Positions 1-42,452 of a stretch of DNA of 42,452 nucleotides are shown here, one piece after another. Each line of letters opens with the position of its first letter. Position 1 is the first letter of the stretch. The translations under genes and the position numbers were made by a program. Source of the stretch: Sphaerisporangium sp. (GTDB taxonomy: Bacteria > Actinomycetota > Actinomycetes > Streptosporangiales > Streptosporangiaceae); assembly GCA_025964675.1 (NCBI GenBank), contig JAOPYI010000166.1, positions 1 to 42,452 on the forward strand. The letters run 5' to 3'. Below the pieces are notes generated by a model. The model was given only the letters and a program-made list of their open reading frames with translations. It was not told the origin of the DNA and made no database searches.

Positions 1-1
1 C

Positions 2-229
2 GCGCATCGGTTCGCGCAGCTGTACCCGCAGGACGTGGCCGGGCTGGTCTGGTTGGACGCCCTCCACCGCGACTGGGACGACTTCATGCCTCCCGCGGCG
101 GGTCTAGCCGCGGTCGAGCAGATGGCATACGGGGTCGCCGTCCACATCAAGGCCTGGGCCGACCTGATCCTCACCGAGCCCCGCTTCGCTCCGGGCGCGC
201 CCTCGTCAACGGCGCGCCCCACCTGCTGA
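2..229 (+). pseudogene. alpha/beta hydrolase fragment (left edge, truncated)
   Basis: The reading frame is open from base 2 to a TGA at 227-229. It encodes the stretch after the nucleophile elbow of an alpha/beta hydrolase (AHRFAQLYPQDVAGLVWLDA), which in this fold follows the G-x-S-x-G motif; the elbow itself lies outside the window. The frame ends after about 75 residues, well before the aspartate and histidine of the catalytic triad would be expected. Beyond roughly 205-235 the bases instead encode an oxidoreductase fragment on the other strand, so the gene looks cut by a junction rather than naturally short. Seen: family-like sequence and early stop. Inferred: truncation by deletion or rearrangement. 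Confidence 0.6.
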
Positions 230-453
230 TCGGAGTTCAGCCAGATGTGGCTGGACAGCGTGATCTCCTCGGGGTCGCGGCCGATGTCCTGGCAGTGCGC
301 GAAGAGCACGTCCCGCTTGCGCGCGAACTCCTCGGGCGTCCCGCCGACGAGGTTCCAGTGCTGGGCGTACCTCGCCGCGGTGCGCAGTGTGCGCTTCTCG
401 CCGCTGCCACCGATGCAGATCGGGGGATGCGGCCGCTGCGGGCCCTTCGGCTC
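205..453 (-). pseudogene. LLM-class F420-dependent oxidoreductase remnant
   Basis: Read on the minus strand from 453, the bases give an uninterrupted stretch typical of the C-terminal half of bacterial-luciferase-like F420-dependent oxidoreductases: RPHPPICIGGSGEKRTLRTA, then RYAQHWNLVGGTPEEFARKR, then CQDIGRDPEEIT. The GGSGEK-RTLR and W-N-x-x-GGTPEEF-x-x-K-R patterns are hallmarks of the family. There is no start codon, no N-terminal half, and the 3' end runs into the alpha/beta hydrolase fragment at about 205-235. Only about 80 residues of a protein usually near 300 remain, so it is a remnant. The exact 5' boundary near 453 is uncertain. Confidence 0.65.
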
Positions 454-903
454 GCAGCATGCGTCGGCTGTTTTGTCGTGGCCCAGAATCCGGGAACATC
501 GCCGGACCACGGAGGAGGCCCCACCTGGCTGAAGGTCAAACTTTCCGCGGGAGCGTGTCACCGCATGCCGGCGGGGCAGGGATCAGAAGCCATGCCACCG
601 GCCGGCGCGCCGTCGGCGCTCGCGAACCGCGGCCTGGACCGCCTCCATGTGGGGCCGTACGAAAGGAAGAGCGATGTTCGACGAAGCGCATGCCAGTGGC
701 TCGAGGAAAGGCCGGCTCGAGTTCCTCGACCGCCTCGCCGAGCACCCGGCGCGAGCCTGAACACCACGGCGCGACGCGTCCCCGCGGCGCGATTGTGCGC
801 CGCATCAGGGGGTGTGTGCCGCATAGTAGAAGAAGCCGTAATAAGTCGGCCTCCACCCGAACAAAATCGGCCATGCTTCACCGAACGTACGTGGAGGACC
901 CCC
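454..903. other. 450-base stretch without a recognised gene
   Basis: This lies between the oxidoreductase remnant and the Clp N-domain gene. I see no recognisable protein family. A long frame is open through it on the plus strand, continuous with the Clp N-domain gene, but the part upstream of 904 has no family resemblance. Only a 28-codon ORF at 674-760 has a plausible ribosome binding site. The stretch 780-890 is relatively AT-rich and probably holds the promoter of the downstream gene, although no clear -35/-10 pair could be fixed. Confidence 0.5.
674..760 (+). CDS. possible 28-aa leader or orphan ORF
   Basis: An ATG at 674 is preceded at a suitable distance by AAGGAAG (663-669) and opens 28 codons ending in TGA at 758-760 (MFDEAHASGSRKGRLEFLDR and eight more residues). 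I do not recognise the product. It could be an upstream ORF in the leader of the Clp N-domain gene, the surviving start of a decayed gene (its neighbours on the left are remnants), or chance. The only support is the ribosome binding site and the start. Confidence 0.2.
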   Translation: MFDEAHASGSRKGRLEFLDRLAEHPARA

Positions 904-1506
904 GTGTTCGAGCGCTTCACCGATTCCGCCCGTCGTGCCGTGGTCGCAGCCCAGGAAGAGGCGAGGCGGCTAGACCACGACTTCATCGGCACCGAGCACG
1001 TGCTTCTCGGGCTGCTGGGAGAGGGCAAAGGGCTCGCGGCGACCGTTCTGAAAGATTCCGGCCTCAGCCTGGACGTCGTCAGGGCCGATGTCGAGGAGAT
1101 CGTCGGGCCTGGGGAGAGCACCCCGGGAGCGCACATCCCCTTCACCCCTCGGGCGAAGAAGGTTCTGGAGCTGTCCCTCCGCGAGGCCCTCCAGCTCCAT
1201 CACAACTACATCAGCACCGAGCACATCCTGCTCGGCCTGATCCGTGAGGGCGAGGGCGTCGCCACCCAGGTTATGGAGCTGCACGAAATCGACGTGCAGA
1301 GGGTGAGAGAGCAGCTCGTGGAGGGCGCGGAGACCCGCAGGGTCCGCCGCCTCGGCAACCTGGGCGAGGACGCCGTCCTGCTGAGCCCCACGCTGTCCAT
1401 CGGGTCACGCGTCGACCGCATGCAGGAGAGCCTCGACCGGATCGAACGGCGGCTCGACGCCCTCGGCGTACCGCCCGACCCCGGCCAGGCCACGGAACCC
1501 ACGTGA
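904..1506 (+). CDS. stand-alone Clp N-domain protein (ClpC2-like)
   Basis: The protein has 200 aa with the GTG start at 904 chosen over the longer open frame, because GGAGGA (893-898) sits 5 nt upstream and homology begins at residue 2 (FERFTDSARR). It contains two Clp N repeats: the first has GTEHVLLGLL (29-38), the second STEHILLGLI (104-113), as at the N terminus of ClpC. A short C-terminal helix rich in R, D and E follows (about 166-188). There are no Walker motifs, so it cannot be an ATPase. Mycobacterial ClpC2 is a known protein of this kind that mimics the ClpC1 N domain and can bind ClpC1-targeting compounds; a similar decoy or adaptor role is inferred here. A terminator follows at 1514. 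Confidence 0.85.
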   Translation: MFERFTDSARRAVVAAQEEARRLDHDFIGTEHVLLGLLGEGKGLAATVLKDSGLSLDVVRADVEEIVGPGESTPGAHIPFTPRAKKVLELSLREALQLHHNYISTEHILLGLIREGEGVATQVMELHEIDVQRVREQLVEGAETRRVRRLGNLGEDAVLLSPTLSIGSRVDRMQESLDRIERRLDALGVPPDPGQATEPT

Positions 1507-1513
1507 CGGAAAG

Positions 1514-1550
1514 CTGTGATCCGGGGTCCCCGAGCGTCCCCGGATCACAG
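1514..1550. terminator. bidirectional hairpin between convergent genes
   Basis: CTGTGATCCGGGG (1514-1526) pairs perfectly with CCCCGGATCACAG (1538-1550) around an 11-nt loop. It lies between the convergent Clp N-domain gene (ends 1506) and the ACT-GNAT gene (ends 1570), so it can serve both. No U-tract follows, as is common in high-GC actinobacteria. Confidence 0.75.
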
Positions 1551-1569
1551 CGGTCGGCGGCCCCTCGGC

Positions 1570-2604
1570 TCAGGCGCGGCGGGCCGGCGCCATGGCGCCC
1601 GCGGGGATCCTCGCCTCAAGCACGCCGGGGTCCTCGGTGTAGGACAGCGTGGCGCCGAGGGAGACCAGCAGGCGGCGCATGCGCACGTTGTCCGAAAGCA
1701 GGGTCGCCTTGACCTCGGCGAAGCCCAGGTCGACGGCCTCACTGAGCAGCATGCGCGCCAGCGCGCCACCGAGGCCGCGCCCCTGCCACCCGTCCTCGAC
1801 CAGGAACGCCATCTCGGCGATGCCCGGCTCCGGGCTGAAGATGAGGTTCGCCAGGGCCACGACCTGGCCGTCGTGCCCGGCGACCAGCGAGTGGCCTCGG
1901 TCACGGTCGCAGAGCCGGTCGAACATGCGGGACGGCAGGCTCGGCATGGAGGTGAAGTAGCGGAACCTCCGGGAGTCGGGCGAGCATCGGTCATGCAGGT
2001 CTCGGATGGCCTCGCGGTAGAGCGAAGTGAGCGGGCGCACCTGCACCTCCACCCCGTCGCTGAGCAGCACCGGCCGCTCCGCTGCCGGGGCTCCGGCCGG
2101 AGGCTGCGCGAGCCGTACGAGGGCCGCCGCGCGGGCGGCCTCGGTCAACGTGAACGGGAGCCCGATCCTGCGGAGCCGGATGGCGCGGCGCGGCGCCACG
2201 GGCACGGTCAGCAGCGTCGGGTCCGGCAGGTCGGACGAGAGGTCGGCCCCGTAGACCCAGCGCGCGTCGTCGGCCCTCAGCAGGTCGCCCAGCACCTCCG
2301 GCAGCCGCCAGGGCGTCGCACGCAGGCGGGCGGCGAGCAGGAGGGCGCGGGTGGGCTCGTCGGTCAGCTCGTGGGCGGTGGCGGGCACGACCTGGACGCG
2401 CCGGCCGCCCGCCGCCTCCAGGGCCAGCCGTACGTTCTCGGCGGACGCGGGGATGTCGGCGACGAACTCGTCCACGGTGCCGTCGGTGTCGGGTTGGACG
2501 CTCAGCCCAAGGATGTTGCCGCCCTTGGCCGCGAGCGCGGCGGTGAGGGAGGCCAGCCGGCCCGGCCGCTCGTCGACCGTGGTGCGAATCCGCAAAAATC
2601 CCAT
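1570..2604 (-). CDS. ACT-domain GNAT acetyltransferase
   Basis: A 344-aa fusion. Residues 1-75 form an ACT domain (RIRTTVDERPGRLASLTAAL, GGNIL), a small-molecule sensor usually for amino acids. A poorly conserved linker follows, then a GNAT fold from about 185 to 335 with the acetyl-CoA P-loop QGRGLGG at 274-280 and the SDNVRMRRLL helix after it. The ATG at 2604 has AGGGGG just upstream; a longer open frame to 2916 has no family support. ACT-GNAT proteins of other actinomycetes are protein lysine acetyltransferases controlled by amino acids, acting for example on acetyl-CoA synthetase; the same role is inferred. It is divergent from the amidohydrolase and convergent with the Clp N-domain gene. 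Confidence 0.85.
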   Translation of the reverse strand: MGFLRIRTTVDERPGRLASLTAALAAKGGNILGLSVQPDTDGTVDEFVADIPASAENVRLALEAAGGRRVQVVPATAHELTDEPTRALLLAARLRATPWRLPEVLGDLLRADDARWVYGADLSSDLPDPTLLTVPVAPRRAIRLRRIGLPFTLTEAARAAALVRLAQPPAGAPAAERPVLLSDGVEVQVRPLTSLYREAIRDLHDRCSPDSRRFRYFTSMPSLPSRMFDRLCDRDRGHSLVAGHDGQVVALANLIFSPEPGIAEMAFLVEDGWQGRGLGGALARMLLSEAVDLGFAEVKATLLSDNVRMRRLLVSLGATLSYTEDPGVLEARIPAGAMAPARRA

Positions 2605-2969
2605 CGAAACCCCCTGTTGTCTGGCATCAGAATGCCGCCAGACTGTTACGAAACTGCTACACAGGCATGAGCCCACGGTTTCGTTTACATGCTTTGTTGC
2701 CAAACACGTGATTTCATACGAGGTGTCGTGAATCGCGGGTGCTTTCCGTGAGCAGGCTGCGGAGACCTGACGCATATAGCAGGATGTGGCGGTAGGAGCT
2801 CGTGCGTCCTCCGCCGAGGAGACCTGACCGCCTCCGCCCCTGGCCGGCGCGCGCGCCGGTGGCGAGCTCGCCGGAACCCCGGTGACGGTGAGCGACACCA
2901 CCACCCTCACCACCAACCAGGCAGGAGGAGGGGTTCCCGCCCGTAGCGGCCCGGGACCCCGGATTCTCG
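2605..2969. other. 365-base divergent intergenic region
   Basis: It lies between the divergent ACT-GNAT and amidohydrolase genes. The part 2640-2735 is clearly more AT-rich than its surroundings and carries an inverted repeat ACGAAAC (2648-2654) / GTTTCGT (2678-2684), a reasonable place for promoter and operator of the minus-strand gene. The part 2740-2969 is GC-rich and holds two adjacent perfect palindromes. A strong GGAGGAGGGG lies at 2927-2936, but no in-frame start for the downstream gene is close to it. Confidence 0.5.
2844..2872. promoter_or_regulatory. two adjacent perfect palindromes in a leader
   Basis: A 16-bp perfect palindrome, CCGGCGCGCGCGCCGG (2844-2859), is followed one base later by a 12-bp perfect palindrome, GGCGAGCTCGCC (2861-2872). 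Both lie in the region upstream of the amidohydrolase. They could be operators or leader-RNA hairpins; no regulator can be named, and the extreme GC content makes chance palindromes less surprising. Confidence 0.35.
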
Positions 2970-4619
2970 ATGACCGATCTGCTCTTCCGCGGTGGCCGCG
3001 TCTTCACCGGCTCGACCGGCACCTCCCCATATTCCGGCCCTGCGGGCTCTCCCGCCTTCGCGGAGGCGGTGCTGGTCCGCGACGGCCGGATCGCCGCCGT
3101 GGGCGCCGAGACCGACGTCGTACGGCAGGCACTCCCCGGGCACCAGACGGTCGACCTGGACGGGCGGCTGCTGACGCCCGGGTTCACCGACGCCCACATC
3201 CACCCGGTGCAGGCCGGTCTGGAACGGGCGAGGTGCGAGCTGTCAGAGGTGTTCGGCCTGGCCGCGTACGTCCAGAAGATCGCTGTGTACGCCAAGGCGC
3301 ATCCGGACAAGGAATGGATCGACGGCGGAGGCTGGGACATGGCGGCCTTCCCCGGCGGCCTCCCCCACCGTACGCAGATCGACTTCGCGGACCGGCCCGT
3401 CTACCTCATCCAGCGCGACCACCACGCGGCCTGGGTGAACACCCAGGCGCTGAAGATCGCGGGTATCACCGCCGACACGCCCGACCCCGCCGACGGCCGG
3501 ATAGAGCGCGACCCCGACGGCACGCCGAGCGGCGTCCTGCACGAGGGCGCCATGGACCTGGCCGGCCTGCTCACCCCCCGGCCGACCGCCGGTGACGTCG
3601 ACGCCGCGCTGATGGACGCGCAGTCACACCTGTTCTCCCTCGGCATCACCGGCTGGCAGGACGCGATCGTCGGCTCGTACGCGGGCTCCGACGACCACTT
3701 CCCCGCCTACCTCTCCGCGGCCGGCTCGGGACGGCTGAGGGCGCGCGTAGTCGGCGCCCTGTGGTGGGACAGGACCCGGGGCGCCGACCAGATCGAGGAG
3801 ATGGCCGAGCGCCGTTCCCAGGCCGGAGGGCTGTTCTCCGCCGGATCGGTGAAGATCATGCAGGACGGCATCGCGGAGAACTTCACCGCCGCCGTCATCG
3901 AGCCCTACTGCGACTGCGGCCCCGACCAGCGGGGCCTGTCGTACGTGGACCCCGGCCTGCTGAAGGGCTACGTCTCCGAGCTGGACCGGCTGGGCTTCCA
4001 GGTGCACTTCCACGCCATCGGCGAGCGCGCCGTACGCGAGGCCCTGGACGCGCTCGAGGGGACTGCCAGGGAGAACCGGCACCACATCGCCCACCTGCAG
4101 ATCGTCGAACCCTCCGACGTGCCGCGCTTCGCCAGGCTCGGCGTCGCCGCCAACCTGCAGCCCCTGTGGGCGACCCACCACCTGCAGATGGACGAGCTGT
4201 GCATCCCCTACCTCGGCGAGGAACGCTCGTCCTGGCAGTACCCGTTCGCCGACCTCGTGCGCACCGGCGCCCGGCTGTGCGCGGGCAGCGACTGGCCGGT
4301 CTCCTCGGCCGACCCGCTCCAGGGCATGCACGTGGCGGTCAACCGCACCGAGCCCGGCGGGTCCGTCCACGCGGGCTACCCGACGGCCCAGACGCCGTTC
4401 CTTCCCGGGCAGAGCCTCGATCTGGCCACGGTGATGACCGCCTACACCGCCGGGTCCGCCTGGATCAACCACGACGACGAGGCCGGGGTCGTCGCGAAGG
4501 GAAACCGCGCCGACCTGGTGGTGCTCGACCGCGACCCGTACGCCCTTCCGGCCAAGGAGATCTGGACCACCCAGGTCGACATGACCTTCGTCGCCGGCGA
4601 CGCGGTGTACGAGCGCTAG
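2970..4619 (+). CDS. amidohydrolase family 3 (YtcJ-type)
   Basis: A 549-aa metal-dependent hydrolase. The N-terminal beta sandwich (VLVRDGRIAAVG near 34-45) leads into the barrel with the metal motif DAHIHP (His76 and His78) after LLTPGF. HFHAIGE holds a further metal-ligand histidine, CAGSDWPVSSADPL carries the catalytic aspartate, and the C terminus returns to the sandwich (GNRADLVVLDRDP). This is the pattern and length of the YtcJ/amidohydrolase-3 group, whose substrates are mostly unknown and include N-acyl amines; none can be assigned here. The ATG at 2970 fits the family start although the nearest purine-rich stretch (CCGGA) is weak. It is monocistronic, with a strong terminator 40 nt downstream. 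Confidence 0.88.
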   Translation: MTDLLFRGGRVFTGSTGTSPYSGPAGSPAFAEAVLVRDGRIAAVGAETDVVRQALPGHQTVDLDGRLLTPGFTDAHIHPVQAGLERARCELSEVFGLAAYVQKIAVYAKAHPDKEWIDGGGWDMAAFPGGLPHRTQIDFADRPVYLIQRDHHAAWVNTQALKIAGITADTPDPADGRIERDPDGTPSGVLHEGAMDLAGLLTPRPTAGDVDAALMDAQSHLFSLGITGWQDAIVGSYAGSDDHFPAYLSAAGSGRLRARVVGALWWDRTRGADQIEEMAERRSQAGGLFSAGSVKIMQDGIAENFTAAVIEPYCDCGPDQRGLSYVDPGLLKGYVSELDRLGFQVHFHAIGERAVREALDALEGTARENRHHIAHLQIVEPSDVPRFARLGVAANLQPLWATHHLQMDELCIPYLGEERSSWQYPFADLVRTGARLCAGSDWPVSSADPLQGMHVAVNRTEPGGSVHAGYPTAQTPFLPGQSLDLATVMTAYTAGSAWINHDDEAGVVAKGNRADLVVLDRDPYALPAKEIWTTQVDMTFVAGDAVYER

Positions 4620-4661
4620 GCCCGGCCAGCACCAGCCGTCCGGCTGCCCGGGAAACGCGAA

Positions 4662-4693
4662 GAGGGCCCCCGCGGTGTTCCGCGGGGGCCCTC
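4662..4693. terminator. strong bidirectional terminator hairpin
   Basis: A perfect 14-bp stem, GAGGGCCCCCGCGG (4662-4675) and CCGCGGGGGCCCTC (4680-4693), closes a TGTT tetraloop between the convergent amidohydrolase (ends 4619) and rbpA (ends 4718). Confidence 0.9.
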
Positions 4694-4717
4694 CCCACAA
4701 GCTCTGCCCGGGTGGGA

Positions 4718-5062
4718 CTACCAGGGCGACCGATTGTTGCGGAGCCGCTCCAGGGCCTCGGCGAGGATCGCGGCGCCGTCGGTGTCGCTGCGCCGCTCCT
4801 TCACGTAGGCCAGGTGCGTCTTGTACGGCTCGTTGCGCGGAGGCGCGGGCGGGGCCGACTCGTCCTGGCCGGCGGGGAGACCGCACCTTGGGCAGTCCCA
4901 GTACTCCGGGACGGCCGCGTCACTGGCGAAGCTCGGACGCGTCTCGTGCATGTTGGCGCACCAGAACGGGACCCGTACGCGAGGGGCCGCCTCGCCACGC
5001 TCGGCCTCTCCCATCGGACCGGCGCCGACACGGCTACCACGGATGGCGTTGCCACTACCCAC
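4718..5062 (-). CDS. rbpA: RNA polymerase-binding protein RbpA
   Basis: A 114-aa protein, within the usual RbpA length of 110-125. The N-terminal tail IRGSRVGAG matches the conserved R-G-S/T-R-L/V start of the family. The core has Cys35, Cys57 and Cys60 (the last two in DCPRCG), a zinc-ribbon-like arrangement, and YKTHLAYVKERRS followed by AEALERLR corresponds to the basic linker and sigma-interacting helix. RbpA binds the beta subunit and group I/II sigma factors and stabilises open complexes in actinobacteria. The GTG at 5062 has GAGGAG 7 nt upstream. It follows secG by 74 bases; a small hairpin CCCGTC-GAAC-GACGGG (5085-5100) lies in the gap. A second paralogue elsewhere in the genome is likely but not testable here. 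Confidence 0.85.
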   Translation of the reverse strand: MGSGNAIRGSRVGAGPMGEAERGEAAPRVRVPFWCANMHETRPSFASDAAVPEYWDCPRCGLPAGQDESAPPAPPRNEPYKTHLAYVKERRSDTDGAAILAEALERLRNNRSPW

Positions 5063-5136
5063 GGATGAACTCCTCGCTTGATCGCCCGTCGAACGACGGG
5101 AAAAAGAATCTCTGTCAGGCCCTGCCGGGGAAGCGG

Positions 5137-5370
5137 CTACGCCGGCTTGAGCAGCAGCCCGAGCGCGATGATGCAGACGAACCAGATCGTGCCGGTGATG
5201 ACGGTTAGCCGGTCGAGGTTCCGCTCCACCACCGAGGATCCGCCGAATGACGAAGTGAAGCCGCCACCGAAGAGATCCGAAAGGCCGCCACCCTTGCCCT
5301 TGTGGAGCAAGACGAGCAGCACCATGAGCGCACTCGACAGGATGAGGGCGATGGAGATTCCGATAGTCAC
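5137..5370 (-). CDS. secG: protein translocase subunit SecG
   Basis: A 77-aa membrane protein with two predicted membrane helices: ISIALILSSALMVLLVLL near the N terminus and TVITGTIWFVCIIALGLLL at the C terminus. They are joined by the conserved KGKGGGLSDLFGGG loop and end in the ERNLDRLT motif. SecG stimulates SecYEG-mediated export. The GTG at 5370 gives the usual length; the frame is open further up to 5424 but the extra residues are not SecG-like. The place after tpiA is the standard actinobacterial order. The 129-base gap before it holds hairpins at 5417-5432 and 5456-5486, and a TTGACA on the minus strand without a matching -10. Confidence 0.92.
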   Translation of the reverse strand: MTIGISIALILSSALMVLLVLLHKGKGGGLSDLFGGGFTSSFGGSSVVERNLDRLTVITGTIWFVCIIALGLLLKPA

Positions 5371-5455
5371 CGTTGACCTGTTCCCTGTTACGCGCGCCGA
5401 AGCGCGACCTGACGTGCCCGGCAATCGCCGGGGTGACGATTCAAAGTTTCTCTTC

Positions 5456-5486
5456 GAGGGTACGTCGTAATGTCAACTCGTACCTC
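5456..5486. other. inverted repeat between tpiA and secG
   Basis: GAGGGTACG (5456-5464) pairs with CGTACCTC (5479-5486) with one bulge. On the minus strand it follows the tpiA stop and precedes secG, so it could be a weak intra-operon attenuator or a stabilising 3' end. Its loop region carries TTGACA on the minus strand. Confidence 0.35.
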
Positions 5487-5499
5487 CGAAACAGCTCAG

Positions 5500-6285
5500 C
5501 TAGCCCGACATTTCGCCAAAACGGCAGATCTTTGCGAACTCCGCCGCGTCGAGGCTCGCGCCACCGACCAGCGCGCCGTCGACATCGGGCTGAGCCATGA
5601 TGCCGGCGATGTTGTCAGACTTGACCGACCCACCGTAAAGGATACGGACGCGCGCGGCCACCTCGTCGTCGTACAGCCCGGCGAGTCGCACGCGGATGGC
5701 GCCGCACACCTCCTGCGCGTCGTCGGGCGTGGCCACCTCACCGGTGCCGATCGCCCAGACCGGCTCGTAGGCGACAACCAGCGACTTGGCCTGTTCGGTC
5801 TTCACGCCGTTCAGCGCCGCGTCCAGCTGCGACAGGGCGTAGGCGACGTGGCCGCCGGCCTGGCGGACCGGAAGGCCCTCGCCCACGCACAGGATGGGCG
5901 TGAGCGAGTGCCGGTAGGCCGCCTGCACCTTGGCGTTGACGAGCTGATCGTCCTCGCCGTGGTGCTGCCGCCGCTCGGAGTGGCCCGCCAGCGCGAACGT
6001 GCAGCCCAGCTTGGCGAGCATCGAGCCGGAGATCTCACCGGTGTAGGGACCGCTGTCATGCGCCGACAGGTCCTGCGCGCCGTACTCGATGCGGAGCCTG
6101 TCACCGTCGACCAAGGTCTGCACGCTGCGCAGATCGGTGAACGGTGGCAGCACGGCCACCTCGGAGCGGTCGAAGTCCTTGTCGGTCAGGGTGAACGCCA
6201 GCTTCTGGACGAGCGCGATGGCCTCGAGGTGGTTGAGGTTCATCTTCCAGTTGCCGGCGACGAGCGGCTTGCGGGCTGTGCTCAT
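5500..6285 (-). CDS. tpiA: triosephosphate isomerase
   Basis: A 261-aa TIM-barrel enzyme interconverting dihydroxyacetone phosphate and glyceraldehyde 3-phosphate. The catalytic set is complete: Lys14 in GNWKMN, His102 in AGHSERR, Glu174 in [11 protein letters not shown], and the phosphate-binding loop YGGSVKSDN near the C terminus. The ATG at 6285 is 7 nt after the pgk stop, with GGAGGA inside the end of pgk serving as ribosome binding site, so translation is probably coupled. Downstream come secG and rbpA on the same strand. Confidence 0.97.
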
Positions 6286-6292
6286 GGATCGC

Positions 6293-7479
6293 TCAGTCCT
6301 CCAGCGCGGCGAGTCCGGGGAGGGTCTTGCCCTCGAGGTATTCAAGGCTGGCTCCGCCACCGGTCGAGATGTGGGAGAAGCCGTCCTCAGGGAGGCCGAG
6401 CTTACGCACGGCGGCCGCCGAATCGCCACCACCGACCACGCTGAACGCGTCCGCGGCGATCAGCGACTCCGCCACGGCTCGGGTGCCGCCGGAGAACGCG
6501 TCGAACTCGATCACGCCCATCGGGCCGTTCCAGAAGACGGTCGCGGCGTCGGCCAGCTTGCCCGCGAACAGCTCGCGGGACTTCGGGCCGATGTCGAGAC
6601 CCTCGCGGTCGGCGGGGATGGCGGTCGCGTCGACCGCCTCGTGCTCGGCGTCCTCGGCGAACCCGGTGGCCGCCAGCACGTCGACCGGCAGCACGAGCTC
6701 GACGCCGCGCTTGTCGGCCTCTGCGATGAACCCGCGTACCTGGTCGAGCTGGTCCTCCTGCAGCAGGGAGTTGCCGACCTCGTAGCCCTGGGCCTTGAGG
6801 AAGGTGTACGCCATGCCGCCGCCGATGACGAGGCGGTCGACCTTGCCGAGCAGATTGGCGATCACACCGAGCTTGTCGGAGACCTTCGCGCCGCCCAGCA
6901 CGACGACGTACGGCCTGGCGGGCTCCTCGGTGAGCTTCTTCAGAACCTCGACCTCGGCCACGATCAGGCCGCCCGCGGCGTGCGGGAGCAGCTTCGGCAC
7001 GTCGTAGACGCTGGCGTGCTTGCGGTGCACCGCGCCGAACCCGTCGCCGACGTAGAGCTCGGCCAGCTCGGCCAGCTCGCCGGCGAACGCGCCGCGCACC
7101 TCGTCGTCCTTGGACTCCTCGCCCGGCTCGAAGCGGAGGTTCTCCAGGAGGGCGACCTCGCCGTCCGCAAGGCCCTCGGCGGTGCTCCGGGCGGAGTCAC
7201 CGACGACGTCGGAGGCGAACTTCACCGGGCGGCCGAGCAGCTCGCCGAGGCGGGCGGCCACCGGGGCAAGCGAGAACTCCGGCGCCACCTTGCCCTTGGG
7301 GCGGCCCAGGTGGGCGCAGACGATCACGCGCGCGCCGCGGCCGGCGAGCGCGGTGATCGTCGGGACCGACGCGCGGATGCGCCCGTCGTCGGTGATGGTG
7401 TCCCCGTCGAGGGGGACGTTGAGGTCGGCGCGCACGAGCACGCGCCGACCCTTGACATCGAGGGAGTCGATTGTCCGCA

Positions 7480-7480
<1 letters not shown>
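6293..7480 (-). CDS. pgk: phosphoglycerate kinase
   Basis: A 395-aa two-domain kinase making ATP and 3-phosphoglycerate from 1,3-bisphosphoglycerate. Visible hallmarks are [11 protein letters not shown] (substrate basic patch), [19 protein letters not shown], the [11 protein letters not shown] hinge motif, FWNGPMGV, and the C-terminal GGGDSAAAV nucleotide loop with [15 protein letters not shown]. The ATG at 7480 overlaps the gap stop by one base (TGATG), a classic coupling junction. Length and motifs are normal. Confidence 0.97.
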
Positions 7481-8583
<1,103 letters not shown>

Positions 8584-8704
8584 TGTGGCTCTCCCCTTTA
8601 CGCCACCCGCACGCACGCGGCGACGTCGTCCCAGCTCAAGGACGTCATCGACGGGCTCACGCGGTGTCTGAGGCACCGTGATCATGGGAGCGACCCGGCA
8701 GGGG

Positions 8705-9685
8705 TCACGGCGCCAGCATCTCCGCGGTGAGGTTGGCGTCGGTGCTGGCGATGCCGAGGTCCGAGGCGCGCTTGTCGGCCATTGCGAGCAGCCGCCGTAT
8801 CCGCCCCGCGATGGCGTCCTTGGTGAGCGGCGGGTCCGCGATCTGACCCAGCTCCTCAAGGGACGCCTGCTTGTGCTCCACCCGCAGCCGCCCGGCGATC
8901 ACCAGATGCTCGGGGGCGTCGTCCCCGAGGATCTCCAGCGCGCGCTCCACCCTCGCCCCCGCGGCCACCGCGGCACGGGCCGACCTGCGCAGGTTAGCGT
9001 CGTCGAAGTTGGCCAGGCGGTGGGCCGTGGCGCGAACCTCGCGGCGCATCCGGCGCTCCTCCCACGCCAGCACGCTGTCGTGGGCGCCGAGTCGGGTGAG
9101 CAGCGCGCTGATCGCGTCGCCGTCCCTGACCACGACCCGGTCGACCCCGCGCACCTCGCGCGCCTTGGCGTGGATCTTCAGCCGCCGGGCGGAGCCGACC
9201 AGCGCCAGCGCCGCCTCGGGGCCGGGGCAGGTAACCTCCAGCGACATGGAACGGCCCGGCTCCGTCAGCGAGCCGTGCGCGAGGAACGCGCCCCGCCAGG
9301 CGGCCTCCGCGTCGCACGTCGCCCCTGACACCACCTGGCGCGGCAGCCCGCGCACCGGACGCCCGTGGTTGTCGATCAGCCCCGTCTGGCGGGCCAGCGC
9401 CTCGCCGTCGCGATACACCCGGACCACATATCTCGAGCCCTTGCGCAAGCCGGCGGGCGCGAGAACCAGCACCTCGGCCTTGTGCCCGAACACCTCTCCG
9501 ATGTCCTTGATCAGACGCCGGGCTGTGACATTGGTGTCGAGCTCCGCCTCGATGACGATGCGCCCGCCCACAAGGTGCAGCCCGCTCGCGAACCGCAGCA
9601 ACGTCGAAACCTCCGCCTTGCGGCAGCAAGGCTTCAGCACCGCAAGCCGGCTCAGCTCGTCCTTCACCACACCCGTCATGGCCAT
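8705..9685 (-). CDS. whiA: sporulation/cell-division regulator WhiA
   Basis: A 326-aa protein with an N-terminal LAGLIDADG-homing-endonuclease-like region ([31 protein letters not shown]) and a C-terminal helix-turn-helix ([29 protein letters not shown]). WhiA controls septation and sporulation genes in Streptomyces, together with WhiB, and is almost universal in Gram-positive bacteria. The ATG at 9685 ([10 protein letters not shown]) has GGGGGAGGA upstream and matches the usual start; a second ATG two codons on is possible. It lies between yvcK (139 bases upstream) and gap (220 bases downstream), the conserved order. Confidence 0.96.
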
Positions 9686-9823
9686 GTGCCTGTGTCCTCC
9701 CCCAAACAGACGCGTCTCATGGTCGAAACCGCCTCGTCGCGCCCCGTGAACGTTGTCTGCGCCCGACGCGGCTCCATCTGCCCCCGGCAAGTCTCTCGCA
9801 CCCGGTGGGCGCGCTGACCAGGA

Positions 9824-11008
9824 TCAACGCTTCCCACGGAAAATCTCGTCCAGGACCGAGGCAAGCCGTCGTGCATCGTGCCTCGGCGAGCCGTCGGAGG
9901 CCGCCACGTCGGCGAGCACCAGGCGCCCGCCGAGCGCGTCGGCGGCCTTCTCCAGCTCCTCACGCTCCTCCACCACCCCGTGATCGGCGAGCACCACGTC
10001 GACCGTGAGGCCGGGGGCGTGCTCGCGCAGCACCTGCAGATGCTTCTCGGCGGAGAAACCGTCGGTCTCACCGGGCTGCGGCGCCAGGTTGAGCGCCACC
10101 AGCCGCCGGGCGCGGGTGTCGTGCAGCGCCTCGGCGAGCCGCGGCACCTTCAGGTGCGGCAGCACACTGGTGAACCACGACCCCGGCCCCAACACGACCC
10201 AGTCGGCGTCGCGCACCGCCTCGACGGCCTCGCGGCAGGCGGGCGGGTCGGCGGGCACCAGGGAGATCGCCTGGACGTTGCCCGGAGTGAGCGCGCAGGC
10301 CACCTGCCCCCGGACGACCGTCACCACGCCGTCGAGCTCCACCTCGGCCTCGATGTCGATCGGGACCGACGCCATCGGGAGCACCCGGCCATGCGCCCCT
10401 AGCAGGCGGCCCACCCAGTCGAGCCCTGCCACGGGGTCGTCGAGCAGCTCCCAGAGCGCCACGATCAAGAGGTTCCCGACGGCGTGGCCGTGTAACTCTC
10501 CCTCGCTGCGGAAGCGGTGCTGGACGACCTTGCTCCAGGTCTGGCCCCAGTCGTCGTCGCCGCACAGGGCCGCGAGCGCCATCCGCAGGTCACCGGGAGG
10601 CAGGACCCCCAGCTCGCGCCTGAGCCGCCCGCTGGAGCCGCCGTCGTCGGCCACGGTCACCACCGCCGTCAGCTCACCCGTGACCCTGCGCAGGGCCGAC
10701 AGAGAGGCGTACAGGCCATGCCCACCGCCGAACGCGACGACCCGCAGGTCACGCACCGGACTTATCGGCTCCCCATCATGACCGCTCACGTCAGGAAGCC
10801 GGCCCACTTCCTCGGCGCCTGGGTGCACGGACTCCAACCCGGTGGTCTCGATGCCCTGGAGGCGTGCTCCCCCGGCCGAACGGTGTTTCTCGCCATCTGC
10901 GGTCTCCGAGCGCCGCTCCTCGTCTTGTCCGGTGTTCGTGACTGATCGCCCGCCCGGCGGGACCTCACCACGGGACGTGCCCGCGGGTGCCCCGTTTCGC
11001 TCGCTCAC
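9824..11008 (-). CDS. yvcK: YvcK/CofD-like gluconeogenesis factor
   Basis: A 394-aa protein. Residues about 88-390 form the CofD-like fold: VVAFGGGHGLYASL at 91, TVADDGGSSGRLR, LGVLPPGDLRMALAAL, GHAVGNLLIVAL and VLGPGSWFTSVLPHL. YvcK homologues bind nucleotide sugars and affect carbon metabolism and cell wall precursor flow. The first 85 residues are low complexity and not conserved; the GTG at 11008 is kept because it overlaps the rapZ stop by 4 nt (GTGA), but a later start remains possible. Middle gene of uvrC-rapZ-yvcK-whiA. Confidence 0.9.
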   Translation of the reverse strand: MSERNGAPAGTSRGEVPPGGRSVTNTGQDEERRSETADGEKHRSAGGARLQGIETTGLESVHPGAEEVGRLPDVSGHDGEPISPVRDLRVVAFGGGHGLYASLSALRRVTGELTAVVTVADDGGSSGRLRRELGVLPPGDLRMALAALCGDDDWGQTWSKVVQHRFRSEGELHGHAVGNLLIVALWELLDDPVAGLDWVGRLLGAHGRVLPMASVPIDIEAEVELDGVVTVVRGQVACALTPGNVQAISLVPADPPACREAVEAVRDADWVVLGPGSWFTSVLPHLKVPRLAEALHDTRARRLVALNLAPQPGETDGFSAEKHLQVLREHAPGLTVDVVLADHGVVEEREELEKAADALGGRLVLADVAASDGSPRHDARRLASVLDEIFRGKR

Positions 11009-11952
11009 TCGCGGCCCACATCCCGATGGCTCACCTGCACCTCCATGCCCCGATCGCGCAATCGAGCCCCGATCTGCTCGGACATGGCCACGCTCCTGTG
11101 CTTGCCGCCGGTGCAGCCGACAGCCAGGGTGGCATACCCCTTGCCCTCGCGGACATAGCCGGTGGCCACGACGCGGAGAACCTCTTCGTAGGCGTCGAGG
11201 AACTCCTTGGCGCCCGGCTGGCTCAGGACGTACTCCCGTACGGGGGTGTCCAGGCCGCTCATCGGGCGAAGCTCCGGCACCCAGTGCGGGTTGGGCAGGA
11301 ACCGGCAGTCGACCACCAGGTCGGCGTCCACCGGCAGGCCGTACTTGAAGCCGAAGGAGACGACGTTGACCCGCAGGCCGGGCCGGTCCTCGCCGCCGAA
11401 GAACGAGACGATCTTGCCCCGGAGCTCGTGCACGTTGTGGGACGAGGTGTCGATCACCAGGTCGGCGTTGGCCCGGACCTCCCGCAGGATGCCGCGCTCC
11501 CTCGCGATGCCGTCGACGAGCCGCCCCTCGCCCTGGAGCGGGTGAGGGCGCCGGACGTTCTCGAAGCGGCGGACGAGCTCCTCGTCGCTGGCCTCCAGGA
11601 AGACCACCCGCACGCCGACGCCGCGCGCCTCGAGCTCCTCGATCGCGGTGTTCAGGTCGGTGGTGAACGCCAGGCTGCGCACGTCGACCACGGCGGCGAC
11701 CTTGTCGGTGTCGAGATTGACCCGGCCGGCCTCCTCGGCCATGGCGAACAGCATGCCGGGCGGCAGGTTGTCGATGACGAACCAGCCAAGATCCTCCAGG
11801 GCCTTGGCCGCCGTGCTGCGCCCGGCTCCGGACATGCCGGTGACGATGACGAACGCGGTGTCGTTCACCGCACCCTTCCTGCCAGGCGGCTCGCCGGACA
11901 GCGACCGCGAGGTGTCGTGCTCATTACCGTTTCCGCTGGTTTGCTCGGTCAC
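11005..11952 (-). CDS. rapZ: RapZ-family RNase adapter / nucleotide-binding protein
   Basis: A 315-aa P-loop protein. Walker A is GMSGAGRS (39-46), followed by [15 protein letters not shown], typical of the YvcJ/RapZ family, and the C-terminal domain has [18 protein letters not shown] and [12 protein letters not shown]. In E. coli the protein steers GlmZ sRNA decay to control glucosamine-6-phosphate synthase; in actinobacteria the role is unsettled. The GTG at 11952 overlaps the uvrC stop by 4 nt, and its own stop overlaps yvcK by 4 nt, so the three genes form one coupled transcript. The first 30 residues are poorly conserved. Confidence 0.93.
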
Positions 11953-13865
11953 GTGCCCTCCCCCTTCAGCGCCGCAACGATCGCCTCGGCCGTCGAGAGC
12001 CCGATGCCAGGAACCTCGCGGATGTCGTCGACGGTGGCCGCCTGCAACCGCTTGACGGATCCGAAGCGCTTCAGCAAAGCCTGCTTACGCGCGGATCCGA
12101 GCCCGCGAATCTCGTCCAGAGCGCTCTCTTTGAGAGACTTTGCGCGTTTTGATCGATGGTAGGCGATGGCGAATCGGTGAGCCTCATCGCGCACCCTCTG
12201 TAGAAGATAGAGCCCTTCGCTGCTCCGGGGCAGGATGACAGGCTGGTCGTCGCCGGGAAGCCAGACCTCCTCCAGCCGCTTCGCCAGCCCGCTCACCGAC
12301 ACGTCGTCCACGCCCAGCTCGTCCAGCGCCCGCTGCGCCGCCGCCACCTGAGCCGGGCCGCCGTCGACCACGACCAGATTGGGCGGGTAGGCGAACCTGC
12401 GCGGCTTGCCCGTCTCCGGGTCGATCGGCTCGGGATCGAGCTCACCCCTCGCCGCCCGCTCCTCGATGTGGCGCCTGAACCGCCGGGAGATCACCTCGTA
12501 GATCGAGGCGACATCGCCCTGCCCGGCCGTGCCGCGGATCGCGAACCGGCGGTACTCGCTCTTGCGGGCGAGCCCGTCCTCGAAGACGACCATCGAGGCC
12601 ACGACGTCGTCGCCCTGCAGGTGGGACACGTCGTAGCACTCGACGCGCAGCGGAGCCTGGTCGAGGTCGAGCGCGTCGGCGATCTCCTGCAGGGCCCGGC
12701 TACGTGTGGTGAGATCGCTCGCCCTTCGCAGCTTGTGCTGGGCCAGGGACTCCTTGGCGTTGCGCTCGACGGTCTCCATCAGCGTCTTCTTGTCGCCGCG
12801 CTGCGGCACCCGAACCTCGACCCTGGCGCCCCGCTGCTCGGTGAGCAGCTCGGCCACCGCGTCGACCTCCGGAGGGACGGCGGGCACCAGGACCTCGCGG
12901 GGCACTGCCTCGGGAGCGGCCTCGCCGTACATCTGGAGCAGGAAGTGCTCCACCAGCTCGCCCGGGGAAGACTCCTCGACATTGTCGACGACCCAGCCGC
13001 GCTGGCCGCGGATGCGGCCCCCGCGCACGTAGAAGACCTGGACGGCGGCCTCCAGCGGATCTTCGGCAAGCGCGACCACGTCGCAGTCGGTGCCCTCGCC
13101 GAGCACCACGGCCTGCTTCTCCAGGGCCCGCTGGAGGGCCTGGATGTCGTCGCGGAGCCGCGCGGCCTTCTCGTACTCCTCGGCGGAGGCGGCGTCGCGC
13201 ATGGCCCGCTCGAGCCGCCGGATGAAACGGCTGGTGTTGCCGGCCATGAAGTCGCAGAAATCCTCCGCGAGCCGGCGGTGCTCATCCTCGGTGACCTTGC
13301 CGACGCACGGGGCCGAGCACTTGCCGATATAGCCCAGCAGGCAGGGGCGCCCGATCTGCCCCGCCCGCTTGAACACCCCCGCCGAGCAGGTGCGCACCGG
13401 GAACACTCGGAGCAGCAGGTCGACGGTCTCGCGGATCGCCCAGGCGTGGGAGTAGGGCCCGAAGTAGCGGGTGCCCTTGCGCTTGGCACCGCGCAGCACC
13501 TGCACCCGGGGGAACTCCTCGCCCATGGTGACGGCGAGGAAGGGATAGGACTTGTCGTCCCGGTATTTGACGTTGAACCGGGGGTCGAACTCCTTGATCC
13601 ACGAATATTCGAGTTGGAGGGCCTCGACCTCGGTGCCGACGACGGTCCAGTCGACGCCCTCGGCCGTGGTGAGCATGGTCTGGGTGCGCGGATGGAGCCC
13701 GGCGAAGTCGGCGAAGTAGGAATTGAGCCGCTGGCGCAGGCTCTTGGCCTTGCCCACGTAGATGACCCGGCCGTGGGCGTCCCTGAAGCGGTAGACGCCC
13801 GGGGACTCCGGGATCGACCCCTGCTCGGGGCGGAAGCTCAGGGGGCTGTTCGCGGGTCTCGCCAC
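11949..13865 (-). CDS. uvrC: excinuclease ABC subunit C
   Basis: A 638-aa nucleotide-excision-repair nuclease. Order of domains: GIY-YIG nuclease ([22 protein letters not shown], about 23-100), a cysteine-rich segment ([21 protein letters not shown]), the UVR motif ([11 protein letters not shown]), the RNase H-like 3' nuclease ([32 protein letters not shown]) and a C-terminal helix-hairpin-helix pair ([24 protein letters not shown]). The GTG at 13865 has only a weak TAGG upstream. It heads the coupled run uvrC-rapZ-yvcK. No SOS box was seen upstream. Confidence 0.97.
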
Positions 13866-13962
13866 ACTGAAAGCCTATCCGGACCCGCCGACAGAACAGG
13901 GCGATCCAGCGCCGCGTAGGGGCCTGATGAAGGTGGTGAAGATCTCTGCTCCGGGTCCTTTT

Positions 13963-15426
13963 TCACCGCCTGCAGATCAGCGTCTCACGACCGGACGCGG
14001 CCACCCGGACGAAGCCGGGCACCTCGGGCGGCCGGCGGCCGAGCAGGCATCGCACACCGTAGCGGTCGGCGAGGCTCAGCCGCTCCTCCGTCGGGGTCCC
14101 CACCTCGAACATGCGCCGATGCGCCGTACGGCGCTCGGCCTCGTCCGTGACGAACGGATAGGGGTACGGCGGGGCGACCGCGCGCACCCCCCATCCGACG
14201 AGCAGGCGCGTGGCGTCGGTGCGCCTCGCCATCACGACGTCGCCGTCACGCACGTACGGCCGGGCGAAGTCGTCCCGGTGGTCGGTCCTGGCACCCGGCC
14301 AGCTCTCGATCACCCCGGCCGGGACGAACCTCGCGGGAACCTCCGGCGGCAGCGCGCGGGCGATCCCCGGCGCCGCGCCGCACACACCTGCCACGCAGGC
14401 CGCGGCGGCAAGCGCGCCGTACGGCTTCCAGCCCGCGAGCCGGTCCCCGAGGTAGCGGGCGAGGGCCAGATGGGACATGAGCGCCATCGCCGGGATGAGC
14501 CGGGCGAACTCGTACCGCCCGAGGAGCACGGCGACGATCACCGCTGCCGCCCCGGCGGCGAACCCCGCGGCGAGCTCACGGCCGAACGGCAGTCTCCTGC
14601 CATGCCAGAGGGCCGGAACGCCCACCAGGACCAGCCAGTACTTCTGCCATGCGTTCGCGGCGAGCCCGGCGTGAATCCGCGAGAACCCCGATCCCGCCCG
14701 CGCCAGCGCCGACACCTCGGCGTACGGCCAGAGCGACGCCAGAGCGATGGCGCCCATACCGGCGCAGGCGAGCGCGACCAATCGTCCCCTCGACCAGGCG
14801 CCCGGCCGGGCGAGCAGGAAGGCGGCCGCCACGAAGGCCGTCTCCGCGGCGGTGAAGGGGTGCACCAGCAGGATGAGGGCGGGCAGCGCCACAAGACAGG
14901 CCAGGTCGGCCTGCCGACCCTCGTCGCGGAAGCGCACCAGGGCCGCCCAGCACAGCAGCATGAGGGCCAGGGCCGCCGTGGAGGGGTACGGCTGCGTGAA
15001 CGACAGCGAGGCCAAGGGGAAGAACCCGCTCCACGCGATCGGCAGCGTTCCCCAGAGCAGCAGCGCGAAGATCACGGCGAGTACGGCCGTCGCCGTCCGG
15101 GCGCTGAGGCGGCGGCAGAACACCCGCAGCGCCCACAGCAACAGCGCGATGTTCACCGCCCCCGCCAACTCAAGGACGGTCTCGGGGTCCAGGCGGGCGA
15201 GCCGTGAGACCACGCCCAGCAGCAGCGTGTACGGCGTGAAGTAGGGGCTCGGCACGTGGCCGCCCACCAGCGGATCCTCTGGCGCCGTCGGATGGTTGGC
15301 CACGGCCCGGACCGTCGCGACATGGAGGTGCCAGTCGCCTACCCAGACATGCCTGCCGGCGACGAGCACCGACCAGGCCGACACGATCGCCGACAGCAGC
15401 AGGTATCCCCCGCCGCGCACGCGCAT
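13963..15426 (-). CDS. polytopic membrane protein, GT-C glycosyltransferase-like
   Basis: A 487-aa integral membrane protein of unknown function with roughly 9-11 hydrophobic helices and a soluble C-terminal part of about 150 residues. After the first helix comes VGDWHLHVATVRAVANHP, with an aspartate in the place where GT-C membrane glycosyltransferases carry their catalytic acid, and SPYFTPYTLLLGVVSRL follows. The soluble tail has RRTDATRLLVGWG and LADRYGVRCLLGRRP, again recalling such enzymes. I could not place it in a named family. The ATG at 15426 follows GGGAGGAG closely; GTG two codons later would have better spacing, and an ATG at 15477 is less likely. It lies upstream of uvrC. Confidence 0.7.
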   Translation of the reverse strand: MRVRGGGYLLLSAIVSAWSVLVAGRHVWVGDWHLHVATVRAVANHPTAPEDPLVGGHVPSPYFTPYTLLLGVVSRLARLDPETVLELAGAVNIALLLWALRVFCRRLSARTATAVLAVIFALLLWGTLPIAWSGFFPLASLSFTQPYPSTAALALMLLCWAALVRFRDEGRQADLACLVALPALILLVHPFTAAETAFVAAAFLLARPGAWSRGRLVALACAGMGAIALASLWPYAEVSALARAGSGFSRIHAGLAANAWQKYWLVLVGVPALWHGRRLPFGRELAAGFAAGAAAVIVAVLLGRYEFARLIPAMALMSHLALARYLGDRLAGWKPYGALAAAACVAGVCGAAPGIARALPPEVPARFVPAGVIESWPGARTDHRDDFARPYVRDGDVVMARRTDATRLLVGWGVRAVAPPYPYPFVTDEAERRTAHRRMFEVGTPTEERLSLADRYGVRCLLGRRPPEVPGFVRVAASGRETLICRR

Positions 15427-15548
15427 GGCTCCTCCCACAGCGCATGCGATCACATCCGCCGGGAGGCACCCGGCCACTTGAGGTCAAGGTCCGGCAAAGG
15501 CTCACGCACCTCCGGAAGCACCTGTACGCGCCATGGGTCCCACCAGCC

Positions 15549-15594
15549 GAACGGGCGGGGACGAAGGGCCGACGCCCTTCACCCCCGCCCGTTC
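15549..15594 (-). terminator. large hairpin, terminator of the Rieske transcript
   Basis: GAACGGGCGGGG (15549-15560) pairs with CCCCGCCCGTTC (15583-15594), and inside it GAAGGGC/GCCCTTC extends the stem to a CGAC loop. It lies on the minus strand after the Rieske gene and the two tail copies, and before the next gene's start, so those copies are probably 3' untranslated RNA. Confidence 0.75.
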
Positions 15595-15616
15595 ATGAAG
15601 CAGAGATACGACCCAG

Positions 15617-15680
15617 CCTCAGACGATGAAGCCGCCGTCAACCTTGACGTGCTACTCCGCCACCGGCTCACCCGCCGCGC
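15617..15680 (-). repeat. decayed copy B of the Rieske gene 3' end
   Basis: On the minus strand the bases read like the last 20 codons of the Rieske gene but with a stop inside: AGEPVAE, stop, HVKVDGGFIV, stop. The functional gene has GPASKPLAEKQIKVDGGSIS at this place. The block GAAGCCGCCGTCAACCTTGA on the plus strand nearly repeats the gene's own GGAGCCGCCGTCGACCTTGA. Confidence 0.65.
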
Positions 15681-15690
15681 AAGCGCAGTG

Positions 15691-15743
15691 GATCCGCAGT
15701 CAACCTTGATCTGCTGGTTCACCAGCGGCTCGCCGGGCCATGC
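15691..15743 (-). repeat. decayed copy A of the Rieske gene 3' end
   Basis: On the minus strand one frame reads PGEPLVNQQIKVDCGS, a diverged version of the Rieske C terminus (GPASKPLAEKQIKVDGGS). It begins directly after the gene's stop codon region but in another frame, so it is not an extension of the protein. The shared core AACCTTGATCTGCT is nearly identical to the functional copy. Confidence 0.65.
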
Positions 15744-15754
15744 GCCACCGGACC

Positions 15755-16234
15755 TCAGGCGAGGCTGATGGAGCCGCCGTCGACCTTGATCTGCTTTTCG
15801 GCCAATGGCTTGCTCGCCGGGCCGTTGGCCACGGATCCGTCAGCGATGCTGAACTTGCTGCCGTGACAGGGGCAGTTGATGGTGCCTCCGGAAACGGAGC
15901 CGACCGGGCATCCCTGGTGGGTGCAGATGGCGCTGAACGCCTTGAACTGACCGTCGCTGGGCTGCGTGACGACGATCTTCTCCTTCTTGAAGATCTTGCC
16001 GCCGCCCTTGGGGATGTCGCTCACCTTCGCCAGCGCGGCACCGGCAGCCGCGGCCGCGGCGCCCGTGGCGTCTCCCGCGGAGGACGACGCCGGGGCGGGG
16101 TCGGAGGAGGAGGTGGCGCCGCTGTCGACCGTGGCGGATGAGTTAGATCCACCGCACGCGGTCAGCACCACGGCCAGGCCCGCGCCACTCGCGCCCAGCA
16201 TCACCGCACGCCGTGTCGTATCCGTGTCCGTCAT
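15755..16234 (-). CDS. Rieske (2Fe-2S) protein, Tat-type lipoprotein
   Basis: A 159-aa exported protein. The signal has twin arginine (Arg8-Arg9 in TTRRAVMLGAS), a hydrophobic core and the lipobox LTAC with Cys27, followed by a Ser/Ala-rich spacer of about 40 residues. The Rieske domain has CTHQGC (Cys104, His106) and CPCHGS (Cys121, His124) as cluster ligands, with Cys109/Cys123 able to form the usual disulfide. It resembles the small stand-alone Rieske proteins of actinobacteria, of unknown partner; it is not the bc-complex QcrA. ATG at 16234 with GGAAGG upstream. The direct repeat CACGTAAC at 16304-16311 and 16332-16339 lies in its upstream region. Confidence 0.92.
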   Translation of the reverse strand: MTDTDTTRRAVMLGASGAGLAVVLTACGGSNSSATVDSGATSSSDPAPASSSAGDATGAAAAAAGAALAKVSDIPKGGGKIFKKEKIVVTQPSDGQFKAFSAICTHQGCPVGSVSGGTINCPCHGSKFSIADGSVANGPASKPLAEKQIKVDGGSISLA

Positions 16235-16303
16235 ATTCGCCTTCCTAGAACGTCTGTATATCTCTGCTACGGCTCGCACCCCGACTTGGTTCAGCATGTG
16301 AGC

Positions 16304-16339
16304 CACGTAACTCAGGAAGTATGGACAGTTACACGTAAC
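16304..16339 (-). promoter_or_regulatory. CACGTAAC direct repeats upstream of the Rieske gene
   Basis: CACGTAAC occurs at 16304-16311 and again at 16332-16339, 28 bases apart. The second copy is half of an inverted repeat GTTAC-AC-GTAAC (16328-16339). A TTGACC, a possible -35, lies just upstream on the minus strand. The spacing suggests a regulator site, but the protein is unknown and no convincing -10 was fixed. Confidence 0.35.
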
Positions 16340-16430
16340 GCGCAGGTCAAACGGACTCGATGCGCGGGTCATCCACGAGCCCGGCCAGGTCCAGCCGGCG
16401 AGGGCCACCGTGAGAGCGGAGAAGGGCGGG

Positions 16431-19271
<2,841 letters not shown>

Positions 19272-19443
19272 AGCAGATCTCTCATGTTGGGTTGCGATCC
19301 ACGGCAGCCGGACGAGGCCACCTCTGACTAGTCGCCGCCACTCTAACGACGGGGTCCGACAGTTTTCTTCCGCTCCGGCCAGTCCGCGGAAGGGCCGGGT
19401 CCGGGAGCCGGGAACCGGCCGCGGGAGAGGCATCCGCGCGGGC

Positions 19444-19479
19444 GGCGTGTGGAAAAATCATGGCGTGTGGAGAAATGAT
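19444..19479 (+). repeat. two 18-bp tandem repeats over a start site
   Basis: GGCGTGTGGAAAAATCAT (19444-19461) is followed directly by GGCGTGTGGAGAAATGAT (19462-19479) and then by a partial third unit GGCGTGCATGA. The units differ at two positions. They create several in-frame ATG codons and a GGAG at the start of the MDMPI-type gene, so the translation start is ambiguous. Confidence 0.7.
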
Positions 19480-20266
19480 GGCGTGCATGACCGTTCTTGA
19501 CGACCTTCAGGCCGAACTCGCCGCGGCCACGAACCGGCTGCTCGCCACCACGGCCGCGCTGTCCGACTCGGACGTCACGGCCCCCTCCCTGCTTCCGGGC
19601 TGGACCCGCGGCCACGTGCTCACCCACGTCGCGCGCAACGCGGACAGCCTTGTCAACCTGGTGACCTGGGCCAGGACAGGTCTGTACACCCCACAGTACC
19701 CAACGCCCGACGCCCGGGAGGCCGAGATAGCCGAAGGCGCCGGAAGGCCGATCAAGGATCAGCACGCCGACATCGCCGGCAGCGCGTCGCGGCTCGACAC
19801 CGAGATGGGAGCGATGCCGCCGGAGGCGTGGGCGGCCAGAGTGGAAGGCACGCGACCGCCGGAGCACCCCGCGTGGTACCTCCTGGTGCGCAGGATCCGG
19901 GAGGTCGAGGTCCATCACGTGGATCTCGGCGCCGGCTACGCGTGGGACGACTGGCCGGAGGTCTTCGTCCGGCGGGAGCTCCACGACGCGATGGCGGGCT
20001 GGCCGCACCCCGAGAGCACGGTCAGCGAGGTCCGCGCCGGCGACCGGAGCTGGTCCGGCCTGGGTGAGGGCCCGGTGATCGAGGGCACCGCCCCGGCCGT
20101 CCTCGCCTGGGTGACGGGCCGCCTGCCGGATGACGGGCACGGGGACGCGGGGCTCGTGACGTACGGGAGGCTTAGGCTGGCGGAGAAGCCTCCGGCGGCA
20201 CCGCCGTGGCTGACGATGCCGGCACCGCCCGGCCTTCCGGCGACACCACCTGAGGAGTACCCATGA
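19478..20266 (+). CDS. maleylpyruvate isomerase family mycothiol-dependent protein
   Basis: A protein of 259-262 aa. Residues 1-150 form a DinB-like helical bundle of the MDMPI N domain: LPGWTRGHVLTHVARNADS holds the conserved W-x-x-x-H-V/L-x-x-H, and REVEVHHVDL provides the further histidines of the metal site. A C-terminal domain follows. The family uses mycothiol for isomerisation or S-transfer; the substrate here is unknown. Starts at 19460, 19478 and 19487 are all in frame because of the tandem repeat; 19478 has GGAG 5 nt upstream, while 19487 gives the usual N terminus (MTVLDDLQAEL). The stop overlaps the next ATG by 4 nt (ATGA). Confidence 0.82.
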   Translation: MACMTVLDDLQAELAAATNRLLATTAALSDSDVTAPSLLPGWTRGHVLTHVARNADSLVNLVTWARTGLYTPQYPTPDAREAEIAEGAGRPIKDQHADIAGSASRLDTEMGAMPPEAWAARVEGTRPPEHPAWYLLVRRIREVEVHHVDLGAGYAWDDWPEVFVRRELHDAMAGWPHPESTVSEVRAGDRSWSGLGEGPVIEGTAPAVLAWVTGRLPDDGHGDAGLVTYGRLRLAEKPPAAPPWLTMPAPPGLPATPPEEYP

Positions 20267-20907
20267 CCTATACCGGTGATGTGACCGCTGACGGCCCCGC
20301 CGACGTGCGCGAGCTGCCCGACCTGACGATCAGCAAGATCGAGGTGGGCGATTTCGGCAACAACGCGTACCTGCTGCGGTGCCGGGAGACCGGTGACGGC
20401 GTGTTGATCGACGCGGCGAACGACGCCGGCAGGCTTCTCGACCTGATCGGCGACCGGCCGATCAGCAAGATCATCACAACCCACCGGCACCCGGACCACT
20501 GGATGGCCCTCGCAGAGGTGGCCAAAGGGACCGGAGCCGAGATCGTCGCCCACCCGCTGGACGCCCCCGAGCTGCCGGTGCCGGTCACCCAGCCGGTGGA
20601 GCACGGCGACAAGGTCACCGTGGGCGTGGTCACGCTCGACGTGATCCACCTGCGGGGGCACACCCCCGGTTCGATCGCCCTGCTCTACCAGGACGCCCAC
20701 CTGTTCACCGGCGACTCGCTGTTCCCCGGAGGGGTCGGCAACACCCAGCGCGACGCCGCCCGGTTCGAGCAGCTCTACACCGATGTCGTGGAGCGGGTCT
20801 TCGACCGGCTGCCCGACGAGACCTGGGTGTATCCCGGCCACGGCAAGGACACCACGCTCGGCGCCGAGCGTCCTTCCCTCCCCGAATGGCGCGAGCGGGG
20901 CTGGTAG
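20263..20907 (+). CDS. MBL-fold metallo-hydrolase (glyoxalase II-like)
   Basis: A 214-aa metallo-beta-lactamase-fold enzyme. Metal ligands are visible in TTHRHPDHW (H-x-H-x-D-H), HLRGHTPGSIAL, FTGDSLFPGGVGNT and VYPGHGKDTTLG, which are the motifs of the hydroxyacylglutathione hydrolase-like group. The coupling with the MDMPI-type gene (ATGA overlap) suggests a paired role in low-molecular-weight thiol chemistry, for example cleaving a mycothiol thioester; this is inference. A terminator follows at 20922. Confidence 0.88.
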   Translation: MTYTGDVTADGPADVRELPDLTISKIEVGDFGNNAYLLRCRETGDGVLIDAANDAGRLLDLIGDRPISKIITTHRHPDHWMALAEVAKGTGAEIVAHPLDAPELPVPVTQPVEHGDKVTVGVVTLDVIHLRGHTPGSIALLYQDAHLFTGDSLFPGGVGNTQRDAARFEQLYTDVVERVFDRLPDETWVYPGHGKDTTLGAERPSLPEWRERGW

Positions 20908-20921
20908 GACCTTTCCAAGCG

Positions 20922-20954
20922 AAACGGCCCGGTCCTTGAGGAACCGGGCCGTTT
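20922..20954. terminator. bidirectional terminator hairpin
   Basis: AAACGGCCCGGT (20922-20933) pairs with ACCGGGCCGTTT (20943-20954) around CCTTGAGGA. It stands between the convergent metallo-hydrolase (ends 20907) and pssA (ends 20973), with a T-run in both directions. Confidence 0.9.
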
Positions 20955-20972
20955 GGCGTGCCGTGCGGGTCT

Positions 20973-21812
20973 CTAGGGGACCATGCTCGTGGTGTCCTTG
21001 CGCTCCTTGCGCTGCTCGCGCTTGAACATCAGCACGCGCAGCGGGATCGCCGACACGAGCGCGATCTGCATCGAGGCGCCGATCTGGATGAGCAGGTCGC
21101 CGCCGGTCAGGTCGGCCGCCCAGAGGATCAGGCAGGCGACGTTGACCATGATCCAGGCGAACACGACCGCCGCCAGGTTGCCCTTGGGCTTGGGGTACTC
21201 GATACGGCTCACCATGAGCCAGGCCACCGCGAAGATGCCGATCACCGTGACGTACGACGGCTTGAACAGCAGCACGATGGACACCACGGTCATGGCGCCC
21301 ATGGGGATGGGCAGGCCCATGAAGTCGCCACTCTTGGTCTTCACGCAGGCGAAGCGCGCCAGCCGTACGACACCCGCCACCAGGAGGGAGACGGCGGCGC
21401 AGAGCACCAGCAAGAGCGGGAGCTTGTGGGAGAAGCCCGCCCACGCGACCACCATGAAGGCGGGCGCGAAGCCGAAGCTGATCACGTCGGCGAGGTTGTC
21501 CAGCTCGGCTCCCATGGCCGAGGCCCGGAACTTCCTCGCGACCAGGCCGTCGAACAGGTCACAGATCGCGCCGATCAGGAGCAGGACCACGGCGGTGGCG
21601 AAGTAGCGCGGGTCTGACTGGAACTCGGCCCCTGACTGGAGCTGAGTGATCGCCGACCACGCCAGCACGCAGACCGCCAGGAACCCGCACATCGCGTTGC
21701 CGAGGGAAAGCGAATCCGCGGCCGACAGCCGGAACGCCTTCCCGACCGGTCCCCGGGGTTCTTCGTCCTCGTCCAGGCCTTCCATGGACCAGCCTGCGTC
21801 AGCCGCGGTCAA
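20973..21812 (-). CDS. pssA: CDP-diacylglycerol-serine O-phosphatidyltransferase
   Basis: A 279-aa polytopic enzyme making phosphatidylserine. The CDP-alcohol phosphatidyltransferase motif D-G-x2-A-R-x8-G-x3-D-x3-D is intact in FDGLVARKFRASAMGAELD and the NLAD that follows. About seven or eight hydrophobic segments are visible. The start is taken as TTG at 21812, because AGGAG lies 9 nt upstream inside the end of psd and the frame overlaps the psd stop by 14 nt; an ATG at 21785 is the alternative. Together with psd it forms the phosphatidylethanolamine branch. Confidence 0.92.
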   Translation of the reverse strand: MTAADAGWSMEGLDEDEEPRGPVGKAFRLSAADSLSLGNAMCGFLAVCVLAWSAITQLQSGAEFQSDPRYFATAVVLLLIGAICDLFDGLVARKFRASAMGAELDNLADVISFGFAPAFMVVAWAGFSHKLPLLLVLCAAVSLLVAGVVRLARFACVKTKSGDFMGLPIPMGAMTVVSIVLLFKPSYVTVIGIFAVAWLMVSRIEYPKPKGNLAAVVFAWIMVNVACLILWAADLTGGDLLIQIGASMQIALVSAIPLRVLMFKREQRKERKDTTSMVP

Positions 21813-22446
21813 TGCGAGTCACTCCTGCCGTGGTCCGCTGCCCCACGCTCACCGCCGGGGCGATCCCTTCTGGAAGGTAGATGTCCACCCGCGAGCCGAA
21901 CCGGATGAGCCCGATCCGCTCGCCGCGCGAGACCTTGGCGCCCATGCCGACGTACGGCACGATGCGGCGCGCCACCGCTCCGGCGATCTGCACCAGCTCG
22001 ATGTCGCCGAGCGCCGTGTCGAAGTGCCAGACGACCCGCTCGTTCTGGTCGCTGTCCTTGTTGAACGCAGGCCTGAACCCGCCGCGCACGTGCCGCGTCG
22101 AGGTGACCGTGCCGTCCAGCGGTGCTCGGTTCACGTGGACGTTCAGCGGGCTCATGAAGATGGCCACGCGCGTGCGCCCGTCCGGCTGGGGGTCGATGCT
22201 CTGCACCACGCCGTCGGCGGGGCTCAGCAAGAGCCCGGCGCCGAGGTCGCGGTCGGGGTCGCGGAAGAACCACAGCATCGCGCCGGTGAGGGCCGTCAGC
22301 GGAGCCGCCGCGAGCACCCACGGGCGGGATCGCCGGGCCAGCGCCGCCGAAAGGGCGGCGGCGGCCACGGTGGGAGCCAGCCAGGGGGAAACGCCACGTG
22401 CCAACCGTACGCGGCGGCGACTGTGGCTTGGCGAATCGTTGGACAC
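21799..22446 (-). CDS. psd: phosphatidylserine decarboxylase proenzyme
   Basis: A 215-aa proenzyme of the short, archaeal-like type. It has the membrane-proximal hydrophobic segment, FFRDPDR, SPADGVVQSI, the core IFMSPLNVHVNRAP, and RFGSRVDIYLP near the C terminus, where the Gly-Ser bond is the self-cleavage site giving the pyruvoyl group. The GTG at 22446 has AAAGG 7 nt upstream. psd then pssA is one coupled pair on the minus strand. Confidence 0.93.
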   Translation of the reverse strand: MSNDSPSHSRRRVRLARGVSPWLAPTVAAAALSAALARRSRPWVLAAAPLTALTGAMLWFFRDPDRDLGAGLLLSPADGVVQSIDPQPDGRTRVAIFMSPLNVHVNRAPLDGTVTSTRHVRGGFRPAFNKDSDQNERVVWHFDTALGDIELVQIAGAVARRIVPYVGMGAKVSRGERIGLIRFGSRVDIYLPEGIAPAVSVGQRTTAGVTRIDRG

Positions 22447-22567
22447 AGGGAACCTTTTGTGATGTTTGCGGTCAGAGACCAGTTTGTGACTTGTCGCCGA
22501 ATGCTACCCATCTCGCGGCCGTTGCATAGCAATACGAGACAAGCAAATCGCCTCATGCGCCAATTCG

Positions 22568-23551
22568 CTACCCTTGGGGCACCTTCGCAGGGGCGGTAGC
22601 GTCGCCGGCACGCTTGTCGCGCCTGGCCTTGATCAGGCTGGCCACGGTCGTGACCACCATCGTGACGCCGATGACCGAGAGGGAGACCCAGATCGGCACT
22701 TCCGGCGCCCAGGAGACACCACTGGTGTGCAAGGCCTCCAGGATGAGCTTAACCCCGATGAAGCCCAAAATGAACGACAGACCGTAGCTGATGTAGACCA
22801 ACCGCTGCAGCAGGCCACCAAGCAGGAAGTACAGCTGCCGCAGGCCCATCAGGGCGAACGCGTTCGCGGTGAACACGATGAAAGCGTCCTTGGTAAGCCC
22901 GAAAATCGCCGGAATCGAGTCGAGGGCGAACAGCAGGTCCGTTGTGCCGATCGCCACCATCACGATGAGCATCGGGGTCACCATGCGGCGTCCGTTCACC
23001 CGGGCGGTGACCTTCGAGCCGACGAAGCCGTCGGTGGTGGGGAAGAGCCGGCGCACCGACCGCAGCAGGAGGTTCTCCTTGAACTCCTCCTCGTCCTGAC
23101 CGCGCAGCATGTTCACGGCGGTGTAGAGGAGGAACGCGCCGAACACGTAGAACAGCCAGCCGAACCGCTCGAGGGCGGCGGCGCCCACGACGATGAAGAC
23201 GCCCCGCATGACCAGGGCCAGCAGCACGCCGACCAGCAGCACCTTGTGCTGGTAGATCTTGGGAACCGCGAAACGGCCCATGATGATGTAGAACACGAAC
23301 AGGTTGTCGACGCTCAAGCTGTATTCGGTGAGATATCCGGCGAAGAACTCACCGGCCTTGTCCACTCCCGAGACGGCGAGCACGCCCACGCCGAACAACA
23401 CGGCCAGTCCGACGTAGAACCCGACCCAGAAGCCGGCCTGCCGTATCGAGAACTCGCGGGGCTCACCCCTGTCGACGATCCAGAGATCTACGGCCAGAAC
23501 CACCAGCAATCCGCCGATGACAGCCGCCCATGCCCATACGGATACGTCCAA
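22568..23551 (-). CDS. TerC-family integral membrane protein
   Basis: A 327-aa protein of the TerC/Alx family with about nine membrane helices. Visible family motifs are EYSLSVDNLFVF, with the acidic residues thought to bind metal, and ALDSIPAIFGLT in the second repeat, also with an Asp-Ser-x-Pro. Members export or handle manganese and other divalent metals. The TTG at 23551 is supported by GGAGG (23563-23559) 7 nt upstream. The leader carries a yybP-ykoY-type manganese aptamer and a ribosome-binding-site hairpin, which supports a manganese-export role. No operon partner is close: psd begins 120 bases downstream. Confidence 0.92.
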   Translation of the reverse strand: MDVSVWAWAAVIGGLLVVLAVDLWIVDRGEPREFSIRQAGFWVGFYVGLAVLFGVGVLAVSGVDKAGEFFAGYLTEYSLSVDNLFVFYIIMGRFAVPKIYQHKVLLVGVLLALVMRGVFIVVGAAALERFGWLFYVFGAFLLYTAVNMLRGQDEEEFKENLLLRSVRRLFPTTDGFVGSKVTARVNGRRMVTPMLIVMVAIGTTDLLFALDSIPAIFGLTKDAFIVFTANAFALMGLRQLYFLLGGLLQRLVYISYGLSFILGFIGVKLILEALHTSGVSWAPEVPIWVSLSVIGVTMVVTTVASLIKARRDKRAGDATAPAKVPQG

Positions 23552-23557
23552 GACAAA

Positions 23558-23587
23558 ACCTCCGGCCCGCGTCAAAGTGCCGGAGGT
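23558..23587 (-). promoter_or_regulatory. hairpin masking the terC ribosome binding site
   Basis: On the minus strand ACCTCCGGC (23587-23579 in RNA sense) pairs perfectly over 9 bp with GCCGGAGGT (23566-23558), which contains the GGAGG ribosome binding site of the TerC gene. The left arm overlaps the AGACCUCC that closes the upstream aptamer, so aptamer stem P1 and this hairpin exclude each other. Confidence 0.8.
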
Positions 23588-23690
23588 CTCTCCCGCCCGT
23601 GCCATCGGCCTCGGACCGGCAGCCCCGGGCACGTCGTAACGGACGTACCGTGATGACGAGGCTGTCGCGAAGGGATACTCCCCCCCTCAG
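23576..23690 (-). promoter_or_regulatory. yybP-ykoY (manganese) riboswitch
   Basis: In RNA sense the leader has the conserved blocks of the family in order: a G-run ending GGGGAGUA (23683-23676), then CGUCAUCACG, then CCCGGGGCUGCCGG, then GAGACCUCCG (closing at 23581). The G-run can pair with CCUCC to form P1. These are the metal-sensing loops seen in the Lactococcus and E. coli members. The gene behind it is TerC family, the commonest partner of this riboswitch. With metal bound, P1 should form and free the ribosome binding site (translation ON). The assignment is by eye. Confidence 0.82.
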
Positions 23691-23696
23691 ATGAGG

Positions 23697-23726
23697 AGTA
23701 TAGGCGAGCTTATAAGCCTCACCTAA
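23697..23726 (-). promoter_or_regulatory. terC promoter with operator-like palindrome
   Basis: On the minus strand TATACT (23702-23697) is a good -10, placing transcription start near 23690, exactly at the aptamer. Upstream, AGGTGAG-G-CTTATAAG-CTCGCCT (23724-23702) is a near-perfect inverted repeat between the -10 and a TTAGGT (23726-23721) in the -35 place. TTAGGTGAGGCT resembles a half-site of DtxR/IdeR-type metal repressors (TTAGGTTAGGCT). The regulator is inferred, not seen. Confidence 0.6.
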
Positions 23727-23824
23727 TCAGCCTTTGAACCACGCCGGAGGTTTCGCGCCGGCGCGTGTCCTTCCCCCAGGTCACAAGCACGTCGCTGCGA
23801 CCCGTGTCTCACCCCTACCGGCCA

Positions 23825-24940
23825 TCATCCGATTCCGGCACTCAGGACCGCCGCGTACACCGCGCGGACCGATCGCAACGCGGCATCCTCGTCCGGCAGC
23901 GGGCGCGCCGCCGCCTCGGCGGCGAGACGACCGGCGAGGGCGGGGTCGGCGAGAAGCCTCGTGATCTCCCTCCGCAGAGCGGCCGGGTCTCCCGGAGGCA
24001 CCAGCAACGCGGCGTCGCCGACCATGCCGGGCACCCCGCCGACCGCCGTCGCGATGATCGGTCTGCCCGCCCGCAGCGCCTCCTGGACGTTCAGCGGCTG
24101 CCCCTCCCACCGGCTCGGTACGACAAGAGCGTGGGCCGCCTGAAGCAGGTCGGCCACGTCGGCGCGGTCGCCCAGCAGCCGTACGGGAAGCCCCTCGGCG
24201 TCGATCCGTGCCTGGAGCCCGCCGCGCAGCGGCCCCTCCCCCGCCACCACGAACAGCGGGACGCCTTCGTACGGGCCGCGCGACGCGTCGAGCAACGTAT
24301 CCAGCCCCTTCTGCTGGGCCAGGCGAGCGACGGTGAGGAAGATCGGCCGCTCTGCGGACACCGCCTCGTACGGAGCCTCAAGCTCGGCACGGACCTCGGC
24401 GACCGTCCTCCGGGGCGGCCGGAGGGGCGGCGCGGGGACGACGGCGGCGGCGACGTTCCGCGCGCCACGGGCGGCCATCCGCTGTCCGAGATCAGGCGCG
24501 ACGACCAACACCTGATCAGCTTTTTTCGCGACAATGCGCTCCAAAAGGCCGTATATCGCGCCGATCACTCCTTCAGCGGTCAGCGCGTTGTGAAGGGTGA
24601 CCACCAGGCCGGTACGGCGCCGCGCCAGGGAGAGCGCGGCCAGCGCTCCCGCGCGCAAGCCGTGGGCGTGCACGATGTCCGCTTCCGCCGCCAGCGCCCT
24701 CAGGCGGCCCACGGCACGCAGGTCGCTCATGGGACGTGGCCGGTCGGAGACGGGCACGTCGGCGAACCCCGCGACACCCGAGAAGCCGAACGCCTGGTCG
24801 GTGCTCGCGGGACCGGCCACGATCACCTCGTGTCCTTCTCTGGCAAGCCCCTCCGCCAGCATCCGTACGTGCCGCCCCACCCCGCCCGCGCTCGTCCCGA
24901 GCACCAGAAGCACGTGTGGCGCCGCCTCAGCCGTCCCCAT
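23825..24940 (-). CDS. GT4-family glycosyltransferase
   Basis: A 371-aa GT-B enzyme. The N-terminal domain has the glycine-rich donor-side loop GTSAGGVGRHVRMLAEGL; the C-terminal domain has the GT4 pattern VARLAQQKGLDTLLDA, VVAGEGPLRGGL, VVPSRWEGQPLNVQEALRAG with the E-x7-E pair, and AVGGVPGMVGDAALLVPPGD. The acceptor and sugar are unknown. The ATG at 24940 overlaps the murJ end by 14 nt and has AGGAGGGG upstream. It is the last gene of the chain with steA, mctB, the MraY-like transferase and murJ, so a lipid-linked or peptidoglycan-related acceptor is inferred. Confidence 0.9.
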   Translation of the reverse strand: MGTAEAAPHVLLVLGTSAGGVGRHVRMLAEGLAREGHEVIVAGPASTDQAFGFSGVAGFADVPVSDRPRPMSDLRAVGRLRALAAEADIVHAHGLRAGALAALSLARRRTGLVVTLHNALTAEGVIGAIYGLLERIVAKKADQVLVVAPDLGQRMAARGARNVAAAVVPAPPLRPPRRTVAEVRAELEAPYEAVSAERPIFLTVARLAQQKGLDTLLDASRGPYEGVPLFVVAGEGPLRGGLQARIDAEGLPVRLLGDRADVADLLQAAHALVVPSRWEGQPLNVQEALRAGRPIIATAVGGVPGMVGDAALLVPPGDPAALRREITRLLADPALAGRLAAEAAARPLPDEDAALRSVRAVYAAVLSAGIG

Positions 24941-26648
24941 CGGTCCCCTCCTGCCTGTCGTGCCGCCGTACGCGGGAGAGCACCGATGCCACGTCTCGCC
25001 CGTCCACCAGGAACGCGACACCCAAAGACACCGCCACCGCCGCGAGACCTGCCAACAGAGCCACACCCACGCCCTCGACGGGTCCATGGACGCTCAGGCG
25101 TGAGGTGACCAAGAGACCCGCGAGGAAGCCCGCCCCACCGCCCAGCACGGCGGCCAGCAGTGCCCGCATGACCCCCACCAGCGCTTTTGAGCCCCGGGTG
25201 CGGGCGACGGCCACCAGCAGCAGAGCTCCTCCGGCGGTCATGCCGGCGGCGGTGCCCAGGGCGAGGCCGCCGAGCTTCCAGGTGCCGGGGAGCGTCAGCA
25301 CGAACGCCGTCTGCGCCACCATGACCACCACCCAGCCGATCACCGTGCCGGCGGCGGCCGCCCTTCCCTTCCCGTCCGCGTACAGCACGCGGCTGAGGTG
25401 GGCGACGAGCCCGTACCCGACCAGCCCCGGGGCGAAGAGCGCGATCGACCTGGCCAGTTCCCCGGCGGGGACGCTGCTGTCCATGCCGTCGACGAACACC
25501 GCCGCCACCGGCGCCGCCACGGCCGCGAGCGCGCCGGCGGCGAGCCCGGAGACGAGCACGACCGCCCGCGTGGTCTGGGCGGACAATGCGGCGAAGCCGT
25601 CCGCGTCCCCGCGCTCGGCCCGTGCGGAGAGCGCCGGGAACACGCTGGTCGCGATGGGGACCGCGAGCACGGCGTAGGGCACCTGGTAGATCGCCCAGGC
25701 GTAGTTGTAGCCGGCCAGCCCTCCGGCTCCGACCTCGTGGTTGGCGAGCCAGACCACCAGGGCCATGGCGGCCTGCTGCGCGACCAGGGCGCTGAGCCCG
25801 GCCAAGGCCAGGCTGCGGACCCGTACGGCGACGCCTTCGGGGAAGCGCAGGGTGGGCCGCAGCCGCAGGCCCAGCCGGGAGGACGGCCCGATCACGGTGA
25901 TCACGAGGGCGAGGACGCCCAGCGTCGTGCCCACTGACAGCGCCAGTTCCGCCGGGCGCGGCACGGCGGCGAGCGGGCCCTTGATCCCCTCGCTGAGCGG
26001 CACGAAGGCGAGGTAGGCGACGATCACCACGAGGCTGGACACCAGCGGCGCCACGGCGGGGCCGGTGAACCGCCGATGGGCCTGCAGGACGCCGTAGAGC
26101 ACGACCGCGAGGCCGTACAGGGGGATCTGCGGCGCGAAGACGACCAGCATCCGGGTGGCGACGGCCACCAGGTCTCCGCTCGCGCACCCCGCCACGTCGC
26201 CGGCGAAGAGCTGGATCACCGGCCGGGCGGCGAGCACGGTGACGACGCTCAAGGGCACGAGCAGGAGCAGCACCCACGTGAGCAGGGCGGAGGTGATCCA
26301 CCCGACCCTGGCACGGGCCTGGGCCGCCTCGGCCCCAGCGCCGGCGAAAACCTCGGTCGCCGGCCCGCCTGTCCGTACGCGGGTGCCACTGGCGGCCGGC
26401 GTGAACGAGCGGGACGCCGCTCCGGCGAGCACGGGGACGATCATCCCGGCGAGCGCGCCGCCCACGACGACCTCGAAGACGATGTTGGGCACCTGGTTGG
26501 CCGTGAAGTAGGCCGTGGCCAGGCAGTTCGTGCCGACCGTACGGGCGAGGACGAGTTGCTTGGCGAAACCGACAACCCGCGCCAGGATCGTGACGACCCC
26601 GATCAGGACCGCCGCGGCGGCGACGCCCTGGCCTGCCCGTCTGGTCAT
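24927..26648 (-). CDS. murJ: MurJ/MviN-type lipid flippase
   Basis: A 573-aa membrane protein of the MOP superfamily with about 14 helices. The N terminus ILARVVGFAKQLVLARTVG and FTANQVPNIVFEVVVGGAL match the MurJ start and first gate (the usual arginine-rich TM1 and D/N-P-x-x motif). Later AHRRFTGPAVAPLVSS and YNYAWAIYQVPYAVLAVPIA are typical. It should flip a lipid-linked sugar such as lipid II. The principal actinobacterial MurJ is normally a larger protein beside the chromosome-end genes, so this copy may be a paralogue for a special lipid. ATG at 26648 overlaps the previous stop by 4 nt. Confidence 0.88.
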   Translation of the reverse strand: MTRRAGQGVAAAAVLIGVVTILARVVGFAKQLVLARTVGTNCLATAYFTANQVPNIVFEVVVGGALAGMIVPVLAGAASRSFTPAASGTRVRTGGPATEVFAGAGAEAAQARARVGWITSALLTWVLLLLVPLSVVTVLAARPVIQLFAGDVAGCASGDLVAVATRMLVVFAPQIPLYGLAVVLYGVLQAHRRFTGPAVAPLVSSLVVIVAYLAFVPLSEGIKGPLAAVPRPAELALSVGTTLGVLALVITVIGPSSRLGLRLRPTLRFPEGVAVRVRSLALAGLSALVAQQAAMALVVWLANHEVGAGGLAGYNYAWAIYQVPYAVLAVPIATSVFPALSARAERGDADGFAALSAQTTRAVVLVSGLAAGALAAVAAPVAAVFVDGMDSSVPAGELARSIALFAPGLVGYGLVAHLSRVLYADGKGRAAAAGTVIGWVVVMVAQTAFVLTLPGTWKLGGLALGTAAGMTAGGALLLVAVARTRGSKALVGVMRALLAAVLGGGAGFLAGLLVTSRLSVHGPVEGVGVALLAGLAAVAVSLGVAFLVDGRDVASVLSRVRRHDRQEGTDGDG

Positions 26649-27523
26649 CTGGGACGGCGGCCCAGCATGTCGAGGTGGTTGAGAGCCGGGTTGCCCGCGA
26701 TGACCTTGGTGAAGCTGACCTTCTCCGAGGCGGCGGTGAGCGCCGCCACCGCGCCGAGCACGACGAGGCGGGAGGGTCGCCGCAGGCCTGTCACGGCGGC
26801 GACGCCGATCAGCGCGCCCAGCGCGTTGGCTCCGGCGTCGCCGAGCATGGCCCGCTCGCCGAGATCCTCGGGCAGAAGAGCCACTCCCGCACCGAGCGGC
26901 ACGGCGGCGAGGGCGGCGCTCACCGGGGTGCCCTTGGCGAGCGACGCCACGAGGAGAGGCCCGCCGGTCAGCAACCCGACCTTGATGGCGCGCCCCGGAC
27001 GCAGGTCGAACAGGTTGGCGAGGTTGGCACTGCCGGCGATCACGGCGCCGTCGACGAGGATGTCCAAGGCCAAGGCGGCCGGCCCCTGCCCGGGGCCTCG
27101 CGGGTGGCGGGGCAGGAGGGCGGCGGCCAGCAGGCCGGCCGCGCCGATGCCGAGGATCTTCACTGCACCGCTCGTCACCTCGCCCCGCGCCAGCGCGGTC
27201 AGGTGTCCCTTGAACCCCTTGGACGAGGTGGCCCCGCGCAGGTCGTCGTACGCTCCGAGCGCGCCGCTGCCGACCCCGGCGAGCACCGCCGCGGCGCGCA
27301 CCCGCGCGGGCAGGCCCGGGGACAGGGCGACGGCCGCGCCCGCGCCCGCGACGAACGCGGGACCCTCGAGCAGGGTGATCGGCTCGCCGCGGTGGTTGGT
27401 GCGCGTCCAGGTCTTCTCGTCGCCGACCGGCGGGCGCCGCGTGAACGCGGAGTAGGCGGTGCGGGCGGCGACGGCGCCGAGGGCGGCGCCGGCCAGGGCT
27501 CCGAGCCAGGAGCGATGGGCCAC
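26645..27523 (-). CDS. divergent MraY/WecA-like phosphosugar transferase
   Basis: A 292-aa membrane protein. Family landmarks of the polyprenyl-phosphate N-acetylhexosamine-1-phosphate transferases remain: GALGAYDDLRGATSSKGFKG (the D-D motif), NLANLFDLRPGRAIK, and MLGDAGANALGALIG. The second differs from the usual N-x-x-N-x-x-D-G-x-D-G-L-A, since the second DG pair is replaced by RPGR. It is therefore a separate subfamily; catalytic activity is likely but unproven. GTG at 27523 has AGGGA 7 nt upstream. It is followed by murJ with a 4-nt overlap, suggesting production and export of the same lipid-linked sugar. Confidence 0.75.
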   Translation of the reverse strand: MAHRSWLGALAGAALGAVAARTAYSAFTRRPPVGDEKTWTRTNHRGEPITLLEGPAFVAGAGAAVALSPGLPARVRAAAVLAGVGSGALGAYDDLRGATSSKGFKGHLTALARGEVTSGAVKILGIGAAGLLAAALLPRHPRGPGQGPAALALDILVDGAVIAGSANLANLFDLRPGRAIKVGLLTGGPLLVASLAKGTPVSAALAAVPLGAGVALLPEDLGERAMLGDAGANALGALIGVAAVTGLRRPSRLVVLGAVAALTAASEKVSFTKVIAGNPALNHLDMLGRRPR

Positions 27524-27588
27524 AGCAGATCCCTCTTCGTCAGGGGCACCCGGCGCGATGGCCGGACAGCGTGGTGGTCAGGGGCAGG

Positions 27589-28566
27589 TCAGCCGCCCGA
27601 GCCCGCCGCGGGGGTGGGCGTGGGTGTGGCCGCGGGGGCCGGCTCGGTGGCCGTGGCGTCGGAGGCGAGGCCGTACTGCCCGGCGTCACCGGCCACCTGC
27701 TCCCGCAGAGAGTAGACCACCACGGCCTGCCCGGAGGCCATATCGGCGTTGTCGACGGTGGAGACCTTCGCCGAGGCGGCGCTGTCGGCGCGCACCGCGG
27801 CGACGACGCCCGCGGCGGTCGAGGTCGGCACCGCGCCGGCGAGGACGGTGCCCTCGCCGCCGTCGTCCAGGCCCGAGGCCAGCGAGACGACGGCGGAGGT
27901 CTGCGCGTCGGCGGTGTCGCCCTCGTAGGGGGTGGCGGGGACGACCACGACGGCGAGCGTGGCGCGCTTCGCGGGCTCGCCCTCCAGCGTCAGCAGGCCG
28001 TCGCTCTCGAAGGAGCCGAGCACTCCCGTGGCCAAGGGGTTCTCCTTGCCGGCCTGCGTCCTGTCGGCCGTCACGATGGCGCTCGCCAGCACCGCCGCCG
28101 CCTTGTCGTACGGCGTGGCCGCCGCGGGGAACACCAGGGCGCTGGGCTTGGCCGTGGTGGCGAGCTGGTCGACGGCGCCCGCCTGGTCGGCGGTGAGGTA
28201 TTTCTCGGTCAGCGTGACGCGCCCGCTCACCACGGCTCCGGCCGCCGTGAGCACCTGCTGGATCGGGTCGCGCAGCTTGGAGTCGGCTCCGGGCGCCTCG
28301 ACGATCACGACGCGCTGGCCGGCCAGCACGCCCTGAACGAGCTGCGGTAGCCGGTCGGCCACGAAGGAGTCGCTGGCACGGCCACGGGTCTGCGCGACGT
28401 TGATCTCCGTGTGCAGCTCGGCGTTGTTGCCTCGCAGCTGCGCGGTGACCCTCTCGGTGGACGCGACCAGCGGGGCGTTCAGCACCGTGCTGCCGAGCAC
28501 GATGCCGATGGCCAGCGCGAGGAAGATCCCGACGATGGAGACGATGTGGTAGCGGAAATCGATCAC
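27589..28566 (-). CDS. mctB: SteB/MctB-family membrane-anchored protein
   Basis: A 325-aa protein. It begins with a signal-anchor, FRYHIVSIVGIFLALAIGIV, followed by a short coiled region (TAQLRGNNAELHTEINVAQ), then an extracytoplasmic Rossmann-like domain with VVIVEAPGA and VVVVPATPYEGD, and ends in a Pro/Ala/Thr-rich tail. The mycobacterial homologue Rv1698 is annotated as the copper transport protein MctB, while the corynebacterial homologue SteB acts with SteA in cell separation. The genomic link with steA here favours the second role. The GTG at 28566 overlaps the steA stop by 4 nt. Confidence 0.85.
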   Translation of the reverse strand: MIDFRYHIVSIVGIFLALAIGIVLGSTVLNAPLVASTERVTAQLRGNNAELHTEINVAQTRGRASDSFVADRLPQLVQGVLAGQRVVIVEAPGADSKLRDPIQQVLTAAGAVVSGRVTLTEKYLTADQAGAVDQLATTAKPSALVFPAAATPYDKAAAVLASAIVTADRTQAGKENPLATGVLGSFESDGLLTLEGEPAKRATLAVVVVPATPYEGDTADAQTSAVVSLASGLDDGGEGTVLAGAVPTSTAAGVVAAVRADSAASAKVSTVDNADMASGQAVVVYSLREQVAGDAGQYGLASDATATEPAPAATPTPTPAAGSGG

Positions 28567-29759
28567 GAGAAGAGCCCGACCAACCAGAAGATGAAAGCGT
28601 TCCAGGCGTCCCGGAGTCCGTTCAGCCAGACCTTGCCCATCGGCGAGAACCACAGGACCACGCCGACGGTGACGAGAGCGGTGGCGACCAGGAGCAGCAG
28701 CGAGCCGATCGAGATGCGGCTGCGGTAAAGGCGGCTCACGCCCTTGGCCTCCACCAGCTTGCCGCCCACCCGCAGGCGGGTGAGAAAGGTGCTCGCCATG
28801 CCCGACCGGCCCTTGTCGAGGAACTCCACCAGCGTGCCGTGGGTGCCGACCGCGACGATCAGGCTCGCGCCCTTGTCGTCGGCCAGGAGTATCGCGATGT
28901 CCTCGCTGGTGCCGGTGGCGGGGAACACCACGGCCGGCTGGCCCAGCTGCTGCACCCGCTCAAGGCCGGGCGCCCGGCCGTCGCGGTAGGCGTGCACGAC
29001 CAGCTCGGCGCCGCAGCACAGCGCGCGCTCGGACACCGAGTCGAAGTCGCCCACGATGACGTCGGGCAGGTAACCGGCCTCCATGAGGGCGTCGGCGCCG
29101 CCGTCCACGCCGATGAGGACCGGGCGGTACTCGCGGATGTAGGGGCGGAGGGTGGCGATGTCCTCCTTGTAGTGGTAGCCGCGCACCACTACAAGGACGT
29201 GCTTGCCCTCCATGGAGGTGTGGATGTCGGGCACTCCAACGCCGTCGATCAGCAGGTCGCGCTCCCTGCGGATGTACTCCATGGTGTTCATGGCGAAGTC
29301 TTCGATCTGGATCGACAGGCCCGCCCGCGCCTCGGTCATCGCGGCGTCGATGGTCTCGGAGGTGATCGCCTCACCCTTGCCGACGAGATCGTCGTCGAGG
29401 TAGATCTCGCCCTCGTGGACGCGGACCACGTCACCGTCGCGGATCCGGTCGAACACCTCGGTGGTGGCGTTGTCGACGAGCGTCACCCCGGCGTTGACGA
29501 GGATCTGCGGGCCGAGGTTCGGATAGCGACCGCTGATGCTGGCCGCGATGTTGACCACGACCGAGACTCCGCACGCGACAAGAGCCTCCGCGCTCACCCG
29601 GTCGACGTCGACGTGGTCGATGATCGCGATTTCCCCGGGCCTGAGGCGCTTGGTCAGCCTCTTGGTCCGCCGATCGATCCTCGCCACTGCCGTCACCCCG
29701 GGAAGGTCTGAAACCTTCCTGCGGCGGAGGCCCTGAACCTTCAAGGTCGGCACCTTCAT
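28563..29759 (-). CDS. steA: cytokinetic ring protein SteA
   Basis: A 398-aa protein. An N-terminal domain (GVTAVARIDRRTKRLTKRLR, IIDHVDVDRVSAEALV) is followed by a thiamine-pyrophosphokinase-like domain (PVLIGVDGGADALMEAGY, VIVGDFDSVSE) and one C-terminal hydrophobic segment (ISIGSLLLLVATALVTVGVV). SteA of Corynebacterium localises to the division site with SteB and regulates cell separation through the RipC/FtsEX pathway. The ATG at 29759 has GCAGGA upstream; longer open sequence to 29867 lacks homology. It lies between recN and mctB, as in mycobacteria. Confidence 0.9.
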   Translation of the reverse strand: MKVPTLKVQGLRRRKVSDLPGVTAVARIDRRTKRLTKRLRPGEIAIIDHVDVDRVSAEALVACGVSVVVNIAASISGRYPNLGPQILVNAGVTLVDNATTEVFDRIRDGDVVRVHEGEIYLDDDLVGKGEAITSETIDAAMTEARAGLSIQIEDFAMNTMEYIRRERDLLIDGVGVPDIHTSMEGKHVLVVVRGYHYKEDIATLRPYIREYRPVLIGVDGGADALMEAGYLPDVIVGDFDSVSERALCCGAELVVHAYRDGRAPGLERVQQLGQPAVVFPATGTSEDIAILLADDKGASLIVAVGTHGTLVEFLDKGRSGMASTFLTRLRVGGKLVEAKGVSRLYRSRISIGSLLLLVATALVTVGVVLWFSPMGKVWLNGLRDAWNAFIFWLVGLFS

Positions 29760-29925
29760 CACGAACCATCCTGCCAGAGCGTGCGACCAAGATGGGCCCG
29801 CATAACGGCGTGTCAGATATGTCACTGTCGGCGAGTCGCGGACACGGCGTCCGTGGACATGCGTCACCGCTTACCCTGACGAGCCCTTGGTATGCCCCTG
29901 GGGCAGGGACATCCGGCGGTCATGG

Positions 29926-31644
29926 TCAGTCCGCCGCCTTGTCGGCGGCGGCGATGGAGAGCAGCTCCTCGGCGTGCGCGCGGCCGAGCTCGGAGTCTTC
30001 CAGACCGGCCAGCATGCGCGACAGCTCTCTGGCGCGCGCCTCCCGGTCGAGCGCGGTCACACCGCTGCGGACCACCCTCCCGTCGCTCGACTTCTCCACG
30101 ACGAGGTGCTGGTCGGCGAAGGCCGCCACCTGCGGAAGGTGGGTCACCACGATGACCTGGGCCGTACGGGCCAGGCGGGCGAGGCGCCGCCCGATCTCCA
30201 CCGCCGCCTTGCCGCCCACACCCGCGTCGACCTCGTCGAACACGAAGGTCGGCACGGGGTCGGCGCCGGCGAAGACCACCTCGATGGCGAGCATGACCCG
30301 GCTGAGCTCGCCCCCGGAGGCGCCCTTGTTGAGCGGCAGAGCGGGGGCACCCGGGTGCGACATCATGCGCAGCTCGATGTCGTCCACCCCGTCGGGGCCG
30401 AACTGGCCGCTCGCCGTGAGCCCGACGACGACCTTGGCGTGGGGCATGGCCAGCGCGGTCAGCTCGGCGGTCACCGCCTCGCCGAACCGCTCGGCGGCGG
30501 CGGTGCGGATGCCGGTGAGCTCGGCGGCCAGCTCGGTCAGCCGGACCGTGAGCTCCTCGTGCTCGCGGGTGAGCTCGGCGATGCGGTCGTCGTCGCCCTC
30601 CAGCTCGGCCACACGGGCGGCGGCCTTCACCGCCCAGGCCAGGACCCCCGCGGTGTCCTCGCCGTACTTCCTGATCAGGCCGGTCAGCACCGCGCGCCGC
30701 TCCTGCGCGGCCGCGAGCCTCGCCGGATCGGCGTCGACGGACTCGGAGTAGGCTGCGAGCTCGGTGGCCACGTCGGAGACGAGGTATCCGGCCTCGGCGA
30801 GCCGGTCGCCGATGCCCGACAGCGTCGCGTCGTACGCCCGGACCGCCTCGACCGCCGACCGGGCCTGCCCGAGCAGCGAGATGGCGTCCTGCGCGCCCTG
30901 GGCGGCGCCCATGGGATCGCCCAGAAGGGCCGTATGGGCGGAGACGGCGGCGTTCTTCAACGAGTCGGCATGCGCGAGGCGCTGTTCCTCCTGCTTGAGC
31001 TCGAGCTCCTCGCCGGGCTTGGGATCGGCCTTCTCGATCTCCTCCAGGCCGAAGCGGAGGTGGTCGGCCTCCTGTGCCCGCTCCCGGGCCCTGGTCGTGA
31101 GCTCGCCGAGGACCTCGCCGACCTCCTTGTGCCGTCTGTACGCCTGGACGTACGCGCGGAGCGGCTTGACCAGCTCCTCGCCCGCGTAGCGGTCGAGGGC
31201 GGCGCGCTGCCGGCCCGGCTGGAGCAGCCGCTGCTGGTCCATCTGGCCGTGGACGGCGACGAGGTCCTCGGCGAGGTACGTCAGCGTGCCCACCGGAACG
31301 GACCTGCCGCCCAGCCACGCCCGGGACCGGCCCTCGGCGGACACCGTCCTCGCGATGATGAGCTCGCCGTCCTCGATCTCGCCGCCGGTGTCCTCGACCT
31401 GCTGGGCCACCCGGCCGCCGGCCTCCACGACCAGCGTGCCCTCCACCGTGGCGCGCTCGGCGCCCGGCCGGACACGCGCGGGGTCGGCCCTGCCGCCGAA
31501 CAGCAGACCGAGCCCGGTCACCACCATCGTCTTGCCCGCGCCGGTCTCGCCCGTGACGACCGTGAAGCCCGGCGAGAGCTTCAGGACGGCCTCATCGATC
31601 ACGCCGAGCCCTTTGATCCGGACCTCATCGACCCGTGGCCGCAC
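29926..31644 (-). CDS. recN: DNA repair protein RecN
   Basis: A 572-aa SMC-like ATPase. Walker A is VTGETGAGKTMVV near residue 30, a long coiled coil occupies about 150-380 (Glu/Ala/Arg-rich heptads), and the C-terminal head has the signature NKGASGGELSRVMLAIEV and Walker B PTFVFDEVDAGVGG, then VTHLPQVAAFAD. RecN organises broken DNA ends in recombination repair. The GTG at 31644 has GGAGGG 5 nt upstream. A TAGGAT (31746-31741) in the 129-base gap after nadK is a possible -10; no SOS box was seen. Confidence 0.95.
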   Translation of the reverse strand: MRPRVDEVRIKGLGVIDEAVLKLSPGFTVVTGETGAGKTMVVTGLGLLFGGRADPARVRPGAERATVEGTLVVEAGGRVAQQVEDTGGEIEDGELIIARTVSAEGRSRAWLGGRSVPVGTLTYLAEDLVAVHGQMDQQRLLQPGRQRAALDRYAGEELVKPLRAYVQAYRRHKEVGEVLGELTTRARERAQEADHLRFGLEEIEKADPKPGEELELKQEEQRLAHADSLKNAAVSAHTALLGDPMGAAQGAQDAISLLGQARSAVEAVRAYDATLSGIGDRLAEAGYLVSDVATELAAYSESVDADPARLAAAQERRAVLTGLIRKYGEDTAGVLAWAVKAAARVAELEGDDDRIAELTREHEELTVRLTELAAELTGIRTAAAERFGEAVTAELTALAMPHAKVVVGLTASGQFGPDGVDDIELRMMSHPGAPALPLNKGASGGELSRVMLAIEVVFAGADPVPTFVFDEVDAGVGGKAAVEIGRRLARLARTAQVIVVTHLPQVAAFADQHLVVEKSSDGRVVRSGVTALDREARARELSRMLAGLEDSELGRAHAEELLSIAAADKAAD

Positions 31645-31773
31645 TGGGTCCCTCCCGCCGTTTCGCCGCGCTGCCTCCGATCGGGCACACCTCGCCGGAC
31701 CGTGTGGAGCTTGGCTCGGTCACCTCTCCCGTGCGGGTCGATCCTACGCGGAAATCGCCAAGGTTTTCGATGA

Positions 31774-32682
31774 CTAGGGTCGTACGCGACCCCGCCACCC
31801 CTGGACGGGAAGATCGAACTTGGCGACAAGGCGATCGGTGAAGGGGGCTCCGGTCGAGTCGTCGTCGTGCATCCGCGCCAGCAGCACGGGAAGATCGGCG
31901 CGCCGGACCTCGATCCGGACGCCGGGCGGGAGATCGAACCGTCGGCGGCCGTCGCACCAGAGGACGCCACCCGGCGTGCCCGGCAGAAGCTCCACGGCGA
32001 TGGTCGACCGGGGGGACACGACCAGCGGGCGCGCGAAGAGCGCGTGTGCGCTGTTGGGCACCAGCAGCAGCGCCTCCACCTCGGGCCAGACGACCGGGCC
32101 GCCCGCCGAGAAGGCGTAGGCCGTCGAACCTGTAGGAGTGGCGCAGATCACTCCGTCGCACCCCCACCGGGACAGCGGCCGGCCGTCGATCTCGGCGACG
32201 ATTTCGAGCATGCGGTCGCGCTTTTCGACGCTCGCCTCGTTCAGAGCCCAGGTGGACGCCAGCACCTCGCCGTTGGCCCGGACCTTCACGTCGATGGTCA
32301 TGCGCGCCTCGACGGTGTACCGGCCGGTCACGACGCGGTCCACGGCCTCGGCCAGGCCGGCCACCTCGGCCTCGGCGAGAAAGCCCACATGGCCGAGGTT
32401 GACCCCGAGCAGGGGGGTGTGGGCGGGGCGGGCGAGCTCGGCGGCCCGCAGCAGCGTGCCGTCGCCGCCCAGCACCATCAGCACCTCGGTGTCCTCGGCG
32501 GCGGTGGAGTTCCCCGGCACCACGTCGACCCCCGGGGCGCCGATCTCCTCCGCCTCGGGCTCCATGACGCGGACGGTGAACCCCGCGTCGAGGAACCGCT
32601 GGATCACCAGCCGCGCGCTGTCCACCGCGGGCTCGCGCCCCGTGTGGGCGGTGATCAGCACCGTGCGCTTCGCGCCATCCAT
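31774..32682 (-). CDS. nadK: NAD kinase
   Basis: A 302-aa kinase phosphorylating NAD to NADP. It carries the diagnostic GGDGTLLRA motif, GVNLGHVGFLAE, NEASVEKRDRML, and the glycine-rich TPTGSTAYAFSAGGP. The ATG at 32682 is preferred because GGAG lies 5 nt upstream; a GTG at 32688 adds only two residues. It sits between tlyA (25 bases upstream) and recN in the order seen across actinobacteria. Confidence 0.95.
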   Translation of the reverse strand: MDGAKRTVLITAHTGREPAVDSARLVIQRFLDAGFTVRVMEPEAEEIGAPGVDVVPGNSTAAEDTEVLMVLGGDGTLLRAAELARPAHTPLLGVNLGHVGFLAEAEVAGLAEAVDRVVTGRYTVEARMTIDVKVRANGEVLASTWALNEASVEKRDRMLEIVAEIDGRPLSRWGCDGVICATPTGSTAYAFSAGGPVVWPEVEALLLVPNSAHALFARPLVVSPRSTIAVELLPGTPGGVLWCDGRRRFDLPPGVRIEVRRADLPVLLARMHDDDSTGAPFTDRLVAKFDLPVQGWRGRVRP

Positions 32683-32707
32683 CGTCACTCCGCTCGTCCG
32701 GCGGGCA

Positions 32708-33526
32708 CTACTGGGGACCTTCCACGACGGCGCGCTCGATCTCGGCGTCGAGATCGGCCACCGGAGCGGGCCCGGGGCCCTTCCCGAGCCAGATCAGGTA
32801 TTCCACGTTGCCCGAGGGGCCGGGCAGAGGGCTCGCCGTCACGCCGCGTACGGCCAGGGAGAGCGCGGACGCGGCCGCCGCGACATCGCGCACGGCTCCG
32901 GCGCGCAGCCGCGGGTCTCGCACGACGCCACCGGCTCCCACCCGCTCCCTCCCGACCTCGAACTGCGGCTTCACGAGCATCACGAAGTCGGCCTCCGGCG
33001 CCGCGCAGGCCGCCAGGGCGGGCAGCACCAGGCGGAGCGAGATGAACGAGAGGTCGCCGACGACCAGCGTCGGCGGCTCGCCCACCATCTCGGGGGTGAG
33101 ATCGCGGACGTTGAGGCGCTCCATCACGGTGACCCGCTCATCGGTGCGGAGCGACCAGGCGAGCTGGCCGTACCCGACGTCGACCGCGAGGACGTGGGCC
33201 ACGCCGCCGCGGAGGAGCACGTCGGTGAACCCGCCGGTCGAGGCGCCGGCGTCCAGGCAGCGGCGCCCCTCGACGGTCAGGCCGCGCGGCCTGAACGCCT
33301 GGAGCGCGCCGAGCAGCTTGTGCGCGCCCCGCGAGACGTAGTCGGGACCCTCCGCGGTCTCGGCGACCACGATGGCCGAGGCCGTGTCGACCTGGGTCGC
33401 CGGCTTGGCCGCCGTGCGGCCGCCCACGCTGACCCGGCCGCCGGCGATGAGATCGGCGGCCTGCTCGCGGGAACGTGCCAGGCCGCGTCGTACCAGCTCG
33501 CTGTCGAGACGGATGCGACGGCTCAA
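32708..33526 (-). CDS. tlyA: TlyA-type rRNA 2'-O-methyltransferase / hemolysin A family
   Basis: A 272-aa protein with an N-terminal S4 RNA-binding domain (LDSELVRRGLARSREQAADL, GGRVSVGG) and an FtsJ-like methyltransferase domain (YVSRGAHKLLGAL, CLDAGASTGGFTDVLL as the SAM-binding loop, VVGDLSFISL, VMLVKPQFEVG). In mycobacteria it methylates 16S C1409 and 23S C1920, and its loss gives capreomycin resistance. The TTG at 33526 aligns with the mycobacterial start and has GAGG about 7 nt upstream; the GTG at 33535 would add three residues. Part of the microprotein-tlyA-nadK-recN run. Confidence 0.93.
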   Translation of the reverse strand: MSRRIRLDSELVRRGLARSREQAADLIAGGRVSVGGRTAAKPATQVDTASAIVVAETAEGPDYVSRGAHKLLGALQAFRPRGLTVEGRRCLDAGASTGGFTDVLLRGGVAHVLAVDVGYGQLAWSLRTDERVTVMERLNVRDLTPEMVGEPPTLVVGDLSFISLRLVLPALAACAAPEADFVMLVKPQFEVGRERVGAGGVVRDPRLRAGAVRDVAAAASALSLAVRGVTASPLPGPSGNVEYLIWLGKGPGPAPVADLDAEIERAVVEGPQ

Positions 33527-33593
33527 CGGCCCCACCTCTGGGCCCGGTGGCGGCCCCCCGCCGTACGGCCGGGGAGCGTGTGCCGCCGGACGC

Positions 33594-33767
33594 TCACGGG
33601 CGACCGTCCCCCGGGCCGGCGGACGCCTCGCCCACCGAGGCGAGGGTAGCCTCCAGACCGCTCAGCACTTCCTCGAATACCGCGACGTGGTCCCGCACGG
33701 GGACGTCGCCGAGGCCGCTCAGCCGGGCCAGGGCAGCCGCCACCCGCACCTCGCCGCTCTCGGTCAT
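33594..33767 (-). CDS. 57-aa conserved actinobacterial microprotein
   Basis: The minus strand has an ATG at 33767, GGAG 8 nt upstream, and 57 codons ending in TGA at 33594. The product begins MTESGEVRVAAALARLSGLG and continues with a helix-prone stretch VRDHVAVFEEVLSGLEATL, with an acidic, soluble composition. Mycobacteria carry a small protein of the same size at the same place (Rv1693, between the HAD phosphatase Rv1692 and tlyA), which supports a real gene. The function is unknown. It is the first gene before tlyA, 68 bases upstream. Confidence 0.75.
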   Translation of the reverse strand: MTESGEVRVAAALARLSGLGDVPVRDHVAVFEEVLSGLEATLASVGEASAGPGDGRP

Positions 33768-33971
33768 TCCGCTCTCTCCACCCGCCCTGCGTCATGGTCC
33801 CGGCGGCGTCACGGCGACGGCCGTATACCTTGACGGTATCGGAACCAGCCACCCGTGCAATGCTCTTCTCTTCCAGGCCACGCCCGCGCGCCGGATTTCG
33901 CGTAGTACTCAAGTGAAACGCTACCTTCCGTAGGTCAGAGGAGCTTCAGCGGATGAGAAGGGGTACGACGC

Positions 33972-34319
33972 ATGGCGACCGTCGACGAGTGCCGGGCGGC
34001 GCTGGACAAGCTCGGCGAGCAGTTCGGCGAGCTTGACCAGGAGACCCGCACGAAGCACGTGGTGGACAGGAGCCTGAGCTGCCGGATCACCGACCTGGAC
34101 GTGACGTTCTACGGCCGGATCCACCAGGACGGGCTCCAGGCGTTCACCGACGTGCCCCCGGCGGACGGGCGGCCCGCCGATGTGCGCATCCGGATCTCCA
34201 GCGACGATCTGCTCTCCATGGTGAACGGCGAGCTCGACATGGGACGGGCTCTGTTCGGGGGACGCGTGAAGATCGACGCCAGCCTGGGAGACCTGCTTCG
34301 CCTGCGCAAACTCCTCTGA
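33972..34319 (+). CDS. SCP2-type sterol/lipid carrier domain protein
   Basis: A 115-aa single-domain protein. The beta strands SLSCRITDLDVTFYGRIHQD, then DVRIRISSDDLLSMVNGELD, then ALFGGRVKIDASLGDLLRLR correspond to the C-terminal half of the SCP2 fold, which forms a hydrophobic tunnel for lipids. No signal peptide; cytosolic. ATG at 33972 with GAAGGGG upstream. It is on the plus strand, inserted between the HAD gene and the 57-aa gene which are adjacent in mycobacteria. Its ligand is unknown. Confidence 0.82.
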   Translation: MATVDECRAALDKLGEQFGELDQETRTKHVVDRSLSCRITDLDVTFYGRIHQDGLQAFTDVPPADGRPADVRIRISSDDLLSMVNGELDMGRALFGGRVKIDASLGDLLRLRKLL

Positions 34320-34383
34320 GTCCCTCGAAGCGACGCCGGGTGGGGAAGCCATGAGGGGCCCCCCGCCGCACCGCTCCGGGCTC

Positions 34384-34401
34384 CTGACCCCGCCGGGTCA
34401 G
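34384..34401. terminator. small hairpin between SCP2 and HAD genes
   Basis: CTGACCC (34384-34390) pairs with GGGTCAG (34395-34401) around CGCC, overlapping the HAD stop codon. The two genes are convergent (34319 and 34398). The stem is short, so terminator activity is only possible. Confidence 0.4.
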
Positions 34402-35393
34402 AGCTTCAGGGCCGCAAGGGCCTGCTTGAGCGTGTCCTCGTCCGCGCGTCCTTCGCCGGCGTGGGCCCAGGCCGCGGCGCACGCGACGCGGAGCCCGTCC
34501 AGGGGGTCGCCGCCGCCCGTCAGGCGCAGGCCACCGGCCTCCCAGCGCGCGGCCCAGCCGTCCCTCCTCCACTCGTCCCCGTCGCGCTCGACCGGCGCGG
34601 GGGGCCGGTGGATGCCGGACACGTCGGCGGCGATGTGCGTGGGGCGGTGCTCGGGGGAAGCGGTGAGCAGGTCCAGGGGACCGCTGACCCCGCTCAGCAC
34701 CAGCAGGCTGTCGACGTTCGCCCGGGTCGCGCCTTCCACGTCGGTGTCCAGCCGGTCTCCAACGATCAACGGCCGCCTGGCTCCCGTGCGGAGCATGGAC
34801 TCCCTGTGCAGCGGCGGCTCAGGCTTGCCCGCTGAGACGGGCTCCACCCCGGTGGCGGTGACGATCACCCGGGTCATCGCGCCGTTGCCCGGCAGCACTC
34901 CGCGGTTCGTCGGCATGGTCGTGTCCCCGTTGGCCGCGACGAACCAGGCTCCCTGCCGGACGGCGAGCGCGCCCTCGCACAGCAGACCATAGGACAGGTC
35001 GGACGAGATGCCCTGGACGACCGCTGCCGGAGATTCCGCCGCGGTGGTCACCGGGCGCAGGCCGTGGGCCCGTACGGCGCAGCGCAGGCCCATGCCACCG
35101 ACCACCAGGACCGCCGAGCCGAATGGCACCCGCTCGGCGATCAGCCGGGCTGCGGCCTGGGCGGAGGTCACGACGTCGTCGGGCGTGGCCGGCACGCCGA
35201 GAGACACCAGATGCTCGGCGATGGCCGCCGGGGTGCGCGAGGCGTTGTTCGTGACGTACGCGAGCCGTACTCCGGTGCCGTGCGCGCGGGTGAGCGCCTC
35301 CGGGGCGCCCTTCACCGCCTCACGGCCGAGATAGACGACCCCGTCCAGATCGAGCAGCAGGGTGTCGTAGTGGTCGATCAGTGCGGTCTCCAT
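34398..35393 (-). CDS. HAD-IIA family sugar-phosphatase-like hydrolase
   Basis: A 331-aa hydrolase. The catalytic pair Asp15/Asp17 is in LLLDLDGVVYLG, the threonine motif is YVTNNAS, the C2-type cap carries NGDTTMPTNRG, and the metal site is in PLIVGDRLDTDVEGA, with the lysine in SAGKPEPPLH. This matches the NagD/phosphoglycolate-phosphatase-like group (mycobacterial Rv1692 acts on glycerol 3-phosphate). About 90 residues at the C terminus go beyond the core and are less conserved. ATG at 35393 with GTAGGTGC just upstream. It follows the TPR gene by 47 bases. Confidence 0.92.
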   Translation of the reverse strand: METALIDHYDTLLLDLDGVVYLGREAVKGAPEALTRAHGTGVRLAYVTNNASRTPAAIAEHLVSLGVPATPDDVVTSAQAAARLIAERVPFGSAVLVVGGMGLRCAVRAHGLRPVTTAAESPAAVVQGISSDLSYGLLCEGALAVRQGAWFVAANGDTTMPTNRGVLPGNGAMTRVIVTATGVEPVSAGKPEPPLHRESMLRTGARRPLIVGDRLDTDVEGATRANVDSLLVLSGVSGPLDLLTASPEHRPTHIAADVSGIHRPPAPVERDGDEWRRDGWAARWEAGGLRLTGGGDPLDGLRVACAAAWAHAGEGRADEDTLKQALAALKL

Positions 35394-35440
35394 GCACCTA
35401 CTATTTCCGATTTCGGGATGAACTGCTGACTTCAAGGCCT

Positions 35441-35872
35441 TCAGGCCTCCCTGGCCCTCAGGGTCGCCTTTACCTGCTTCAACGCGGAGACATAATCACG
35501 CAGATCAGGACGCATGGCGACAGCGATTGTCAAAGGCTCCTGAGCCGCCTCCATGTCGCCGGTGCGCCACAGCGCCATGCCCAGGCCGAAATAGGCGTAA
35601 TCCTCGGTGGGATTGGCCGCGACGATCCACCGGAAGCTGTCGGCCGCGTCTTCGTAGCGACGCGAGTTGAACTGCGCTCTGGCGAGAGTCTCCCGGATAC
35701 TGCGGGACTCCGGCTCGGCGTCGGCCGCCCGCGCCAGAATCGCCGCCGCGGCGGCCGGGCTGCCGTCCTTCAGCAGCTTGACACCTCTTTGAAACCACTC
35801 GTAGACATCACCCGTGGGAGCGCTGGGCTCGTAGTCGGGGGATTCAGACTGGCCGCTTCGTCCCTGCATCAT
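35441..35872 (-). CDS. tetratricopeptide-repeat protein
   Basis: A 143-aa soluble protein with three TPR-like helix pairs: WFQRGVKLLKDGSPAAAAAI, then ETLARAQFNSRRYEDAADSF, then YAYFGLGMALWRTGDMEAAQ, and a C-terminal capping helix. Such repeats bind protein partners; none is known here. The ATG at 35872 is chosen because AAGGAGG stands 10 nt upstream; a TTG at 35899 lacks a ribosome binding site. It probably shares a transcript with the HAD gene and is divergent from the DUF1015 gene. Confidence 0.85.
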   Translation of the reverse strand: MMQGRSGQSESPDYEPSAPTGDVYEWFQRGVKLLKDGSPAAAAAILARAADAEPESRSIRETLARAQFNSRRYEDAADSFRWIVAANPTEDYAYFGLGMALWRTGDMEAAQEPLTIAVAMRPDLRDYVSALKQVKATLRAREA

Positions 35873-35977
35873 CTTTCCGAGGCCTCCTTGAGACGACAAG
35901 TCATCCGGCTTCCTGTCGAGCCGGGCAACGCTACGACGTCGGGGCTGTCTCTGAGCGACTCAGGCGTTTATGGCACC

Positions 35978-37252
35978 ATGCCCGGTATGGCCATTCCTGA
36001 ACTGCCGTCGCCTGACGGACTGGTGCTGCGCCCGTTGCGCGGTGTGCGCTTCGCAGTCGACGATCTGGCGGCAGTCACCTCCCCACCGTACGACCTCATT
36101 TCGCGGGAGGACGTCCAGAGTCTCCTGGACGCTCACCCAAACAACGTGGTGCGGCTGATCCTTCCCGGCGCGGACCAGCACCGCTACGCCGAGGCCCGTG
36201 AGACACTGCTGTCATGGCTGCACTCCGGCGTGCTCGCCGTAGATGATCTCCCTGCTCTTTACGTCTACGAGCAGAGCGGCCCGGCAATCCTGCTGCGTGG
36301 CCTCATCGGCGACCTCGCTCTCTCCGACCCGCTGAAGCGCATCGTGCTGCCCCATGAGGATGTCATGCCGGGCACCGTGGCCGACCGCCTCGCGCTCATG
36401 CGGACGACCGAGAGCAATCTGGAGCCCATCTTCCTGCTCTACGAAGGCGACGGCGGCGTGACCGCGCGTCTGGTCGACGACGTGGCCTCGACACGTTCGC
36501 CGCTGGTCGACGTGCGCACGGACGACGGCATCGATCACCGCCTGTGGGCACTCACCGAGCCCGCCGAGCTCGACGCCGTGGCGGACGATCTCCGCGACCA
36601 CCAGGCGCTCATCGCCGACGGCCACCACAGGTACGCCACCTACCTGGCCCTCCAGCACGAGCACCACGCCGAAGGAAGAGGCCCCGGCCCCTGGGACTTC
36701 GGTCTCGCCCTCCTCGTGGACTCGACGGCCTACCCGCCCGATCTCAAGGCCATTCACCGGGTGATCCCCGGACTGCCCCTGGAAGAGGCGGCGGCACGCG
36801 CCAAGGGGGCCTGGCAGGTGCATGAGTTCGCCCACGAGGACGAGGCTCTCACTGCGCTGGCCTCGGCGGTCGGCCCGGCGTTCGTCCTGGCGGGGAACGG
36901 CCCGACCCACCTGCTCACCAACCCCGATCCCGTGCAGGTCGAGCACGCGATGCCCGTGTCACGATCGGCCCGGTGGAAGTCCCTCGTCACATCGGTGCTG
37001 TCGGAGTTCCTCCTGCCGAAGGTCTGGGGCATGGAGGACGACGAGGAGTCGGTGCGCATCGTGCACCACGACGCGTCGCTGGCGATCCGGATGGCCCGCC
37101 AGCAGTCGGGCACGGCGGTGATCATCCCGCCGCTGAGCGTGGAGGACGTGCTTGCCATAGCCGCCGAGGGCGAGCGGGTGCCCCGAAAGTCCACCTCGTT
37201 CGGCCCGAAGCCCCGTACCGGCCTCGTCCTGCGCACCTTCGCCACCGGCTGA
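35978..37252 (+). CDS. DUF1015 family protein
   Basis: A 424-aa cytosolic protein. It has the DUF1015 start LVLRPLRGVRFAVDD and VTSPPYDLISREDV, the N-V-V-R-L-I-L-P segment, a central IADGHHRYATYLAL motif that is the family's most conserved and suggests an active site, and the C-terminal KSTSFGPKPRTGLVLR. Its reaction is not known. ATG codons at 35978 and 35987 are both in frame, with no strong ribosome binding site; either is possible, and leaderless translation cannot be excluded. It is convergent with the ssb-like gene, only 3 bases between stops. Confidence 0.88.
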   Translation: MPGMAIPELPSPDGLVLRPLRGVRFAVDDLAAVTSPPYDLISREDVQSLLDAHPNNVVRLILPGADQHRYAEARETLLSWLHSGVLAVDDLPALYVYEQSGPAILLRGLIGDLALSDPLKRIVLPHEDVMPGTVADRLALMRTTESNLEPIFLLYEGDGGVTARLVDDVASTRSPLVDVRTDDGIDHRLWALTEPAELDAVADDLRDHQALIADGHHRYATYLALQHEHHAEGRGPGPWDFGLALLVDSTAYPPDLKAIHRVIPGLPLEEAAARAKGAWQVHEFAHEDEALTALASAVGPAFVLAGNGPTHLLTNPDPVQVEHAMPVSRSARWKSLVTSVLSEFLLPKVWGMEDDEESVRIVHHDASLAIRMARQQSGTAVIIPPLSVEDVLAIAAEGERVPRKSTSFGPKPRTGLVLRTFATG

Positions 37253-37255
37253 TAG

Positions 37256-37609
37256 CTACGTGTCGGCCACCGTGTCGGCCGCGAGCGAGTGCCGGCCGCG
37301 CTCGAGTCTCGTCACGTGGTGAACCTCCACCTCGTAGGTGCTGGAGCCGCCGCCGGGCACGCTCCAGAACCTGTGGTGCAGCGCTCCCTCGACGCTGACC
37401 ACGTCGTCCACCCGCCATCGGCCGACGAGGGCCCCCACCTGCGGGTCGAAGGTGACGCAGGCGATGCCGTCGGACTTCTTGTTGCTGGGATGGCCGGGCG
37501 GACGGCGGACGGCGAGACCCCACGTCGTTATGCGGTCACCGCTCGGGAGCACCTTGCCCGTCGGCGGCTTGGAGACTCGCCCGACCAGCTTCACCTCGTT
37601 GCGATGCAT
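37256..37609 (-). CDS. small single-stranded DNA-binding protein (SSB-like)
   Basis: A 117-aa OB-fold protein: NEVKLVGRVSKPPTGKVLPS, then TTWGLAVRRP, then GRWRVDDVVSVEGALHHRFW and TYEVEVHHVTRLE. It lacks the glycine-rich linker and acidic D-D-D-I-P-F-type tail of the main SSB, so it is a paralogue. Streptomycetes have such a second SSB linked to sporulation; that role is possible here. ATG at 37609 with GGAAGGG upstream. The frame upstream to 37738 has no homology. Confidence 0.82.
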   Translation of the reverse strand: MHRNEVKLVGRVSKPPTGKVLPSGDRITTWGLAVRRPPGHPSNKKSDGIACVTFDPQVGALVGRWRVDDVVSVEGALHHRFWSVPGGGSSTYEVEVHHVTRLERGRHSLAADTVADT

Positions 37610-37869
37610 CGGATGCCCTTCCTTCGATGGGAACGCGATCATTCTCCGAGGTGGGGCCGGTGACAGGCCGCGCCGAACGCCGTTCTGTGGACAGCGGAAC
37701 CACTTCCACGCCGGACACGCCGCACTCTCCGCGTACAAGACAGGTCTTGACCGGGTAAAAGCCGGTCGTCCCCGCCCGTAGAAGCCCGGGCCCGCGCCAT
37801 GAGCGGCGTAAAGGCATCACACCCGTGCCCTACGCTCGTGTGCGAACCCGGGAACCAAAGGAGTGGCCT

Positions 37870-38808
37870 GTGGACAACGTCACACCGCTCGGCGGCGACG
37901 TCTACGAGATCGACACGCGGATGGCCGGATACTCCGGGATCACGGCGGGATATCTGATCCTCGGCGACCGGCCGTGCCTCGTCGAGACGGGCACCTCCAC
38001 GTCCGCTCCCGTGGTCCGCGACGCCCTGACCTCTCTCGGAGTCGGCCCGGACGATCTGGCCACGGTGGTGGTCACGCACATCCACCTGGACCACGCCGGA
38101 GGCGTCGGCGACATCGCCGGCTACTATCCGTCCGCGGAGATCGTGGTGCACGAGAAGGGGGCCCGGCACCTCGCCGATCCCTCACGCCTCATGGCCAGCG
38201 CCCGCATGGTCTGGGGCGACAAGCTGGACAGCCTCTTCGGCTCCCTGGCGCCGACCGAGGTCGTTCGCATCCGGGCCCTCGGCGACGCCGGCTCGGTCGA
38301 CCTCGGCGGCGGACGCACGCTATCCAGCCACTACTCCCCCGGCCACGCCAAGCACCACGTCGGCCTCCTGGACTCGGCGACCGGGGACCTGTACGTGGGC
38401 GACGCCGCCGGGGTGTATCTCCCAGAAACGGGTGATCTGCGTCCCGCGACCCCGCCGCCCGACTTCGACCTCCAGACGGCTCTGGGCTCCCTGGCGCTGT
38501 TCGTGGCCCTCGGCCCCCAGCGGCTGCTCTTCAGCCACTACGGGCCCGTCCCCGACGTCACCACGACGCTGGAGCGTTCAGCCGAGGAGCTACGGGTATG
38601 GGTGGATCTCACCAGGCAGGCACATTCGGACGGCCTGGACCTCGACCACGCGGCGGCGATGGTGCGCGATAGGACGCGCGAGCGCTACACCGCGCTGACA
38701 TCCGGGGACGACGAGACGGCGCAGCGGTTCGAGCTGCTCAGCGGCGCGACGTCGAACGTGTCCGGCATCATGCATTGGCTTGACCACACCACGCCCAGCG
38801 CCAGGTAA
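37870..38808 (+). CDS. MBL-fold metallo-hydrolase
   Basis: A 312-aa metallo-beta-lactamase-fold enzyme. Metal ligands: VTHIHLDHAGG (His70, His72, Asp74, His75), HYSPGHAKHHVGLL, and YVGDAAGVYLPETGDLRP. The C-terminal helical part (about 230-312) is typical of the larger glyoxalase II/quorum-lactonase-like proteins. Substrate unknown. The GTG at 37870 has AAAGGAG 6 nt upstream; earlier frame from 37825 is less likely. A hairpin follows at 38878. Confidence 0.88.
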   Translation: MDNVTPLGGDVYEIDTRMAGYSGITAGYLILGDRPCLVETGTSTSAPVVRDALTSLGVGPDDLATVVVTHIHLDHAGGVGDIAGYYPSAEIVVHEKGARHLADPSRLMASARMVWGDKLDSLFGSLAPTEVVRIRALGDAGSVDLGGGRTLSSHYSPGHAKHHVGLLDSATGDLYVGDAAGVYLPETGDLRPATPPPDFDLQTALGSLALFVALGPQRLLFSHYGPVPDVTTTLERSAEELRVWVDLTRQAHSDGLDLDHAAAMVRDRTRERYTALTSGDDETAQRFELLSGATSNVSGIMHWLDHTTPSAR

Positions 38809-38877
38809 ACGCGCCACGCCGGGCCCGAATCCATATGCGATGCATAGGATCGACCCGGCATGGGAACAATGAGTGGC

Positions 38878-38910
38878 GGGCGCCGCACGCCTTCACGTCC
38901 TGCGGCGCCC
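38878..38910. terminator. hairpin between convergent genes
   Basis: GGGCGCCGCA (38878-38887) pairs with TGCGGCGCCC (38901-38910). It lies between the metallo-hydrolase (ends 38808) and the repeat protein (ends 38939) and is followed on the plus strand by a T/C-rich stretch. Confidence 0.7.
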
Positions 38911-38938
38911 ACCATCCTTCGTCAGTCTTCTTCCTGCC

Positions 38939-41900
38939 TCAGGCTTTACGATTGTCGGGCTGTTCGACCTCGACGTCATCGTCCTCGAGAACATCCCCAG
39001 GAATTCCGCCCGCCGAAACGCCGAAGTCCGGCTCGATGAACGCCGGGGCCATGCCGGGCTCCAGGCGCGTGGTCTTCAGTTCCGGCTTGGCGGTCGCCGC
39101 TGCGGGCGGGCCGTCGACAACCCGCCCCAGATCACCTTCGGAACGACCGGCCGGGTCGGCCTGAGGTTCGTCATCCTCCGTGGATCCCGCGATCGCCCCG
39201 TCAGGGACACCCGCCGGCTCCGGCTGGACGTCTGCGTCGAGGTCTTCGCCAGGACCGGCTTCATCCTTCTCGGCAGGCGTGCTCAGATCCGGTCCGGCTA
39301 CCGCGCCAGACTCCTCGGCGACCGGCCCGATCTCCGGCTCCTCACCGATCAGATCGAGTTCTCCGGCGTCGGATTCCTCGTCTGTCAGCGCGACGGTCGC
39401 CTCTGCGGCCGGCTCCACGTCGGCTTCGGGCTTCCCATCAGGCCGCCGCGCCTCGGCGGGCGCGACGTCGGTGTCGTCGTAGACATCCGCGAGGACGTCC
39501 CCGTCCTCGTCCCCGTCTTGCTCGTCTTCCTCGACGTCCTCGATGACCGAGCCGGTCAGCTCCGCGTAGCGCTCGGCCGCGTCCGTCTCGCCGCCCTCGT
39601 CGAACATCATCGCGCGTTCGAACCAGTCGGTCGCCGCGCCCTCGTGACCGGCCTCCGCCAGAGCGTCGGCGTAGGCGAAGGCCAGGCGGGCCGACCACGG
39701 ATGCGGCTCCTGGTTGCGCAGCTCCGGCACCCGCTGCAGCGTGATGACCGCCGCGTCGTGCTGACCGAGGTCACGGCGGGCCCCGGACTCGACGATGGCC
39801 AGCTCGATCCGCCCCGCGCGGTCGAGACGCTCGGCCTCCTTGGAGCGAACGAGGTCGAGCGCGCGCTCCGGGCGCCCGAGGCCACGCTCGCAATCGGCCA
39901 TGATCGGCAGGAACTCGTCCGACCCGGTCATCCTCCGCCCGGCACGCAGGTCGCTCAGGGCCTCGGCGTAGTTTCCCGCACGGTACGCGGCGAGGCCCAC
40001 GACCTCACGTACGACGCCGATGCGCGCGGCGAACCGCCGGGCCACCTTCGCGTGCTCGTAGGCGAGCGCGGCGTCATCGTCTCCGAGGGCGCGCTCGGCC
40101 GCCACCAGGTGGCAGGCGATCAAGTCCGCGAGGTCGTTCGGGAGCGAGCGCAGCTCGTCACGCACGTCCTTCTCGAGCTCTTCGGGCGTGATGTCCGCCG
40201 CCAGCTCAGGCAGCGCGGCGCGCTCCTCGCGGGGAGCGTGCTCAGTCTCGCGATCGAACGGGCGGCCACGCTCGTTGCCGTACCGGGCGCGGGTGCCCGC
40301 GCTGTCGGAGCGCGGCGCGTCGCCCCGCTGCTCCCGGGGACCGTCGCCTTCCCGGTGTCCGTACGGCCGGGCGTTGTCGCCGGCGGACGGACGGCTCTCA
40401 CGGGGACCACGGTCGTCGCGGGCCTCGCGGCTGAACGGACGCTGCGCGGAACTCCGGCGGTCATCCCGCTGGAACGGAGGACGGCCCCCACGGTCGTCAC
40501 GGTTGAATGAGCGACCACCGCGGTCGTCCCGGGGAGCCGGACGCCCCCCTGGTCCACCACGGTCGTCGCGGCCTTCACGGCTGAAGGGACGCGGGGCGGA
40601 GCTCCGGCGGTCATCCCGCTGGAACGGAGGACGACCTCCACGATCGTCACGATCGAAGGAACGCCCGCCACGGTCGCCGGAATCCGCAGGGCGCCCGCCA
40701 CGGTCCCCGGAATCCGCAGGACGCGCGGCACGGTCACCCGAGTCAAAGGAACGTCCACCGCGATCGTCACGATCGAAGGAACGCCCGCCACGGTCGCCGG
40801 AATCCGCAGGACGTCCGCCACGGTCGCCCGAGTCGGTGGGACGCCCGCCACGGTCGTCACGGTCACGCCAGCCGGAGGAACCCGCCGGACGGCCCTCACG
40901 CCGGTCGCCGTAACGGGACTCCGGACGGCCACCGCCACGATGAGGACGCTCGCCACCCGTCCCGTACGAGCCGCCACGGCCGCCGGAAGAACCGCGATCG
41001 TCACGGGCGCCGGGAGGACGGCCTTCGGCGGAACCGCCACGGTCGTCACGGCTGAACGAGCGACCACCTCGGTCGTCACGGTTGAACGGGCGGCGCGCAC
41101 CGGAGCCGCCACGATCGTCACCACCGAACGAACGGTCACCCGAGCCGCCCCGGTCGTCGCGGTACGGCGGACGGCTCTCGCGATCACCGCGATCGTCGCG
41201 GTTGTACGGACGCGGCGCCGCACCGCCGCGATCACCGCCGCCGCTGAACGAACGCGGGCCCGAGCCACGGCGGTCGTCCCGCTGGAAGGGACGGCCTCCA
41301 CGGTCGCCGGAGTCGGTGGGACGCCCGCCACGGTCGTCACGGTCACGCGAGCCAGAGGAACCCGCCGGTCCACTCTCACGCCGGTCCCCGTAGCGTGACT
41401 CCGGACGACCGGCGCCTCCATCACGATGAGGACGGTCACCACGCGGCGCGTACGAACCACGGTCACCGGGCGCGCGATCCCGGTCTCCGCGGTTGTAAGT
41501 AGGGCGCTCGCCGCCGGAACCGCCTCGGTCGTCGCGATTGAAGGGGCGGCTGGGACGGTCACTCCGATCATCGCGATCGAACGAGCGGGCCGGGCGATCG
41601 TTACGGTCGTCGCGATCGCTGGAACGGGCCGGGCGGTCGTCGCGATCGAAGGAACGGGCCGGGCGGTCACCGCGGTCGTCCCTGCCGGACGTGCGTCCGC
41701 CGGGGGGGCCTCCACGGGAATCACGGTCGGAGGGGCGGTCGCCGCCGCGGTTCTCGCGCTGGAACGGACGTCCTCCACGGGAATCACGGTCGCGGGACCC
41801 GTACGAGCCGGCGGGGCGGCCCTCGCGTCGCTCGCCATACCGCGGGCGGTCGCCGGGGCGTCCTTCTCCAGGGGCTCCCGCGCGATCTCCGGCAGCCGGC

Positions 41901-42016
41901 CGGCCGCCCTTGTCTCCCTCGGGGCGGTCACTGCGGAACCCTCCGGAACCCCCGTCCGAGCGCTGTCCAGCGTCTTCGGGACGGCCCGAGTCCTCACGTC
42001 CGTTATCTCTGTTCAC
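38939..42016 (-). CDS. TPR-like protein with giant RGG-like disordered N terminus
   Basis: A 1025-aa protein. Residues 1-601 are almost only R, D, G, S, P, with endless DRDDRGGR, RGGRPF and SGDRGGRP units: a charged, disordered, RGG-like region with internal long repeats. Residues about 602-824 form a helical, TPR-like domain (ITPEELEKDVRDELRSLPND, then AAYRAGNYAEALSDLRAGRR, then SARLAFAYADALAEAGHEGA). From about 825 a strongly acidic tail follows (VIEDVEEDEQDGDEDGD). Mycobacterial Rv1691 appears to be a much shorter relative (inference from the TPR part and locus). GTG at 42016 with AAAGGA upstream. The gene lies downstream of the rRNA operon, same strand. A role in RNA binding or condensate formation is inferred. 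Confidence 0.88.
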   Translation of the reverse strand: MNRDNGREDSGRPEDAGQRSDGGSGGFRSDRPEGDKGGRPAAGDRAGAPGEGRPGDRPRYGERREGRPAGSYGSRDRDSRGGRPFQRENRGGDRPSDRDSRGGPPGGRTSGRDDRGDRPARSFDRDDRPARSSDRDDRNDRPARSFDRDDRSDRPSRPFNRDDRGGSGGERPTYNRGDRDRAPGDRGSYAPRGDRPHRDGGAGRPESRYGDRRESGPAGSSGSRDRDDRGGRPTDSGDRGGRPFQRDDRRGSGPRSFSGGGDRGGAAPRPYNRDDRGDRESRPPYRDDRGGSGDRSFGGDDRGGSGARRPFNRDDRGGRSFSRDDRGGSAEGRPPGARDDRGSSGGRGGSYGTGGERPHRGGGRPESRYGDRREGRPAGSSGWRDRDDRGGRPTDSGDRGGRPADSGDRGGRSFDRDDRGGRSFDSGDRAARPADSGDRGGRPADSGDRGGRSFDRDDRGGRPPFQRDDRRSSAPRPFSREGRDDRGGPGGRPAPRDDRGGRSFNRDDRGGRPPFQRDDRRSSAQRPFSREARDDRGPRESRPSAGDNARPYGHREGDGPREQRGDAPRSDSAGTRARYGNERGRPFDRETEHAPREERAALPELAADITPEELEKDVRDELRSLPNDLADLIACHLVAAERALGDDDAALAYEHAKVARRFAARIGVVREVVGLAAYRAGNYAEALSDLRAGRRMTGSDEFLPIMADCERGLGRPERALDLVRSKEAERLDRAGRIELAIVESGARRDLGQHDAAVITLQRVPELRNQEPHPWSARLAFAYADALAEAGHEGAATDWFERAMMFDEGGETDAAERYAELTGSVIEDVEEDEQDGDEDGDVLADVYDDTDVAPAEARRPDGKPEADVEPAAEATVALTDEESDAGELDLIGEEPEIGPVAEESGAVAGPDLSTPAEKDEAGPGEDLDADVQPEPAGVPDGAIAGSTEDDEPQADPAGRSEGDLGRVVDGPPAAATAKPELKTTRLEPGMAPAFIEPDFGVSAGGIPGDVLEDDDVEVEQPDNRKA
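40641..40810 (-). repeat. 120-bp period repeat within the disordered region
   Basis: A 50-base block starting CGATCGTCACGATCGAAGGA occurs at 40641-40690 and again, base for base, at 40761-40810, 120 bases apart. It encodes RPADSGDRGGRSFDRDDRG-type residues. Such exact identity inside a diverged array suggests recent duplication or slippage. Confidence 0.85.
40831..41410 (-). repeat. 480-bp higher-order repeat within the disordered region
   Basis: The block starting AGTCGGTGGGACGCCCGCCA at 40831 recurs at 41311, 480 bases away, identical for 37 bases and similar for about 90. In protein terms, RYGDRRE-x-x-PAGS units start at residues 208 and 368, and a third, RYGERREGRPAGS, at residue 59. Confidence 0.8.
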
Positions 42017-42339
42017 TTCTGTCCTTTAGTTGCTCGCTCACCGCGTCCACCGTGATCCGCGTTCACCCATTGCGCCGACCATGTGCGGAGGGGACGGTCT
42101 ACCCGGCCGCGGGACACAGGCCCGTTCACTCTGTCGCTGCCCGCCCGTGGCGCCTTACGCGACGAAGGCCACCCGTGGTGGGGTGGCCCGGCACCTCCAG
42201 CCTAGCAAGGCCTCGAAGCCCACGGGACGCGCGCGGCGATAACGCGGGGCCTGGGCACATGCCTGGATGCTTCCCTCGAGAGGGGGCCGTGCTGGCGGAA
42301 GACGCTCGCGCCTGACCGCGAAAGGCCCCTATAACGCAG
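42017..42339. other. 323-base region between the 5S gene and the repeat-protein gene
   Basis: No gene recognised. It should hold the promoter of the repeat-protein gene on the minus strand, but no clear -35/-10 pair was found. It contains an 8-bp hairpin GGCCACCC (42167-42174) / GGGTGGCC (42181-42188) that could be a second terminator behind the rRNA operon. Confidence 0.45.
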
Positions 42340-42368
42340 AAAAGCCACCCAGAGCCTGGGTGGCTTTT
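42340..42368 (-). terminator. rRNA operon terminator
   Basis: AAAAGCCACCCAG (42340-42352) pairs perfectly with CTGGGTGGCTTTT (42356-42368) around AGC. On the minus strand it lies 26 bases after the 5S 3' end and is followed by T residues: a classic intrinsic terminator. Confidence 0.92.
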
Positions 42369-42393
42369 CCTGCATAACCATCATGCGAATGAT

Positions 42394-42452
42394 TGTCCGG
42401 CGGCGTCCTACTCTCCCACACCGTCCCCGGTGCAGTACCATCGGCGCTGGAA
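42394..42452 (-). rRNA. rrf: 5S ribosomal RNA, 3' half (runs off the window)
   Basis: On the minus strand the last 59 bases read as the 3' half of actinobacterial 5S rRNA: CCAGCGCCGATGGTACTGCA, then GGTGTGGGAGAGTAGGACGC, ending CGCCGGACA near 42394. The 5' half lies beyond the right edge. It is presumably the last gene of an rRNA operon on the minus strand. Confidence 0.93.

What the first reader, a model, noticed from the sequence alone, without database searches (positions are those of the whole stretch)
38939..42016. A 1025-aa protein with ~600 residues of RGG-like disorder beside an rRNA operon
Residues 1-601 consist of R/G/D/S-rich repeats similar in composition to eukaryotic RGG RNA-binding, phase-separating regions, joined to a TPR-like domain and a tail of opposite (acidic) charge. 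Placement directly downstream of the 5S gene on the same strand is suggestive of a role near rRNA or ribosome assembly. Bacterial proteins of this size and composition are rarely described. The charged segments could drive self-association.
Basis: partly seen in the sequence, partly recalled or inferred. Interest (0 to 1): 0.75.

Follow-up and report, generated by a model that had tools for sequence, protein, structure and literature searches.

The report
rRNA-operon-linked arginine-tailed TPR protein
A bacterial gene sitting right behind a ribosomal RNA operon makes a protein with a long, floppy, arginine-rich arm, a folded core and an acidic tail; related genes sit in the same place in most actinobacteria examined, which makes a role in ribosomal RNA biology a good but unproven bet.

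Summary
The 1025-aa ORF (42016..38939, minus) has a 602-aa R/G/D/S/P arm almost free of aliphatic residues, a well-predicted TPR solenoid (603-823) and an acidic disordered C-tail. The 3' part of a 5S gene lies 378 nt upstream, with a hairpin between. It is not an oddity: it is the Streptosporangiaceae form of a mostly single-copy family found in 270 of 296 class genomes and, by profile, 157 of 396 phylum genomes. By gene order it is the family of mycobacterial Rv1691/MSMEG_3754. New here: the gene lies behind an rRNA operon, same strand, in 52 of 59 fetched loci, plus one across a circle join; the 5S-to-start gap has a median of 115 nt. The arm is net positive in 109 of 111 proteins although its repeats differ between lineages, and it evolves as protein. 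MSMEG_3754 was reported in an RNA-polymerase pull-down, without recoverable DNA. Most likely it is an RNA-binding TPR scaffold for nascent rRNA or ribosome assembly. Linkage, composition and constraint are shown; RNA binding, condensation and co-transcription are inferred. Passive synteny is the main rival.

The parts
38939..42016 (-). Gene of the 1025-aa arginine-tailed TPR protein (GTG start, stop at 38941..38939)
   Evidence: homologues
40211..42016 (-). N-terminal disordered polyampholyte arm, residues 1-602, R 24%, G 20%, D 16%, almost no I/L/V/M
   Evidence: protein-level constraint
39548..40210 (-). TPR core, residues 603-823; 17 invariant columns over 57 sequences
   Evidence: alignment; AlphaFold2 mean pLDDT 96.8; generic TPR matches
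38942..39547 (-). Acidic disordered C-terminal tail, 202 aa
   Evidence: pLDDT about 43-60
39020..39046 (-). Short conserved motif PAFIEPDFG in the C-tail (residues 991-999)
   Evidence: coordinates; F[IV][EA]P[DNH][FY] in 64 of 66 non-Streptomyces loci of L031-L099, elsewhere only in L153 and the window among the loci scanned
42021..42027 (-). Ribosome-binding sequence AAAGGAC before the GTG
   Evidence: read
42334..42375 (-). Terminator-like hairpin between 5S and the gene
   Evidence: z -5.3 for the 70-nt stretch 42325-42394; the stricter terminator scan did not list it
42395..42452 (-). 3' part of the 5S rRNA gene, cut by the window edge

Best explanation
The gene encodes the Streptosporangiaceae form of an Actinomycetota-wide TPR protein that is kept downstream of one rRNA operon (likely ancestral order tyrS - 16S-23S-5S - this gene - HAD phosphatase - tlyA - nadK - recN). 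Most likely it is an RNA-binding scaffold of rRNA synthesis or ribosome assembly: the disordered arginine-rich arm makes many weak contacts with nascent or precursor rRNA (and possibly lets several molecules coalesce), the TPR core docks a protein partner, perhaps at RNA polymerase or an assembly factor, and the acidic tail, where present, competes with RNA for the arm or holds a partner. Its place behind the 5S would tie its supply, in amount or in location, to transcription of that operon. Shown: family, architecture, linkage, protein-level constraint. Inferred: RNA binding, partner, coupling to rRNA transcription, condensation.
For: Linkage: 19 of 19 loci L100-L118 carry a same-strand 5S upstream; rRNA in 38 of 40 loci L128-L167 (19 of these are the genomes) and in 14 of 18 loci outside the class. 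Of 32 genomes with their 5S sites listed, 31 have one within 5.7 kb upstream of the core on the same strand, against 0.055 expected for a random gene within 6 kb, shared ancestry ignored. Of the four genomes with a single 5S hit, three (G012, G145, G184) have it here and G082 does not. Gap median 115 nt, at most 135 nt in 34 of 53. In G026 the rRNA operon and this gene are duplicated together, 99.2% identical over 6678 nt, both ORFs intact. Arm: arginine above neighbouring genes in 46 of 46 loci with enough background, of 58 listed; in low-GC L165 the arm's third codon position has 34% GC while R stays 24%. MSMEG_3754 was in an RNA-polymerase beta pull-down and gave no DNA; [quoted passage not shown]
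Against: No RNA-binding domain was found and the TPR core is net negative (median -12 over 111 proteins). Downstream protein genes are also conserved in the block (37 of 59 loci have rRNA and at least one of four), so linkage may be inherited passively. Hairpins after the linked 5S are not systematically weaker than after other 5S copies of the same genomes (14 linked, 25 other in 14 genomes): weaker in G290, G188 and G202, stronger in G018 and G094, the same or mixed in the rest. The rRNA is missing while the gene remains in L133 and L175, and absent within 17 kb in L173 and L185; in five loci 2.4-4.9 kb separate them. The gene was not found, by protein or profile, in 20 class genomes re-tested of the 26 without a match, two of them single-contig (G125, G155). 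K depletion of the arm holds in only 30 of 46 loci. The arm is net zero or negative in L172 and L176. Four of six f4 (mycobacterial-type) loci have arms of only 42-52 aa. A pull-down list of 275 proteins contains bystanders.
Confidence: 0.47

Rival explanations
1. Passive synteny: the tyrS-rrn-TPR-HAD-tlyA-nadK-recN block is an old, slowly rearranging stretch; the TPR protein is a general adaptor with no special tie to rRNA.
For: Neighbouring protein genes are conserved too (37 of 59 loci have rRNA and at least one of HAD, TlyA, NADK, RecN); TyrS matches lie upstream of the 16S in 27 of 40 loci with a 16S, one of them on the other strand; the gene persists without the rRNA in L133 and L175; hairpins look ordinary.
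Against: The rRNA-gene pair is seen without any detected downstream gene in 15 loci, the reverse in 5, of which L147 and L182 end at a contig edge and L186 has its rRNA across the circle join (detection by tblastn within the fetched stretch only); the short gap recurs in distant lineages; operon and gene are duplicated together in G026.
Confidence: 0.3
2. Transcription-side factor: the protein is a partner of RNA polymerase or the nucleoid, binding DNA or elongating polymerase rather than rRNA.
For: Family member MSMEG_3754 was found in the RNA polymerase beta pull-down (PMC7092591).
Against: No DNA recovered with the FLAG-tagged protein after cross-linking, though its authors note that the amount may have been too small to see; the pull-down was designed to catch nucleic-acid neighbours in general.
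Confidence: 0.13
3. The long arm is mostly neutral low-complexity expansion by repeat slippage; only the TPR core works.
For: Arm length runs from about 35 to 765 aa and the repeats are lineage-specific; arms differ in length between congeners.
Against: Substitutions concentrate on third positions and gaps on multiples of three; R enrichment in 46 of 46 loci and disorder-side composition in 110 of 110 arms of 30 aa or more; the arm stays arginine-rich in low-GC L165. dN/dS of 0.16-0.39 in arm blocks is biased low, since blocks were chosen for at least 50% identity.
Confidence: 0.08
4. Artefact: the long N-terminus is not translated and the true start is internal.
For: High-GC DNA keeps several frames open here (one search lists long ORFs on both strands).
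Against: Ribosome-binding sequence and in-frame stop just upstream, similar N-termini in relatives, third-position substitution pattern along the arm.
Confidence: 0.02

Closest known systems
Mycobacterial Rv1691 / MSMEG_3754 (uncharacterised TPR protein of the lprJ-recN operon)
   Same: TPR core 44-48% identical to the window core in the six f4 loci taken to be mycobacterial; order TPR-HAD-TlyA-NADK-RecN as listed for M. tuberculosis (PMC3072309); behind the tyrS-linked rRNA operon
   Different: in four of six f4 loci the arm is 42-52 aa and the C-tail 0-1 aa against 602 and 202 aa here; the sequences of Rv1691 and MSMEG_3754 themselves were not compared
Eukaryotic nucleolar GAR/RGG proteins such as nucleolin (recalled)
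   Same: arginine/glycine-rich disordered segment plus acidic stretch, tie to rRNA genes
   Different: no RRM found; many aspartates in the arm; TPR core instead; no homology claimed
Generic TPR solenoids (TTC0263 2pl2, MamA 3vtx, consensus TPRs 8chy)
   Different: no specific family emerges; many unrelated TPR chains score about as high
RNA polymerase condensates / bacterial nucleolus model in E. coli (PMC10450203, passages seen)
   Same: idea of clustered rRNA transcription with protein-driven condensates
   Different: the passages read describe no scaffold encoded beside an rRNA operon

Membership tests
rRNA-linked TPR family of Actinomycetota (Rv1691/MSMEG_3754 family) | homologous TPR core | tested here: met
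   270 of 296 class genomes match the window core at E<=0.001; alignment A1
rRNA-linked TPR family of Actinomycetota (Rv1691/MSMEG_3754 family) | position behind a same-strand rRNA operon | tested here: met
   in the window only the 3' part of the 5S is visible
rRNA-linked TPR family of Actinomycetota (Rv1691/MSMEG_3754 family) | direct sequence match to Rv1691 or MSMEG_3754 | not tested
   their sequences were not fetched; orthology rests on gene order
TPR superfamily | solenoid of paired antiparallel helices | tested here: met
TPR superfamily | Pfam TPR model above gathering score | tested here: not met
   best TPR_12 22.6 bits against 30.1 (26.0 for the C-terminal part alone)
RGG/GAR RNA-binding proteins | clustered RGG/RG motifs in a disordered segment | tested here: met
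   23 RGG, 33 RG; disorder-side composition
RGG/GAR RNA-binding proteins | folded RNA-binding domain such as RRM, as in nucleolin | tested here: not met
   no such Pfam match at E<=1
RGG/GAR RNA-binding proteins | measured RNA binding or condensation | not testable with these tools
   experiment needed
rRNA operon cistron expressed by terminator read-through | weakened terminator or shared transcript | tested here: inconclusive
   hairpins not systematically weaker; short gaps leave little room for a promoter; no transcript data

The most novel reading that the evidence does not exclude
Actinomycetota carry a dedicated scaffold of rRNA transcription and ribosome-assembly sites, nucleolin-like in working principle, encoded as the last cistron behind an rRNA operon and supplied by read-through, so that the scaffold is made where and when rRNA is made; lineages tune it by growing or shrinking its arginine-rich and acidic arms together (arm and tail lengths correlate, Spearman 0.56 over 58 varied proteins, relatedness not corrected for).
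Probability: 0.2. Interest if true: 0.9.

Novelty: new variant of a known kind. Interest (0 to 1): 0.68.

Why it matters
A protein gene kept right behind an rRNA operon across many families, and in sampled lineages outside the class, is unusual, and this one has the composition of RNA-condensing proteins yet no described function in the papers found. It offers a concrete, testable candidate for how actinobacteria organise rRNA synthesis or ribosome assembly, and for whether bacteria have dedicated nucleolus-like scaffolds.

Tried and rejected
Rfam at gathering on the whole window found nothing; the cut 5S shows only with a relaxed threshold, where mir-2057 on the hairpin is taken as a chance match. 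Pfam RDM3_C on the arm (18.5 bits, cut-off 35) is taken as a composition match. NCBIfam gave no match for the whole protein. A PDB sequence search gave designed TPRs and weak MamA-type matches; Foldseek and VIA-align gave only generic TPR folds. Weakened terminator at this operon: tested, mixed, no consistent weakening. Docking of the conserved C-tail motif onto the core: no confident placement, pLDDT only about 60 there. The sigma-70 promoter scan upstream of the window gene found none, uninformative for GC-rich hosts; TACAAT and TATAAT follow the hairpin in L154 and L155, so an own promoter is not excluded. Second match to the arm in the own genome: none. My motif pattern was wrong (0 of 81 and 0 of 69) and was corrected. 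Predicted starts are rough: L138, L145, L156 and L180 start inside or at the hairpin and are likely too early, L132 (arm 18 aa, C-tail 369 aa) is doubtful, and overcalls some arms (L031). Of 110 proteins, 18 cut by contig edges were dropped before the 111-row counts, which add 19 loci; a few genomes appear twice in them (for example L055/L153, L136/L137). One search includes class genomes, and its weakest matches (near E 1e-4) may be other TPR proteins. Print: the searches found three papers naming Rv1691 (two opened) and two naming MSMEG_3754 (both opened), and I saw none describing the function or the rRNA linkage of this gene; most subscription journals and all preprints are missing from the library. 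Papers: PMC7092591 abstract, section 6 and passages; PMC10433963 (ClpC1 interactome table, one passage), PMC3072309, PMC10218544, PMC12838053, PMC3848588, PMC11896706 and PMC10450203 passages only; other listed papers as search listings only. PMC12838053 reports that an M. smegmatis rrnB knockout grows more slowly; the passages do not address this gene.
Full report
WHAT IS THERE. The ORF at 42016..38939 (minus, GTG, 1025 aa) is as described. An AAAGGAC sequence precedes the GTG, an in-frame TAA sits three codons further upstream, and the N-terminus MNRDNGRE aligns with similar starts in 15 relatives, N2, G6 and R7 being invariant. The first 602 residues hold R 146, G 123, D 94, S 59 and P 56, with a charged fraction of 0.44 but a net charge of only +28, well on the disordered side of the charge-hydropathy line; aliphatic residues make up 0.3%. 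Residues 603-823 form a TPR solenoid (mean pLDDT 96.8); the last 202 are acidic and predicted disordered. The 5S is visible only as its 3' part; 378 nt and a strong hairpin lie between it and the GTG.

IT IS REAL PROTEIN. Aligning the arm DNA of 17 pairs of relatives with blastn, without conditioning on protein, gives 531, 530 and 1796 mismatches on codon positions 1, 2 and 3; 22 of 22 alignments start in phase and 116 of 205 gaps are multiples of three. Of 69 named loci (L031-L099) the frame is open through an arm of 238-767 aa in 53; the other 16 run off a contig edge. In a low-GC locus (L165) the arm has 75/67/34% GC by codon position while arginine stays at 24%, so amino-acid rather than base composition appears to be kept. 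Expression was not tested.

FAMILY. The TPR core alone finds one match in the own genome and matches in 270 of 296 genomes of the class, five of which have two; as a profile it matches 157 of 396 genomes of the phylum, class members included. The nearest named relatives are Sphaerisporangium species (87-94% in the core). Pfam sees TPR only below its gathering scores. Seventeen columns are invariant over 57 sequences, among them R63, R68, R89, R93 and R109. Of the 26 class genomes without a match, the 20 re-tested also lacked a match to the profile, two of them single-contig genomes, so the gene is not universal.

THE rRNA LINK. Nineteen loci from ten families all carry a 5S upstream on the same strand, 17 with all or part of the 23S and 13 with all or part of the 16S. 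In wider loci rRNA was found in 38 of 40 within the class (misses: L133, and L147 which ends 346 nt upstream) and in 14 of 18 outside it (misses: L173, L175, L185, and L182 at a contig end). Nineteen of the 40 are the genomes. G161 has the pair across its circle join. Over L128-L186 that is 52 of 59 by locus. Comparing 5S positions of 32 genomes with gene positions, 31 have a same-strand 5S within 5.7 kb upstream of the core; a random gene would give 0.055 within 6 kb, although the genomes share ancestry. The exception, G082, has its single 5S elsewhere. Upstream of the 16S, TyrS matches were found in 27 of 40 loci (in L174 on the other strand; the upstream stretch was short in several). The distance from 5S to the predicted start has a median of 115 nt and is at most 135 nt in 34 of 53, typically 5S, about ten bases, a terminator-like hairpin, then some tens of bases to the start. 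In L139, L149 and L157-L159 2.4-4.9 kb intervene. In G026 operon and gene are duplicated as one 6678-nt block, 99.2% identical, which ends about eight codons before the stop of the L136 gene.

WHAT THE LINK MEANS. Two readings fit. Functional: the protein serves rRNA and is best made beside it, by read-through or from a promoter squeezed behind the hairpin. Passive: an old block that rarely breaks. For the first: the pair is seen without a detected downstream gene in 15 loci against 5 of the reverse, three of which are edge effects, the short gap recurs, and the pair was duplicated together. For the second: downstream genes are often kept too, and the hairpins before this gene are on the whole as strong as those of the 25 other operons compared, weaker in G290, G188 and G202 and stronger in G018 and G094.

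ARCHITECTURE ACROSS THE FAMILY. Over 111 proteins the arm is net positive in 109 and the C-tail zero or negative in 105; the exceptions are L172 and L176 for the arm and L169, L170, L172, L176, L177 and L185 for tails of 2-29 aa. Arginine exceeds that of neighbouring genes in 46 of 46 loci with enough background, whereas lysine is lower in only 30. Arm lengths run from about 35 to 765 aa and the repeats differ between lineages. Arm and tail lengths correlate (0.74 over all, 0.56 over the varied set), without correction for relatedness. In Streptosporangiaceae-type loci the tail carries a conserved PAFIEPDFG-like motif (64 of 66).

EXPERIMENTAL HINTS. The gene order equals the M. tuberculosis lprJ, Rv1691, Rv1692, Rv1693, tlyA, ppnK, recN (PMC3072309), and in mycobacteria with two operons rrnB follows tyrS (PMC10218544); that family f4 is mycobacterial is my inference. 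[quoted passage not shown] It is also in a ClpC1 interactome table (PMC10433963).

MECHANISM PROPOSED. The arm binds RNA by many weak arginine contacts; the TPR core docks a protein partner; the acidic tail, where present, competes with RNA or holds a partner; its place ties it to rRNA synthesis. Only anatomy, linkage and constraint are shown. I put the rRNA-scaffold reading at 0.47, passive synteny at 0.3, a transcription-side role at 0.13.

VERDICT. The family itself is known only as an uncharacterised TPR protein; I did not find the phylum-wide rRNA linkage or the shared arm composition in print with the searches.

Noticed in passing
L136 4219-10892 and L137 (reverse strand), genome G026: rRNA operon plus this gene duplicated as one block, 99.2% identical over 6678 nt, both ORFs intact; three further genomes of the same genus (G104, G228, G279) also show two matches.
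   Followed up: partly
window 39020-39046, C-tail: Conserved PAFIEPDFG motif in an otherwise fast-changing acidic tail; the pattern is in 64 of 66 non-Streptomyces loci of L031-L099: a likely partner-binding peptide.
   Followed up: partly
L031-L099: Many contigs end within about 2-3 kb upstream of the TPR core, as expected if assemblies break at the repeated rRNA operon or the arm's repeats.
   Followed up: no
window 35441-35899: A second, 152-aa TPR protein (TPR_16 above gathering) lies a few genes downstream, beside the HAD phosphatase; tblastn matches to it occur at a like place in L153, L157, L158, L161 and L166.
   Followed up: no
window 37825-38808: In the window and in L148-L153 a metallo-beta-lactamase-like gene on the opposite strand lies downstream of the TPR gene.
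   Followed up: no
L133 (G082): A genome of the f4 group with a single 5S hit has no rRNA at this site but keeps the TPR gene and the downstream block.
   Followed up: partly
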